From the NCBI GenBank assembly GCA_018692315.1, contig JABHKC010000106.1:1-61558 (forward strand): a DNA stretch of 61,558 nucleotides, given 5' to 3'. The notes beneath the pieces are model-generated. The model made no database searches. It saw only the letters and a program-made list of their open reading frames with translations, and was not told the DNA's origin. Both the position numbers and the translations under genes were made by a program. This document shows positions 1-61,558 of the stretch, piece by piece. The DNA is from Bacteroidota bacterium (GTDB lineage Bacteria; Bacteroidota; Bacteroidia; Bacteroidales; JABHKC01). Each line of letters begins with the position of its first letter. Positions within the stretch are counted from its first letter, which is position 1.

Positions 1-160
1 AAAACTAAAAATAAAACCCTCCAAAATATCAGCAAGTTCCTGATAGTAGCTTACCTATGCCCATACAATTATAGGTAATTGAATGAAAATAGTACTAAAA
101 CTAAATATGGATGATGAAAATGTTTCATGCGTTTGCCCTATTAATAAATAGAAGTATTAG

Positions 161-190
161 TTTCATAATGTAATATGTTTGTTACTTTTG
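161..190 (+). promoter_or_regulatory. Putative Bacteroidota promoter of the KASIII-ACP cluster
   Basis: A TAnnTTTG-type -7 element (TACTTTTG, 183-190) lies 27 bp before the first KASIII start codon. The -33 position 19 bp upstream reads TTT rather than TTG, so the upstream half is weak. The preceding 160 bp hold no convincing gene; a 22-codon ATG frame at 83-151 has no further support. Confidence 0.5.
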
Positions 191-216
191 CATCTTTAAT
201 ACCGATGTAGTTTTTT

Positions 217-1230
217 ATGAAAAGTTTTATTAAAGCAATTGATTATTACCTGCCTGAAAAAGTGCTTGATAATAATGATTTAAAAAAGGAAAATCCCGAT
301 TGGGATATGGACGAATTATTTAAAGTTACAGGAGTTAGGAGAAGGTATATTAGAGCCGAAGGCGAAACTCCTTCCGATTTAGCTGTAGAAGCAGCAAAAA
401 AACTATTCAAGAAAAACGACATTAATCCTTCTGATATAGAATATATAGTTTTTTGTACTCAAAGTAATGATTATATTTGTCCTACAACAGCTTGTGTTAT
501 CCAAGAGAAATTGAAAATATCAAAATCTTGTGGTACTGTCGATATTAATCAGGGATGTACAGGATTTGTTTACAGTCTGTCGCTTGCAAAAGCTTTGATT
601 GAAAGCCGACAAGCAAACAATGTTTTGGTTCTCACTGCCGAAACAATTAGCAGATATATTCATCCGAAAGACAAAAGTTCACGACCAATTTTTGGCGATG
701 GAGCAGCTGCCTGCCTTGTAGAAGCAACTGATGAAAGCTCCGGCATAGGAGACTTTGTTTTTGGTACAGATGGCAAGGGGTATAGAAATATAATTATTGA
801 TTACGGATGTGCCAGAAACGATATGCCTCAGGCAGATGAAATATATGAAGTAACCGATAATTATGGAAATATTCGGCACAATACTAGTTTCTATATGAAC
901 GGAAGTGCTGTTTTTCTTTTTTCGGCAAAGACTGGACCTAAGTTAATCAAAGACCTTTTGAACAAGGCCGGACTTACCTTAGACGATATCGACCTCGTTG
1001 TTTTTCATCAGGCAAGTAAACTTATAATGGAAACTGTTGCCAGAAAAGCAAATATTCCTAAAGAAAAATATTATATACATATCGAAGATTGTGGTAACAC
1101 AGTTTCATCGACAATTCCAATTGCACTTTACCATGCTATGGAAGATAATCGTACAAAAAAAGGAGATACTGTAATGTTTGTAAGCTTTGGTGTCGGGTAT
1201 AGCTGGGCGGCATGTGTATTAGAATTATAA
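217..1230 (+). CDS. Ketoacyl-ACP synthase III (FabH-like), first copy
   Basis: A 337-residue KASIII-fold condensing enzyme. KASIII enzymes join an acyl primer, usually acyl-CoA, to malonyl-ACP in a decarboxylative Claisen condensation. The full triad is visible: Cys114 in DINQGCTGF, His264 in VFHQAS and Asn294 in CGNT. It therefore looks catalytically competent. It is the first gene of a same-strand run with an ACP 34 bp downstream and a second KASIII 12 bp after that. A housekeeping FabH usually sits with fab/plsX genes and is not doubled around its own ACP, so I infer a specialised acyl pathway such as acyl decoration of a glycan or a small lipid product. The primer cannot be read from sequence. 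Family call is firm, pathway uncertain. Confidence 0.9.
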   Translation: MKSFIKAIDYYLPEKVLDNNDLKKENPDWDMDELFKVTGVRRRYIRAEGETPSDLAVEAAKKLFKKNDINPSDIEYIVFCTQSNDYICPTTACVIQEKLKISKSCGTVDINQGCTGFVYSLSLAKALIESRQANNVLVLTAETISRYIHPKDKSSRPIFGDGAAACLVEATDESSGIGDFVFGTDGKGYRNIIIDYGCARNDMPQADEIYEVTDNYGNIRHNTSFYMNGSAVFLFSAKTGPKLIKDLLNKAGLTLDDIDLVVFHQASKLIMETVARKANIPKEKYYIHIEDCGNTVSSTIPIALYHAMEDNRTKKGDTVMFVSFGVGYSWAACVLEL

Positions 1231-1264
1231 ATTTTTATTAATCAAATAACTAAAAAACAAAAGA

Positions 1265-1495
1265 ATGTCAATAGAAGAATTTATCGAACAACTTGAAGAA
1301 GAATTTGATGATTTAGAGCCAGGAGTGTTAAAACCAGAAAGCGAATTCAGGAAAAATTTTGAATGGAATTCGATTAATGCACTGATTTTCATAGCACTTG
1401 TCGATTCTGAATATGATGTAACCATCAATGCCGAAGACTTGAATTCATCAAAAACAATTCAAGATCTTTTCGAAATTATTAAAAGTAGAGTTTAG
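1265..1495 (+). CDS. Acyl carrier protein, cluster-specific
   Basis: A 76-residue acidic four-helix carrier protein. The phosphopantetheine site is Ser36 in the sequence EWNSINAL, where canonical fatty-acid ACPs have DSL. The Asp-Ser-Leu to Asn-Ser-Ile change suggests a dedicated carrier and not the housekeeping AcpP. It sits between two KASIII genes with short gaps (34 and 12 bp), so the three are probably co-transcribed and the ACP most likely carries the acyl chain they make. The replaced Asp before the Ser could affect which phosphopantetheinyl transferase loads it; this is inference. Confidence 0.88.
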   Translation: MSIEEFIEQLEEEFDDLEPGVLKPESEFRKNFEWNSINALIFIALVDSEYDVTINAEDLNSSKTIQDLFEIIKSRV

Positions 1496-1507
1496 AAAAA
1501 TACAATT

Positions 1508-2572
1508 ATGGCAATATTTTCAATTCCAAATACTAAAATTGTAGGAATAGCAGGAACTGTTCCGAAAAAAGAAATTGACAATAGAGATTATGATTGGATT
1601 ACGGAAAATGAAAGAGAATTGTTCATTAAGAATACCGGTGTTGAAAAAAGACGTGTAGTTCCAGGTATTCGTACAGTTACATCTTCCGATATGTGCGTTA
1701 TGGCAGCAGAAAAACTCATTGAAGAATTAAAATGGGATAAATCTGAGATCGAATGTTTAGTTTTTGTCTCACAATCAAGAGATTATGTGTTACCACAAAC
1801 ATCATCTATTCTGCAAGACCGATTAGGTTTACCAAAAACTTGCATGGCTTTCGATATTAGCTTAGGATGTTCGGCATATGTTTACGGATTGTCAACCATT
1901 GCATCGCATATAACTACAGCAAAATTCAAAAAATCGTTGCTTATGGTAAGCGATTTGTCATCTCTAAGTACTTATTATAAAGATAAAAGTTCATACCCAT
2001 TGTTTGGCGATGCTGCCACTGTAACTGCATTGGAATACGACGAATCTGCCTCACCAATGCTTTTCAATTTACAGACCGATGGATCGGGATGGGATGCAAT
2101 TATGATTCCCGATGGAGGAATAAAGAATTTTATTGATAAAGACACATCGTTCATAATTGAAAAATACGATGAAGGAATCTATAGAAATAAGACTCATGTT
2201 CACCTCGATGGCATAAAAGTTTTCAATTTTACATTGAAAGAAGTAGCAAAAAATGTTAAGAATTTACTGAAACATTTTGATAAAAGCATTGAAGATGTTG
2301 ACTATGCAGTACTTCATCAGGCAAACAAAATGATAAATGAATTGGTAAGGAAAAGATTGAAACTTCCGCCAGAAAAATTACCATATTCAATACATAAGCT
2401 TGGAAATACAAGTTGTGCTTCAATACCTATTACTATGGTTTTTGCCTTGAGCGAAGAGCTTAGAAAACAAAAACTCAAGCTCGTATTTTCTGGTTTTGGA
2501 GTTGGTTTATCGTGGGGTTCGGTTTATGCTGAAACAGAAAATTTGGTAGTGCCGGAGATGCTCTATATTTAG
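1508..2572 (+). CDS. Ketoacyl-ACP synthase III (FabH-like), second copy
   Basis: A 354-residue KASIII paralogue of the first gene, clearly diverged from it. The triad is complete: Cys121 in DISLGCSAY, His270 in VLHQAN and Asn300 in LGNTS. Because both copies keep all three residues, this is not an obvious active/inactive heterodimer; two successive or alternative condensations on the ACP encoded just upstream are more likely. A hairpin terminator follows, so the KASIII-ACP-KASIII trio may form its own transcript. The family is certain, the substrate unknown. Confidence 0.88.
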   Translation: MAIFSIPNTKIVGIAGTVPKKEIDNRDYDWITENERELFIKNTGVEKRRVVPGIRTVTSSDMCVMAAEKLIEELKWDKSEIECLVFVSQSRDYVLPQTSSILQDRLGLPKTCMAFDISLGCSAYVYGLSTIASHITTAKFKKSLLMVSDLSSLSTYYKDKSSYPLFGDAATVTALEYDESASPMLFNLQTDGSGWDAIMIPDGGIKNFIDKDTSFIIEKYDEGIYRNKTHVHLDGIKVFNFTLKEVAKNVKNLLKHFDKSIEDVDYAVLHQANKMINELVRKRLKLPPEKLPYSIHKLGNTSCASIPITMVFALSEELRKQKLKLVFSGFGVGLSWGSVYAETENLVVPEMLYI

Positions 2573-2584
2573 AATCTAAATGAG

Positions 2585-2632
2585 AAAAGGCTATTGTATT
2601 AAATTATTTAAATTTAATGTTTTAGCCTTTTT
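2585..2632 (+). terminator. Rho-independent terminator after KASIII-ACP-KASIII
   Basis: The arms AAAAGGCTA (2585-2593) and TAGCCTTTTT (2623-2632) pair and end in a T run. An inner ATTAAAT/ATTTAAT pair extends the stem. It lies 13 bp after the stop codon of the second KASIII. Confidence 0.75.
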
Positions 2633-2676
2633 GTGTTGAAATTATTTCGTGTTGATATATTTGAAAAAGGAAAAAG

Positions 2677-3408
2677 ATGGATGTTTTTAAATTGACCGAT
2701 AAAAATATTTTTGTAACAGGAGCTTCTTCAGGAATTGGAAGAGAAATTGCAATTTCTGCGAGCAAATATGGAGCAAAAGTTATTATCACCGGAAGAAACG
2801 AAGAACGATTAAATAATACATATTCTGAACTTTCTGGCGAAGGACATTTAGCTTTGCCGGCAGATTTGACTGACGAAAAGCAAATAGCATTTTTAGTTGA
2901 TAAGCTGCCGAAACTTCATGGAGTAGTTTTTTCAGCAGGACTGACTGCGCATATGCCTGCAAAATTTATTCGTCAAGCAAACATCGATCATCTTTTTAAT
3001 ATTAATTTCGAATCGCCTGTTCTGGCAACCGGTCGATTATTGAAAAAAAGAAAAATTCTTGATAGTGGCTCAATAGTTTTTCTCTCGTCAATAGGATCTA
3101 AATATTCATATTTTGGTGGAGCAATGTATTCGAGTAGTAAGGCTGCATTGGAAACCTATTCGCGAGTTTTAGCATCTGAATTAGCTCCAAAAAAAATTAG
3201 AGCAAACTGTTTGTCTCCTACTTTTGTGAAAACACCAATGGTGGATGGAGCCGAACAAACTATTTCCAAGGAAGTTATGGATAATTTTGAACGAATGTCT
3301 CCTTTAGGATTTGGAGATCCGATTGATGTTGCAAATGCTGCAATATTTTTTCTCTCCGATGCTTCTCGATGGATTACCGGAACAAACTTGCCATTAGGGG
3401 GAAATTAA
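2677..3408 (+). CDS. Short-chain dehydrogenase/reductase (3-oxoacyl-ACP reductase-like)
   Basis: A 243-residue classical SDR. The N-terminal Rossmann motif TGASSGIG (residues 14-21) binds NAD(P)H. The catalytic Ser near 137, Tyr151 and Lys155 (YSSSK) are present. The C-terminal segment ending in a GTNLPLGGN-like stretch is typical of FabG-type reductases. Placed between the KASIII-ACP trio and a glycosyltransferase, it could reduce the beta-keto group of the acyl-ACP or act on a nucleotide sugar. A second, more typical FabG lies 1 kb downstream, so the two may have different substrates. Family call firm, reaction inferred. Confidence 0.8.
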   Translation: MDVFKLTDKNIFVTGASSGIGREIAISASKYGAKVIITGRNEERLNNTYSELSGEGHLALPADLTDEKQIAFLVDKLPKLHGVVFSAGLTAHMPAKFIRQANIDHLFNINFESPVLATGRLLKKRKILDSGSIVFLSSIGSKYSYFGGAMYSSSKAALETYSRVLASELAPKKIRANCLSPTFVKTPMVDGAEQTISKEVMDNFERMSPLGFGDPIDVANAAIFFLSDASRWITGTNLPLGGN

Positions 3409-3473
3409 ATCGGTTTTATCTTTTATATGAAATTGTAGAAAATTGTTTGCAATTGTAAGCAAAAAAATTTGAA

Positions 3474-4409
3474 ATGAACAAAATTCAAAATCCAGAATAC
3501 TCGGTTGTGGTTCCGGTTTATAACAGCGAAGAGTCGCTTGAAGAACTGTTTGCAAGAACTAAAGCAACATTTGAAAAATTGAAATTATCTTTTGAAGTAA
3601 TTTTCGTTGAAGATTCCGGAAGAGATAATAGTTGGGGAAAAATTATTGAACTTAAAAATTCAAATCCTGAAAGTATCACAGCAATTCAATTAGCAAAAAA
3701 TTTTGGGCAACACAATGCACTTTTTTGTGGTTTTCATTTTGCAAAAGGCAATTTCATTATAACTTTGGATGACGATCTTCAAATCCCACCCGAAGAAATT
3801 GAACGATTGATTGATGAATATAAAATATCGCAAGCAGATATTGTCTATGGCGATTTGGTTGAGAAACAGCATTCAAAAGTTAGGAATTTTGGCAGCAATA
3901 TTCTGAAAAAATCTGCAAAAAGAAAACATGATTTGGCTACTGGTCAAGGCTCTTCTTTTAAATTGATAAAAGCAGAGTTGATAAAAAAAATCTTGCACCA
4001 CTCGCAAAATTTTGTTTATGTCGATGAAATATTGCTTTGGTACACAAAATATATCAGTTTCACTAAAGTGCGGCACGAAAAAAGAAAGTTTAGCTCCTCA
4101 ACCTATACCTATGGAAAATTATTCAGATTATTTTTCAATATCTCAATATATTACACAAAAGTGCCATTAAAAATTATGACATATGGAGGGGTTATTTTTT
4201 CAATATTGAGTTTTATTTTTGGAATAAGATTCCTTATTAGAAAAGTTGTTTTTGATGTTCCGCTCGGATATACTTCAATTATTGTTACAATACTTTTCTC
4301 TACAAGTATTATTCTTTTTAGCCTTGGAGTGATTGGAGAATATTTAAACAGAATTTTTGTCGTTCAGAACAGAAAACCACCATACTCAATAAAATCTATA
4401 CTTGAATAA
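3474..4409 (+). CDS. Membrane-anchored family 2 glycosyltransferase (DPM1/ArnC-like)
   Basis: A 311-residue inverting GT-A glycosyltransferase. The N-terminal nucleotide-sugar domain has the start VVPVYNSEESL, and the metal-binding acidic motif LDDDLQ lies near residue 98. Two C-terminal membrane helices (about 225-250 and 262-285) are followed by a cytoplasmic tail. This architecture is that of polyprenyl-phosphate glycosyltransferases such as ArnC or GtrB, which charge undecaprenyl phosphate with one sugar. Its position between two reductases in the acyl cluster suggests that the acyl product or a sugar carrying it ends up on a cell-surface glycan or lipid; this is inference. Confidence 0.8.
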   Translation: MNKIQNPEYSVVVPVYNSEESLEELFARTKATFEKLKLSFEVIFVEDSGRDNSWGKIIELKNSNPESITAIQLAKNFGQHNALFCGFHFAKGNFIITLDDDLQIPPEEIERLIDEYKISQADIVYGDLVEKQHSKVRNFGSNILKKSAKRKHDLATGQGSSFKLIKAELIKKILHHSQNFVYVDEILLWYTKYISFTKVRHEKRKFSSSTYTYGKLFRLFFNISIYYTKVPLKIMTYGGVIFSILSFIFGIRFLIRKVVFDVPLGYTSIIVTILFSTSIILFSLGVIGEYLNRIFVVQNRKPPYSIKSILE

Positions 4410-4443
4410 GTCAGAAAATTAAAAATTTACTAAATAGAAAACT

Positions 4444-5190
4444 ATGAAATTATTAGAAGGAAAAACTGCAATAATTACCGGTGCAGGCAGAGGAATTGGG
4501 AAAGAAATTGCTTTGAAATTTGCAGAGCAAGGTGCAAATGTTGCATTCACTGATTTGTTTATCGATGAAAATGCGAAAGAATTAGAAATTCAACTTAATA
4601 AATATGGCGTAAAAGCAAAAGCATATGCCTCCGATGCCAGCAGTTTCGAGAAATCGGAAGAAACCATAAATGCAATCTTAAAAGATTTTGATAGGATAGA
4701 CATTTTGGTGAATAATGCTGGAATTACTAAAGATACATTATTGATGCGAATGACTGAAGATCAATGGGATGCTGTGATTAATATTAACCTTAAATCGGTT
4801 TTTAATCTAACAAAAGCTGTTCAACGAACAATGCTGAAACAACGAGTTGGTTCAATAATAAATATGAGTTCGGTGGTAGGAGTAAGCGGAAATGCAGGAC
4901 AATCGAACTACTCGGCATCAAAGGCTGGTATTATCGGATTTACTAAATCTATAGCAAGAGAATTAGGTTCGCGAAATATTCGTTGCAATGCCATAGCTCC
5001 TGGTTTTATTATTACTGAAATGACCGGAAAAATTCCTGAAAACCTAAGAAACGAATGGATTGAAAAAATTCCTTTGAAACGTGGCGGAACACCTGAAGAT
5101 GTTGCAAATGTATGCGTATTCTTAGGATCAGATCTTTCAACATTTGTTAGCGGACAAGTTTTGAATGTTTGCGGTGCTATGAACACTTAG
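4444..5190 (+). CDS. fabG: 3-oxoacyl-ACP reductase, FabG-like
   Basis: A 248-residue SDR that closely follows the FabG pattern: TGAGRGIG (residues 12-19), NNAG (90-93), Ser142/143, and the active-site pair Tyr156 and Lys160 in NYSASKAG. The C-terminus FVSGQVLNVCGAM is the usual FabG ending with a changed last segment. It would reduce beta-ketoacyl-ACP to beta-hydroxyacyl-ACP with NADPH. It sits 34 bp after the glycosyltransferase gene and ends the acyl cluster. It could be the housekeeping FabG or a dedicated partner of the two KASIII enzymes; context favours the second. Confidence 0.83.
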   Translation: MKLLEGKTAIITGAGRGIGKEIALKFAEQGANVAFTDLFIDENAKELEIQLNKYGVKAKAYASDASSFEKSEETINAILKDFDRIDILVNNAGITKDTLLMRMTEDQWDAVININLKSVFNLTKAVQRTMLKQRVGSIINMSSVVGVSGNAGQSNYSASKAGIIGFTKSIARELGSRNIRCNAIAPGFIITEMTGKIPENLRNEWIEKIPLKRGGTPEDVANVCVFLGSDLSTFVSGQVLNVCGAMNT

Positions 5191-5276
5191 ATTATTGATT
5201 ATTTTATAATTCATAATTATTAGCTGTTCAACTTTCAACTTTAAGAACTTTATAAACTTTCAACTCTTTTTTTACT

Positions 5277-7367
5277 TTGAACAATACTATAGTTACCGAA
5301 TATCCTATTTGGCTTGTTTTGGCTTGCATTTTAATAGCTTTCTTATATGCTTTTTTTCTTTACAGAAGAGATAAAACATTAAAGGATATTGGAAAATGGA
5401 AAATTGCGACACTATCGGTTTTTAGATTTGCTGCTGTTTTTATTTTATGCTTTCTGCTACTTTCGCCATTTATTAAATCTGAAAAAATTACAATTGAAAA
5501 TCCAATTGTAATTTTTGCTCAAGACAACAGCGAATCGGTAATTATTAATAAAGATTCAATTTTTTACAAAGAAGAATATCCTCAAATTGTCGAAAATTTT
5601 GTCACAGATTTAAAGCAACAATTTAGTACGAATACTTATACTTTTGGCAATGAGTTAACGAAAAATTTGCAATTTTCCTACACAGACAAACAAACAGATT
5701 TTACTTCATTGTTAGGCCAAATTGGCAATAATTACTATAAAAGAAATGTTGGAGCTATAATAATTTCAAGCGATGGAATTTATAATAATGGAAAAAATCC
5801 AATTTATTCGACAGACGAGATCAATTTCCCGATTTATACAATTGCTTTAGGCGATACAAATCCTCAAAAAGATATAATTCTGTCGGAAGTTTTGTATAAT
5901 AAAATTGCATTTCTTGGTAACAAATTTCCTGTTCGCTCGGTGGTTGATATAAACGAACTGAAAGGCACTAACACTAAAATTGGCATTATACACAAAAACA
6001 AAACCTTGTTCTCGAAAGAGATTTTGGTTACCGATAATCGATTTTCTGTAACAATTGATGCAGAAATTGAAGCAAATGAGAAAGGTTTACAACGATATAA
6101 AATTGTTGTCTCACCTAATAATCATGAAATTAGCAAAAAGAATAATTCTCAGGATATAATTATTGATGTTATCGACAGCAAACAAAAAATTTTAATAGTA
6201 GCAAATTCGGCTCATCCGGATATAGGAGCACTGCGAAAAACTTTGAAATTGAACGAAAACTTCGAGCTTGATTATTGCCCGATAGACGATTTAAACCAAA
6301 ATGTGAAAGATTATAACTTGCTAATCCTTCATCAATTACCATCGAAAACAAATGCTGCCACAACTTTGCTATCCGAAGTATTCAAAAATAAAATTCCTTG
6401 CTTATTTATTCTTGGAGCTTCATCATCAACAGAAAAATTTAACAATTTGAAAATTGGGCTAAATATTTATCAAACTAAGGGAGCAACTGAAGAAACACAA
6501 GCGAAAATAAATTCTAAGTTTCCATTGTTTGAATCGAATGAGGAGTCGATACAATTTTTCTCGAAAGCTCCTCCTCTGATTTCTCCTTTTGGAGAGTATA
6601 AAACCAATCCATCTGCAAATGTTCTTTTCTATCAGAAAATTAAGAATATCAATACACAAAAACCTCTGATTTTATTTAATACACATTCCGAAAACAAAAT
6701 TGCAGTTATATCCGGCGAAGGAATTTGGCGATGGAGATTGAACGATTTCTTAAATAATTCGAATCATAATTTTTTTAATGAATTCATTAACAGCGTGGTG
6801 CAATATTTAGCACTTAGCATTTCAAAGGAAAGATTTATTGTTAGTTACGAAAATTTATATTCCGAAAACGAAAATATTATTATTAGGGCTGAAGTTTATA
6901 ACGAAAGCTACGAGTTGATAAATAGTGAGGATCTTGAAATTGAAATTTCCGACCAAAACGAAAATAAATTCAATTTCATATTCGACAAAACTTCAAAAGC
7001 TTACCGACTCGATGCTGGACTTTTCCCCGCTGGCGATTATAAGTTTAGAGCTACTGCTGAGGTTAGCGATGAAATTTTAACGAAAGAAGGAAAATTCAGT
7101 GTTTTGCCAGTTAATATAGAAGCAATAAATTCAAAGGCTAACCATCAATTACTTAATCAATTGGCTGAAAACAACAATGGTAAAATGTATTTTCCTCAAC
7201 AAATTTCAGAATTGCAAAAAGATTTAGAAAACAATAATAATATAGTCCCAATTTCTCATTCCGAGCAGAAATTTATAGAATTAATAAATCTGAAATGGAT
7301 AGCATTTATAATACTATTTCTGCTATCTCTTGAATGGTTTTTTAGAAAATATCTCGGAAGTTATTAG
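5277..7367 (+). CDS. Membrane protein with VWA-like domain
   Basis: A 696-residue protein with two N-terminal membrane helices (about 10-28 and 44-65), a large extracytoplasmic part and one C-terminal helix (about 672-690). After the second helix comes FAQDNSES, which fits the MIDAS pattern DxSxS of von Willebrand A domains. A later IIISSDGIYNNG segment matches the fourth strand of such domains. The middle resembles a class I glutamine-amidotransferase-like fold found in large Bacteroidota VWA proteins, without a convincing catalytic Cys. The frame opens with TTG at 5277; no ATG lies nearby upstream in frame. The function is unknown; surface or periplasmic protein interaction is likely. Confidence 0.72.
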   Translation: MNNTIVTEYPIWLVLACILIAFLYAFFLYRRDKTLKDIGKWKIATLSVFRFAAVFILCFLLLSPFIKSEKITIENPIVIFAQDNSESVIINKDSIFYKEEYPQIVENFVTDLKQQFSTNTYTFGNELTKNLQFSYTDKQTDFTSLLGQIGNNYYKRNVGAIIISSDGIYNNGKNPIYSTDEINFPIYTIALGDTNPQKDIILSEVLYNKIAFLGNKFPVRSVVDINELKGTNTKIGIIHKNKTLFSKEILVTDNRFSVTIDAEIEANEKGLQRYKIVVSPNNHEISKKNNSQDIIIDVIDSKQKILIVANSAHPDIGALRKTLKLNENFELDYCPIDDLNQNVKDYNLLILHQLPSKTNAATTLLSEVFKNKIPCLFILGASSSTEKFNNLKIGLNIYQTKGATEETQAKINSKFPLFESNEESIQFFSKAPPLISPFGEYKTNPSANVLFYQKIKNINTQKPLILFNTHSENKIAVISGEGIWRWRLNDFLNNSNHNFFNEFINSVVQYLALSISKERFIVSYENLYSENENIIIRAEVYNESYELINSEDLEIEISDQNENKFNFIFDKTSKAYRLDAGLFPAGDYKFRATAEVSDEILTKEGKFSVLPVNIEAINSKANHQLLNQLAENNNGKMYFPQQISELQKDLENNNNIVPISHSEQKFIELINLKWIAFIILFLLSLEWFFRKYLGSY

Positions 7368-7433
7368 ATTTGAAATTATTATTCGCACTTCTGCATTAGT
7401 TCAAGTTTTATCCAGAACTTTAATAAAATAGAA

Positions 7434-7463
7434 TTGATTATTAGATATTAATAAATATTTTTG
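7434..7463 (+). promoter_or_regulatory. Bacteroidota promoter before lipoprotein gene
   Basis: TTG at 7434-7436, exactly 19 bp, then TATTTTTG at 7456-7463, which matches the TTG-N19-TAnnTTTG consensus. The downstream ATG is 25 bp away. Confidence 0.65.
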
Positions 7464-7488
7464 TAGGCAAAATTATTAATTATTTGAT

Positions 7489-7893
7489 ATGAAAAAATTA
7501 GGAATATTCACTATTGGCATATTATTATTGACCATCGTATTCTCCTCTTGCAAAGAATGTATTACGTGCGAAATTCAAGGAAATACTGTCGATACCGTTT
7601 TTATAGATAATTATTTTAAGCAATATGATGAATTATGTGGTACTAGCGATGAAGTTGAAGCTCGTAAAAGAGATGTTGAATTTGCTGCCGAAAATAGAGT
7701 TTGCGGAAAATATTTTATTGTAACACTCGAATTGGATACCATTGATTCCCTAATTTTGTGTGGAAACAGATATTGGTTAGAAGATTATTTAGATTCGGTT
7801 CTTTTAGAAGCAAATATTGATACGATAATAAAAATTAAGGAAGATACATTTTTCTATAATCCTGCGTCTTTCGATTGTAGCTACGGAAACTAA
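7489..7893 (+). CDS. Small Cys-rich lipoprotein, unknown function
   Basis: A 134-residue protein with a lipoprotein signal peptide: KK, a hydrophobic stretch, then the lipobox FSSC near residue 20. The mature part has several further cysteines (KECITCEIQ and others spaced through the chain), which may form disulfides in the periplasm. I recognise no domain. It has its own promoter and is followed 80 bp later by a second lipoprotein gene. Confidence 0.7.
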   Translation: MKKLGIFTIGILLLTIVFSSCKECITCEIQGNTVDTVFIDNYFKQYDELCGTSDEVEARKRDVEFAAENRVCGKYFIVTLELDTIDSLILCGNRYWLEDYLDSVLLEANIDTIIKIKEDTFFYNPASFDCSYGN

Positions 7894-7972
7894 TAGTCAA
7901 AATTGATTATTGTTCAACATTAAAATTGTATTTTTTTAATAAACTAAACAAATTCAGTTGTATAAGCTAAAA

Positions 7973-8614
7973 ATGCTTTGGAAATATTTACGAAGGAAAA
8001 TTAATATCATTCAGGGTTTTATTTTTCCCATATTAATTCTTGTTTTTCAATCTTGCACCGAGGAACCGACAGCTTGTTTTGAAACAGCAAAAACCGTTTA
8101 TGAAACTGGCGAAACTATACATTTTATAAATTGTTCTGTCGAAGGAGATTCATATGAATGGAAAATAAGTGAGAATTTATTCTCAACAGACTTTTCACCA
8201 TATCATGTATTTCCTGATTCGGGTTCTTTTACTGTTACACTTGTTGCTAAATCAAAATTCGATGCAAAAGCCGATGAAATGAATAAGATTTTGAAAATTA
8301 ATAATGCATGTGAGAAGTTTCTTGGATATTACAATACAAATTTTAATGACAGTACTCAGCTTTTAAGCATAAAATCAGGAAATGTCAACAATTCAATTAT
8401 AGTTTTTATTGACGATAAGCTATTTTGTAATGCAAGCGTCGATTCAACTTTCATTTTAATAGACCAACAATCGTACTGGGACGACAGTCATAAATATATT
8501 AAAAGCGGAATTGCAGAATTAAAAAATGATAGCCTCAGTTTTGATATTTTGCTAATTACGAACGAGAATACAGAAGCACTAAAAAGCTTTGAGGCAATTA
8601 AGATTAATTTATGA
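7973..8614 (+). CDS. PKD-domain lipoprotein
   Basis: The chosen start is the ATG at 7973; the frame is open from a TTG at 7958. The product is about 213 residues. It begins with a charged stretch, a hydrophobic segment and the lipobox VFQSC. The mature N-terminus carries one PKD-like beta-sandwich: a cysteine strand, YETGETIHFINCS, then YEWKIS and the diagnostic PDSGSFTVTLVAKS. The C-terminal half is beta-rich and unrecognised. It is probably a periplasmic or surface adhesion/binding lipoprotein, partner unknown. Confidence 0.65.
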   Translation: MLWKYLRRKINIIQGFIFPILILVFQSCTEEPTACFETAKTVYETGETIHFINCSVEGDSYEWKISENLFSTDFSPYHVFPDSGSFTVTLVAKSKFDAKADEMNKILKINNACEKFLGYYNTNFNDSTQLLSIKSGNVNNSIIVFIDDKLFCNASVDSTFILIDQQSYWDDSHKYIKSGIAELKNDSLSFDILLITNENTEALKSFEAIKINL

Positions 8615-8747
8615 AATATCGATAATTTAAAGAAAACTAAATGTTAGTAAATTTTTATAGTTAAATTTTGTTTGATAAGTTTTTATATGAAGTTTAGAAT
8701 TTGTAAAACATTCTGATTTATATCTATGAACTAAATAAAAAAATATT

Positions 8748-9920
8748 ATGTCAAAAATATTAGTAATAGATGATCAAAGGAGTATTCGTAATTCACTGAA
8801 AGATATTCTTGAATACGAAAATTATAAAGTCGATTTGGCCGAAGACGGATTTGCTGGCTTAGAATTAATAAAATCTAATGAATACGAAATTATTCTTTGC
8901 GATATTAAAATGCCCAAAATGGATGGTTTGGAAATGCTTCCGAAAATTATGGAAATAACAAACGACACTCCGGTAATAATGATTTCGGGGCATGGAAACA
9001 TCGATACTGCGGTTGAAGCTATAAAAAAAGGAGCATTTGATTTCATTGAAAAACCTTTAGATTTGAATCGAATGCTCATCACTATCAAAAATGCAAAAGA
9101 TAAATCTAATCTGATAAGTGAGACAAAAATTCTGAAACGGAAAGTCAGTAAATCATACGACATGATTGGCAATTCTGAGGCAATAAATCTAATTAAAGAA
9201 ATGATAGAAAGGGTAGCTCCTACAGATGCAAGAGTTCTCATCACCGGCGAAAATGGCACAGGAAAAGAAGTTGCTGCACGCTGGATACACGAAAAAAGTC
9301 ACAGAGCAAGCAGTCCTTTTATTGAGGTAAATTGTGCAGCTATTCCTTCAGAATTGATAGAAAGCGAATTGTTTGGACACGAAAAAGGTGCTTTTACTTC
9401 GGCACATAAACAACGAAAAGGAAAATTTGAACAAGCAAATGGCGGCACAATTTTTCTCGATGAAATTGGGGATATGAGCCAATCAGCACAAGCAAAAGTA
9501 CTTAGAGCCTTGCAAGAAAACAAAATCTCTCGTGTAGGTAGCGATAAAGATATAAAAGTAGATGTAAGAGTGATTGCGGCTACAAACAAAAATCTAAAAG
9601 AAGAAATTGCAAAAAACAATTTTAGAGAAGACTTATATCATCGCTTAAGTGTGATTTTGTTGAGAATTCCATCTTTGAACGAAAGAAAAGAGGATATTCT
9701 AATTTTGGCAAATTATTTCATAGAACAAATTTGTACCGAACATAGAATGCCAGCTAAACAAATTTCTGAGGATGCAATTATTGAATTAAAAAATATAAAC
9801 TGGACAGGTAATATTCGCGAATTTCGCAATGTAATTGAAAGGCTGATTATTCTTTGTCCAAAGCAAATTGAGGCTAATGATGTCAAACTTTTTGCTCAAC
9901 CAATAAGTCAAAGTAATTGA
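8748..9920 (+). CDS. NtrC/NtrX-like response regulator without DNA-binding domain
   Basis: 390 residues. An N-terminal receiver domain (phospho-acceptor Asp52 in LCDIKMPKMDG, Ser80, Lys102) is followed by a sigma-54 AAA+ domain: Walker A ITGENGTGKE (166-174), GAFTSA loop (214-219), Walker B TIFLDEIGD (234-242). The chain ends about 20 residues after the AAA+ lid motif NWTGNIREFRN, so the usual Fis-type helix-turn-helix is missing. Receiver plus AAA+ alone implies activation of RNA polymerase-sigma54 from solution or with a broad target set. The sixth loop residue pattern GAFTSA replaces GAFTGA. No kinase is adjacent. The stop overlaps the frame of purA, 20 bp ahead of its ATG, so the two are probably co-transcribed. 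Confidence 0.88.
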   Translation: MSKILVIDDQRSIRNSLKDILEYENYKVDLAEDGFAGLELIKSNEYEIILCDIKMPKMDGLEMLPKIMEITNDTPVIMISGHGNIDTAVEAIKKGAFDFIEKPLDLNRMLITIKNAKDKSNLISETKILKRKVSKSYDMIGNSEAINLIKEMIERVAPTDARVLITGENGTGKEVAARWIHEKSHRASSPFIEVNCAAIPSELIESELFGHEKGAFTSAHKQRKGKFEQANGGTIFLDEIGDMSQSAQAKVLRALQENKISRVGSDKDIKVDVRVIAATNKNLKEEIAKNNFREDLYHRLSVILLRIPSLNERKEDILILANYFIEQICTEHRMPAKQISEDAIIELKNINWTGNIREFRNVIERLIILCPKQIEANDVKLFAQPISQSN

Positions 9921-9940
9921 GAACTATTTTAGAAAAAAAT

Positions 9941-11197
9941 ATGAAAGTAGATGTTTTGTTAGGTCTTCAGTGGGGAGACGAAGGAAAAGGAAAAATAGTA
10001 GATGTTTTAACGCCGAATTATGAAATTATTGCACGATTTCAAGGAGGTCCAAATGCTGGGCACACACTCGAATTTAACGAAATTAAGCATGTTTTGCACA
10101 TTATCCCTTCAGGAGTTTTCCGAGAGAATGCAATAAATGTTATAGGAAATGGGGTGGTGATTGATCCGGCAATTTTTTATAAAGAAATTAGTGATTTAAA
10201 GAAACTTAATGTAGATATTTCTGAAAGATTATTAATTTCTAACAAGGCACATTTAATTATTCCAAGCCATAGAATATTAGATGCTGCCTACGAATCTTCG
10301 AAAGGAAAAGCAAAAATTGGCTCTACTTTAAAAGGAATTGGTCCAACTTATACCGACAAAATTGGAAGGCATGGTCTTAGAATTGGAGATATTAATTCTG
10401 CTGATTTTTTGGAGAAATATAACAAACTAAAATCGAAGCATGAGAAATTGTTAAAAGCATATAGTTTTGATTATGACCTTTCTGAATATGAGAAAAAATG
10501 GTTTGAAGGAATCGAAATGATAAAAAGGTTCAAACTAATTAATAGCGAACATACTATCAATAATTATATTGAAGAAGAAAAAACAATACTTGCCGAAGGA
10601 GCGCAAGGAACCTTGCTTGATATCGATTTTGGTTCTTACCCTTTTGTAACTTCTTCGAACACTATTTGTGCCGGAGCTTGCACAGGTCTGGGTGTTGCTC
10701 CAAATAAAATTGGAGAGGTTTATGGAATTTTCAAAGCATATTGTACACGTGTGGGAAGTGGACCATTTCCAAGCGAACTTAACGATGAAGAAGGAGAATT
10801 ATTACGAAAAGAAGGAAACGAATTTGGTGCAACTACTGGCAGACCGCGCCGTTGCGGATGGTTAGATCTTACAGCATTAAAATATTCCATAATGATAAAT
10901 GGTGTAACTCAACTGATTATGACAAAAGTTGATGTTCTAAATGCTTTCGATAAAATTAAAGTTGCAGTAGGGTATCAAAAAGGCAACAAAACTATTGATC
11001 AATTCCCACACGATTTAAATGAAATTGAACCAATTTATCGTGAATTTAAAGGTTGGAAATGTAATATTAGTGAATTTAAGGTTGATAGTTTACCGAAGGA
11101 GTTAAATGCTTATATCAAATTTCTTGAAGATGAACTAAAAGTTCCGATAAGTATAATTTCGATAGGTGCAAATAGAAATGATACCTTATTTAGGTAG
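9941..11197 (+). CDS. purA: Adenylosuccinate synthetase
   Basis: A 418-residue enzyme from the ATG at 9941 (a TTG at 9917 keeps the frame open but precedes the conserved N-terminus). It makes adenylosuccinate from IMP, aspartate and GTP, the first committed step to AMP. The P-loop is GLQWGDEGKGK at the N-terminus; GPNAGH, KGIGPTYTDK, the GTP-site QGTLLDIDFG and GATTGRPRRCGW motifs all follow in order. Length fits the family. It follows the response regulator gene within 20 bp and converges with the KamA-like gene. Confidence 0.97.
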   Translation: MKVDVLLGLQWGDEGKGKIVDVLTPNYEIIARFQGGPNAGHTLEFNEIKHVLHIIPSGVFRENAINVIGNGVVIDPAIFYKEISDLKKLNVDISERLLISNKAHLIIPSHRILDAAYESSKGKAKIGSTLKGIGPTYTDKIGRHGLRIGDINSADFLEKYNKLKSKHEKLLKAYSFDYDLSEYEKKWFEGIEMIKRFKLINSEHTINNYIEEEKTILAEGAQGTLLDIDFGSYPFVTSSNTICAGACTGLGVAPNKIGEVYGIFKAYCTRVGSGPFPSELNDEEGELLRKEGNEFGATTGRPRRCGWLDLTALKYSIMINGVTQLIMTKVDVLNAFDKIKVAVGYQKGNKTIDQFPHDLNEIEPIYREFKGWKCNISEFKVDSLPKELNAYIKFLEDELKVPISIISIGANRNDTLFR

Positions 11198-11254
11198 TAT
11201 TAAAGTTTTACTTCTGTATAAATTCCTGTTTTTTGAAAGCTTTTATCGCAGGTT

Positions 11255-12556
11255 TTAATTGTACATTCTTTTAAACTCATCTTCATAGAAGAATTCTTTT
11301 TCGTCGAAAGCTGGCACTAAATCGTTTAGCCAAGTTGCCTTTTCATCATATTTTGCAAAAAACGGACGACGAACCCATTTCGAATTTCTCCCTTGAATAA
11401 AAGTGAGATTAATAACTTTTGTCCCATTAACTTTAGAAACTCCAGCAACAAGGACTTTTCCGGGATCTGCCGACATGCTTGGTCCTCGCACTGTCCTGCA
11501 AATTCCGCCAACTTTTGAATATGCTTTTCTGAAAATTTGCCATGCTTTCACTAATGGTACAGAAAAATAGTGTTGAGCACCGGTATTTCTGGCAACAAAC
11601 ATATAATAAGGAATCATTCCGAGCTCCACTTGTTTGTTCCACATCGCTGACCATAGCTCGGGTTCAGCATTAATATTATTTAAAAGTGGCGATTGTGTCC
11701 TGATTAATGCACCAGTGTTTCTTATATTATTGACCGCCGTATGCAAAATGTCTGTTTCTAATTCTCTCGGATGATTAAAATGTGCCATTATTGCTAAATT
11801 CTTTTTCGATTTAGATACTTTCTCGAAAAGACGCAATAAATTGTCAGTATCATTGTCATCGACATATCGTTGAGGCCAAAACGTTAAGGCTTTGGTTCCA
11901 ATTCTTATGTTTCGCAAATGTGGCAAATCGGCATCTAACAATATATTTATGTACGATTCTAAATGCTTAGTTTTCATTGTCATTGGGTCGCCTCCAGTGA
12001 ATAAAACATCGGTAACTTCATCGTGCTCTTTCAAATATTCGACCATTAATTCGCCTTGCTTCATAGCAAATTTAAGTTCGTCCATACCTACAAACTGAGG
12101 CCAACGAAAACAAAATGTACAATACGCATGGCAAGTTTGTCCTTGCGTAGGGAAGAATAGCATTGTTTCATTATATTTATGCTGAATTCCGAGCAATCTT
12201 TCACCATTAATTTCAGGCACATTATGCTCTAATTGCCCCGCGGGATGTGGATTTAATTGTAATCGTATATTATTTGCTGTTTCTCTAATTTCCGATTTTG
12301 TTGTATTTGAATTAATTACACTTTCCATTTCCTTAAAATGCTCAGGAATTAACATATCTTTTTGAGGAAAGTTAATTTTGTAAATAGGATCATTTTCGTA
12401 ATTCTTCCAATCTATCAATTCATCAACAACATAATTGTTAGTTTTAAATGGTAAAACATGGCTAACTACATCAATGCTTGCAATATCCTTTTTAGCTAAT
12501 TGCGATATTTGTGGAATTTCTTTGTAATTTTGTAAAGTATATGTCTTAAATTTCAT
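11255..12556 (-). CDS. KamA-family radical SAM protein (lysine 2,3-aminomutase-like)
   Basis: About 433 residues from the ATG at 12556 (the frame continues to a TTG at 12571). The radical SAM motif is TCHAYCTFC (CxxxCxxC), followed by FRWPQF where lysine 2,3-aminomutases have TRRRF. The glycine-rich LFTGGDP SAM motif is present. Near the C-terminus, VRGPSMSADPGKV sits where KamA enzymes carry the PLP-binding Lys in a GGGGK loop, so Lys within ADPGK is the likely PLP site. The family moves an amino group between alpha and beta carbons. The altered loop means the substrate could be lysine, glutamate or another amino acid. It is monocistronic with its own strong promoter. Confidence 0.78.
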   Translation of the reverse strand: MKFKTYTLQNYKEIPQISQLAKKDIASIDVVSHVLPFKTNNYVVDELIDWKNYENDPIYKINFPQKDMLIPEHFKEMESVINSNTTKSEIRETANNIRLQLNPHPAGQLEHNVPEINGERLLGIQHKYNETMLFFPTQGQTCHAYCTFCFRWPQFVGMDELKFAMKQGELMVEYLKEHDEVTDVLFTGGDPMTMKTKHLESYINILLDADLPHLRNIRIGTKALTFWPQRYVDDNDTDNLLRLFEKVSKSKKNLAIMAHFNHPRELETDILHTAVNNIRNTGALIRTQSPLLNNINAEPELWSAMWNKQVELGMIPYYMFVARNTGAQHYFSVPLVKAWQIFRKAYSKVGGICRTVRGPSMSADPGKVLVAGVSKVNGTKVINLTFIQGRNSKWVRRPFFAKYDEKATWLNDLVPAFDEKEFFYEDEFKRMYN

Positions 12557-12619
12557 AAATTCATTTTTCAAATCTAACTACTAACTATGAGAATAATTGT
12601 ATTTCTCTGTTAATTTTTG

Positions 12620-12649
12620 CAAAGTTACGAAATTTATTGTAAAAAGCAA
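12620..12649 (-). promoter_or_regulatory. Bacteroidota promoter of the KamA-like gene
   Basis: On the minus strand TTG (complement of CAA at 12647-12649), exactly 19 bp, then TAACTTTG (complement of 12620-12627). This is a full match to TTG-N19-TAnnTTTG. The ATG is about 63 bp downstream. Confidence 0.68.
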
Positions 12650-12792
12650 GGAACACCATAAACACGATTCAAGTTATTAATTGCTAAAAGTCATGATTAT
12701 AGTATTTTATATATGCTAAATATTAAATTTATTAAAATGAAATTAGGAAATTTTGTGTCATCAAATAATTCGATAAATTTCAAGTTCATATA

Positions 12793-12822
12793 TTGTTTAA
12801 TAAATTAATTTATATACTTTTG
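12793..12822 (+). promoter_or_regulatory. Bacteroidota promoter of rpsO
   Basis: TTG at 12793-12795, 19 bp, then TACTTTTG at 12815-12822. It matches the consensus fully, 38 bp before the rpsO start codon. The remaining intergenic stretch (12572-12860) holds only this and the divergent KamA promoter. Confidence 0.75.
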
Positions 12823-12860
12823 CAGCGCTTTAATTAGATTTATTCATTTAATATGAAAGT

Positions 12861-13130
12861 ATGTATTTAACAACTGAAAAGAAAGAAGAGATTTTTAAAA
12901 CTTACGGTAAAAGTGCCAACGACAGCGGTTCAGCCGAGGGTCAGATAGCATTATTTACTCATCGGATTTCGCATCTCACCGAGCATCTGAAAAAAAACAG
13001 AAAAGATTATAGCACTCAACGTGCTTTAATTGTTATGGTTGGGAAACGAAGAAGATTATTAGATTATTTAAAAAATAATTATATCGAAAGATATCGTAAG
13101 ATAATTAAAGAACTTAAATTGAGGAAGTAA
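12861..13130 (+). CDS. rpsO: 30S ribosomal protein S15
   Basis: An 89-residue protein with the S15 hallmarks: GSAEGQIALFTHRISHLTEHLK and the C-terminal VGKRRRLLDYL motif that contacts 16S rRNA helices 20-22 in the platform. Length is exactly typical. The ATG at 12861 gives the standard N-terminus (MYLTTEKK); an out-of-frame ATG lies 8 bp earlier. The rpsO-pnp order is widely conserved; here a terminator separates them, so pnp is expressed partly by readthrough or its own promoter. Confidence 0.97.
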   Translation: MYLTTEKKEEIFKTYGKSANDSGSAEGQIALFTHRISHLTEHLKKNRKDYSTQRALIVMVGKRRRLLDYLKNNYIERYRKIIKELKLRK

Positions 13131-13134
13131 AAAG

Positions 13135-13167
13135 AAAAAAGGCAATTGTTATATTGCCTTTTTTTTT
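13135..13167 (+). terminator. Terminator between rpsO and pnp
   Basis: The stem GGCAAT (13141-13146) pairs with ATTGCC (13153-13158), flanked by an A run before and a nine-base T run after. A 6-base loop. A typical intrinsic terminator just after the rpsO stop; the A and T runs lengthen the stem. Confidence 0.85.
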
Positions 13168-13299
13168 ATTTTCGTTTAACTGAAAATCTAATATTTTGAA
13201 TTTAATTTAACAAACAAACAATTTTATACAATTATTTTAAAACAAAAGTAAACAAGAATTATCCGAAATTGAATAAATAAACAAGACGAGAAAAAGATT

Positions 13300-15486
13300 A
13301 TGAACATTATTGAAAAGAAAATTGAATTAGGCGATGGAAGAACGATTTCCATTGAAACAGGCAAATTGGCGAAACAAGCCGATGGTTCAGCATTAGTACG
13401 AATGGGAAACACAATGTTGTTGGCAACAGTTGTTTCGGCAAAAGAAGCAAGAGAGGATGTTGATTTTATGCCTTTGTCGGTAGAATACAGAGAAAAATAT
13501 GCAGCAGCAGGTAGATATCCGGGGGGCTTTTTAAAACGAGAAGCTCGTCCTTCAGATTACGAAATCCTAATATCTCGATTAATTGATCGAGCTTTAAGAC
13601 CTCTTTTCCCAGACGATTATCATGCCGAAACTTTTGTAAATGTTACACTTATTTCATCAGATACAAATATATTTCCCGATGCACTGGCAGGTTTGGCAGC
13701 AGCCGCCGCTTTGGCTGTTTCAGATATTCCATTCAATGGCCCAATTTCCGAGGCCAGAGTAGCTCGAATCAATGGAGAATTTATTATTAATCCAAACATT
13801 GATGAATTTGCAGATGCAGATATTGATATAATAGTAGGTGCTACTTACGATAATATTTTAATGATTGAAGGCGAGATGAGTGAAGCTTCTGAAAAGGAAA
13901 TGTTAGAGGCCATAATGTTTGCACATGAGTCTATAAAAATACATTGCAAGGTCTTAATGGAATTGACCGAGGAGACTGGAAAAGCAATAAAAAGAGAATA
14001 CAATCATGAACAAAACGATGAAGATTTAAAGAAAAAAGTTGAAGAATTTTCATACGAAAAACTTTTTACTGCAGCAAAATCAATTATAATTGATAAACAC
14101 AAGCGACACGAAACGTTTTCTGCAATTAAGCAAGAATTTATTGATACATTTGAAGAAGAGGAAGAAATTGACGAAAAACTCATTGGAAAATATTTTCATG
14201 ATGTTGAAAAAAAAGCAGTCAGAAATCTTGTATTAGAAGAAAAATTGCGAATTGATGGTAGAAAAACAGATGAAATTCGACCAATATGGTGCGAGATAGA
14301 TTATTTGCCAGCAGCACACGGTTCTGCAGTTTTCACCCGAGGTGAAACACAATCACTTACATCTGTTACATTAGGGACTAAATTAGATGAGAAAATTATT
14401 GACGAAGTAGTTTTTCAAGGAACCAGTAAATTTCTATTACATTATAACTTTCTTCCATTTTCGACTGGAGATGCCCGTCCATACAGAGGTTTAAGTAGAA
14501 GAGAGGTAGGACATGGAAATTTGGCTCATAGAGCATTAAATGGCATGATTCCGAAAGATCCTGAAATTAATCCATACACAATTAGAATTGTTTCAGATAT
14601 TTTAGAATCAAATGGTTCGTCTTCTATGGCAACGGTTTGTGCCGGAACATTAGCTTTGTTAGATTCCGGGATAAAAATGAAAAAACCTGTATCAGGAATT
14701 GCAATGGGGCTAATTACCGATAATGATGGAAAATACGCAATTCTTTCTGATATTTTGGGTGATGAAGATCATTTAGGAGATATGGATTTTAAAGTTACCG
14801 GTACAAAAGATGGTATAACTGCCTGTCAGATGGATATTAAAGTTGATGGGCTTCCTTATGAAATTCTTGAAGAAGCATTAGATCAAGCCAAATCAGGACG
14901 TTTGCATATTCTTGAAAAAATGACGGAAGTTATTGCCGAACCTCGCGAGAAATATAAACCTCATACTCCACAGATAGTTAGCTTGACAATACCAAAAGAC
15001 ATGATTGGCTCGGTAATTGGTCCAGGTGGAAAAATTATTCAGGAAATTCAGGCAAAAACCAATTCAGTAATTTCGATTACAGAAGATGGAAAATTTGGTA
15101 TAGTTCAAATTTCGGCAACAGGCGAAGAAGCAATAAAAAGTGCTACAGAATGGATAGAGGGAATTGTTGCTGTTCCCGAGGTAGGCAAAACTTATAAAGG
15201 GAAAGTGAAAACGATTGTCGCATTTGGTGCATTTATTGAAATACTTCCCGGAACCGATGGTTTGTTACATATTTCGGAAATCGAATGGAGAAGACTAAAT
15301 ACTGTTGAAGAAGTTTTGAAAGTAGGCCAAGAAATAGAAGTGAAGTTGTTAGAAGTTGATAGAAACGGAAAACTTAAACTTTCGCGTAAAGCACTTTTAC
15401 CAAAACCCGAAGGAGATAGAAGAGGACAAAACGATGGTGAAAAAAGAAATCCTGATAGAAACAGGAGATTTCGCAGAAACGACTAA
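13300..15486 (+). CDS. pnp: Polyribonucleotide nucleotidyltransferase (PNPase)
   Basis: A 728-residue 3'-to-5' phosphorolytic exoribonuclease that degrades mRNA and can add tails. Domains in order: RNase PH-like 1 (about 1-220, with [11 protein letters not shown]), helical linker, RNase PH-like 2 (about 320-550, FxxGEtQSL and the [15 protein letters not shown] active-site region), KH ([16 protein letters not shown], near 568-584), and S1 (about 628-695, [18 protein letters not shown]). The Arg/Lys/Asn-rich tail (last 20 residues) could be an RNA-binding extension. It follows rpsO, its usual neighbour. Confidence 0.97.
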
Positions 15487-15553
15487 TAATCAACATTTAG
15501 AATTAATGAAAATTTCACATTCTTAGTTTTGTTGAAGAAATTTAAACAAATTG

Positions 15554-15597
15554 AATATCCTGAGTTATTGTTTTTCAAATCTTAGGATATTTTTTTT
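15554..15597 (+). terminator. Terminator after pnp
   Basis: AATATCCTGAG (15554-15564) pairs with CTTAGGATATT (15581-15591) with one mismatch, followed by a T run. Located about 70 bp after the pnp stop. Confidence 0.75.
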
Positions 15598-15621
15598 GCA
15601 AAAATTTGAAATAAAAAAGCT

Positions 15622-15648
15622 AAATCCGATTAGTCAAATCCGATTAGT
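15622..15648 (+). repeat. Two tandem 13-bp copies before the DUF4405-like gene
   Basis: AAATCCGATTAGT occurs at 15622-15634 and again at 15636-15648, exact copies with a 14-bp period. It sits 88 bp upstream of the next gene and is a candidate operator or remnant; function unknown. Confidence 0.6.
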
Positions 15649-15735
15649 TTGATGAAAAAGTGAATAGCTAATTTATGTTTTTATTTTTTTTAGATAAAAT
15701 TTATAAAATTGCATTTTTAATTTTTTATATTTTCT

Positions 15736-17277
15736 ATGAACACGAAATTTAATTGGAAAGATTTTATAATCTACGGTTTTGTATTCTCAATTATATTTGT
15801 AATTTTTTCAGGTATAGTTTTATATATTTCTCCTAATTCTGAATTTGCAAAACTTCAAGATTGGCAAATATTTGGTTTAACTAAATCAATTTGGAGAAGC
15901 ATTTTCATAAGCTTCAATTTAGTATTAATAATTTTAGCAATACTATACGTATCTAAAGTTGACAAAGAATTCTTCGGAAAATATTTTAATAAGGAAAAGT
16001 TTAAAAAGCTATCTGAAAGCAAAGAATTGTTCAGTTCGATTGCGATAGTAATAATCGTATTTTCTATTTCTGTTTTAGAAATACCGCCGATTAGTTCAAT
16101 TTCATATTTGAGCGAAACCTTCGAAATTGGCTGGAAGAACAAAAATCAAGGAGAACCGGTAAAATTGAGCAATAGTATGACAATTGGTGAGGTAGCCAAA
16201 CTATTTCCAAATATTTCTAATTTCGACATTATAAATAAACTCCAAGTATCAGGTCTGAGTGTAAAAGATAAAAACCAAAGCCTTACTGAATTAAGTAAAA
16301 AAAACAATTTTCCGGTAAATGAGATAAAGCGAATTATTATCTCCATGTCCGAAATAAGAACACCACTGAAAACAAAAGAGTTTTCGAAAATCTCTATTGC
16401 CGATTACTCGATTCGTAATGGTTTAGAAGGAGAAAAAGTTATTGATTTTCTTAAAGAAAACGATATTATAATTGACTCAAAGTTGGAAACAATGTCTGAA
16501 ATAAGCGAGCGGAATTACATTTCACAAGCTGAACTTCAAACTCTTTTATCAAAATTGGAAAATAATCATAGCGTTGGGAATTCAGCAAATAAACAGCAGA
16601 ATAAAGTATTCCCAAATCAGAATTATAATAAAATGACTTTGAAGGAATTCTCAAATAGCTTACAAATAGATACAACATCTATTATAGCTATTTTGAAAAA
16701 AAATAATATGTCTTACGAAAGCAAACAAACAATAGAAGAAATTGCTTTAGCGAATGATATATCAGCTTATGAAATTGTTCAATTAATTGATACTAATAAT
16801 CAGAGTTCACAAATACCCATTGAGCAACTTTCTAATGCAATTCAAAACTTCAATTTAAATGAAGTTGTAAACAAATTCCGAGAAAATGGCTACGATGTAA
16901 ATATCGATATGATAATGAATAGAATTATGCAAAATGGAATTAGTGTTTCCGGATCAAATCAAAGCCTAAAAGAAATTGCAGAAGATAATAATCTTACACC
17001 AGTACAATTGTTAGATATGATTTCAGGAAAAGCCGGAGTTCCTGAAAAATCGGATAAAGCCAGTGGGAAAAGGAAAAAGGGAGTTGGTTCGGTAAATAAA
17101 AAACTTAAAGAGCTTCCTTTACAATATGGTGTTAAGATAGAAACAATTATAGAAAGACTTAATGCAAAAGGAATCACTGCAGATGAGGAAATGACTATTC
17201 GCGAAATATCAATTAATGCAAATGTTTCACCAAAAGAAATTGTTGATATAATTAAAGATAGAAAACCGAAAAAATAG
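15736..17277 (+). CDS. DUF4405-like membrane protein with five helical repeats
   Basis: A 513-residue protein. The N-terminal 130 residues hold three membrane helices (about 12-33, 55-75 and 95-115) and a segment SGIVLYISP...WQIFGLTK..W that matches what I recall of DUF4405 membrane domains. The two His residues normally found after the W and in the next helix are replaced by Phe and other residues, so a haem- or metal-binding role looks lost. The rest has five ~55-80-residue repeats of the type TIxE(I/V)...IIxxLxxxxI.....TIxEIAxxNxISxxEI, at about 152-205, 220-272, 300-352, 360-430 and 452-510. They resemble small helix-turn-helix-like units. Probably cytoplasmic or periplasmic interaction module; function unknown. 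Confidence 0.65.
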   Translation: MNTKFNWKDFIIYGFVFSIIFVIFSGIVLYISPNSEFAKLQDWQIFGLTKSIWRSIFISFNLVLIILAILYVSKVDKEFFGKYFNKEKFKKLSESKELFSSIAIVIIVFSISVLEIPPISSISYLSETFEIGWKNKNQGEPVKLSNSMTIGEVAKLFPNISNFDIINKLQVSGLSVKDKNQSLTELSKKNNFPVNEIKRIIISMSEIRTPLKTKEFSKISIADYSIRNGLEGEKVIDFLKENDIIIDSKLETMSEISERNYISQAELQTLLSKLENNHSVGNSANKQQNKVFPNQNYNKMTLKEFSNSLQIDTTSIIAILKKNNMSYESKQTIEEIALANDISAYEIVQLIDTNNQSSQIPIEQLSNAIQNFNLNEVVNKFRENGYDVNIDMIMNRIMQNGISVSGSNQSLKEIAEDNNLTPVQLLDMISGKAGVPEKSDKASGKRKKGVGSVNKKLKELPLQYGVKIETIIERLNAKGITADEEMTIREISINANVSPKEIVDIIKDRKPKK

Positions 17278-17557
17278 TACGTATTGTAAAATATTTCCTT
17301 TACTAATATCTTGTCAATAATATTCGTTAATTGTTTGGCAATAATTTCTTCCGGCTTGTTCAGGTTGCGGATTTTCTATATGATTATGAAGTAAAATAAT
17401 TGTAGTTAAGGTTAATTTTGCAATATATTTTCAGACTTAAACTTTTTTTTTGTAAAATGAAAGTAGTTATTAATCAATAAATTTGTATCTTTAATCAATT
17501 ATTTTAATATTTCTATTTGTGATTTTTTAATTTCGCTTTTGTATAAAAATATTTATT
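17278..17557. other. AT-rich intergenic region
   Basis: 280 bp without a gene. A TAAATTTG sequence at 17479-17486 fits a -7 element for the LruC gene, 72 bp from its start, but no properly spaced -33 TTG is seen. Nothing else recognised. Confidence 0.4.
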
Positions 17558-19543
17558 ATGAAAAATATAGTAAAAATTGGCATTATCTTCTTGATATTTA
17601 TATCACTAACATTTTGCAAGAAAGAGTCCCCCACTCTAAATAATCCAACAAATACAGTTTCGATGACCGAACTGATTATTGATCCGAGTTTTGATTTTTC
17701 AAACACAAAATCGGTAGAATTGGAAATAATTGCAGAATTAAGAAACGGACATCCATTGGCTAGAATTAGGCTTGATATTCTTGAGCATTCAGAAAATAAG
17801 TCAGAGGGAGAAATAATTCACTTATTCACAGGATCTACCAATATTATGGGAGTCTTAAAGAAGGACATTATAATTCCTTCTTATGTTACTCAAATTAAAT
17901 TACGAAATGAATATTTAGGGCTCCCAGATGAGATAATATTACCAGTAATTAATAATAGAATTTCGTATAAATATGGCGATCCTATAAATACCGCGAAAGG
18001 ATTTACAGGTACACGTTCAGTAAGCAATAACCAGTCAGTTACATTAAGTTTCATGGGAACATGGGATACAGATGGAGTGCCAGATTATCTTGAAGCTACT
18101 AGTGACGTAATCAGTACATATTTTTTAAATGATATAACTAACTCATTACCTGAAAGTAATAGTGTTCTTAATCATCATCCACAGTATGTTTCAGACACTG
18201 TGGAAACAAATCTGGTTATTTCAGATTCAAGTGCAGTATATATAACATTTGTTCATGAAGGTGCATATAATAAAAATACAGTAGGCTACTATACCTATCC
18301 TTCTGGAAGTCCTCCAGCAACTCCAAGTAATATATCTGAGCATATTGTGATATTTCCAAATCTTTCATTTGCCGGTGCAGGTGGTGGACTACAAGCCGGA
18401 GACAAAGTATTGTTGGATACATTTCCAGCAAATATAGAAATCGGTTTTTTTCTTATTGCAAATGGTTGGGATGAGCCTAATGATACTGTAGATAATGGGT
18501 CCTATATTCTTTATACAAATGATAATCTGAACACAACTGCAAACCAAGAGCAACATATGGTACTATTGAATGACCTCGAAAGAGAGCGCTACCTTGCAGG
18601 ATTTGAAGATATCAAAAGATATGCACCTACATGCGACCACGATTTCAATGATGCTGTCTTTTATGCCACTGTAGAAGAAATTGTAGATGATAGTATTGCA
18701 AGGTTAGATCCTGCACAAGACTGTGATAACGATGGAATTTCGGATACGCTTGACGATTACCCTTGTGATTCATTACGTGCATTCGATAATGTTTATACAG
18801 GGACATTAGCCTTTGAAGATTTATGGCCTGCATATGGCGATTTCGACTTTAATGATTTAGTAGTTGGTTATTCAATAAATCAGATTACTAATGCCTGGAA
18901 TAATGTGTACGAAATTGAAGCTACTTGGGTTGTTAGAGCTATTGGTGCATCCTACCACAATGGTTTTGGAATTGAACTCCCGATTGCACCAAGTCTTATT
19001 GCCTCTGTAACAGGAGGAGTAGAAACGGTGTATGGGACTAATAAAGCAGTGATTTTAGCTTTTACTGATGCATATACTATACTACCAGGTACAGGAAATG
19101 GAGTAGTCGGTGTAAACACCACAATTGGTGAACTATACTCAACACCAGATACGGTTGTACAAAGGATTATACTTACTCATGCTACATCAATAGCAAATAT
19201 TGGTCTTCCTCCTTATAATCCATTCATCAGGATAGATGGAATTGTTGATAAAGAAGTTCATCTTCCTGATTATCCACCAACCGATTTGGCAGTTGGGAAT
19301 TCATATTTTGGAACTTTAAACGATAATAGTGATCCTGGCGAAGGAATTTATTATAAATCTGATTTGTATTTGCCATGGGCATTACATCTTCCTGCCGAAT
19401 TTGATTATCCTAAAGAAAAATCTGATATTAATTCCGCATTCCTTGATTTTGGTTCATGGGCAGAAAGTCGAGGTGTAACTAATACACAATGGTATGTAAA
19501 CGGAGTTGGTAGTAGAAATACAAGCAATATTTTTACTCACTAA
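17558..19543 (+). CDS. LruC-domain lipoprotein
   Basis: A 661-residue secreted lipoprotein. The signal peptide ends in the lipobox LTFC near residue 20. A CDHDFNDAVFYATVEE segment (about 362-378) is followed by a calcium-type DxDxDGxxD stretch (CDNDGISDTLDDYPCDS, about 392-408) and then FEDLWPAYGDFDFNDLVVGY (about 421-440); these Asp/Asn-rich strands are the mark of the LruC domain, which is found in Leptospira LruC and many Bacteroidota surface proteins. The last 150 residues carry the usual beta-rich LruC end with an HLPAEFDYPKEK motif. Likely anchored in the outer membrane. It ends in a strong terminator and is monocistronic. Confidence 0.8.
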   Translation: MKNIVKIGIIFLIFISLTFCKKESPTLNNPTNTVSMTELIIDPSFDFSNTKSVELEIIAELRNGHPLARIRLDILEHSENKSEGEIIHLFTGSTNIMGVLKKDIIIPSYVTQIKLRNEYLGLPDEIILPVINNRISYKYGDPINTAKGFTGTRSVSNNQSVTLSFMGTWDTDGVPDYLEATSDVISTYFLNDITNSLPESNSVLNHHPQYVSDTVETNLVISDSSAVYITFVHEGAYNKNTVGYYTYPSGSPPATPSNISEHIVIFPNLSFAGAGGGLQAGDKVLLDTFPANIEIGFFLIANGWDEPNDTVDNGSYILYTNDNLNTTANQEQHMVLLNDLERERYLAGFEDIKRYAPTCDHDFNDAVFYATVEEIVDDSIARLDPAQDCDNDGISDTLDDYPCDSLRAFDNVYTGTLAFEDLWPAYGDFDFNDLVVGYSINQITNAWNNVYEIEATWVVRAIGASYHNGFGIELPIAPSLIASVTGGVETVYGTNKAVILAFTDAYTILPGTGNGVVGVNTTIGELYSTPDTVVQRIILTHATSIANIGLPPYNPFIRIDGIVDKEVHLPDYPPTDLAVGNSYFGTLNDNSDPGEGIYYKSDLYLPWALHLPAEFDYPKEKSDINSAFLDFGSWAESRGVTNTQWYVNGVGSRNTSNIFTH

Positions 19544-19568
19544 TTGAGCAAATAAAACTAAAATATAT

Positions 19569-19604
19569 AAATCCATCTTCATTTTTGAGGATGGATTTTT
19601 TTTT
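19569..19604 (+). terminator. Terminator after the LruC gene
   Basis: AAATCCATCTTC (19569-19580) pairs with GAGGATGGATTT (19587-19598) apart from one G-T pair, and is followed by a T run. It starts 26 bp after the stop codon. Confidence 0.85.
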
Positions 19605-19699
19605 ACAAAAATTTAAAATTCTCATTATTACAATTTCTTTTCATAAAAATCAATTGAAAATAGAAATGCTTAGTGTAAAATATTATTTTTGTTTCCGAA

Positions 19700-21493
19700 A
19701 TGTTTAGAACTTTATTTTTAAAAATATTGGTTTGGAGAATTCGGAATATCCCTGACCAATATTTCATGCTAATTCTCAGTATAATAGTTGGTACTGCCGG
19801 TGGACTAATGGCTCTTACATTGAAGACTTTAGTGTGGCATTTCAGCGATTTGCTGCTTGAAGGAATGCACTATAGTTATTTCGAAAACCTAAATTTCGAT
19901 AATTTTTTACTGTTGGTTTATCCAAGCATTGGGATTAGCCTGACTGTATTAATGAAAAAATATATTATTAAAGATAAAATCAAACATAATATTTCAGCAA
20001 TTCTACGATCAATTTCAAAAAGAAAAAGTTTTATGAAAGCTCATAAAACCTACTCATCATTCCTCGGAGGAATAATAACTGCCAGTTTTGGAGGATCTAT
20101 AGGATTAGAATCTCCAATAATTTCATCGGGAGCTGCAATTGGTTCAAATTTTGGTAGAGTTTTTCATCTTAATTACAAACAAGTTACGGTGCTTTTAGCT
20201 TGTGGCTCATCAGGAGCAATAGCAGCAATTTTTAATACTCCAATTGCTGCAATAGTTTTTGCGATAGAGGTTTTAATGATAGACTTAACAAGATTCAGTT
20301 TGGTCCCACTTTTACTTGCTTCCGTAAGTGGAGCTATTATTAATAAATTTCTTTTCAAAGACGAAATTCTAATAGATTTTAAAACTACAGATATTTTAGA
20401 TGTAAATGATATTCCGTTTTTTGTTGTTTTAGGAATACTCTCAGGTTTTGTTTCACTATACTTTACAAAAATGTTTTTGTATATAGAAAGAAAATTCGAC
20501 CGCCTAAAAAAAATGTACAATCAAGTAATTGTGGGTGGTATTATTCTTGGAATAATGATTTTTGTATTTCCTCCCCTATATGGTGAAGGATATGAGACTA
20601 TTAAGGCAGTCCTTGAGGGTGATTATCAAAATGTAATACATGCTAGCCTATTTGAAGTATTTCAAAATAATTTTCTTCTATTTATAATATTTTTTTTACT
20701 ACTTATATTTTTCAAGGTAATAGCTACAGCAACAACTTTTTCTGCTGGCGGGATAGGTGGAATATTTGCACCATCGCTTTTCACTGGTGCTATTCTCGGA
20801 TTTGTTTTTGCAAGAACCATCAATCATCTGAATATTGGCATTAATATTCCCGAAAGTGAATTTGCACTCGTTGGTATGGCGTGTTTGCTGGGCGGAGTGC
20901 TACATGCTCCTTTAACAGGAATCTTTCTAATTGCTGAAATTACTGGTGGCTATGAATTGATATTACCCCTTATGTTAGCTACAACAATTTCGTATGTAAC
21001 TGTAAAAATTTTGGTTAAAAACTCTATTTTTACAATGCAGCTTGCAAAAACAGGAGAGTTGATAACTCATCATAAAGATAAAGCTATTCTGACTTTTATG
21101 AACTTACAATCTGTAATTGAAAAAGATTTTCTTACAATTTCTGAAAAGAAATCTTTGGGCGATTTGGTAAAAGTAATTTCAAAATCGAAACGAAATATAT
21201 TTCCTGTAATTGACGATCGAAAGACTTTGATAGGAATTGTTTATCTTGATAATATCAGAGAATTAATGTTCAATACAGAAATGTACAATAATACTTTTGT
21301 TACAAATGTCATGATAGCTCCACAGGCTTATATACAAGTAAATGATCCGATGAATATCGTAATGGAAAAATTTCAGGAAACAAATGCCTGGAACCTTCCT
21401 GTAGTTGAAGATGGAAAATATGTTGGATTTGTTTCGAAATCAAAATTATTTTCTGTTTACCGAAAGCATTTGATTGATATTTCTGAAGAATAG
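19700..21493 (+). CDS. ClC-family chloride channel/transporter with CBS pair
   Basis: A 597-residue membrane protein. The first 440 residues have the ClC fold with about ten hydrophobic helices. Signature motifs: GGIITASFGGSIGLESP, where the gating Glu of the usual GREGP motif is kept (GLESP); SSGAIAAIFNTPIAA; and SAGGIGGIFAPSL (the GxFxP element). The C-terminal 150 residues hold two CBS domains (FLTISEKKSLGDLV and MNIVMEKFQETNAW), which usually bind adenosine nucleotides and regulate gating. It moves chloride or another anion across the inner membrane, possibly as an H+ antiporter given the kept gating Glu. It converges with trkH, pointing to a local cluster for ion balance. Confidence 0.9.
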   Translation: MFRTLFLKILVWRIRNIPDQYFMLILSIIVGTAGGLMALTLKTLVWHFSDLLLEGMHYSYFENLNFDNFLLLVYPSIGISLTVLMKKYIIKDKIKHNISAILRSISKRKSFMKAHKTYSSFLGGIITASFGGSIGLESPIISSGAAIGSNFGRVFHLNYKQVTVLLACGSSGAIAAIFNTPIAAIVFAIEVLMIDLTRFSLVPLLLASVSGAIINKFLFKDEILIDFKTTDILDVNDIPFFVVLGILSGFVSLYFTKMFLYIERKFDRLKKMYNQVIVGGIILGIMIFVFPPLYGEGYETIKAVLEGDYQNVIHASLFEVFQNNFLLFIIFFLLLIFFKVIATATTFSAGGIGGIFAPSLFTGAILGFVFARTINHLNIGINIPESEFALVGMACLLGGVLHAPLTGIFLIAEITGGYELILPLMLATTISYVTVKILVKNSIFTMQLAKTGELITHHKDKAILTFMNLQSVIEKDFLTISEKKSLGDLVKVISKSKRNIFPVIDDRKTLIGIVYLDNIRELMFNTEMYNNTFVTNVMIAPQAYIQVNDPMNIVMEKFQETNAWNLPVVEDGKYVGFVSKSKLFSVYRKHLIDISEE

Positions 21494-21506
21494 TTTTGAA
21501 TTGAGT

Positions 21507-22958
21507 TTATTTTTTCCAAAAAAGCGGAGAAAATAGAACTAAAACGGTAAAAATCTCTAATCGTCCTAATAGCATTAAAAACGATAGAAACCATTTCCCG
21601 AAATCAGGAATTGCGTAAAAATTGTCCATAGGACCTACTGAACCAATGCCGGGTCCAATATTTCCTAGAGTGGCAGCTACTGCACCCATTGCAGATTCCA
21701 AATCTAATCCGAGTGCCGACATTACTATCACTCCAAAAACAAATATCAAAATATAAAAAACGATAAATGCTAAAACATTTGAGATGGTTTCTTTCGGAAT
21801 AGATTGATTGTTTAGTTTTAGATTTTGTACGACATTAGGAATTATGAGCCTTTTTAATTCTAAAACGCTGTTTTTTAGCATCAAAACAATTCTAACAATT
21901 TTCATGCTGCCACCGGTAGATCCTGCCGAACCTCCAAAAAACATTATCATCAGAATTAGTATCATCATAAATGGCATCCAGGCAAGATAGTTGTCTGTAA
22001 CGAAACCGGTTGTTGTCATTATTGAAACAACCTGAAACAATGCATTTCGAAATGAAATTTCTACAGAAAGATTGCTTGAGAAAAATAAGCCGGCGAAAAT
22101 TATGATTGAAATACCAACAATAAATCCCAAATAATATCTGAATTCTTCATTTTTCCATATTTTGCTAAAATTTCCTTTTAAGGCAAAGTAAGAAAGTGTA
22201 AAATTCATTCCTGCAACAAACATAAAAAATAATATAACATACTGAATAAACGGTGAGTTAAAATAGGCTATGCTTGCTTGTTTGGTTGAGTATCCTCCTG
22301 TTGCCATTGTGGTTAACGAATGGTTAATTGCATCGAAAAAATCCATTCCTCCAAAAAATAGCAATATAGTTTCTATGAGTGTAAAAATTGCATATATGCT
22401 CCATAAACGTTTAGCTGTAGCTGTAACTTTCGGATGAAGTTTATCAGGTACTGGTCCAGGTACTTCGGCAATATAAAGTTGCATTCCACCAATTCCTAAA
22501 ATAGGTAATATAGCCAAAGAAAGGACAATAATTCCCATTCCACCCAGCCACTGCGTCATGCTTCGCCAAAACAAGAGTCCATGCGGCAAAGATTCAATAT
22601 CGTTCAATACTGAAGCCCCTGTGGTAGTAAAACCTGAGATTGTCTCGAAAAATGCGTTTGTAATATTTGGAATATACCCGCTTATAATAAATGGTAGTGA
22701 ACCAAAAATTGAAAAAACTATCCAAACAAGACTTACTAATATATATCCTTCTCGTTTTCTGATACTTGTGCTTGCATTTCTGTTTGAGAAATAGCTTAAT
22801 AGTCCGATACTCAAAGAAATTCCCGATGAAATTATTATAGAAAAAAGGTCGTCTTCTTCATAATATATGGAAAATGGCAATGAAAATAACATAAAAATCC
22901 CCTCAAGGATTAATAGCATTCCAAGAATTTTGAAAATTATTCTGATGTTTATTCTCAT
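21507..22958 (-). CDS. trkH: Potassium uptake protein, TrkH family
   Basis: A 483-residue integral membrane subunit of a Trk/Ktr K+ uptake system. Four pore-loop repeats are seen: TTTGASV, TMATGGYST, TTTGFVT and the final GNIGPGIG, with the single conserved Gly of each filter. About ten hydrophobic helices. It lies 30 bp downstream of trkA in the same direction, so the two form an operon. TrkA binds NAD(H) and nucleotides and gates TrkH. The end converges with the ClC gene, with only 13 bp between them. Confidence 0.93.
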   Translation of the reverse strand: MRINIRIIFKILGMLLILEGIFMLFSLPFSIYYEEDDLFSIIISSGISLSIGLLSYFSNRNASTSIRKREGYILVSLVWIVFSIFGSLPFIISGYIPNITNAFFETISGFTTTGASVLNDIESLPHGLLFWRSMTQWLGGMGIIVLSLAILPILGIGGMQLYIAEVPGPVPDKLHPKVTATAKRLWSIYAIFTLIETILLFFGGMDFFDAINHSLTTMATGGYSTKQASIAYFNSPFIQYVILFFMFVAGMNFTLSYFALKGNFSKIWKNEEFRYYLGFIVGISIIIFAGLFFSSNLSVEISFRNALFQVVSIMTTTGFVTDNYLAWMPFMMILILMIMFFGGSAGSTGGSMKIVRIVLMLKNSVLELKRLIIPNVVQNLKLNNQSIPKETISNVLAFIVFYILIFVFGVIVMSALGLDLESAMGAVAATLGNIGPGIGSVGPMDNFYAIPDFGKWFLSFLMLLGRLEIFTVLVLFSPLFWKK

Positions 22959-22988
22959 TTTAAATTGTGCAAAAGCAAATTGATATAT

Positions 22989-24338
22989 TTAAATAAAGAA
23001 TTTTTCGATTTTGTGTACGGCACTTGGTTTTGCAAAAACTACAACTTTGTCGTAGCCGTTTATCACAGTTTCGCCTGATGCAATAAAACTCGAATCGCCG
23101 CGAACTACACCACCGATTATGGCATCTTTAGAGAAATTTAGATTCCTCAAATTTTTCTTCGTAATTAAAGAATCGGGCTGAACTACAAATTCTAAAACCT
23201 CTGCATCCATTCCACTAAGGCATTGAAACATAACTACTTTTGCTTTCATCGTAAAACGGAAAATATGGCTGGCTGCAATCAGTTTTTTGTTTATTATTGT
23301 ATCAATGCCGGCACTTTTTGCCAATTCGATAAAATCAATATTTTCAATTTCGGCAATAGTTTTTTTGACCCCAAGCTTTTTTGCAAGCATACACGACAAA
23401 ATATTTGTTTCAGAATTTTCTGTAACAGCAATAAATGCGTCCATATTTTCAATTCCTGATTCTTTGAGCAATTCCATATTTGTTCCGTCTTCGTTCAAAA
23501 TGGTGGTTTTTTCAAGATCATCAGCCAATAAATCGCATTTTTCTTTATCAAGTTCTATTAGTTTTATATTAAAATTGTTTTGAAGTTCTCGTGCAGTTCT
23601 TTTTCCAATTCTGCTTCCACCAAGAATCATAATGTCCTTAATAAAATATTGTTCTTTGCCTGAAAATTTCATTAAATTCGAGATGCCGGCTTGATTTGAA
23701 ATCACATGAACCAAGTCATTTTCTAAAAATATATCGTCTCCTTTTGGAATTATTGCTTTAGAATTTCTAGTAATCGAAACTGCTCTGTAGTCAAAAGAAT
23801 CATTAATTTGTGAGGCTTCTTTTAAAGTTTTATTAATAATAGGTGCGTTTTTGTCTAATTTTATTGCCATCAATGAAAGTTTGCCGCCAGTAAATTCAAA
23901 TTTTTCTGTGGTGCCAACTTGTCTGAGTAAACCTATAACTTGCCGTGCAGCAAGAACTTCGGGATAGATAATTGAATCGATACCTTTAGTTTTGAAAAAC
24001 TCTTTATTTTTTGGACTAAGAAATTCGTAATTATTGATTCTCGCAACGGTTTGTTTTGCTCCCAAATTTTTAGCAATTATACTTGAGACTAAGTTCAATT
24101 CTTCGGTGGGACTTACCGAAATAAATAAATCGCATTGCCCAATATTTGCATCTGTGAGCGCCTTTGGCGATGTTACAGAACCGTTTATTGTTAAGGTTTC
24201 GAAATGACTTCTTATATATTGGAGTTTTGTTTCGTCTTTATCAATAACAATTATATTATGATTTTCATAGGACAGCATTTTAGCTAAATGAGTTCCAACT
24301 TCTCCAGCACCAGCAATAATAATTTTCATTTTTTTCAT
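22989..24338 (-). CDS. trkA: Trk potassium uptake regulator TrkA
   Basis: A 449-residue cytoplasmic protein with two RCK-N Rossmann halves: IIIAGAGEVGTHLA at the N-terminus and IMILGGSRIGKRTA near residue 235. Each is followed by an RCK-C (TrkA-C) subdomain. The full-length double layout is that of TrkA, not the single-copy KtrA. It forms the gating ring of TrkH and controls K+ flux by binding NAD(H) or ATP/ADP. First gene of the trkA-trkH pair. Upstream 170 bp contain no clear promoter. Confidence 0.93.
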   Translation of the reverse strand: MKKMKIIIAGAGEVGTHLAKMLSYENHNIIVIDKDETKLQYIRSHFETLTINGSVTSPKALTDANIGQCDLFISVSPTEELNLVSSIIAKNLGAKQTVARINNYEFLSPKNKEFFKTKGIDSIIYPEVLAARQVIGLLRQVGTTEKFEFTGGKLSLMAIKLDKNAPIINKTLKEASQINDSFDYRAVSITRNSKAIIPKGDDIFLENDLVHVISNQAGISNLMKFSGKEQYFIKDIMILGGSRIGKRTARELQNNFNIKLIELDKEKCDLLADDLEKTTILNEDGTNMELLKESGIENMDAFIAVTENSETNILSCMLAKKLGVKKTIAEIENIDFIELAKSAGIDTIINKKLIAASHIFRFTMKAKVVMFQCLSGMDAEVLEFVVQPDSLITKKNLRNLNFSKDAIIGGVVRGDSSFIASGETVINGYDKVVVFAKPSAVHKIEKFFI

Positions 24339-24509
24339 CCCAAATCCTGTTTTATCGAATTCTAAAATCTCAATTAAAAGACAAATTAAAGCAAATCTGA
24401 AATATTACGAAATGATAATTATTCTTTTATTTATTTAGAAAGAGGAAATAATTGAAATTAGTTGGTAAATTGCAGTTATATAGGATTCTAATAGTGAAGA
24501 AAAATTGCA

Positions 24510-26633
24510 TTATTCGTCAATTTTATAAACAAAAAAATTGTCATTACTTACTGCATGGTATTCAATGTTTAAATTTTCACATTCATTAGTCCACACTGAT
24601 AATTTCTTTTTATTGATAGATGAATCGAAAATAATTTTTTTAATTCTAAATAAATTTAATAGGTCTGAAATTGAGGTTTTTATATTTTTTGAAATTATAA
24701 CAAAATCGAGCTCAAGTTTTTCTTTTGCCGTATAACTTAAAATTTCACTGTCGTTTAAAATGAAAATTTGTTTATCATAAAAACGAAAAAAACTTGCATT
24801 GTTCTTGATAATAAATTGTTGTAAACTTATATCATGATAGTTATATAGCTGTGAGTCAGGAATGCAAAGAGTTGAGTTTTGCTCTAATCCTGATTTTATC
24901 CAATTATTTTTAATATGAAAATCAATTTTTTTGGAATCATGAATTAATGCAGAATCGCAAAAAAGTATATTTTCATTATACCCAATAAAATTTATTGCTG
25001 AGTGTCCGCTAATGTTATAAACGAAAAAATGCTTATTGTGTTTATTTGTTTGCGAAACAAAATTTATCCCGAACAAAACTAATATTGATGTTAATGAAAT
25101 CAACAAATACTTATATTTTTTATGCAAAAAGAAGGCAATTGTAAAAACTGTAAGAATATATATTATTATTAATTCTGAAATTCCAATAGAAATATTCTGT
25201 GTAACAGAAAATGGCAATGTCTCAATATAATTCAGCGAATTGTTTAAATATTTAACAATTTGGTGTAAAATTCCAGCTAAAAAGTTCGCAATAGTTTCCG
25301 AAAAAGAAAAAGCCAATAGAGAAATTGCAAAATACATTATCAGAAAAGCGAGAGGTATAGCCAAAATGTTGGTTATGAGAAAATAGTTAGGGAACTGATG
25401 AAAATAGAACAATCCAATTGGAGCAGTTGCAATTTGAGCAGCTATAGCCACTGTTATTAGAGCGTAAATTTTTTGAAATACCCAATATTTTATTTTAACC
25501 AGATTGTAGAGTTTTGGTTGTATAAAAACAATTCCGGCAACTGCAACATATGACAATTGAAATCCAACATTCAGGATGTAATATGGATTGTAAAGGAGCA
25601 TGAAAAAAGCAGATATCGATAGTATATTATAAATATTCGATTGCCGATTGATTAGTTTACCTAAAATTATGAAAATGAACATGATAGTTGCCCTTATTAC
25701 TGATGGCGACAATCCAGTTAGATAAGCATAGTATGCAAGCAAAATAATCAGCAAACAAGATTTTATAATAATTCCTTTCTTAAATTTTTCAAGAAATTTT
25801 AGTAAATAGCTAAAAATGAAATAAACAATTCCTATATGTAAGCCCGAGACAGCCAAAATGTGCATTGCTCCTGAAGCCGAAAAAACTTGCTTAGTTTCTG
25901 CATCAAGTTTCTCTCTGTAGCCAAGAGTTATAGCTGAAAGTACTGCAAATTCCTTATCTATTATTCCGTGATTTTGATAAATATTCAGGATTTTGTTTTT
26001 TAAAATTTGCGATGAATATAGAATTGGATTAATTGCTTGCTTTTCAAGAAATTGCCATTTATTTTCCGACACGAAAGATTGAAAATATATTTGTTGATGT
26101 TCCAGATATTTTTTGTAGTTAAATTCGTGTGGATTTTTTGGCTCGGAAATGAAATTTAATTTGCAAGAAATTAATAACTTACTTCCGAATTTTGGTATAA
26201 TCGAATCGATTTTTTTGAAATATATTATAGCTTTTTGATTTTTATGTATCCAGGCAGAATCGTATTTTATAGCTTCTATTTCCAGCTTGGTTTTGTAGAA
26301 ATTTTTGTTTTCCAGTAGTGGTTCTATTATTTTTCCAATAATCAGTTTCTCATCCGGCTTTGTTTGTTTTGGGGAATCAGACTTTTTGATATTTACCGAA
26401 GTAATTCCAAAAAAGATAAACAGCACAAAAAGAAATCCTCCAAAAATCCATCTATGACTATACTGGTTGTTTATTTTTTTAGCAAACTGAAGAAAAATAA
26501 GGCATAAGAAAAATATCAGTATTAAAATTAGTATTATGTTTTGAGAAAGATCAAATTCAATACCAACAAAAATTCCGATTATAAAAGGAATAACCAGGCG
26601 CAGGAATGGAATCTTTTTTAGAAAATCTTGCAA
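24510..26633 (-). CDS. comEC: ComEC/Rec2-family DNA uptake channel protein
   Basis: A 707-residue membrane protein. An N-terminal membrane pair and OB-like DUF4131 segment (about 30-200) come before the competence core with the motif ASGAMHILAVSGLHIGIVYFI (about 245-265) and about eight membrane helices. The C-terminal 190 residues contain a soluble domain but no HxHxDH, so the metallo-beta-lactamase-like nuclease of Bacillus ComEC is absent or highly degenerate, as in many Bacteroidota. The protein would carry single-stranded DNA through the inner membrane during transformation. Start codon is TTG at 26633; no upstream ATG in frame. Confidence 0.87.
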   Translation of the reverse strand: MQDFLKKIPFLRLVIPFIIGIFVGIEFDLSQNIILILILIFFLCLIFLQFAKKINNQYSHRWIFGGFLFVLFIFFGITSVNIKKSDSPKQTKPDEKLIIGKIIEPLLENKNFYKTKLEIEAIKYDSAWIHKNQKAIIYFKKIDSIIPKFGSKLLISCKLNFISEPKNPHEFNYKKYLEHQQIYFQSFVSENKWQFLEKQAINPILYSSQILKNKILNIYQNHGIIDKEFAVLSAITLGYREKLDAETKQVFSASGAMHILAVSGLHIGIVYFIFSYLLKFLEKFKKGIIIKSCLLIILLAYYAYLTGLSPSVIRATIMFIFIILGKLINRQSNIYNILSISAFFMLLYNPYYILNVGFQLSYVAVAGIVFIQPKLYNLVKIKYWVFQKIYALITVAIAAQIATAPIGLFYFHQFPNYFLITNILAIPLAFLIMYFAISLLAFSFSETIANFLAGILHQIVKYLNNSLNYIETLPFSVTQNISIGISELIIIYILTVFTIAFFLHKKYKYLLISLTSILVLFGINFVSQTNKHNKHFFVYNISGHSAINFIGYNENILFCDSALIHDSKKIDFHIKNNWIKSGLEQNSTLCIPDSQLYNYHDISLQQFIIKNNASFFRFYDKQIFILNDSEILSYTAKEKLELDFVIISKNIKTSISDLLNLFRIKKIIFDSSINKKKLSVWTNECENLNIEYHAVSNDNFFVYKIDE

Positions 26634-26771
26634 AACCTTTTTTGTTTGTTTTTGTAAAAATAGTAATTAAAATCAATTATTTTTTACTTTTTTAACAAAT
26701 TGATATTTCTCTCAAATATTGATTTTAATAATCTGGAATCTGCAATTCTTTTAAAACTGTCAATTATTTGC

Positions 26772-26779
26772 TATTTTTG
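26772..26779 (+). promoter_or_regulatory. Candidate -7 element before TPR histidine kinase
   Basis: TATTTTTG matches TAnnTTTG. Position 19 bp upstream reads TTT instead of TTG, so it is only a half-match. 57 bp before the ATG. Confidence 0.4.
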
Positions 26780-26835
26780 ATTCAATTTTATAAATATTTA
26801 TTTATTACCTGTTTTTGAGATTCAAAATTCTTGTT

Positions 26836-29172
26836 ATGATTAATTCAAAATATAGATTATTAATTTTTGCATTTTTTTTCATCCACAATGTTTTTTCACA
26901 AAATCACCAGATTGATAGTTTAAAAAACTTGTTGGTATCAGCTACTGATACCGAAAAAGTTGATATTTATTTGGGATTAGCAAAGCAAATGATATATATC
27001 GATAGAAAACTTGCCATTGAATATGCAAAAATATCATTAAAATATGCAAAAAAGAATAGTGATACTACAGCTATTGCAAATGCTTATCTTTCAGTTGGAT
27101 ATATGTTTTATCGTTTGCCAAATTTAGATTCTGCCATAGTGTATTATAAGAAATCGGCATTAGAGTATCAAAAAGTAGGCAATATAAATGAAATTGCAAG
27201 CAAATATTTGAGCATTGGTTTATCGTTTAAGAAATTATTATTATACGATTCGGCAATGCATTATTATAATATGGCATCCTCTATTCTTTCTGAATTCCCA
27301 AAAAGCAAGGGATTAGCTAAAACATATTTATTTAAGGGTAATATTTATAAAAACTTTTGTGAATATGATAGTGCATTAGTTTATTACGAAAAAGCTCTTG
27401 CTATCAACGAGGCTAACAATTATTTTAGCGAAACGGCTCAGACATATAACAATATGGGCCTCACAAAATACAAGCAAGGAAATTATAGCGAAGCATTAGA
27501 ATTTTATAAGAAATCATTAGCATTGAAACAAGAATATGACCATGAAGAGAGTTGGATAAGTACTTATAATAATATTGGATTGGTCTATTACGATTGGGGA
27601 TATTATGAGCAAGCGATTGAATATTTTATGAAATCTTTGCGAGGAAACGAAAAATTCAAAGATTCGAGCGGGATTGGGATTTCATATAATAATATTGGTT
27701 TGGTTTACAAAGATTTAAGTAAACTTGACTTATCTTTAGAGTACAATTACAAATCAATGGAAGTTCGTCAGAAAATTGGCGACAAAAAGAGACTTGTGAG
27801 TTCATACAATAATATTGGAACTATACTTACATCAATGTCGAAGTTTGACGAAGCTTTAGATTATTTTACAAAATCATTAAAAATAAAAAAGGAGCTTGGA
27901 GATAAATTAGGTGTAGCAAACTCCCTAAACAATATTGGGAGTTTGAATTTTCAGAAAAAAGAATATAATGTTGCTTTAGATTATTTCAAACAGTCCTTAA
28001 AAATAAAACAAGAGATAGGCGATAAAAAGGGAGAAAGCTCTTCAAATGCCGAAATTGGTCGCGTTTATAAAGTCAGAGGAGAATTAAATAAGGCTAAAGG
28101 ATATATTAAAAAGAGTCTAAAAATTGCACAATTGATAGATAACAAGAGTTTGGTTTGCGACAATTATTTGCAACTATCTGAAATTTTTGAACAAAACGGT
28201 GAAAGCAAATTAGCATTGAAATATTATAAACTTTTCACTGCCGAAAAAGATAGCCTTTTTTCTGTGCAAAATATGAACAAAATTGCAGAACTTGAAACTA
28301 AGTTCGAGTCAGAAAAAAAAGTTAAAGAAATTGAAATTTTAACAAAAGAAAAGGAAATTCAGAAACTCGAAATAGAAAAGCAAGAATCAAAAGTTAAGTT
28401 GCAAAAAACCACTATAAATCTATTTATAGTGGTAAGTGTAGTTGTTATAATAATTACCTTTTTAATTTATAGCCGCTCGAAATTGAAGCAAAAGAATCGT
28501 CAAAACGAGTTGATATGGAGAAATGTTGAAATTGAACAACGTTTACTACGCTCACAAATGAATCCTCATTTTATTTTCAATTCACTAAATTCTATCCAAT
28601 ATTATGTTTCGAAGAACGATTCTTATATGGCCGAATCGTATTTGTCGAAATTTGCTAGACTAATTCGTTCAATATTAGAACATTCAAGGCAATCTTATGT
28701 TCCCATTTCCGATGATTGTGAAACTCTTAAATTGTATATGGAATTAGAAAAACTAAGGTTTTCAGATAAATTTGATTATGATTTTATTGTTTCTGACGAA
28801 ATTGATATTGACTTCACTAAAATTCCGCCCATGCTTATTCAACCATTTGTTGAGAATTCGATTATTCATGGAATTTTGCAAAATTCAGTACAAGGAAAAA
28901 TCAAAATATCTTTAAATATTAATAAATCGGAAAATCAAATAATTTGTAATGTTTATGACAATGGGATAGGGCGTGGAAAATCTATGGAGCTAAAAATGAA
29001 ATCAATACAGGATCATAAATCTCTTGGTATGGCAGTAACCGCAGAAAGAATTGAACTTCTAAATAAAAAAGGAAAAGATAACTATTCGGTAAAATATTTC
29101 GATTTGATGGACACCGAAGGGAATTCTACTGGCACAAATGTAGAATTGAAGATACCATTTGTTAAAGATTAA
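26836..29172 (+). CDS. TPR-repeat sensor histidine kinase, LytS-like
   Basis: About 778 residues from the ATG at 26836 (frame open from a TTG at 26815); that start puts a signal peptide ending near FSQ at the N-terminus. Residues ~30-450 hold about ten TPR units (repeated YNNIGLVYxxxGxYxxALEYxxKSL pattern), then a charged coiled coil (about 475-530), one membrane helix (about 536-557) and a LytS/YpdA-type kinase: phospho-His578 in MNPHFIFNS, the N-box QPFVENSIIHG and DNGIGRG. In this family the periplasmic TPRs sense a ligand or partner and a LytTR regulator receives the phosphate. No such regulator is adjacent, so it is an orphan kinase here. Confidence 0.9.
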   Translation: MINSKYRLLIFAFFFIHNVFSQNHQIDSLKNLLVSATDTEKVDIYLGLAKQMIYIDRKLAIEYAKISLKYAKKNSDTTAIANAYLSVGYMFYRLPNLDSAIVYYKKSALEYQKVGNINEIASKYLSIGLSFKKLLLYDSAMHYYNMASSILSEFPKSKGLAKTYLFKGNIYKNFCEYDSALVYYEKALAINEANNYFSETAQTYNNMGLTKYKQGNYSEALEFYKKSLALKQEYDHEESWISTYNNIGLVYYDWGYYEQAIEYFMKSLRGNEKFKDSSGIGISYNNIGLVYKDLSKLDLSLEYNYKSMEVRQKIGDKKRLVSSYNNIGTILTSMSKFDEALDYFTKSLKIKKELGDKLGVANSLNNIGSLNFQKKEYNVALDYFKQSLKIKQEIGDKKGESSSNAEIGRVYKVRGELNKAKGYIKKSLKIAQLIDNKSLVCDNYLQLSEIFEQNGESKLALKYYKLFTAEKDSLFSVQNMNKIAELETKFESEKKVKEIEILTKEKEIQKLEIEKQESKVKLQKTTINLFIVVSVVVIIITFLIYSRSKLKQKNRQNELIWRNVEIEQRLLRSQMNPHFIFNSLNSIQYYVSKNDSYMAESYLSKFARLIRSILEHSRQSYVPISDDCETLKLYMELEKLRFSDKFDYDFIVSDEIDIDFTKIPPMLIQPFVENSIIHGILQNSVQGKIKISLNINKSENQIICNVYDNGIGRGKSMELKMKSIQDHKSLGMAVTAERIELLNKKGKDNYSVKYFDLMDTEGNSTGTNVELKIPFVKD

Positions 29173-29230
29173 ATTATATGTTAAAAATGTTTAATTTATA
29201 TTCTGCAATAATTAAAATAAATAATTGTTA

Positions 29231-29238
29231 TACTTTTG
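29231..29238 (+). promoter_or_regulatory. Candidate -7 element before lipoprotein gene
   Basis: TACTTTTG matches TAnnTTTG and is 36 bp before the ATG at 29275. No TTG at 19 bp upstream. Confidence 0.45.
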
Positions 29239-29274
29239 CATTTTGAATTAAATTATTAACAAAAATTTTAAGTT

Positions 29275-30186
29275 ATGAAGAAAGTTAATTTGTTGTTTAT
29301 GATTATGTTGACAATAGCTGTTGGCATTTTCAACAGTTGTACCGAAGAAGAATCGGATCCCCCCACAATTGCAATTACTGAAACTGGTAGTCCAACCTAT
29401 GCTCCTGGCACATCGGTTACTTACCATCTATTAATTGCTGCCAATGAAGATTTAGTTGATTTTTGGGGAGAACAAAGTACAACCAGTAGTCCCGGACATT
29501 CTATTGCAAATGTTGATCCCGCTGATGCATTTGAAGAAGGAGATTGGGTGAATTTCACGAACAATCTTACAAAAGTAGAATTTGATTATACTTACAACAT
29601 TCCTACTACGGTTGGTGATGGAACAGAAATCACCATCGATTTTGAAGTTAATGACAAAGAAGCTTTAGCAATTGAATCTGTAACATTTACAGTTGTTGCA
29701 GAAGTACAATTTGGTCCTATTAATATTTTTGGCGAGGAAACTATGGGTTCTTGGCTAAGTTCTGAAGGTAGCTATTATGCTTCGGCTGATGGCTCCGTAT
29801 TTAACCAAACACAAGTTGTTGGACACGAATCAGAAGTTGATTTTGTATTTTATTTTGGAGATACCAATGGAGCTACTCTTTGCGCCCCTAGCGATTCAGA
29901 ACTTCAAGCTGGTGGATCTTTAGTTGATAATTATGTTTGTAAAGACTGGACAAGTCCAAATGCTACTAAATTTGGAGCAAATACTACAGTTACATGGACA
30001 GAAGTTACTGACGATGAGCAAATTGTTGGTACTAGTGCAACATTATCTGCTGCTACTAACTTGAGTGCTGATGACGTGATACCTTTCGAAACCGTAGATG
30101 GTAAAAAGGGACTTATCAAAATTAATGGTATTACAGGAGGCTCTGGCGATGGCGAAATTACTATTGAAATAAAAGTTCAACAATAG
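29275..30186 (+). CDS. Secreted lipoprotein with Ig-like fold, unknown function
   Basis: A 303-residue protein. The signal peptide ends in the lipobox FNSC near residue 22. The mature N-terminus is an acidic beta-sandwich reminiscent of Bacteroidota surface Ig-like domains (about 30-140: TYAPGTSVTYHLLIAANED...), followed by a second beta-rich region with a FxFGDTNG stretch. I recognise no enzyme motif. The acidic tail (EEESDPPT) after the Cys is typical of lipoproteins exported to the outer leaflet. Ends in a perfect hairpin terminator, so transcribed alone. Confidence 0.7.
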   Translation: MKKVNLLFMIMLTIAVGIFNSCTEEESDPPTIAITETGSPTYAPGTSVTYHLLIAANEDLVDFWGEQSTTSSPGHSIANVDPADAFEEGDWVNFTNNLTKVEFDYTYNIPTTVGDGTEITIDFEVNDKEALAIESVTFTVVAEVQFGPINIFGEETMGSWLSSEGSYYASADGSVFNQTQVVGHESEVDFVFYFGDTNGATLCAPSDSELQAGGSLVDNYVCKDWTSPNATKFGANTTVTWTEVTDDEQIVGTSATLSAATNLSADDVIPFETVDGKKGLIKINGITGGSGDGEITIEIKVQQ

Positions 30187-30208
30187 AAAAGTAAAATTCT
30201 TATAAATT

Positions 30209-30245
30209 AAAAAGCCCTTTCAATTTACTTGAAAGGGCTTTTTTT
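30209..30245. terminator. Bidirectional terminator
   Basis: AAAAAGCCCTTTCAA (30209-30223) is a perfect inverted repeat of TTGAAAGGGCTTTTT (30229-30243). With A and T runs on either side it can stop both the lipoprotein (+) and the 3-hydroxyacyl-CoA dehydrogenase (-) transcripts. Confidence 0.9.
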
Positions 30246-30262
30246 ATAAAGCGAATCTGAAA

Positions 30263-31150
30263 TTATTTGAGGCTTTCTGAAACAATCAATTCCTTCGTTC
30301 CGTGCGACCAGCTATAAAAGCCTTCGCCCGATTTAATTCCAAGATTTCCGGCAGCTACCATATTTACAAGAAGCGGACATGGTGCATATTTGTCGTTTCC
30401 TAAACCTTGATACAGTACTTCCATAATTGATTGACAAACATCAAGTCCAATAAAATCGGCCAATTGAAGTGGTCCCATTGGATGAGCCATTCCAAGTTTC
30501 ATAACTGTGTCAATTTCTTCAACACCGGCAACTCCTTCGTGCAAGCTAATTATTGCTTCGTTTATCATTGGCATTAATATTCTGTTTGCAACAAAGCCCG
30601 GATAATCGTTCACCACAACAGGAACTTTCTTAAGTGATTTGGCTGTTTCAACTATAGTTTTACAAATATCATCAGAAGTTTTGTAGCCATTAATAATTTC
30701 TACGAGTTTCATCATTGGCACCGGATTCATAAAGTGCATGCCTATTACTTTATCAGCTCGTGAGGTTACAGCTGCAATTTTTGTTATTGAAATGGATGAA
30801 GTATTAGTAGCTAATATTGCCTCTGGTTTGCAAAGATTATCTAATTCTCTAAATATTTTGAATTTAAGTTCTGGGTTTTCAGTAGCAGCTTCCACAACAA
30901 GATCAGCATCGGCTACACCTTCTTTTATTGTAGTGAAAGTACTAATATTCTCAAGTGTTTGAGTTTTAGTCTCCTCACTTATTTTTTCTTTCTTTAAAAG
31001 TCTATCAAGATTTTTAGTGATTTTTACTATTGCTTTTTCAAGGGCTTTTCCATTAATGTCTATTAAGGAAACTTTATATCCAAATTGAGCAAAAGTGTGA
31101 GCAATTCCGTTACCCATTGTTCCTGAACCAATTACAGCAATGTTTTTCAT
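30263..31150 (-). CDS. 3-hydroxybutyryl-CoA dehydrogenase
   Basis: A 295-residue single-function 3-hydroxyacyl-CoA dehydrogenase. N-terminal NAD site VIGSGTMGNGIAHTFA; LATNTSSISIT and GMHFMNPVPMMKLVEI carry the catalytic Ser, Asn and His; the C-terminal dimerisation domain has MGPLQLADFIGLDV. The length matches clostridial Hbd rather than the FadB fusion. It interconverts acetoacetyl-CoA and 3-hydroxybutyryl-CoA in butyrate/crotonate or beta-oxidation metabolism. No thiolase or enoyl-CoA hydratase gene is next to it, so pathway direction cannot be read from context. Confidence 0.92.
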   Translation of the reverse strand: MKNIAVIGSGTMGNGIAHTFAQFGYKVSLIDINGKALEKAIVKITKNLDRLLKKEKISEETKTQTLENISTFTTIKEGVADADLVVEAATENPELKFKIFRELDNLCKPEAILATNTSSISITKIAAVTSRADKVIGMHFMNPVPMMKLVEIINGYKTSDDICKTIVETAKSLKKVPVVVNDYPGFVANRILMPMINEAIISLHEGVAGVEEIDTVMKLGMAHPMGPLQLADFIGLDVCQSIMEVLYQGLGNDKYAPCPLLVNMVAAGNLGIKSGEGFYSWSHGTKELIVSESLK

Positions 31151-31333
31151 ATCTTATATTTTTTAAATTATTAATTATTTTAAACTTTAAAAATACATCT
31201 TATTTATCAAAACAATTATGTTTTACAACATAACTGTCTTTTTTTGATGGTATATATTTACTATTCTCAAAGCATCCCAGATATGTTAAAATCATTTTAA
31301 AGGAAAATTAGTAATTCCTTACTAATTATTTAA

Positions 31334-31354
31334 TATCTTTGAACTTCAAAGATA
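31334..31354. promoter_or_regulatory. Perfect 9+3+9 palindrome overlapping the helicase promoter
   Basis: TATCTTTGA-ACT-TCAAAGATA is a perfect dyad ending 4 bp before the helicase ATG (31359). Its left arm contains TATCTTTG, a TAnnTTTG -7 element. It is a candidate operator for a dimeric repressor, or a leader RNA hairpin that hides the start. Confidence 0.55.
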
Positions 31355-31358
31355 AAAT

Positions 31359-34300
31359 ATGTCGAAATTACAAATTTATAAAGCATCGGCTGGTTCTGGT
31401 AAAACATTTAAACTTACTGAAGAATATTTATTGAATGTTTTAAGCAATGAAAATTTATACAAAAATATTCTTTCTGTAACTTTCACTAACAAAGCTACGG
31501 AAGAAATGAAAAGTAGAATTCTTTCGGAATTGAATAATCTATGCAAAAGCGAAAAGTCGAATTATAGAGAGTTAATATCTAAGCAGTTGAATCTTGAAAA
31601 CAATGAAATTGATAAAAGAGCAAAAATTGTATTGTCGAATATTCTTCACAACTATTCATATTTTTCAGTATCAACAATTGATACATTTTTTCAATCTGTA
31701 ATTCAGTCGTTTGTGAAAGAAATTGGATTACAAATTGGTTTTTCGCTTGAACTTGATACACAAAAAATTCTGAACAGTGCCATAGATAGATTGTTCCAGG
31801 CAATAAATAAAAGTGATACTTTAAAAAAGTGGTTGCTCAAATTTATCGAATTGAATATTGAGGACGGCAAATCATGGAATATTAAAAATGAACTTTTAAA
31901 ATTCTCAAATGAAATTTTAAAGGAAAGTTATAAAACTTTCGATTTGGCTGCAATAGTTAAAATGTCAGACAAACATTTTTTAGATTCATACATGTCTCAA
32001 TTGCAAATAATAATTAGGGATTTCCAGCAAAAAATGGTTGACATTGGAAATGGTGCAATTGAGCTTGCAAATAGTTATAGCCTCGACACAAATGATTTCT
32101 CATATGGTAAAAATGGAGTTTTTGGGCATTTTATTAATTTAAGTACAAAAAAGAAATTCTCCTACGGAACCAGAGTTCAAGAGGCTATTGATGATGTTTC
32201 AAAATGGTATAAGAAATCTTCAAAACGAATTTCTGATATTGAAAGTGCTTTTCAAAATGGTCTTAATCAATTATTAATTAGTGCAAAAGAAACATACGAT
32301 AAACAATTTTACATAGCAAATAGTGCCAGAGTGATTTTAGACAGAATTTATATTCTTGGAATACTTACCGATATTTCCAAAAATGTAAAGGAAGTTTGTG
32401 AAGATGAAAATTTGTTTATGATAAATGATTCTGCTCATTTGCTTCAATCTGTTATAAATCAGAACGATTCGCCATTCATTTTCGAGAAAACCGGCAACAG
32501 ATTTAAGCATTTTATGATAGACGAATTTCAGGACACCTCGGCAATGCAATGGAATAATTTTAAGCCGCTGATATTAAACAGTTTGGCAGAAAATAGACAA
32601 TGTATGATTGTTGGAGATGTAAAGCAAGCAATTTATCGTTGGAGAAACGGTGATTGGAAAATTTTGTCGCAACAAATCGAAAAAGACGTTTTTCCTTTTG
32701 AATCTGATGTTAGAATTTTGAATCACAATTGGAGAAGTAGAAAAAATGTGATTGATTTTAATAATTCAATTTTTTCTGCTTCTGTAAGAATAATGCAAGA
32801 TTTATTTAATTCAAAAGTGCAGGAAAGTAATGTTGAGCATAGTTTTTTTGAAAAGTTAGAAAGCCAAATTCATAAATCGTATTCCGATGTTTTTCAGCGA
32901 ATTCCCGACAATAATATAAATGATGGTGGCTATATTCGATGCCAGTTTATTGAAAAAGATGAAAATTCGAAAGATTGGAAGGAAACAGCTTTAATTAATC
33001 TTGTTTCGGAAATAGAAAATTTGCAAAACAAAAATTTCAGATTGCGAGATATTGCAATTTTGGTAAGAACCAAAGCTCAGGCTGAACAGATTGCAGATTT
33101 TATTTTGACATATAAAAATTCCGATGAAGCCTCAGATAGATACAAATATGATGTGATTTCTGATGAAGCACTGAAAATTGACAGTTCCGAAGTTGTACAA
33201 ATTCTTGTTTTAGTGTTGAGATATTTGAATTCAAATAAAGACTCTTTGTCGAAAATTACTTTTGTTTACAAATATTTGCGATACCATAATTCAACTGAAA
33301 GTTTTAATAGGGATTTGTATTCAGTTTTTATTTATCATTTGCAAAATGAAGAAAACTGTTTGTTCGATGACTTTCTGCCAAAGGAGTTTTCTGAAAATTT
33401 GCTTTTTATGTCAAGACTACCTTTGTTAGAATTGGCAGAATACATTATTGGTGTTTTAAATTTGAATAAAAAACCTGAAGATTTTCATTTCGTGCATGCT
33501 TTTTTAAATTTAATTCATGAATTTACAGAAAATGATGCTGCCGACATAAATTCATTTATCGCATGGTGGGACGAAGAAGGCAACACAAAAGCAATAAGTA
33601 CTTCAGAAGATCAGGATGCAATAAAGATTTTAACTATTCATAAATCGAAAGGTTTGGAATTTAAATTTGTTTTTGTTCCTTTTTGCGATTGGAAAATTGA
33701 CAAAACCGGATTAAACAGTGATATAATTTGGTGCAAAACCAAAATTGAACCATTCAATAAATTAGAAAATATTCCATTGAATTATTCTTCAAAACTTGAA
33801 GAAACTATATTTAGTAACGAATATTTTGAGGAGAAACTAAAAACATATATCGACAATTTAAATTTGCTTTATGTTGCCTTTACACGTGCAAAAGAAGGTC
33901 TCATAACATTTTCGCCATATGAGCAAAAAGACAAAATTGATAATATTGGAAATCTAATTCAAAATACTATTTCCCAAAATTCAGAAAATGAAAATAGCAG
34001 AGAACTTATTCAGCTTGATAAATTTTGGGATACGGATACAAAATGTTTGACACTGGGGAAAATCAAATCTCAAAATCAAACTGCTGAACTAAAAAGGTCT
34101 GATTATAAAATTTTAGAGTATCCGATTAATCTGTCGGACAATAGGTTGAAACTTAGGTTAAAACACTCAGAAATTAAGGAACTTTCTGATGAAAGCAGGG
34201 TAAATAAAATTCAGGAAGGTATAGTTTTACACAACCTCCTCGAAAAAATTGAAACAAAGGAAGATTTATTGCCTGCTGTAAATATTTTAATTAGCGAGGG

Positions 34301-34631
34301 CTCAATTTCGAAGGAGAATATGAATTTCTATATAGAAAAAGTAAGTAGGCTTTTGGAAGATAAAGTCGTAGGCGATTGGTTTTCAGAAAAGTGGCTTGTA
34401 AAAAGAGAAAGTCCAATTTTGCTAAAAAATGGAAAAACGAAAATTCCTGACCGTGTTTTGGTAGATGAAAATAAAGTAATTGTAATCGACTATAAATTTG
34501 GAGATAAGGAAAGTCAGTCGCATAAAACACAAATAAAAGAATATGTCGCTTGTCTCCAACAAATGGATTATTCAAATATTGAAGCTTATATTTGGTATGT
34601 TTCTATTGAGAAAATTGTGATGGTAGGGTAG
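31359..34631 (+). CDS. AddA/RecB-like helicase-nuclease (UvrD superfamily)
   Basis: 1090 residues. SF1A helicase motifs: Walker A ASAGSGKTFKL (about 10-20), Walker B/II FMIDEFQDTS, GDVKQAIYRWRNGDW (III), ILTIHKSKGLEF (V) and YVAFTRAKE (VI). The last 150 residues form a PD-(D/E)xK nuclease: VLHNLLE, then VIDYKFGD and QIKEYVACLQ. This is the layout of AddA, which with AddB resects double-strand breaks. AddB normally lies nearby in Bacteroidota; it is not within this window, and downstream DNA is the module flanked by a copy of this gene's tail. The final 21 codons (34567-34631) are repeated at 42736-42800. Confidence 0.88.
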   Translation: MSKLQIYKASAGSGKTFKLTEEYLLNVLSNENLYKNILSVTFTNKATEEMKSRILSELNNLCKSEKSNYRELISKQLNLENNEIDKRAKIVLSNILHNYSYFSVSTIDTFFQSVIQSFVKEIGLQIGFSLELDTQKILNSAIDRLFQAINKSDTLKKWLLKFIELNIEDGKSWNIKNELLKFSNEILKESYKTFDLAAIVKMSDKHFLDSYMSQLQIIIRDFQQKMVDIGNGAIELANSYSLDTNDFSYGKNGVFGHFINLSTKKKFSYGTRVQEAIDDVSKWYKKSSKRISDIESAFQNGLNQLLISAKETYDKQFYIANSARVILDRIYILGILTDISKNVKEVCEDENLFMINDSAHLLQSVINQNDSPFIFEKTGNRFKHFMIDEFQDTSAMQWNNFKPLILNSLAENRQCMIVGDVKQAIYRWRNGDWKILSQQIEKDVFPFESDVRILNHNWRSRKNVIDFNNSIFSASVRIMQDLFNSKVQESNVEHSFFEKLESQIHKSYSDVFQRIPDNNINDGGYIRCQFIEKDENSKDWKETALINLVSEIENLQNKNFRLRDIAILVRTKAQAEQIADFILTYKNSDEASDRYKYDVISDEALKIDSSEVVQILVLVLRYLNSNKDSLSKITFVYKYLRYHNSTESFNRDLYSVFIYHLQNEENCLFDDFLPKEFSENLLFMSRLPLLELAEYIIGVLNLNKKPEDFHFVHAFLNLIHEFTENDAADINSFIAWWDEEGNTKAISTSEDQDAIKILTIHKSKGLEFKFVFVPFCDWKIDKTGLNSDIIWCKTKIEPFNKLENIPLNYSSKLEETIFSNEYFEEKLKTYIDNLNLLYVAFTRAKEGLITFSPYEQKDKIDNIGNLIQNTISQNSENENSRELIQLDKFWDTDTKCLTLGKIKSQNQTAELKRSDYKILEYPINLSDNRLKLRLKHSEIKELSDESRVNKIQEGIVLHNLLEKIETKEDLLPAVNILISEGSISKENMNFYIEKVSRLLEDKVVGDWFSEKWLVKRESPILLKNGKTKIPDRVLVDENKVIVIDYKFGDKESQSHKTQIKEYVACLQQMDYSNIEAYIWYVSIEKIVMVG
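34567..34631 (+). repeat. Direct repeat, left copy: 3' end of helicase gene
   Basis: 65 bp running up to and including the helicase stop codon. It matches 42736-42800 at 59 of 65 positions by my alignment, with no gaps. Homology does not extend upstream into the gene or far downstream. Confidence 0.85.
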
Positions 34632-34696
34632 ATTTATTATAGACATATTTTCCGATACATTGTTTAAGTATTTCTGAAAATGGCTAAAATATGGGG

Positions 34697-37600
34697 CTAA
34701 TTATAATCCTTAACTACTTTCATGCTCGCTTGATCTACATCTTTAGTAATCAATTTATACCATGGATCAATAACTACTTTCGAAGGTTTACGGCCTAACT
34801 TTATTCTAAGCTTGTTCTCATCTGAATTCAACTTTACCTTTTCAAGGTAAATCTCCTTTTCTTTGCTATTGTACACGCCTATTTCAACATAATCGTTCAT
34901 TTCTGCTTGCGTAGCTTTACCCAGACCATCTGAGTATGTCTTGTTGGCTTCAAGAGTCAGGTTCATAAAGTATTCCAGCTTTTCATTTCTTTCGTATGTA
35001 GCTTCTTTTACTTCAAAATCATAGAAAGTGATTTTTTCCATCCAGTCTGTTACAATATATTGTAATGAGTCAGGAGTTACTTTTCTGATTTCATCAATGT
35101 ATTCTGCTGTTGTCGCATAAGGAGCTCCCTTGAACTTATACTTATTGATAAAATCACTGGTTACTTTAACAAGTTTATCATCTCCTAAATAATCATTCAA
35201 AGCATTCAATACAATTATCCCTTTTTGATAATATATTGCCGACTGATGTCCCCAGACTGTTGCAAGTGGCTGTTCTTCGAAATTCTCATTCTGACGTGAC
35301 ATAGCATATCGGTTCATCTCCTGACGAAGGAATTTCTTCAATTTTTCCTTTCCGAATGAATCTTCAATAACTTTAAGAGAACTGAACTGTGTTACTGATT
35401 CCATCAACATTTGTGCTCCTTCTGTTTCTGCAGCAATTATATGATGAGCCAACCACTGATGAGCCATTTCATGGGCTGTTACCCAAAATGGATAATCTAT
35501 CTTAAGATCTGCAAAATCTATATCCTCATCCTCCTTTTCCCTAAGATCTGCAATAAAACCAAGACCTTCTGAAAATGGGATCATGGCCGGAAATGATTGA
35601 GCAAAAGATCCATAACGAGGAAACTCAATGATCTTAAGCTCCGGATGAGGATATTCGCAGTAATTCTTCGAATAATATGACAGTGAAGCTTTCACTCCAT
35701 CAATAATATTTTGAATATTATACTCATGTCCCATATGATAATATACCTTTATAGCCACAGGATTTTGTGCACTGTCTTCTGGAGTCCATTTGTCTTCTAC
35801 CAATTCATATTTTGCAGATAATACTGCAAAGAAATTTATCACCGGTACATCACTTGCATACTGGAAATAGTTTCTGCCATTTTCTGTCCATTGCTTTTTG
35901 CAATAACCGGGAGCAAGGGCTGTCTGATCTTCAGAAGTGCTAATTTGAACTGATAATCTGACGAAGTCGGCATCATCAGTAATGAAGTTATTCTTTACAG
36001 CTTCTACATCATCTCTGCGATTTTCGATTTCCTTTTTCGGTAGATCATGTTTCTTTCTAAGCTTTTTACTATTGAGCTCTGCACCTGAATTATATCCTAA
36101 TGAAGGTAAGATTCCACTATTAAGGAAAGTCCCATTCTTATTGGTCATTACTCTTACACCATTATTTGTAAAGCCTTTTACTTTATAATCAAACTCAAAA
36201 GTCAGCACTGTAGAATCATCTGGCTGAAGCCTTTGGTTCAGCTTATACATATGGAATTTTTGCATATCATCTTCAATCAGAGTTGAGTACCCACCATCTA
36301 CATTAACTGACTTTACAGTCTCTCTATCCATTGATAGTATCAATGTGTCAAGAGGAGTGTTTGAGGTGTTCTTCAGAATATATTGACCATCTATATGTGC
36401 ATCACCGCCTTCAGGATATAAGTCAAATTTTGTATCGACTGCAGTTATTCTTGGCTGAGTAATATTTTCATATTTCTTATATTTTCTTTCATACTCCACC
36501 ATCCTTTTCTCAAATTCATAAGAACGGTTGAAATCATTTAAAATATTAGTGTTGTAAAAAATGAATCCACTTGTTGTAAGAAAAACTATTAATGATATAG
36601 GAATAGCGATACGTATTTTTGACCAGCTTGTTTTAAAGTTCTTCCATCTCTTAATAAAACCTTCTTCTGTTCCTCTTACAAGAAATCGGTTAGCAAGGAT
36701 TGATAGCAAGACTGCAAAGGCAAACCAATAAAAACGATATATTAAAACTACCCACATACCCTCAGAATATCCATTCATATCCGAATACATATAAGAAGGA
36801 CCTTCACCATAAATGAACAGATTGTTCTGTAAAACTGCACCGGCAAATTGAGCATCCCAGATATAATAGATGATTATTAGGGTATAGCCAAGAAATTTGT
36901 GATTAACCAATATTTGTACAAAAAATGCAAATAGTATTATCAGTATATAATATGTGAATTGTAATCCCAAAACTGATTTAATATACAAGCCAATTTCGAA
37001 ATTATAATATCCATTAAATGCCTGAACAATAACTCCAGTGATAACAAGCATACTTAACATCGAAAAGATTATAGTTATTAGAGCTGTGATCTTAGAGCCC
37101 AACAGGTGCCAGTTATTAACAGGTAAGATGTTTTCTGTTTCATGCACTTTCAGACTTCGTGATTGCCATACCATCTCTCCTGAAAAGAGTATTATAATGA
37201 TCATCACAAACAGATTGAAAGTGCCTCCAAGGATTTCAATTACCTGATAGGTAACAGGGTAAGTGACTGTGTCAAATATCTTTCCTATTGCTTGAGAAGT
37301 GGTGATCAGAAAACCAATACCAATAATCATAATCAAAATAAAGTAAATATTCGTGATCAATCCTTTGAACTCTCTTCTGAACAGACTAATAAAAGACAGT
37401 AAATTATGTTTTAGTCCATAATTAGGTTGAACAGTATTAATTTGTCGGTCTATATAATTCTCAGAACCATTTGTTTGTATATTGTTCTCAAATGATTTTG
37501 CTTTCTTCTTTCTGATTTTAATTTTATCAATATCAAACGAAAAATTAAACCTGAAATAACCAATTATTAAAGTGATAGCACCAATGATTACCCATAGGAT

Positions 37601-38344
37601 ACGATTTAACAGATAAACACTTTCTAATGGAATAGATTGAGTGTTAGCTTCATCAGCAGAGAAATTTGAACTTACTTTCATTGAAGAAGCCATTCCAAAT
37701 GGATCCAATAATGCAGCGAGAGTTTGATTGTCTAAATCGTTGATCATTCTCCCACCTACAGCATAAAGCACATATAATCCAATGATCACAAACCAGTTGA
37801 TTACTATATTTCTTAATAATAGAGTTAATGTAAAGAATAGAGCTGTAATGAAAAACAGATTTGGAATAATACGAGAAAGATAAGTATTGATATATGCCAT
37901 AGGTATCACGTCTCCAAACATATCGCTGTTAAGATAGGGCATCTCTGATCCTATAAGAATTCCAAAAGCAGGTCCAAGAAAAACGAGAATATTAATCAGT
38001 AATGCTGCTATATATCTTCCCATAAGGTAATTGAACTTGCTTACCTGTGTAGTGAAAGTTAATGACAAACTATCATATTTAAAGTCCTTATAAATGATAT
38101 TACTTACAATTCCGGCAGTGATAAAGATTCCAAGAAAACTAAAGAATGATAATACAAGATCAATTACCATTGGGGAGTTGAGCTTGATATTATCTCCTGC
38201 TATTCCTATTTGTATAGCAGGAAAGGCTCCACCCACAGCATTAATAAACATAAATGTCAGGGCAAACATTATTGCAAAGTAGATATAAGTTACCTTGCTG
38301 TTCAATGCTGTACGTAATTCAAACGATATTATTTGTAGAAGCAT
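34697..38344 (-). CDS. ABC transporter permease fused to M1-family aminopeptidase
   Basis: About 1215 residues from the ATG at 38344; the open frame extends upstream into the ATPase gene, but this start follows that gene's stop by 13 bp. Two ABC-2-type permease halves occupy residues ~1-290 and ~325-590 (about twelve membrane helices). The C-terminal part (about 620-1215) is an extracytoplasmic M1 gluzincin: HEMAH at 958-962 and the second zinc ligand Glu982 in MLMESV. M1 enzymes trim N-terminal residues of peptides; the fusion suggests the pump handles or senses peptides, perhaps bacteriocin- or envelope-active. It is the last gene of a three-gene operon. Confidence 0.9.
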   Translation of the reverse strand: MLLQIISFELRTALNSKVTYIYFAIMFALTFMFINAVGGAFPAIQIGIAGDNIKLNSPMVIDLVLSFFSFLGIFITAGIVSNIIYKDFKYDSLSLTFTTQVSKFNYLMGRYIAALLINILVFLGPAFGILIGSEMPYLNSDMFGDVIPMAYINTYLSRIIPNLFFITALFFTLTLLLRNIVINWFVIIGLYVLYAVGGRMINDLDNQTLAALLDPFGMASSMKVSSNFSADEANTQSIPLESVYLLNRILWVIIGAITLIIGYFRFNFSFDIDKIKIRKKKAKSFENNIQTNGSENYIDRQINTVQPNYGLKHNLLSFISLFRREFKGLITNIYFILIMIIGIGFLITTSQAIGKIFDTVTYPVTYQVIEILGGTFNLFVMIIIILFSGEMVWQSRSLKVHETENILPVNNWHLLGSKITALITIIFSMLSMLVITGVIVQAFNGYYNFEIGLYIKSVLGLQFTYYILIILFAFFVQILVNHKFLGYTLIIIYYIWDAQFAGAVLQNNLFIYGEGPSYMYSDMNGYSEGMWVVLIYRFYWFAFAVLLSILANRFLVRGTEEGFIKRWKNFKTSWSKIRIAIPISLIVFLTTSGFIFYNTNILNDFNRSYEFEKRMVEYERKYKKYENITQPRITAVDTKFDLYPEGGDAHIDGQYILKNTSNTPLDTLILSMDRETVKSVNVDGGYSTLIEDDMQKFHMYKLNQRLQPDDSTVLTFEFDYKVKGFTNNGVRVMTNKNGTFLNSGILPSLGYNSGAELNSKKLRKKHDLPKKEIENRRDDVEAVKNNFITDDADFVRLSVQISTSEDQTALAPGYCKKQWTENGRNYFQYASDVPVINFFAVLSAKYELVEDKWTPEDSAQNPVAIKVYYHMGHEYNIQNIIDGVKASLSYYSKNYCEYPHPELKIIEFPRYGSFAQSFPAMIPFSEGLGFIADLREKEDEDIDFADLKIDYPFWVTAHEMAHQWLAHHIIAAETEGAQMLMESVTQFSSLKVIEDSFGKEKLKKFLRQEMNRYAMSRQNENFEEQPLATVWGHQSAIYYQKGIIVLNALNDYLGDDKLVKVTSDFINKYKFKGAPYATTAEYIDEIRKVTPDSLQYIVTDWMEKITFYDFEVKEATYERNEKLEYFMNLTLEANKTYSDGLGKATQAEMNDYVEIGVYNSKEKEIYLEKVKLNSDENKLRIKLGRKPSKVVIDPWYKLITKDVDQASMKVVKDYN

Positions 38345-38357
38345 GATTTTTATAGGT

Positions 38358-39224
38358 TTAATTACGTAATGCTGTGAAATAAACATCTTCAAGACAAGCC
38401 GGTGAATTATCAAAACCATCTCCGGGGTGCTCTTCATCAAATACATGAACCAAAGGTTTTCCTGAATTAAGGTGGGAATAGATTACATTAAATGAGTTTG
38501 ATACATCAGAGTATTCTGCTTTTTCAATCCTTTTTGTCCAGATCTTACCATTAATCTCATTTATTAGTAAATCTGGTTTTCCATGAACAACCAATTTACC
38601 GTTGTTTATAATACCCATATTGTTACATAAGTCGCTGATATCATCCACAATATGTGTAGAAAGAATTACGATTTTCTCTTCGCTGATATCACTTAACAGA
38701 TTATTAAACTTAACTCTTTCGGCAGGATCAAGTCCGGCAGTAGGTTCATCCACTATTATGAGTTTAGGATTACCCAATAGTGCTATAGCTATTCCAAAAC
38801 GCTGCTTCATACCTCCAGAAAATGTGCTAACATACTTCTTTCTGTATTGATAAAGATTCACCATCTCCAAAAGGTTAGTAACACTTTCTTTTCGTTCTTT
38901 CTTCTTAATGATGCCTTTTAGTAATGCATAGTGATCCAATAAATCCTGTGCACTTATTCTTGGATAAACACCAAATTCCTGAGGTAAATATCCAAGGACT
39001 TTCTTTACTTCATCAGATTGCTTTAACACATCTATATCATCCAGCATAATACTGCCGGCATCTGCAGATTGTAATGTAGCAATGGTTCTCATTAATGTGC
39101 TTTTACCGGAGCCATTAGGTCCTAGTAGTCCAAACATTCCTTCTCCAATTTCAAGTGAAAGATCATTCAAAGCCCTAACACCATTGGAATATGTTTTCGA
39201 TAATTCTGTTATATTGAGTTTCAT
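38358..39224 (-). CDS. ABC transporter ATP-binding protein
   Basis: A 288-residue ATPase. Walker A GLLGPNGSGKST, Q-loop LPQEFGVYPR, signature FSGGMKQR (Phe replaces the usual Leu), Walker B LIIVDEPTAGLDP and the H-loop STHIVDD. This is the class that pairs with ABC-2 permeases for export (drug/lantibiotic immunity or Na+ type). It powers the permease-peptidase encoded 13 bp downstream. The gene for a GLPGLI protein lies 54 bp upstream on the same strand. Confidence 0.93.
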   Translation of the reverse strand: MKLNITELSKTYSNGVRALNDLSLEIGEGMFGLLGPNGSGKSTLMRTIATLQSADAGSIMLDDIDVLKQSDEVKKVLGYLPQEFGVYPRISAQDLLDHYALLKGIIKKKERKESVTNLLEMVNLYQYRKKYVSTFSGGMKQRFGIAIALLGNPKLIIVDEPTAGLDPAERVKFNNLLSDISEEKIVILSTHIVDDISDLCNNMGIINNGKLVVHGKPDLLINEINGKIWTKRIEKAEYSDVSNSFNVIYSHLNSGKPLVHVFDEEHPGDGFDNSPACLEDVYFTALRN

Positions 39225-39278
39225 GATTTTTATTTTTTAATATTTGAAATTTGAATATAGAGTGCCGATTTTTGATAA

Positions 39279-39980
39279 TTAATGCGCTCCTTCCATAGAT
39301 TTTTGTATTTCTTCCATATGTTCTTCAGTAAGATCCATCAATTGCTCTTCAGTTACCAGTGTATATCCTTCCGGTTTTGTAAGTAGTTTTTCATCAACCA
39401 CTTTTTCTTCAATACTTTGGAATAAATAGCTAAGCATGTTACTTTCAATTTCAAGAACCATTCCTTCTATTGGTAATAATCCCATAGGAGAATAATACAT
39501 TAAAAGTTCAGGACAATACCATATTGTGAAAGTCATATCATCTTTAGATACCATATTTGCTGCTTTACAGGTGTAACCACCTAATTCTTTAGTATCCTCT
39601 AATAATTCCAGCTTATATTCTTCCGGGTCGAATTCATTTACGGTATAGAACTTCTCTTCACCCAATTTAGTAAATGAGAGCATTTTCTTATTCTCAGCAT
39701 CCAGTAACATATCAGCTGATGATGTGTTGATCATGATTCCATCTTTAGACTCTTCCTTTACTTCCTGTATTCTGGCTTTACCATCTTTAAAATGTAATTG
39801 CATTTTGGAAGATGCAAATTCAGGAATAAAAGCTTTCATCGCTTTCTGAGCACCTTTGAGGTTTGCATGAACATTAATCTTTTGTTCGTAAGTAATAATA
39901 CCTTCAATAATTTTCTGTGCTGAAAGTGAATATGAGATGATTCCCAGAAATAATGTAAGGATTAAATGTCTTTGTTTCAT
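39279..39980 (-). CDS. GLPGLI-like secreted protein
   Basis: A 233-residue periplasmic protein: signal peptide cleaved near YSLSA-QK, then the start GIITYEQKINVHANL typical of GLPGLI or DUF4412-type proteins in Bacteroidota. The middle has KEESKDGIMINTSSADMLLD and the family's segment LGGYTCKAANMV...IWYCPEL, followed by PMGLLPIEGMVLEIES in place of the usual GLPGLI motif. The function is not known; it opens the ABC-M1 operon and is divergent from the kinase gene, suggesting that it is a sensor, substrate or chaperone of the system. Confidence 0.75.
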   Translation of the reverse strand: MKQRHLILTLFLGIISYSLSAQKIIEGIITYEQKINVHANLKGAQKAMKAFIPEFASSKMQLHFKDGKARIQEVKEESKDGIMINTSSADMLLDAENKKMLSFTKLGEEKFYTVNEFDPEEYKLELLEDTKELGGYTCKAANMVSKDDMTFTIWYCPELLMYYSPMGLLPIEGMVLEIESNMLSYLFQSIEEKVVDEKLLTKPEGYTLVTEEQLMDLTEEHMEEIQKSMEGAH

Positions 39981-40009
39981 TTTAAAAGTTTTTTGGTTTT
40001 ATTTTGATG

Positions 40010-40017
40010 CAAATGTA
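40010..40017 (-). promoter_or_regulatory. Candidate -7 element of the GLPGLI-ABC-M1 operon
   Basis: On the minus strand TACATTTG matches TAnnTTTG, 29 bp before the GLPGLI ATG. A well-spaced TTG is not seen; the phased repeats just upstream (on this strand) may replace it with activator binding. Confidence 0.5.
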
Positions 40018-40038
40018 TTACTAATATCAAAGAATATA

Positions 40039-40080
40039 TGTTATCGAAAGGTTATCTATTGTTATCGAGTGTTAACAAAC
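40039..40080. promoter_or_regulatory. Phased direct repeats, probable response-regulator boxes
   Basis: Four related half-sites on the plus strand: TGTTATCGA (40039), GGTTATCTA (40050), TGTTATCGA (40060) and TGTTAACAA (40070), spaced 11, 10 and 10 bp. Such same-face direct repeats are typical of OmpR/PhoB-family regulators. They lie between two divergent promoters and end directly against the -33 element of the kinase gene. Confidence 0.65.
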
Positions 40081-40110
40081 TTGGTAATAATTTAATTGTA
40101 AGTACTTTTG
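40081..40110 (+). promoter_or_regulatory. Bacteroidota promoter of the two-component operon
   Basis: TTG at 40081-40083, exactly 19 bp, then TACTTTTG at 40103-40110. Full consensus match, 17 bp before the kinase ATG. Confidence 0.75.
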
Positions 40111-40127
40111 TTTTATAAATTTTAAAT

Positions 40128-41657
40128 ATGAAGAAATTACATTACATATTACTATTAATGATCTTACCGATAATAGGTGTTATCGGTTTTCAGTCCTACT
40201 GGATTATTAATACCTATAAAATTAATGAGGAAGGCTTTCAAAAAGACATCAAGGCTGCTTTACAAAGTGCTATTAAAAATGATATCATTAATCAGACAAA
40301 GGATAAACTCCCTATGTTGGATAGTACACTGAATGGAGCAGGCCAGATAGATATATCATCTAATATGTATCAATCAGGTGATTCAACTATACTTGAAGAA
40401 TTAATTGGAATGTTGAGTGGAAGTGACACTATTCCTCCTGAAAATGTTACTATTCATATATCCGGAACTGATGATGAAATGATACCTTTCGAAGGTCTTC
40501 CATTTGATAAGCTTCCTGATTCTGCAAAAATTATGGGTGATACGACCTTCATTGTTGAAACATCCTCCGATTTTAGTATGGATGGTTCGTTGAAAGATAT
40601 GATGCTAAGAGTTATTGCTGATTTAACTGGTCATGCAACACAACTTGAATCAATTGATTCTCTTTATAAAGAAAGTTTACTCGAAACGGGACTTGAATTG
40701 GATTATAAAATGGCTCTGTATAAAGGAGGAAAATTTATAGGATCAACAAAAGGTGATTCTGTTGATTTTCAAAATCCAGATACTAAGGCTTGCATTGACA
40801 AACTTTACACTGAGAGTCCTGAGTTAAGAGTTGTCATTCCTGAGAAAGCAAGTTTTCTATTATTGAATATGTGGATGTCTTTGTCTACTTCATTATTATT
40901 GGTTATTGTTGTTATAGGGACTTTCATTTATATGCTTACGGTGATTATGCGACAAAAGAAGTTGTCGGATATGAAGAATGATTTTATTAATAATATGACA
41001 CATGAATGTAAGACTCCAATTGCTACTGTTAGTGCAGCTATTGAATCGATGCAAAACTTTGGAGTATTGGATGATAAAGTAAAAACAAAAAACTATCTGA
41101 ACATTTCCCAAAAAGAACTGGTTCGCTTGAATTCAATGGTTGATAAAGTACTTGATATTTCTGCATATGAGAAGCAGAAAGTTGTTCTTAATAAAGAAGT
41201 CATATATCTTTCTGATATTGCAAAAGATGTTGTTGAGCGTTTCAGATTACAGGATGAGGATAAAACTTCGATTGTAGAAGAGATAATGGGTGATATACAA
41301 ATATTTGCTGATAGGATGCATATTCAGAATCTTATTAATAACCTTCTGGATAATGGAGTGAAGTATTGTGATAAAATTCCTGTTATAAATGTGAAATGCA
41401 AAATAAAAGATGGTATGGCTGAATTAAGGATAAAAGACAATGGTATTGGTATTTCCAAAGATCATCAAAGGTTGATTTTCGATAAATTTTACAGGGCTCC
41501 TGGAAATAGTATGCATTCAGTGAAAGGTTTTGGATTGGGCTTGAGTTATGTGAAACATGTTGTTGAACAACACGAAGGACAAATCTATGTTTTTAGTATG
41601 CCAGGTGTCGGAAGTGAATTTGTAATTCAATTACCATTAAGCGATGGAAGCAATTAG
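40128..41657 (+). CDS. Sensor histidine kinase
   Basis: A 509-residue membrane kinase. TM1 (about 5-25), a ~220-residue periplasmic sensor domain, TM2 (about 248-270), then HisKA with His292 in MTHECKTP (Cys in place of the usual Leu) and a HATPase_c domain with NLLDNGVKY, DNGIGISKD and GFGLGLSYV. It overlaps the downstream regulator gene by 14 bp, a sign of coupled translation. Together they probably sense envelope or peptide stress and control the divergent ABC-M1 operon. Confidence 0.93.
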   Translation: MKKLHYILLLMILPIIGVIGFQSYWIINTYKINEEGFQKDIKAALQSAIKNDIINQTKDKLPMLDSTLNGAGQIDISSNMYQSGDSTILEELIGMLSGSDTIPPENVTIHISGTDDEMIPFEGLPFDKLPDSAKIMGDTTFIVETSSDFSMDGSLKDMMLRVIADLTGHATQLESIDSLYKESLLETGLELDYKMALYKGGKFIGSTKGDSVDFQNPDTKACIDKLYTESPELRVVIPEKASFLLLNMWMSLSTSLLLVIVVIGTFIYMLTVIMRQKKLSDMKNDFINNMTHECKTPIATVSAAIESMQNFGVLDDKVKTKNYLNISQKELVRLNSMVDKVLDISAYEKQKVVLNKEVIYLSDIAKDVVERFRLQDEDKTSIVEEIMGDIQIFADRMHIQNLINNLLDNGVKYCDKIPVINVKCKIKDGMAELRIKDNGIGISKDHQRLIFDKFYRAPGNSMHSVKGFGLGLSYVKHVVEQHEGQIYVFSMPGVGSEFVIQLPLSDGSN

Positions 41658-42333
41658 AGTTTTATATGTCGAAGACGAAGAGTCTTTAGGTATGATTGTA
41701 AAGGAGAGTATGGAAAGTCGTGGCTTTGATGTACTTTTTTGTAAGAATGCAAAAGAAGGTCTGCAGGCTTTCAAAACCATGTCACCCGAAATTTGTATAT
41801 TAGATGTGATGATGCCCGGGATGGATGGATTTGAAATGGCTAAAGAGATAAGGACTGTTGACAAGAATATCCCTATCATTTTTTTAACTGCTAAATCACA
41901 AACCAGCGACGTAGTAAAAGGATTTGAATTGGGAGCTCATGATTACATCAAAAAACCTTTTAGTATTGAAGAGCTACTTGTTCGCATGCAATTTATTCTA
42001 AGAAGAGAGAAGAGTGAATTAAGCAGAGAAGTAATGGACATAATTTTCAATATTGGTAACTATAAATTCCACACCGAAAGGCAGACCTTGCTATTTGAAG
42101 GAAATGAAAAAAAATTGACTCACCGGGAAACAGAGATTTTAAGAATGCTTTGTGAAAATCGGAATCAGGTGTTAGAACGAGATGCTGTATTGATGAAATT
42201 GTGGGGAGATAACAGTTTCTTTAATGCACGTTCCATGGATGTGTTTATCACCAAATTAAGAAAGTATCTTATCAAAGATTCAAGAATTGAGATTGTTAAT
42301 GTAAGGGGGATAGGATATAAATTGATTGATTGA
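41644..42333 (+). CDS. OmpR-family response regulator
   Basis: A 229-residue regulator. Receiver domain: acidic pair D11/E12, phospho-acceptor Asp54 in CILDVMMPGMDG, Thr/Ser and Lys in LTAKSQ and IKKPFS. The C-terminal winged helix has LTHRETEILRMLCENRNQVLERDAVLMKLWG and the MDVFITKLRKYL recognition helix. Overlaps the kinase gene by 14 bp. The phased repeats at 40039-40080 are its most likely binding site, giving autoregulation plus control of the ABC-M1 operon. Confidence 0.95.
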   Translation: MEAIRVLYVEDEESLGMIVKESMESRGFDVLFCKNAKEGLQAFKTMSPEICILDVMMPGMDGFEMAKEIRTVDKNIPIIFLTAKSQTSDVVKGFELGAHDYIKKPFSIEELLVRMQFILRREKSELSREVMDIIFNIGNYKFHTERQTLLFEGNEKKLTHRETEILRMLCENRNQVLERDAVLMKLWGDNSFFNARSMDVFITKLRKYLIKDSRIEIVNVRGIGYKLID

Positions 42334-42895
42334 TACTACTTGGTTTATTTTTCGAAGGTGGACGATGACTGATAAAATGTATTTAGCCCAGATGACGAGA
42401 ATTTATGCTAATATGGCTTAGCAATATTATACTACTAGATTTTTCTGCTTCAAATTGAATCTGGATAGTCTTAAAGTACAATTAGAATATTGGAGCAGCC
42501 TGAAAAGTCACCATATATTTGAAATATAAAAATCAATGCGACTATAATCAATGAAAATCCGGAATAGTCATATGAATTGTTAAAAATTAAAATTACTCTG
42601 ACCTTATCTGCTGCAAACTATTGGTAAAAATATAGTAAAGCCAATACTGTTAAAAAGCATTGTTTTGGGAGGTAAATTTTAATCTAAACATAAGATTAGG
42701 TACAACCTTTCAAAATTTTGGTTATAATAAGTAGAATTATTCAAATATTGAAGCTTATCTTTGGTATGTTTCTAATGAGAAAATTGTTAGAGTAGTGTAG
42801 ATAATTTCAGGTTTTGATTTCAAAGGCTCGAAATTGCCACAAACAGCAATTACTTTACAATCTATTGTTGATAGTTCTATTCATTAGTGCCAGTT
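42334..42895. other. Non-coding junction between acquired module and degraded lipoprotein gene
   Basis: About 560 bp without an intact gene. Apart from the helicase-tail copy (42736-42800) I find only short, stop-rich frames in 42334-42735 on both strands and no recognisable transposase or integrase piece. Decayed mobile-element DNA is possible but not demonstrable here. Confidence 0.5.
42736..42800 (+). repeat. Direct repeat, right copy: helicase tail duplicate
   Basis: Copy of 34567-34631 with six substitutions and no gap, ending in the same TAG stop. Its frame encodes YSNIEAYLWYVSNEKIVRVV, against YSNIEAYIWYVSIEKIVMVG in the helicase, so most changes keep a plausible protein end. No start codon or upstream helicase sequence precedes it. 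Confidence 0.85.
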
Positions 42896-43573
42896 TTATC
42901 TGTAAGCAGCATTAATAATATTTATCTTAGTAAAACCATCTATCTTAATGTTTATCCAGCCATATATTGAATCATTAGCAGTTATAGTTCTAAATCCTAA
43001 ATATTTATTTTCTAAATTACTCCAGCCATATAAATATCCACGATTAAATGTAACCAAAGGAGGTTCGTACGAAAAACCCGTCCAGGTATGACAGAATTTA
43101 ATTTCTGAATCCTTTAATCATACTCCATTGCTATCTACTATATCATGCTGGCTAAGTATAATAGGAATGATTTCATCAGTCGAATTAATTAATGTATCAA
43201 GTACATGTGTGCTATCTGAAAGTTGTGTATCAGTATAAGTGTATATTAATCTCTTAGTAATACCTACCATGATTTCAGTATTATTAATTCCATGTATCGA
43301 ACTAGAAAAATCGCCCCCCATTCCACCTTGATCCACATGAGATTTTGAGACAAATTCAAAATCATTAATTGCATCATTATTGATATCTAACTTATATATT
43401 GTGTGCCAATTATCAGAAGTAATTGTGTCATTTATTTGAATATAATTTGCTGAGTCAGATACTCCAGCAAGGATAAAATCATAATCTATCTCAACTGGGG
43501 TATCATCAGATTTAGTACAATTATTATGTACTAAAATAAAACCAATTAAAATTAGGAACCTTATCATATTCAT
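42896..43573 (-). pseudogene. Lipoprotein gene interrupted by an in-frame TGA
   Basis: The intact first part (43118-43573) encodes 151 residues with a lipoprotein signal (lipobox HNNC near residue 19). It stops at TGA (43118-43120). The same frame then runs on for a further 73 sense codons to a TAA at 42896-42898. That extension reads as a sensible beta-rich protein end (TWTGFSYEPPLVTFNRGYLY..., GWINIKIDGFTKINIINAAY). Hence a 225-residue gene was probably broken by one nonsense mutation. TGA serves as an ordinary stop elsewhere in the window, so recoding is unlikely. Function unknown. Confidence 0.7.
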
Positions 43574-43915
43574 ATTATGCTTTTATCAAGATGTATTAGA
43601 TTAATTTATGGTTGAGTTTAAATTCCAATATATATTTTGCTATTATCTATAATAATTCATAATGGTTTATTATTTAAGTCAATCTATTTTATGCAAAGAA
43701 ATTAAAATATTGGCAACAAAAAACGCCAATAACTTGGTTTCTCTAATGTTAAAAATCGTCTTTCCAAAACTAAGGGATTTCTGAATTTATACAGATCGAT
43801 AAACTTGTTATTGGCGTTTTCTTAATTTTCGCTAATAATTATTTACATAAGCATCTACTTATTTACCAATTACTAAAAACCAAATCCTATGAAAGATTTT
43901 GCCTGCATATAAACT
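43574..43915. other. Intergenic region with MITE-like inverted repeat
   Basis: 340 bp without a gene. The only structure found is the inverted repeat at 43718-43821. The rest is AT-rich with no promoter match that I trust. Confidence 0.5.
43718..43821. repeat. Inverted repeat pair, MITE-like or small RNA
   Basis: AAAACGCCAATAAC within 43718-43733 is an exact inverted repeat of GTTATTGGCGTTTT within 43807-43821. About 70 bp separate the arms, and weaker symmetry extends outside them. No ORF lies inside. It could be a short non-autonomous element or fold as a long hairpin RNA. Confidence 0.55.
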
Positions 43916-44296
43916 TTAGAACGGCAAATCATTCCCTTCATCCTCTGTTTCGGGTGGAATGTCGTTAATTGATGGTGGGGGAGGAGCAGCCTGCCCATTC
44001 GATTGACTTTGTCTTTCAATTTTCCAGGCTTCCAAATTCGTAAAATAATTTACATTCCCGTCTTTTTCCCAGCGTCTGCCTCTAATATTGAATCCTACCT
44101 TAACTTCATCGCCAATATTATACGATTTCAAAACATTGGTTCTGTCTTGGGTTAGCTGAAATTTTATTGTTTCAACAAATTCATAATCGTTGCTTCTTCT
44201 GGTATTTTCAATTACAAATTCGCGTTTTCTAAACTTTTCTGAAATTTGAACTTCATCGTAAATTTCAATTATTTTTCCTAATATTTCAAAACTCAT
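43916..44296 (-). CDS. DUF3127 OB-fold protein with SSB-like C-terminal tip
   Basis: A 126-residue protein. Residues 1-90 match the DUF3127 pattern: FEILGKIIEIYDEVQISEKFRKREFVIE, then ETIKFQLTQDR and GDEVKVGFNIRGRRW. This is an OB-like beta barrel common in Bacteroidota. It is followed by a Pro/Gln/Asn-rich linker (95-115) and the acidic end EDEGNDLPF. This matches the SSB-Ct tip (DDDLPF/DDIPF), by which SSB recruits repair and replication proteins. I infer a single-stranded DNA-binding role, which the family's name does not yet state. 47 bp downstream of the cyclophilin gene. Confidence 0.8.
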   Translation of the reverse strand: MSFEILGKIIEIYDEVQISEKFRKREFVIENTRRSNDYEFVETIKFQLTQDRTNVLKSYNIGDEVKVGFNIRGRRWEKDGNVNYFTNLEAWKIERQSQSNGQAAPPPPSINDIPPETEDEGNDLPF

Positions 44297-44343
44297 TTGT
44301 CTGATTTTTTGGTTTATTTAATTATCTATTACGTCAGATTCTT

Positions 44344-44781
44344 CTATTCGTCAAAGATAATAATTTTTTCAATTTTATCGCCTCCCTGAATTTTTCCGAT
44401 TACATCTAAACCTTCGTAAACTTTTCCGAAAACCGTATGGTTTCTATCTAAATGTTGAGTGTTATCGCGATTAAAACATACGAAAAATTGAGATCCGCCT
44501 GTATTTCTACCGGCATGTGCCATCGATAATACACCTTCTTCGTGATGCTGATTTTCGCCATCTAACTCACAATCGATAGAATATCCGGGGCCACCAGCAC
44601 CAGTTCCATCGGGACATCCTCCTTGGATTACAAAATCGGGAATTACTCTGTGAAAAGTCAATCCATCGTAAAATGATTCTTTCGATAATTTAATGAAATT
44701 GTTAACCGTTTTTGGAGCGTCTTTTTCATAAAATTTGACTTTCATGATTCCTTTCTCCGTTTGAATTTCTGCTTTTGCCAT
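44344..44781 (-). CDS. Cyclophilin-type peptidyl-prolyl isomerase
   Basis: A 145-residue PPIase without signal peptide, so cytoplasmic. Core motifs: FHRVIPDFVIQGG (catalytic Arg in FHR), MAHAGRNTGGSQFFV and LDRNHTVFGKV, where the cyclosporin-contacting Trp is His, as in many bacterial forms. It speeds proline isomerisation in protein folding. Probably co-transcribed with the DUF3127 gene downstream. Confidence 0.93.
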   Translation of the reverse strand: MAKAEIQTEKGIMKVKFYEKDAPKTVNNFIKLSKESFYDGLTFHRVIPDFVIQGGCPDGTGAGGPGYSIDCELDGENQHHEEGVLSMAHAGRNTGGSQFFVCFNRDNTQHLDRNHTVFGKVYEGLDVIGKIQGGDKIEKIIIFDE

Positions 44782-44807
44782 TATATATTTTTTAAAAATT
44801 TAGCTGG

Positions 44808-44815
44808 CAAAAATA
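44808..44815 (-). promoter_or_regulatory. Candidate -7 element of cyclophilin gene
   Basis: On the minus strand TATTTTTG matches TAnnTTTG, 26 bp before the ATG. No TTG at 19 bp further upstream. Confidence 0.42.
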
Positions 44816-44995
44816 TATATAATTAGTTTAGCTTGAAATTTTTTCGTAATTTTTCTAAAAGGTGGTAGAGGGCTACAAATAGATGTTCCTTTGTAACTTT
44901 TGTATTTACAACTTTATAAATGAATACTGATTGTTATTGGAATTTGTTTCCCATTTGCCGCAAGTTTACAACTATATTCTATTGGAATATTTTTT

Positions 44996-46438
44996 TTATT
45001 CGTCTCCTTTCACAATTTCAAAAAGTGTTTTGACGCTGATAAGTTTTGTAAAAAATGCTAATAATGTACTAAATATTACAATTGCAAAAAATCCGTATAT
45101 CCAATTTGTAAAATATAATTTAGATACATACCCAAAAATAAAAATAGTAACTATAAAAAACAGTATTGAAAAAATTAAAATATAGTTTGTGGGAAAATTA
45201 AACTTCTTTTTCACTATAAATATTTGGGCAACTGCTGTAAACAGTTGAGTTGCAAGACTTGAGCTGGCTGCTCCAAGTGCCTGATATTTTGGAATTAAAA
45301 TTATGTTTAAAACAATATTTATAACTAATCCTATGCTAGCCATAATGTTAAGCTCTCTAAGACTGCCATTAGCTGTGAGAAGGCTTCCGAAAATGTAGGT
45401 TGTAGAAATTCCTACAAATCCTATCATCAGAAGGGTGAATATTTTTGAGGATTCAAGAATGTGTTCTTTGTACAACAAGTCCATAATTTCGACATTATAG
45501 AAATATGAGCAAATTGCAAGAATTATTGCAGGAATTAAGATAAGAAGTGAAGAAAGTTGTAATAATTGACCTATATTTTCTTTTTGTTTTAGCATTCTGG
45601 AAAACATTGGCAGAAGCAAGCCTGCAAACAAAAATCCGAACATTGCTCCTGCATCTAAAATTCTAAAAGATTGAGCATAAATTCCTGCTTGTTCTTTCCC
45701 ATTTTCTAATAGTCGTTCTAATAAAACTGAGTCAATTCTGTTGTATGTTGCCATTATTAGAACTAATATTGCAAAAGGGTAGCTCTGTTTTATTATAACT
45801 CGTAAATAATTATAATCGAATTTTAATCTTAAAAATTTTGCATTAGAAAATACAATCAAAAAAATTATTGTTGAGCTTAAAACATATGCAGCAGTCTGAG
45901 CATAAACGAACCATTCTATTCGGAAAGGTTTTGTAGAAAAATTCCCCCAAAGTAAAAAACTGCAAATTATTATCATGATAGTTTTGTCTAGAACAGACAA
46001 AATACTATCGGTTCTGTACAATTGCAAGCCGCTTAGATTTGACCTCAGATAAAGTGTAAATGAGATTAGAAATTGGTTAAAAACCAAGAACAGTAACAAT
46101 TTTATTTGAACAATATTATAACCAATAATAACTGCTGCAATCATGCTAATAGCAAAATAGGCAACAGCTAATATTAGTTTGAGTACAATTATATTCGACA
46201 AAAATTTTGTCAACAATTGGTTGTGTTGAGAAATATTTTTGTTGTTGTAGTTTGTAACACCTAAGTCTAAAACAATATTTATAATTAGCGAAAAACTTAG
46301 CAGTGAAAAATACAAACCATAGTTTTCTGCTCCAACTACATTTTGCACTTTTACTTCTATGCCAAAAATCCAAAATGGTTTTATCAGCAGATTTAGTAAT
46401 AGAACTAAGCCAAGATTTGTTACAAACTTTTTCTTCAA
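44996..46438 (-). CDS. Polysaccharide flippase (Wzx/MATE-like)
   Basis: A 480-residue membrane protein with about 12-14 hydrophobic helices, in the MOP (MATE/Wzx) superfamily. The start NLGLVLLLNLLIKPFWIFGIEVKVQNVVGAENYGLYF and the later IIKQSYPFAILVLIMATYNRIDSVLLE (7th helix) match oligosaccharide flippases. It probably flips undecaprenyl-linked glycans. It is far from other glycan genes in this window. The start is TTG at 46438; no ATG is available. Confidence 0.8.
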   Translation of the reverse strand: MKKKFVTNLGLVLLLNLLIKPFWIFGIEVKVQNVVGAENYGLYFSLLSFSLIINIVLDLGVTNYNNKNISQHNQLLTKFLSNIIVLKLILAVAYFAISMIAAVIIGYNIVQIKLLLFLVFNQFLISFTLYLRSNLSGLQLYRTDSILSVLDKTIMIIICSFLLWGNFSTKPFRIEWFVYAQTAAYVLSSTIIFLIVFSNAKFLRLKFDYNYLRVIIKQSYPFAILVLIMATYNRIDSVLLERLLENGKEQAGIYAQSFRILDAGAMFGFLFAGLLLPMFSRMLKQKENIGQLLQLSSLLILIPAIILAICSYFYNVEIMDLLYKEHILESSKIFTLLMIGFVGISTTYIFGSLLTANGSLRELNIMASIGLVINIVLNIILIPKYQALGAASSSLATQLFTAVAQIFIVKKKFNFPTNYILIFSILFFIVTIFIFGYVSKLYFTNWIYGFFAIVIFSTLLAFFTKLISVKTLFEIVKGDE

Positions 46439-46525
46439 ATTATGTTTTTCAAATTATGAATTATAGATTGTAAATTGTTATTTAAGGTTGCTATTCAAAT
46501 CAAAAATTCATAATTTATCTAAGTT

Positions 46526-48049
46526 TTACTCCAAACTTCCAACTTCTTTTTCTACCTCCTCAAGAATTTCGCAAGATTTTACTAATTCTTTCATTTTAGT
46601 ATGATCTGGGTATAGAGGACGATCGATATCTAAGAAATCGACATATTTTCTTACAATTTCTTTTGCTTTTGAAACTCCGTTTCCAAAATTATATTCACGG
46701 AAATCTAAAGCTTGTGAAGCAGCCATAAATTCAATACCCAGCACTCCATAGGCATTATCTAAAATCTGGAAATTTTTTATTGCAGTATTCATTCCCATCG
46801 AGACAAAGTCTTCCTGGTCGGCAGCAGCCGGAATGGATTGTATTGAAGCCGGAGCTGATAAAATTCTTTGCTCAACAATTTGCATATCGGCAGTATATTG
46901 GCTTAACATTAATCCTGAAAACATTCCTGCTCCTTTTGTTAGAAATGCTGGCAATCCGACACTTAGTGCAGGATTATTTAATCTGTTCAGTCGGCGTTCT
47001 GATAGAACTGAAACCATGGTAATTACATATCCGGCCATGTCCATTGGTACTGATACCGGACTTCCTTGAAAGTTTGCACCCGATAATTGAAGGTCTTCTT
47101 CCGGAAAAAATATAGGATTGTCTCCAACTCCGTTTAATTCAATTTCTACTTGCGAGCGTGCGTAAGCAAGTGCATCGTGAGCTGCACCAATTACTTGTGG
47201 GCTCGAACGCATAGAATAAGCATCTTGTACTTTGCATTTCACTCTATTTTCTGCCAAATCTCCGTTTGCTACCATTTTTCTAATAGATTCAGCACTTCGT
47301 ACTGCGCCTTTAAATCCTCTGACTTCGTGGAGTTTTGCAGAATATGGTCGCATATTTGCTTTTAGAGCTTCTAACGACATGGCTGTGGCAATTTCTGCTT
47401 GTTTGAGCCAATTATTTGCATCGTACAGAAAAATAGCACTCATAGCAGTGAGAACATTTGAACCATTGATAGTGGCTAATCCATCACGAGCTTTAAGTCC
47501 TGGAACTGGAATGTTTGCTCTATTCAAAGCTTCTTTACCTTCCAATAATTCACCTTCGAAATAGGCTTTTCCTTCGCCCATCAGCAATAGAGCAATTTGC
47601 GACATTGGAGCCAAATCTCCACAAGCTCCTACCGATCCTTTTTGGCAAACAAAAGGTGTTACACCTTTGTTTAGCATTTCAACCAAAGTTTGAGTGATTT
47701 CCGGACGGCAACCTGAATTTCCATGTGCATGAACATTGATTCTGCCAAGCATAGCTCCTCGAATGTATTCAATTGGTGCAGGATCGCCAATTCCGGCAGC
47801 ATGATTATAGATTAAATACTTTTGGAAATCTTTAACTTGGTCTTTGTTTAAAACTACCTCTGAAAATTCTCCTATGCCGGTATTTACACCATACATTATT
47901 TCACCTGCAGCAATTTTTCTTTCGAGCATTGCACGGCAAACTTTAATTCTTTCTAAGGCATCGGAGTGAAGTTCTACTTTTTCGCCATTTCTGGCTACTC
48001 TAACTACATCTTCAATTGTAAGATTACTACCTGTAATAATATATGTCAT
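46526..48049 (-). CDS. MIO-family aromatic amino acid ammonia-lyase (HAL/PAL/TAL)
   Basis: A 507-residue lyase. Tyr53 (YGVNTGIG), NHAAGIG (82-88), GSVGACGDLAP (138-148) and FQGSPVS and DQEDFVSMG further on. The MIO cofactor is normally made from Ala-Ser-Gly; here it is Ala142-Cys143-Gly144. Published work on bacterial HAL reported that Ser143 to Cys still forms an active enzyme, so function is plausible. FQG is the version common in PAL, while QED is HAL-like, so histidine, phenylalanine and tyrosine are all possible substrates. No hutU, hutI or hutG lies nearby. It is probably transcribed alone. Confidence 0.82.
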   Translation of the reverse strand: MTYIITGSNLTIEDVVRVARNGEKVELHSDALERIKVCRAMLERKIAAGEIMYGVNTGIGEFSEVVLNKDQVKDFQKYLIYNHAAGIGDPAPIEYIRGAMLGRINVHAHGNSGCRPEITQTLVEMLNKGVTPFVCQKGSVGACGDLAPMSQIALLLMGEGKAYFEGELLEGKEALNRANIPVPGLKARDGLATINGSNVLTAMSAIFLYDANNWLKQAEIATAMSLEALKANMRPYSAKLHEVRGFKGAVRSAESIRKMVANGDLAENRVKCKVQDAYSMRSSPQVIGAAHDALAYARSQVEIELNGVGDNPIFFPEEDLQLSGANFQGSPVSVPMDMAGYVITMVSVLSERRLNRLNNPALSVGLPAFLTKGAGMFSGLMLSQYTADMQIVEQRILSAPASIQSIPAAADQEDFVSMGMNTAIKNFQILDNAYGVLGIEFMAASQALDFREYNFGNGVSKAKEIVRKYVDFLDIDRPLYPDHTKMKELVKSCEILEEVEKEVGSLE

Positions 48050-48075
48050 AACTTTTTATATAATTTTTTAAAACG

Positions 48076-48103
48076 CAAAAATAGTTAATATTGAATAATT
48101 CAA
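48076..48103 (-). promoter_or_regulatory. Candidate promoter of the ammonia-lyase gene
   Basis: On the minus strand TTG (complement of 48101-48103), 17 bp, then TATTTTTG (complement of 48076-48083). Spacing is 2 bp short of the consensus. 26 bp before the ATG. Confidence 0.45.
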
Positions 48104-48115
48104 ATAAGATTATTA

Positions 48116-49354
48116 TCATATAAATCGCCATATCAGAAAATATATTCCAAATCCTGTTAGAAAGCTTAAACCAATGTACGTTAATATTTTAAGCCATAAC
48201 TTTGGTTTTGAATCTTCAGGGACATTTTTTCCCATTACCACCTTAAAATTTAGGTAACCTAAAATCGGTGCAGTCATAAACGATAAAGTTGTAGCTATAT
48301 CAACCAGAGTTTTCAGGCTTTCGGCAAAATATCGAAGAATAGTTAATGTCCCAACTATTAATATTAGAAGCCAAATCCATGTCAAAATATTTGTTTTGAA
48401 TTTCAATTTCGGGAAGATTATTTCTGTGCTTGGGCTTAAAACTCGCGGAAATGCGTCGAGACAAGTTATTGTTGTGCTAAACATTGTTGTAAGGGCTGCA
48501 ATGGCAATAAATATGTTTGCCCAATTGCCAATGCTTTCAGTATATAAATTTATGAGCTGAGAAGCAAAAATAGTTCCTTTGTCGGAGAAAGTTTCGCCTG
48601 TGCCGTACATTACAAAAGCTCCGAGCATTAGGAAAATTACTGAAAGAATTGATGTTCCAATGTATCCAATATTAAAATCGAACAGAGCCTCTTTAAGTTT
48701 TGGGACATATCCTGTTGCTTTTTTTTTGGCAAGTATCCACATCGAATGCCACACCGAAATGTCAATCGCCGAGGGCATCCAACCAACAAAAGCTATTATG
48801 AACGCAATATCGGTATCCCAACTAAATGATTTTGAGAATCTCGGGTTTGGATTGAATCCTTTAAAACTTGCCGAAAATATGGCTATGATTGTCGAAAGAG
48901 TTAAAATTATAATAATAACCTTAATAAATTTATCTAACAATGAATACCTTCCAATTGCAATTATTAAGGCAGAAACACAGATTATTATAATTGCCCAGGA
49001 GAAACTATCGAAGGAATCTACAAAAACATGAGCAAACAAACCGGCTGTTACTGCAGTAACTGCTGATTGAATTGTAAACATTGTAGAAATTGTGAGAACT
49101 ACATAAACTATCACCGCAAGAATTCCAAGTCGTCTGTAGCCGTCAATCAAGCTTTCGCCGGTGGAAGCTGTGTAGCGCGGAGCAAATTCAAAAAATGGAT
49201 ATTTCAGAAGATTAGCAATTACTATTAACCAAATTAGTTCAAAACCAAAGGAAGCTCCTGCTCGAGTAGATTGTACCAAATGCGATACCCCAATTGCAGC
49301 CGCAGCCCACATTAATCCCGGTCCAAGAGTTTTAATGTAATTAGTTTTTATCAT
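48116..49354 (-). CDS. NRAMP-related transporter lacking the DPGN motif
   Basis: A 412-residue membrane protein with about eleven helices. The N-terminal GPGLMWAAAAIGVSHLVQSTRAGA sits where classical NRAMP/MntH have GPG...DPGN; the metal-binding DPGN is replaced. In the sixth helix VGWMPSAIDISVW replaces MPHN. This is a distinct Bacteroidota/proteobacterial clade of the family. The fold and proton-coupled cation transport are likely retained, but the substrate (Mn2+, Mg2+ or something else, even a non-metal) is not established. It lies 66 bp upstream of the lyase and they could be co-transcribed. Confidence 0.78.
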   Translation of the reverse strand: MIKTNYIKTLGPGLMWAAAAIGVSHLVQSTRAGASFGFELIWLIVIANLLKYPFFEFAPRYTASTGESLIDGYRRLGILAVIVYVVLTISTMFTIQSAVTAVTAGLFAHVFVDSFDSFSWAIIIICVSALIIAIGRYSLLDKFIKVIIIILTLSTIIAIFSASFKGFNPNPRFSKSFSWDTDIAFIIAFVGWMPSAIDISVWHSMWILAKKKATGYVPKLKEALFDFNIGYIGTSILSVIFLMLGAFVMYGTGETFSDKGTIFASQLINLYTESIGNWANIFIAIAALTTMFSTTITCLDAFPRVLSPSTEIIFPKLKFKTNILTWIWLLILIVGTLTILRYFAESLKTLVDIATTLSFMTAPILGYLNFKVVMGKNVPEDSKPKLWLKILTYIGLSFLTGFGIYFLIWRFI

Positions 49355-49420
49355 AAATCTGATTTCAATATTATCTTAAAATTTGAAATATTTTATTTAA
49401 CCAATAGCAAACTACCTTTT

Positions 49421-51442
49421 TTAGTTTCTGCTTTTTTCTTTCTGAAGAAGCTGCTTGTAGTGATTGAATTTTTCCTCGTCATCCAAACTTAAGTATATGT
49501 TTGATAGATACATCAATGCTGATCGGTCAGATGGATTGATTTCTAAAGTTTTTTCATAAAATGAAATAGCACTATTTAAATCGCCTAATTGCTGTGCACA
49601 AAAAGCTTTGACGAAAAATGCAGGTGAATACAAAGAATTTAACTCTAAAGCTTTATCGGCATATTGGGCTGCAACTTCAAAATTCCCCAAATTTATTTGT
49701 GAATTTGCCATAGAAATATATCCTCTGTCTTCAGGATAAATCTCCAATGCTTTTTCGAAATAGGGAATTGCTTCTAAATTTCTATTAAGCTTTGTAAAAG
49801 CCAAGCCCACATTATAGTAATTGTAAGAAAACTTGTCGGGAGTTATTTCTATAGCCTTCTTAAAATGATAGATACATTTTTCATATTCTTTTCGTTGCAG
49901 ATAAATTTTGCCAAGATTTCGCCATGGATCAGGATGATCGGGATAAATATCAATAGACCTGTTGTAATAAGTAATTGCTATATCCCTTAATTTTTCTTTA
50001 TCTTTTATTTTATCATCTCTCTTTAAACTCCTGATTATTTCGTTTGCATATCCTTTGGTTGCAATAAATGATTTCGGATTTGCATTAGAATCTCTTTCGT
50101 ATAAAGTAAGATTGTCTTTCCAATCGTTGTTTCTTGCTATTGTTTTTAAAGTATATGGAATAAGAATTGCCAGAAGAACAATTTTTAGTCCGATTGGGAA
50201 TTTTGGAATTTTCTTCCCTTTAAAATCAATTTTAAAAACCGTAAACAAGAGAAAAATAATAATTATTGCAAAACCCAGCGATGGAACATACATAAATCTA
50301 TCGGCAACTATTCCCATTGCTTTTTTAATTACATTCGAATACATTGCAATTGTCATTAAATAGAATAAAATTCCATAAGAAACTATATGCTTTTCTTTCA
50401 GTTTTTTCAATGCGTAAATGAACAAAACCAAATGAATTGCAACAGACAGGAACGACCAAAAATTTGCAAAATTTGTTATCGGCACAGTGTCGAAACCATA
50501 ATAGTAGCACATTGGGTGCGGCAGTATAAGCATTTTTATATAAAAGAGTAAAATCCATGCACCTGTACCAAAATGTATCCAAATATTGTCGATAAACATT
50601 AAAGGGTTTTCATAATATTCTTTGTCGCGAAAGGGCGGTGGTAGGAAAAATCGGGGAACATATTTTATCAAAAAAAGAACCATAAATAATATAAAAAATA
50701 TCATTACAATTTTCCATGGAGAAATTTTCGTGAAAAAGTATAGAGTCAAAGGTATCAACGCAATAAATGCAAGTGCTCCTGCTTTCGATAGAAAAGCAAA
50801 AAAGAAAAAGAATATTCCCACGAAGAGATTATAAATTTTGTTTGTGTCGAAATATCTGATCATGAAAATTGTGGCGAGTAAAACTCCAATAAAGCATAAA
50901 GTTTCATCTCTGTTTTTCAAACTATTTACAACTTCGGTATGTATTGGATGTGCAGCAAATAATAGAGTTACGAGAAAAGGAAAAATAATATTATAATCTC
51001 GCATTATTCTTTTCAGGAAAAAGAAAATCAGGATTAGTGTGAAGGCATAGAATATAAGATTAAAAAAATGAGCAGCATTTGGGTTTCGCCCGAAAAAGCC
51101 ATATTCTATTGCATAGCTTGCTTTTACGATAGGCCGATACTCGAAACTATTTTTTTTACCTTTGTCGTAATATGGTGTTACGAAAATTTCACCAATTCCT
51201 TCAAATCCTTTCTGTACTGTAGGATTTGCTCCGGTAACATAATTATCATCGACAGTATAACCATGTGGGATAGTATTTCCGTACAGAATTAAAGAAACAA
51301 TTACAAAAAAGATGGATATTGCAAGAGTGCTTCCAAAAAATTTCTCTAAAAATGATCTGTTTTTTTGAGTTTTTTCAAGATCAACTTTTGCTGGCTTCTT
51401 ATGTTTTTTATTTTGATTTGGGTTATTATTATGTCTTGTCAT
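49421..51442 (-). CDS. TMTC-like GT-C membrane protein with TPR tail
   Basis: A 673-residue protein. About eleven membrane helices fill residues 30-420. The first loop has the acidic pair in YTVDDNYV and a later loop has AHPIHTEVVNSLKNRDE; both are typical of GT-C protein O-mannosyltransferases (PMT/TMTC). The C-terminal 220 residues contain about six TPR units (YYNRSIDIYPDHPDPWRNLG, YYNVGLAFTKLNRNLEAI and so on). The family transfers a sugar from a polyprenyl-phosphate donor to proteins, with TPRs choosing the substrate. It is 68 bp downstream of a paralogue on the same strand. Activity in bacteria is inferred. Confidence 0.8.
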   Translation of the reverse strand: MTRHNNNPNQNKKHKKPAKVDLEKTQKNRSFLEKFFGSTLAISIFFVIVSLILYGNTIPHGYTVDDNYVTGANPTVQKGFEGIGEIFVTPYYDKGKKNSFEYRPIVKASYAIEYGFFGRNPNAAHFFNLIFYAFTLILIFFFLKRIMRDYNIIFPFLVTLLFAAHPIHTEVVNSLKNRDETLCFIGVLLATIFMIRYFDTNKIYNLFVGIFFFFFAFLSKAGALAFIALIPLTLYFFTKISPWKIVMIFFILFMVLFLIKYVPRFFLPPPFRDKEYYENPLMFIDNIWIHFGTGAWILLFYIKMLILPHPMCYYYGFDTVPITNFANFWSFLSVAIHLVLFIYALKKLKEKHIVSYGILFYLMTIAMYSNVIKKAMGIVADRFMYVPSLGFAIIIIFLLFTVFKIDFKGKKIPKFPIGLKIVLLAILIPYTLKTIARNNDWKDNLTLYERDSNANPKSFIATKGYANEIIRSLKRDDKIKDKEKLRDIAITYYNRSIDIYPDHPDPWRNLGKIYLQRKEYEKCIYHFKKAIEITPDKFSYNYYNVGLAFTKLNRNLEAIPYFEKALEIYPEDRGYISMANSQINLGNFEVAAQYADKALELNSLYSPAFFVKAFCAQQLGDLNSAISFYEKTLEINPSDRSALMYLSNIYLSLDDEEKFNHYKQLLQKEKSRN

Positions 51443-51510
51443 AAATAATTTGATTATTAATTATTTTGTAATTAGCGGTTTAGGTTTTAGTGTATTTTAT
51501 AGATAATTCT

Positions 51511-53376
51511 CTAACTGTCTCTTGCTTTAAGCATTTCTTTAATTTCGTTGGCTTTTTCCATATAGAAATTCGATTTTCGTACATCATCTTTTTCTTTATA
51601 GATATCTGCCAGGTTTTTGTATGCCTGAAAATTTTCAGGATTTAAATCTATGGTTTTGTTGTAAAATTCTATGGCTAAATCTAATTTTTTTGTCTGATGA
51701 TGGCAGAAAGCAATGTTGAAATATGCCGGCGCATAATCATTTTCTATGCTTTTGGCTTTTTCAAAATTTGTCATAGCTCGTTTGTATTCTTTAAAAAGGA
51801 ACATATACATTTGCCCTTTCATGTTCCATGCCTGATAATAATTGGGATATACTTTGGTTGCAATATCTAAGTGTTTGAATGCCAAATCGATATTTCGTTT
51901 ATTTTTTTCGTAAGGAGCACCTCTTTTGAAGGATGCAAAAACTTGCGATTTTAATGAGCCGGCATAAATAAAATTTGCTTTTGCAGAGTTTTCCAAATCG
52001 TCTATATCGGCTTCCATAAGTGTCATTTGAGTATCCCAATCTTTATTTCTATCAATGGTTTTTATGGTGTAGGCAATCATAAGCAAAACAACAATTGCCA
52101 TTATCCCACTTCTTTTTTTCGAAGATAATGACAATTTGTTGGGATTTGCTTTCACTATTTTGAAAAATAAAAAAGTAATAAGTATTGCAAAACCCAATGA
52201 AGGATAATAAGTAAATCTATCAGCAACTATACCCATTGCAGGTTTCAGAAGATTAGAAAAAATAAAGATGGTCATTAAATAATATAAGATTCCGAAAGAT
52301 AGTATATGTTTTTTACGGATTTTTAATATTGCAACGACAAACAATGCCGAGTGAAAAACTACTGAAAATAGCACCCAAAAGTTAGACCAGGATACAATGG
52401 GAATGGTATTAAATCCATAATAAAATTTCAGTGATATTGGAAAAATCATTTGCTTCACATAAAACATTAAAATGTATAAACCTGTGGTTATTTTTGTCAT
52501 AAAAGTTCCATCGTACAACAATGGATTTTCAATATATAAAACTGGTCTTTGAGCACTTTCGAGATAGAATCGAGGAATAGTTTTCGTTAGCCATGCCACT
52601 ACCAAAACACTTAGAGTAAGAAGCACAATTTGCCTTGTTTTTGCTTTTGTGAAAAAGTATAAAACAAGCGGATATACAAATACGAAAACTAAAACTGTGG
52701 GTTTCGACAGGTATGCAATCGAATAAACTAATAGCCCAAAAATTATATAATAAAACTTTTTAGTTTCGATATACTTTACAAAAATAAACAAGGTGCTTAT
52801 TACACCAAGAAAAGCAAGAATCTCGTCTCGATTTTTAAGGCTGGCAACTACTTCTGTGTGAGTTGGATGAGCCATAAAAATCATTGTTGTAGCTATGGAG
52901 AAGAATATATGATAATTGTGTAATATTTTTTTTAGTAATAAAAACAAAATAATGCCGGTGAGGGCATAGAGCAGAATATTTATTAAATGACTCATGCCGG
53001 GTGCTTCTCCAAAAAGCCCGTATTCGAAGGCAAAAGTGGCTTTCACTATCGGGCGATAGCCAAACTTCAGCGGTTTCCCGTCTTCATACATGTTTGCATA
53101 AAGTGAAGTAAACAAAGAGGGAATTGCATCGAATCCTTTTTTAATTTCGGGATTGTTTGTTACATAAATATCGTCGAAAGAATAGCTATTTGGGATAGTA
53201 TTTCCGTAAAGGATAAATGCAAAAACCACGAAAAAAGCAAGTATATAATTGTTCCTTGTTTTTGTATCTTTTTCTAAAAATGAAAGAGATTTTTGTTTTG
53301 ATTGTTTTGCTGGTTTTGAAACATTTTGATTAGCCTTTTTGGTTTTATTTTGTTTCTGAATTTTCTTTTTTCCCAT
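51511..53376 (-). CDS. TMTC-like GT-C membrane protein with TPR tail, paralogue
   Basis: A 621-residue tandem paralogue of the gene downstream. A basic, Lys/Gln-rich N-terminus comes before the first helix (about 45-60). The conserved loop signals are YSFDDIYV and AHPTHTEVVASLKNRDEI. About ten more helices run to residue 420, then three or four TPRs. The C-terminus is shorter than in the partner. Likely arose by local duplication; pair could have different acceptor proteins. See the downstream gene for the family's role. Confidence 0.8.
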   Translation of the reverse strand: MGKKKIQKQNKTKKANQNVSKPAKQSKQKSLSFLEKDTKTRNNYILAFFVVFAFILYGNTIPNSYSFDDIYVTNNPEIKKGFDAIPSLFTSLYANMYEDGKPLKFGYRPIVKATFAFEYGLFGEAPGMSHLINILLYALTGIILFLLLKKILHNYHIFFSIATTMIFMAHPTHTEVVASLKNRDEILAFLGVISTLFIFVKYIETKKFYYIIFGLLVYSIAYLSKPTVLVFVFVYPLVLYFFTKAKTRQIVLLTLSVLVVAWLTKTIPRFYLESAQRPVLYIENPLLYDGTFMTKITTGLYILMFYVKQMIFPISLKFYYGFNTIPIVSWSNFWVLFSVVFHSALFVVAILKIRKKHILSFGILYYLMTIFIFSNLLKPAMGIVADRFTYYPSLGFAILITFLFFKIVKANPNKLSLSSKKRSGIMAIVVLLMIAYTIKTIDRNKDWDTQMTLMEADIDDLENSAKANFIYAGSLKSQVFASFKRGAPYEKNKRNIDLAFKHLDIATKVYPNYYQAWNMKGQMYMFLFKEYKRAMTNFEKAKSIENDYAPAYFNIAFCHHQTKKLDLAIEFYNKTIDLNPENFQAYKNLADIYKEKDDVRKSNFYMEKANEIKEMLKARDS

Positions 53377-53531
53377 ATTATAATATGCTGAGTTGTAATA
53401 ATTTAATAGTTGAGTTTTTATAAAAAATGCAAAACCTTAAATCAGTAGAATCAAAGATTCACAAAAATAATACACATGATGAGAGTTATAATTTCATGAT
53501 TATTAATAGTTTGTAACGAAAAAAATGCAAA

Positions 53532-54272
53532 CTACAATTCCTCCAAAAGCTCATCAGTAATTTCGAGATTATGAAAAACATTCTGAACATCATCATCTTC
53601 TTCAAAAGTCTCGACCATAGCCAGTATTTTTTTTGCATCTTGAATATCTAAAGATTTTGCATCGTTAGGGATTCTTTGAAGTTCGGCATTTTCGGGAACT
53701 ATCTTCATTTCGTCAAGTTTTTTTTGTACGTTTCCGAAATCTTCGAGGGCAGTGGTAATAATAAAATTATCGCCATCAAACTCAAAATCTTCAACTCCGG
53801 CATCAATAATTTCCAACTCAAATTCGTCTGGGTCCAATTCTCCTTTAGGAATATTAAAAACTCCTTTTCTATCGAACAAAAAACTTAAAGAACCATTTGT
53901 GCCAAGGCTACCACCCTTTTTGGTAAAAATTGCCCGAATATTGCTTATCGTTCTATTATTGTTGTCTGTCAAACATTCAACATAAATTGCAATTCCGTGC
54001 GGTGCATAACCTTCAAAAGTAATTTCCTGAAAATTTGATTCATCTTTATTTGCTTTCGATATTGCCCTGCTGATATTATCTTTTGGCATATTTACACCTT
54101 TGGCGTTTTGAATAGCCATTCGTAAGCGTGGATTTGAATCTTCATCCGAACCTCCACCTTCTTTCACTGCTATAGTAATTTCTTTAACTATTCTCGAAAA
54201 CATTTTCGAACGTTTTGCATCGGCAGCTCCCTTTTTTCTCTTAATGGTTGACCATTTACTATGTCCTGACAT
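53532..54272 (-). CDS. YebC/PmpR-family protein
   Basis: A 246-residue protein with the YebC start SGHSKWSTIKRKKGAADAKRSKMFSRI, GGGSDEDSNPRLRMAI, and the acidic middle domain YAPHGIAIYVECLTDNNNRT. Known members act as transcription regulators or, from more recent work, as factors that help ribosomes through polyproline stretches. Length is usual for the family. It is monocistronic or opens the run with the TMTC-like genes 155 bp downstream. Confidence 0.93.
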   Translation of the reverse strand: MSGHSKWSTIKRKKGAADAKRSKMFSRIVKEITIAVKEGGGSDEDSNPRLRMAIQNAKGVNMPKDNISRAISKANKDESNFQEITFEGYAPHGIAIYVECLTDNNNRTISNIRAIFTKKGGSLGTNGSLSFLFDRKGVFNIPKGELDPDEFELEIIDAGVEDFEFDGDNFIITTALEDFGNVQKKLDEMKIVPENAELQRIPNDAKSLDIQDAKKILAMVETFEEDDDVQNVFHNLEITDELLEEL

Positions 54273-54561
54273 ATTACTTTATTTTTATTAATAAACTCCT
54301 CAAAAACTAAAATACAAAAGCCCAAAAATAGAGATTTGAATTTTTATAATGAAATTTTTATGAATGAAAAAATGAAAGGTAGGTTCAACTCATTGATGCT
54401 ACTTTTCAGTTTTTAAAAAATTGCAATAATTTCAAACTTGTGGTTGGTGGCATCTTGTTATTTGGATGACCCGGCGGGTTTTTAAAACCCACTGGGTCTA
54501 TAAAGATTTTCTTAGAGTATCAAAAAATAAAACAATGGTAAAATAAAAATGGAGTAGATTT
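54273..54561. other. Intergenic region with palindrome
   Basis: 289 bp without a gene; the only structure is the 31-bp palindrome listed separately. Confidence 0.5.
54468..54498. repeat. 31-bp intergenic palindrome
   Basis: GACCCGGCGGGTTTT (54468-54482) is an inverted repeat of AAAACCCACTGGGTC (54484-54498), 13 of 15 pairs plus G-T pairs. It is far more GC-rich than its surroundings and lacks a T run after the right arm. It fits a dispersed palindromic element, or a terminator for the yebC-side or the secreted-protein transcript. Confidence 0.6.
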
Positions 54562-56346
54562 TTATTGGGGTGGTGTATAAGTAAAATTCATAGCATTTGC
54601 AAGTTTCATCTGATAGCCTTTTCCGGGTGTCATATTTCCAATATTATTGATATTATAAAGCGGCCAAAAAACATTTCCCAAATCGTCTTTTACAAGAGAA
54701 ATTTCTGAGACAATTGGGCTTAGATATGTTTCTAATGGAGCTATACTATCCAACAAAAATCCAATTAAACTCCAGCCGGCAGGGTATGGAATTATCACAT
54801 TTTCAGGAATAATTTGCTCACCAGAAACTTGCAAAGTATTTTGAGCATTCATTTTTATCTGATAGCCCATACCAACCGAAAAGCTATCGAGATTATCGAG
54901 ATTATACTGAGGCCAATAAACCATCCCTACTCCATCTTTTACAATTATTACATTCTGAACAATAGGTGAAAATATATTTTCTATATCATTATTTGCAGGT
55001 TCAATATAAGTAGAAAACATACTCCAGCTTGAATCTAAAGTAATATTTTGGCTTTGCATTTGGGCTGAGGAGAGGTTTGCTTTGGCGAAGATGAATTGAT
55101 TTTGAGTTATGTTAAGGGTATCTTCACCGAAAAAATAATTCCCTAGATCCCATATTTCCCCAAGCAAAAGTAAATCATCATCTTGATTAAACTGGAAATC
55201 CCAAATATAAAATTCCTTATCAGGTAACACTTCTTCAACCCATTGACATATTCCATTAGAATTACACATTAAAATATCTTTTCTTACATAATTGGTTGGT
55301 TGTAAATAAATAGAATCGAGGTAAATATTACCACCTGACCTTGTTGTAAAATATATATTATCATATTGGTCTATAGAAAATAAGTAAAACGGAACATTCC
55401 CTGAGATATTAATGCCACTTTTCGCCCAGATAACATTTGCGTTTACAGATACTATTCTTGCCATGAGAAAATCTAATGAAGGTTGATACGAATCGTTTAT
55501 TATTTGAAAATTGCCAATATTTATGGTGTCACAATAAAAAGAACCAATACAAAACAAGTCGTCATTGTTAAAAGCTTCAATCTCAAATATAATAAAATCA
55601 GGAAAATGTTGCTGCCACACAATATTTCCTTGATTAATTTTATATATTGCATAATCCCAGTAAACATATGCATTTTCGTTCGAATCTAATGCTGATGCCA
55701 TTCTATACTCATTATTGCTAAAAACATTATCCAAGCTTGGAAATGCACCAATCCATTCAATATTGCCTGTAAAATCCATCAATGCTGCAAAAGCTTGAAT
55801 TGTATCCTGCATAGCTAAAGTATCATACCCAGCAATAAGTGCTGTACCTCCAAAAAATACACCTGCAACACAAACAGAATTATTATCAGAAATTGAGATT
55901 GTGTTTATGTAAACATTTGATGAAGCAGAATTACTTGAGAATTGCTTCGACCATAAATGATTGCCATTGCTATCTTTTTTAAATAAATTGCCTGAACCGA
56001 AGTACCCGTCTGTACAATAGAAGTTATTTTGTTGGTCAACAACCATATCTCGTGATAATGGTAAATTCTGGATTAATAAATTACCGTCTAAATCAGTTTT
56101 AGATGTTAGATCAACATGAATAGTTCCATTATAACATTGAGGACATGGAACTATTGTATCATTAAATACAATAGGTACCCAGTACTCAGCTTGAACTATT
56201 ACATTGTCATCATAATCAAAAGTACTTCCATAGAAATAATTTGAACCACCAAAACTACAAGCCTCTTGCCACTGAATATTTTGCGAATAAATCGTTAAGC
56301 TGATTAAGCATAGAAAAACTATAGTAAAAAAGTTTTTGCATTTCAT
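54562..56346 (-). CDS. Secreted protein with two C-terminal repeats, unknown function
   Basis: A 594-residue protein with a signal peptide (cleaved near IYSQ-NI) and no lipobox. The N-terminal 430 residues look like the beta-propeller-like surface proteins of Bacteroidota (FAALMDFTGNIEWIGAF, repeated NxIxW strands). The C-terminal part has two tandem ~75-residue units, about 440-513 and 522-594, each with W..., SPIV, an IVKD.G.V(Y/F)WP.YN segment and a GxGYQ(I/M)K motif. There is no clear T9SS sorting domain after them. I do not know its function; a surface or extracellular role is likely. Confidence 0.7.
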   Translation of the reverse strand: MKCKNFFTIVFLCLISLTIYSQNIQWQEACSFGGSNYFYGSTFDYDDNVIVQAEYWVPIVFNDTIVPCPQCYNGTIHVDLTSKTDLDGNLLIQNLPLSRDMVVDQQNNFYCTDGYFGSGNLFKKDSNGNHLWSKQFSSNSASSNVYINTISISDNNSVCVAGVFFGGTALIAGYDTLAMQDTIQAFAALMDFTGNIEWIGAFPSLDNVFSNNEYRMASALDSNENAYVYWDYAIYKINQGNIVWQQHFPDFIIFEIEAFNNDDLFCIGSFYCDTINIGNFQIINDSYQPSLDFLMARIVSVNANVIWAKSGINISGNVPFYLFSIDQYDNIYFTTRSGGNIYLDSIYLQPTNYVRKDILMCNSNGICQWVEEVLPDKEFYIWDFQFNQDDDLLLLGEIWDLGNYFFGEDTLNITQNQFIFAKANLSSAQMQSQNITLDSSWSMFSTYIEPANNDIENIFSPIVQNVIIVKDGVGMVYWPQYNLDNLDSFSVGMGYQIKMNAQNTLQVSGEQIIPENVIIPYPAGWSLIGFLLDSIAPLETYLSPIVSEISLVKDDLGNVFWPLYNINNIGNMTPGKGYQMKLANAMNFTYTPPQ

Positions 56347-56568
56347 AATTTCTAAATTTTTTTTTGAGAAAAGATAAAAATTTTGTTTTCGCTATTGACT
56401 TTAGAAAATATTCTTAAAAGCATTAAATAACAAAAATCAATGTAAATATAAACATATTTTTTGAAAAATAAATTTCTTTCGAAGAAAAAATCTTAGTTAA
56501 ATTTTCCAATAAAAAATTAGTAAAGTTTGTATATACTTTCAATTCCCAATTTCTAATTTCCAATTTTC

Positions 56569-56576
56569 TATATTTG
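56569..56576 (+). promoter_or_regulatory. Candidate -7 element of miaB
   Basis: TATATTTG matches TAnnTTTG, 23 bp before the ATG at 56600; no spaced TTG upstream. The intergenic stretch (56347-56599) holds nothing else that I recognise. Confidence 0.42.
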
Positions 56577-56599
56577 CCAAAATTTGAATTTAACGAAAT

Positions 56600-58000
56600 A
56601 TGCAAAGAGAAAGAAAGGAAAAATTGGCGACACAATCTCAAAACCAAGCGATTGACTATGAAGACAGTGATGCCGCCGAAAAACGAAATTTATATATAGA
56701 AACCTATGGCTGCCAAATGAATGTTGCCGATAGCGAAATTGTAGTATCTGTTTTGCAAAAAGAAAACTTTGAAGTTACAAAAGAAATTTCAAATGCAGAT
56801 TTGATTCTTGTAAACACATGCTCTATTCGCGAAAATGCAGAACAAAGAGTACGAGGGCGATTGGATGTTTTCAGGCAACAAAAAAAGAAAAATCCCGGGC
56901 TGATAGTTGGCGTAATTGGCTGCATGGCTGAGCGTTTGAAAAAGAAATTGTTAGAAGATGAAAAACTTATCGACATAGTTGTAGGTCCAGATGCCTACAG
57001 AGATTTACCAAACTTGATAAAACAAACCGAAGGCGGACAGCAGGCAATAAATGTGCTATTGTCACGCGAAGAAACTTATGCGGATATTAGTCCTGTCAGA
57101 TATAGTACGAATGGGGTTTCAGCTTTTGTTTCAATAATGAGAGGTTGCGACAATATGTGTGCTTATTGTGTTGTTCCGTTCACAAGGGGTAGAGAACGAA
57201 GCCGCGAGCCCGAAACAATTTTGCAGGAAATTACGAAATTAGCTGAAAACAATTTTAAGGAGGTAAGCTTGCTTGGGCAAAATGTGGATAAATATTCATG
57301 GAAAAATGAAGAAAGTAATGTGAATTTTGCTAATTTGTTGGAAATGGTAGCAAATGCTTTTCCAAACTTAAGAATTAGATTTTCAACATCTTATCCGCAA
57401 GATATGAATGACGAAGTATTGGAAACTATGGCAAGGCACAAAAATATTTGCAAAAGCATTCACCTGCCGGCACAATCGGGGAGTACCAAAATTCTTGAGC
57501 TTATGAAAAGAGGTTATTCTCGCGAATGGTATATGGATAGAATTAAATCGATAAGAAAAATTATTCCTGAATGCTCAATTTCAACAGATATTATTGCCGG
57601 ATTTTGCAACGAAAGCGATGAAGATCATCAGGCAAGTTTGTCTTTACTAAAATGGGCAAATTTCGATTTTGCATATATGTTTAAATATTCTGAACGCCCA
57701 AATACCTATGCACAAAGAAAACTTGAAGATAATGTTTCTGAAGAAATAAAATCTGCAAGACTCACTGAAATAATTGAGCTTCAAAACAAAATTTCGGCAG
57801 AAACAAAAGAGAAAGATCTTAACAAAACTTTTGAAGTTTTGGTTGAAGGAATTTCAAAAAAATCAAAGGAACATTTGTTTGGTAGAAATTCTCAGAACAA
57901 AGTTGTGGTTTTTCCTAAAGAAAATTACGTAATTGGTGATTTTGTAGATGTTCTAATCACGGATTTCACATCTGCTACATTGAAGGGAAAAGCGATGTAA
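56600..58000 (+). CDS. miaB: tRNA-2-methylthio-N6-dimethylallyladenosine synthase
   Basis: A 466-residue radical SAM methylthiotransferase. It has an N-terminal UPF0004 domain with three Fe-S cysteines (ETYGCQMN, NTCSIRENA, VIGCMAERL), the radical SAM motif RGCDNMCAYCVVPFTRG (CxxxCxxC), and a C-terminal TRAM domain. It adds the methylthio group to i6A37 of tRNAs reading UNN codons. A ~27-residue N-terminal extension (MQRERKEKLATQSQ...) precedes the conserved start; usual in Bacteroidota. Probably transcribed alone. Confidence 0.96.
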   Translation: MQRERKEKLATQSQNQAIDYEDSDAAEKRNLYIETYGCQMNVADSEIVVSVLQKENFEVTKEISNADLILVNTCSIRENAEQRVRGRLDVFRQQKKKNPGLIVGVIGCMAERLKKKLLEDEKLIDIVVGPDAYRDLPNLIKQTEGGQQAINVLLSREETYADISPVRYSTNGVSAFVSIMRGCDNMCAYCVVPFTRGRERSREPETILQEITKLAENNFKEVSLLGQNVDKYSWKNEESNVNFANLLEMVANAFPNLRIRFSTSYPQDMNDEVLETMARHKNICKSIHLPAQSGSTKILELMKRGYSREWYMDRIKSIRKIIPECSISTDIIAGFCNESDEDHQASLSLLKWANFDFAYMFKYSERPNTYAQRKLEDNVSEEIKSARLTEIIELQNKISAETKEKDLNKTFEVLVEGISKKSKEHLFGRNSQNKVVVFPKENYVIGDFVDVLITDFTSATLKGKAM

Positions 58001-58096
58001 ATTAATTACTGATTATTAATTATTATTTACTATTTGCTAAAATCTAATTGCAGTTTGCAATAAAATTTTGACTGCGGTGTGGTCTTTAATGAAAAA

Positions 58097-58126
58097 TTGT
58101 TTTCTGTATTAATGTTTTTATCTTTA
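58097..58126 (+). promoter_or_regulatory. Promoter of the outer-membrane protein gene
   Basis: TTG at 58097-58099, exactly 19 bp, then TATCTTTA at 58119-58126, one base off TAnnTTTG. 29 bp before the ATG. Confidence 0.55.
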
Positions 58127-58155
58127 CAGGTTCATTAACTAAAATTTCAATTATT

Positions 58156-58944
58156 ATGAAAAGACTTGGATTATTAATTTCAATTTTGCTTTTATCTGGC
58201 ACATTTGTTTTTGCACAAGAGGAAACAAACAAAAAAGTTGAGGATGAAGAATTGTCATTAGTTGACATGATTAATAAATTCAGGAACAAAATGCTGCCTG
58301 CATTAACACCCGAAGCAAAGGATTTTTCATTTGAAGTGAGTTTTATACCATTAAGTAACACAGCTCCAATTGACTTATCTTATTTGCGAGGAAGGTATTT
58401 TATGTCAGACAAAATAGCTTTGAGAATGGGGCTTGAATTTGACGCTAAATCAATTTCTGAAGAAAATCCTTTTTATGGTGATAATTCATTTATTGGTGAT
58501 ATTCCTGATGCAAAAATTGAGAATTCTTATTCATTATGGGGGATTCACCCGGGAATTGAATATCATTTTGGAAATCACAAAAGGCTTTCTCCTTTTTTTG
58601 GAGCAGATTTTTTCTATATACAAAAGACTTCGAAATCAGCTATTAATTACAATTCCCCTATATATACTTCTGAAACTATTGACATAACTATTGACGGAGC
58701 CTGGAGCAATTTTGAAGAAAGAGCATTTAATCAGTTCAGTCTTAATCTGATTCTGGGTAGCGATTTTTATTTGTCCAAGAATATTTTTATGGGTTTTGAG
58801 TTTGGAATTTCATATACAACTACGATTAATCAGAAAGTTACACAAACTATTGATGATGATGAGATAGATTATTTAGGTAAAACAAGCGAAACTAAAATTG
58901 GTAAATTTGTAAATAATGCAATCAGGCTTGGTGTTTGTTTTTAA
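58156..58944 (+). CDS. Outer-membrane beta-barrel protein
   Basis: A 262-residue protein with signal peptide (cleaved near FVFAQ). The mature chain has alternating strands ending in an aromatic residue (FSFEVSFIPLS, KIALRMGLEFDA, HPGIEYHFGN, LSPFFGADFFYI, FMGFEFGISY) and a final NAIRLGVCF typical of a barrel's last strand. About eight to ten strands. Family unknown; a porin or adhesin-like small OMP is likely. Ends in a strong bidirectional terminator. Confidence 0.78.
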   Translation: MKRLGLLISILLLSGTFVFAQEETNKKVEDEELSLVDMINKFRNKMLPALTPEAKDFSFEVSFIPLSNTAPIDLSYLRGRYFMSDKIALRMGLEFDAKSISEENPFYGDNSFIGDIPDAKIENSYSLWGIHPGIEYHFGNHKRLSPFFGADFFYIQKTSKSAINYNSPIYTSETIDITIDGAWSNFEERAFNQFSLNLILGSDFYLSKNIFMGFEFGISYTTTINQKVTQTIDDDEIDYLGKTSETKIGKFVNNAIRLGVCF

Positions 58945-58963
58945 ACAAGCTGAAAATTTGACT

Positions 58964-59004
58964 AAAAAAAACGTCCGAAGACTTATTCTCCGGACGTTTT
59001 TTTT
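58964..59004. terminator. Bidirectional terminator
   Basis: AAACGTCCGAAG and CTCCGGACGTTT form a stem around a short loop (left arm ends 58980, right arm begins 58989), with A and T runs at the two sides. Serves the OMP (+) and AOR (-) genes, which converge here. Confidence 0.9.
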
Positions 59005-59027
59005 GCTTGCAAATTTAAGTTTGCTTT

Positions 59028-61178
59028 TTATAAATGAGGAGTAACAGTTTCAATTAGTTGAGGAAGATCCATTTTGATTTTTTTCAAATGTTCGATTGTA
59101 GGAACTCCGTTGTTATTCCATCCTCTGCGTTTATAAACAGCATCCAATAATTTTTCGTATTGCTCTTCTCTAAATTTTCTGGTAATTGCAATTTTTTCAT
59201 CGGTAGTTTTTCCTTTAGGATCTACTCCAATTTTTTCTTGCATTTGCTTGTCGTATCGTTCTTGTCGCGATTCGTATTCTTCAACAGTAACAGGTCCGGC
59301 AGCACGATATGGCTGAGCATCCCATTTTCTGGTTCCGTAACCACGGCGAAGATTGAAAATTCTTTGGAAATTATATACTCTTTCCGATTGAAGTATCATT
59401 TCTTTATTGTCAATTTCTTGTCCTGTAACGGCTTTGAAAATTGTTAAGTAATTATCTACATGCTCGGGAACTTTTGCAGGTTCGTCTGTGTCTTCATTTC
59501 CTACAGGTTCTACATCGTTCCAAGGAAGTTTGCAAAGTCCCATCAATCCAAACCAGGTTCTGAACATTGGGAAATAGTGCAATGCTTCGGCTTTATCTTC
59601 GAATGTAGGTATCTGATTGTTTACCATATCCATAAAAATCAGCCAAGCTTCATCGTGTTGTGGTCCTTTGTTTGTGAGAGCAAAACCACCTTGCTGAGCT
59701 AAGGATTCTTTCGAAACATATTCCGAATATTCTAGTCCTTTATTTTCCATTGCAATGTCTTGAAGAAATTGTGCATCGCCCCAGCCTTTTTCAACGAATA
59801 ATTCTTTCATTTTGCGTGTTCCGAGTCCGACAATTTTTCCAAATTCTTCGCCTCGTGCCAATTGGTGCAACAATTCCATAGCACTATCAGCGTTTCCAAA
59901 ATTCAGTTTTAAACCACCTGTTCTTTCATCGTTCAAGATTCCATTTTCGTAACATTCCATTACAAATGCCAAAATGGTTCCCCACGAAATTGTGCAAATT
60001 CCATAAGTGTCGCAATAGAAATTTGCTTCAATAATATAATCGGGATTAAAAATTCCGCAATTAGAACCTAATCCACCAGCATTTTCATACTCAGGCCCGT
60101 CAACTATTACTTTATCACCTTCGTATGGTCCGCTTCTTAATTCGTAATTGTCAACTCCTTTGGCACAAGACATATTACAACCTATCCAACAACCATCAGG
60201 TATTCCTTGCGTAAAGCGTTCTTTCCAAACATCTCCGTGAATCTTACCTGCATCTTCATGGCTTCCATATTTGAAATTGTTTGTAGGAAGCAAATCGTAA
60301 TCGTCCATAATATTAACAAGGTGTGCTGTTCCTTTTGTTCGCATCTCGGCTTGAGAATCGTCGAGGTCTCGCATTTCTTTGTTAAATCGTTTTCCTCTTT
60401 CCATTATTGGTTTTAGGTCAACTACATTGTTCAAATTTCCTTTTACACCGGAAATTTTACAAACAATGGCTTTTATTTTTTTATCTCTGAAAACTGTTCC
60501 AATTCCACCTCGTCCGGCTTGCTTCAGTCTCACGAGTTTACGTTTTGGGTCGTAAAAACTGAAATTTAACATTCCAATCAATGAATTATCGGCAGCATCG
60601 CCGGCAGAAACTACAGCTACATTTTTTTTGTCTTTATCATCATTGGCAAAATATTCTGTTAATTCTTCGGCAATTATATGGCTATCATTCATTTTTGGAG
60701 CTTCATAAAGAACAACTTTTCCATTTACTCCATCAATAAAAATAACTAATTCATTTTCAGACTTTCCTTGAATCTCGACTGCATCGAATCCGGAAAATTT
60801 TGAGAATGGCCCAAAAAAGCCACCCACATTACTATCCATAATAGAGTTTGTTTGAGGCGAAATAGAAACGCAAATAGATTTGCCGGTTCCTGAATATTGA
60901 GTGATACCACAAATTGGGCCTCCCGAAATAATAATTTCATTGTCGGGATCATTCCATGCAGTGTCGGCTTTTGTTCCTTCCCAAAGCATTTTTAATCCAA
61001 AACCTTTCCCTCCAATAAATTTTTCTTTCATTTGTTGGCTAACAGGTTTTTCCAGGATTTCATTATTTCCCACATTTATATATAGGGTTCTGTTGTTGTA
61101 TCCACGGTCGATGGCTCCTAAGTCATACGACCATTCTTTGAAAACCTTATGCTCTTTTTTAATCTTTTCAATATTCAT
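59028..61178 (-). CDS. Aldehyde:ferredoxin oxidoreductase (tungsten/molybdenum, AOR family)
   Basis: About 716 residues from the ATG at 61178 (frame open from TTG at 61187). AOR N-terminal domain with GGKGFGLKMLWEG and GPICGITQYSGTG. The iron-sulfur ligands are CWIGCNMSC in the central part and Cys in LMGLCKLPW near the C-terminus. The AOR family binds one W- or Mo-bispyranopterin and one 4Fe-4S cluster and oxidises aldehydes with ferredoxin, or reduces carboxylic acids. At ~716 residues it is longer than Pyrococcus AOR and closer to the YdhV length. Substrate unknown. No pterin-synthesis or ferredoxin gene is adjacent. Confidence 0.88.
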   Translation of the reverse strand: MNIEKIKKEHKVFKEWSYDLGAIDRGYNNRTLYINVGNNEILEKPVSQQMKEKFIGGKGFGLKMLWEGTKADTAWNDPDNEIIISGGPICGITQYSGTGKSICVSISPQTNSIMDSNVGGFFGPFSKFSGFDAVEIQGKSENELVIFIDGVNGKVVLYEAPKMNDSHIIAEELTEYFANDDKDKKNVAVVSAGDAADNSLIGMLNFSFYDPKRKLVRLKQAGRGGIGTVFRDKKIKAIVCKISGVKGNLNNVVDLKPIMERGKRFNKEMRDLDDSQAEMRTKGTAHLVNIMDDYDLLPTNNFKYGSHEDAGKIHGDVWKERFTQGIPDGCWIGCNMSCAKGVDNYELRSGPYEGDKVIVDGPEYENAGGLGSNCGIFNPDYIIEANFYCDTYGICTISWGTILAFVMECYENGILNDERTGGLKLNFGNADSAMELLHQLARGEEFGKIVGLGTRKMKELFVEKGWGDAQFLQDIAMENKGLEYSEYVSKESLAQQGGFALTNKGPQHDEAWLIFMDMVNNQIPTFEDKAEALHYFPMFRTWFGLMGLCKLPWNDVEPVGNEDTDEPAKVPEHVDNYLTIFKAVTGQEIDNKEMILQSERVYNFQRIFNLRRGYGTRKWDAQPYRAAGPVTVEEYESRQERYDKQMQEKIGVDPKGKTTDEKIAITRKFREEQYEKLLDAVYKRRGWNNNGVPTIEHLKKIKMDLPQLIETVTPHL

Positions 61179-61187
61179 TTTATTCAA

Positions 61188-61558
61188 AATTTAATTTCTA
61201 ATTAAAGTCGCAAAAATATAAAATCTATCTGTATTATAAGTTTTTGAGAAAAATATTTTAGGGCTTAATTTTTTTATTTATGTGGCTTAATATGATAGAA
61301 AAACAAATAAGTTTTGAGCTAATGTAAAACTATTCAATTTGTTTTTATTTTGAACTGTTTTCTTAGAGATACTAAATATTTGGCAAGTTTGAATCTTGTG
61401 CTTGTTTAAAATTTATTAAGCTCTAACCTGAATAATTCATAAATATTTCTACTACAAGCCCAAACTGCACATCATCTTTGACCGTCCTCAATTTTTATTC
61501 CATCAAAATAGCTCGCTATTACTCAAAAATAAAAATCTGTGGTAGTTCAAATCTGACA
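61188..61558. other. Intergenic region upstream of AOR gene
   Basis: 370 bp to the window edge. A CAAAAATA on the plus strand (61211-61218), the complement of TATTTTTG, is a possible AOR -7 element without a spaced -33. A nested palindrome lies at 61491-61536. No gene recognised. Confidence 0.45.
61491..61536. repeat. Nested 46-bp dyad
   Basis: ATTTTTATT (61491-61499), 8-bp gap, ATAGC-TC-GCTAT (61508-61519), 8-bp gap, AATAAAAAT (61528-61536). Both arms and both gaps are symmetric. It could be an RNA hairpin or the end of a mobile element beyond the window edge. Confidence 0.55.

Follow-up and report, generated by a model that had tools for sequence, protein, structure and literature searches.

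A five-gene ABC–M1 transporter and two-component unit lies between two direct copies of an addA 3' end in a Bacteroidota bacterium

The window, by which we mean the whole stretch of 61,558 nucleotides analysed here from contig JABHKC010000106.1 of a Bacteroidota bacterium, contains an addA/recB-like helicase-nuclease gene followed by a block of five genes, beyond which a second copy of the helicase gene's final 65 bp lies in a stretch of decaying genes (Table 1). The open reading frame of the permease in the block begins at 38446; its relatives align only from about residue 33, and we therefore place its start at 38344, where the ATG is probably the true initiation codon. The response regulator scores 274 bits against the NCBIfam RprY model, which is below the cut-off of 370. 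The initial annotation had noted that no integrase lies between the two copies, and this is borne out by Pfam and NCBIfam, which assign the five genes to other families. Pfam searches detected no transposase or integrase between the copies and no recognisable remnant of one was found in 42334–43117; no tRNA was found between the copies, and an Rfam search was likewise empty. Three features elsewhere in the window were also observed. The apparent intergenic gap at 12572–13299 seems by eye to hold a short gene resembling that for ribosomal protein S15 (rpsO), a 63-bp near-palindrome (58954–59016, within 58945–59027) between convergent genes is probably a strong terminator hairpin, and the genes at 49421–51442 and 51511–53376 share DNA stretches of approximately 75% identity (50244–50394 and 52163–52313) and are probably tandem paralogues.

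Table 1. Features of the addA locus and of the block that follows it
Feature	Position	Strand	Evidence and remarks
addA/recB-like helicase-nuclease gene, 1090 aa	31359..34631	+	Pfam UvrD-helicase, UvrD_C, weak Cas4-like nuclease end; NCBIfam RecB-like helicase; 3' end duplicated
Left repeat copy	34567..34631	+	3'-terminal 65 bp of addA with its TAG; self-BLAST
Permease fused to M1-peptidase-like domain	34697..38344	-	Pfam Peptidase_M1
ABC transporter ATPase	38358..39224	-	Pfam ABC_tran
GLPGLI family protein	39279..39980	-	NCBIfam TIGR01200, above cut-off
Sensor histidine kinase	40128..41657	+	Pfam HisKA and HATPase_c; divergent from ABC operon
Response regulator, RprY-like	41644..42333	+	Pfam Response_reg and Trans_reg_C
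MBOAT O-acyltransferase pseudogene	42480..42660	-	DNA match and tblastn against intact MBOAT gene at G000:C4
Right repeat copy of addA 3' end	42736..42800	+	Attached to no gene; 59/65 identical to 34567-34631
Small lipoprotein-like gene	42896..43573	-	In-frame TGA at 43118-43120; no Pfam family; convergent with right copy

The recurrence of the helicase tail was reproduced exactly by self-BLAST, both in the coordinates first reported and in the ungapped identity of 59 of 65 bases in direct orientation. The match runs 2 bp beyond the stop codon (TAGAT), giving 67 bp at 91% identity (E 9e-20), and similarity between the copies drops to background immediately 5' of 34567 and 42736. A search of the whole assembly found these two copies and no third, and none was found in viral contigs; a direct repeat of the att type (65–67 bp, 91% identity, two copies in the genome) is thus present at both boundaries of the block. 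At 9% divergence the copies are not a fresh att pair. Five of the six base differences between them are non-synonymous, and the encoded peptides (YSNIEAYIWYVSIEKIVMVG and YSNIEAYLWYVSNEKIVRVV) differ at four residues. It had been pointed out that the right copy keeps the reading frame and the TAG, which is correct; however, given the preponderance of non-synonymous differences, this does not count as evidence that the right copy is under selection, and the conservation of frame and stop simply follows from the ungapped identity. The accompanying statement that no helicase sequence precedes the right copy was upheld by tblastn of AddA against 42334–43117, in which only residues 1070–1089 rose above noise.

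The addA gene has native-looking codon use and is complete, with its stop at 34631. The C-terminal end of AddA can be aligned with about 106 relatives through to its last residues, so the left copy does represent the true end of a gene. A profile built from the C-termini of 106 relatives favoured the right copy as the native one by 4 bits, a preference too small to decide the matter; a native origin of the right copy would be compatible with this score, which is no proof of it. The nearest AddA relative, among 59 other families of the order and a collection of species-level genomes, is only 45% identical.

The 402 bp between the response regulator gene and the right copy are not blank, as the initial annotation had overlooked a degraded MBOAT gene. 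Its codons 1–15 lie at 42660–42616 and are followed by codons 220–255 at 42587–42480, so that approximately 600 bp are missing internally when compared with the intact MBOAT gene elsewhere in the genome; the two pieces score 40.8 and 28.5 bits, whereas the highest-scoring shuffled control reached 26.9. On the other side of the right copy, the frame of the lipoprotein-like gene remains open for approximately 74 codons past its TGA, to a TAA at 42896–42898, and this gene looks like a recent pseudogene or the product of a sequence error. The right copy therefore sits among decaying genes. In the same area, the 30 bp at 42798–42827 resemble an internal stretch of a cas3 gene on contig C133 (29/32, 2-bp gap, E 5e-4), which is likely a chance match.

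Base composition and codon use were compared between the block and the rest of the genome, as had been proposed. The GC content of the block is 33.0%; the left and right flanks have 30.8% and 32.4%, respectively, and a genome sample has 32.0%. The impression that the block is less AT-biased than its flanks is thus correct in direction, but the effect is weak and not decisive, and GC does not mark the block as unlike its host. Codon use does deviate. In a test in which gene blocks of similar size from approximately 0.5 Mb of the genome were each left out of their own background, the deviation of the five-gene block was 0.0846 per codon (mean of the 165 other blocks 0.0269, sd 0.0119), the excess being mainly in AAG and ATC. 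This makes it the second most deviant of 166 blocks, and the only block with a higher value lies on contig C19, which carries an integrase fragment.

The phyletic pattern of the unit is similarly irregular. Within the class, 102 of 395 genomes have strong relatives of the M1-permease, but within the window's own order these occur in just 3 of the 59 other families; the M1-permease is therefore rare in the order and common in the class. The GLPGLI gene has a single good relative among the 395 class genomes, in G099, which belongs to another order, and a phylum-wide draw at E 1e-18 returned none besides the window itself. The whole five-gene unit was found in only one other genome, again G099 (L199), where all five are arranged in the same divergent order, with the response regulator and kinase on one side and the GLPGLI, ABC and M1 genes on the other. 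There, however, the unit lies between unrelated genes and has no flanking repeats, which indicates no tendency of the unit itself to use the addA site. Phylogenetic trees pair the window with G099 for both the M1-permease (SH-aLRT 100) and the ABC ATPase (SH-aLRT 98), and place the other copies of the window's order elsewhere; protein identity between the two units is 35–64%, and these copies are therefore not recent transfers between each other. M1-permeases were absent from viral contigs, and plasmid records held only distant relatives (< 32% identity). We found no paper that joins GLPGLI proteins with M1 permeases. Judged from these comparisons, the unit behaves as a conserved pair of operons with patchy distribution, and it is this pattern together with the deviant codon use that gives the five genes between the repeats the appearance of acquired DNA.

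Among the addA loci of 108 relatives, none carries a duplicated addA tail beyond short or low-complexity matches, and neither the block nor the genes to the right of it are found next to addA in any of them. The initial annotation had allowed that related genomes might all share this gene order, which is hereby excluded. By eye, a radical-SAM gene and an AddB-like gene are found downstream of addA in several of these loci. Other elements sharing the 65-bp boundary, for which a search had also been suggested, were found neither in the genome nor in viral contigs nor at the 108 addA loci. In approximately 560 kb of the genome, including contigs that bear integrase genes, no second gene 3' end with an intergenic twin was detected, and the direct repeats at gene 3' ends on the integrase-bearing contigs included no comparable gene-tail pair. 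The nearest similar case in the genome is contig C240, which has tandem-duplicated genes with leftover fragments; a gene-start region there is repeated upstream of the neighbouring gene among the tandem duplicates (L232 17323–17399 and 18845–18921). This repeat is another sign in the genome of duplication followed by decay.

We propose, at a probability of just under one half, that the 3' end of addA was the entry point of foreign DNA that brought a substitute tail with it, probably by site-specific integration through a recombinase that has since been lost. The foreign segment would have comprised the M1-permease, ABC ATPase and GLPGLI genes on one strand and the divergent kinase and regulator genes. 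The incoming DNA would have supplied its own version of the last 65 bp, so that the left tail would be the substitute that completes addA, while the native tail would have been displaced to the far right, there to drift as non-coding DNA. The likeliest route would be Campbell-type integration of a circular element with an attP that resembled the addA 3' end. The recombinase would have been lost later, probably in the same deletions that truncated the MBOAT gene next to the right copy, the decaying stretch being a possible place for such a loss. We infer the identity of the native copy, the circular intermediate, and the recombinase and its loss. Insertion is favoured by the repeat being flush with the stop codon (+2 bp), which is expected if an insertion supplies the tail and would arise from an arbitrary duplication only by luck. 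Counting against it are the lack of an integrase, transposase or remnant between the copies, the 9% divergence, and a GC content near the genome mean; a history without integration would likewise be consistent with the pseudogenes around the right copy. The initial annotation had already read the locus as an integrated element with a replacement tail; this reading has gained from the foreign codon use, the phyletic pattern and the flush stop, while neither an integrase nor a second element was found to go with it.

The MBOAT pseudogene and the neighbour with its in-frame stop make it conceivable that the right copy is instead what remains of a second addA gene, which once lay beside the MBOAT gene at the right end and was deleted down to its last 65 bp, the block having arrived or stayed independently. 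This is a serious rival, although we regard it as rather unlikely. The right copy does lie among remnants, tandem duplicates with leftover fragments also occur on C240 in the same genome, and a predominance of non-synonymous differences in the tail is as expected for drifting DNA. However, the identity ends 2 bp past the stop and, at its other end, breaks off within a few bases, where random ends would rarely fall, so that breakpoints would have had to coincide fortuitously with the stop codon and with a position immediately ahead of the conserved tail motif; tblastn revealed no further stretch of AddA in 42334–43117, and the approximately 560 kb screened contain no second gene 3' end with an intergenic twin.

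A further explanation dispenses with an integrase altogether. Homology-anchored but otherwise illegitimate joins of donor DNA are known from naturally transformable bacteria, and linear DNA of a related strain, carrying addA and the block behind it, could have recombined by homology inside addA and joined at a random break on the other side. If that break lay 65 bp short of the native stop, the donor would have contributed the left tail and the recipient the right one. Such a join accounts for the arbitrary left edge at 42736, with nothing similar before it, as well as for the missing recombinase and the 9% divergence, and a conserved coding tail followed by diverged intergenic DNA would explain why the match ends flush with the stop codon. 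It requires, however, that the block already followed addA in the donor, an arrangement absent from the addA loci of the relatives, and we consider this explanation improbable, slightly more so than an eroded duplication.

Much less probable again is a general arrangement in which addA-like genes serve as att sites for an as yet undescribed integrase-free element, encoding signalling and ABC–M1 export functions and moved by a recombinase acting in trans. The integrase-bearing contigs, having no comparable gene-tail pair, offer no candidate for such an enzyme. Chance similarity or an assembly artefact can practically be dismissed, for although the assembly is fragmented (248 contigs), an E value of 9e-20 over 67 bp argues against chance and the six differences between the copies rule out a repeated read or a misjoin of one sequence.

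Insertion at the 3' ends of protein-coding genes is already known, and this general picture is unchanged. In Thaumarchaeota, 3'-distal portions of protein-coding genes serve as the target for 14 of 68 integrated elements (PMC6563490), and many genomic islands reconstitute the gene that they enter (PMC12884075). The addA locus resembles these islands in having a repeat at both ends, one copy of which completes the target, and a cargo of foreign character, but differs in that the block has no integrase, replication or transfer gene and its copies are only 91% identical. Within the Bacteroidota, the 10K genomic island of Riemerella anatipestifer (PMC6764341) is comparable in size (about 10 kb) and in its direct repeat of 53 bp, but its target is an Arg-tRNA gene, its repeat is perfect, its tyrosine integrase is active and its excision has been proven. 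The locus works like an island at the 3' end of a protein-coding gene, yet cannot be filed as one, since an integrase was sought and not found and the search for an empty site turned up no relative closer than 45% identity in AddA. The earlier remark that no described element of this kind was known at an addA-like gene agrees with our literature search, in which none of the papers retrieved recorded one at addA or recB.

If the insertion is real, a gene for a recombination-repair helicase joins the protein-coding 3' ends known as landing sites, and an acquired transporter and sensor unit can outlast the decay of the machinery that brought it. The divergent unit of GLPGLI, ABC, M1-permease and two-component genes, occurring in two distant members of the Bacteroidia, provides a lead on the stimuli to which M1-fused permeases respond.
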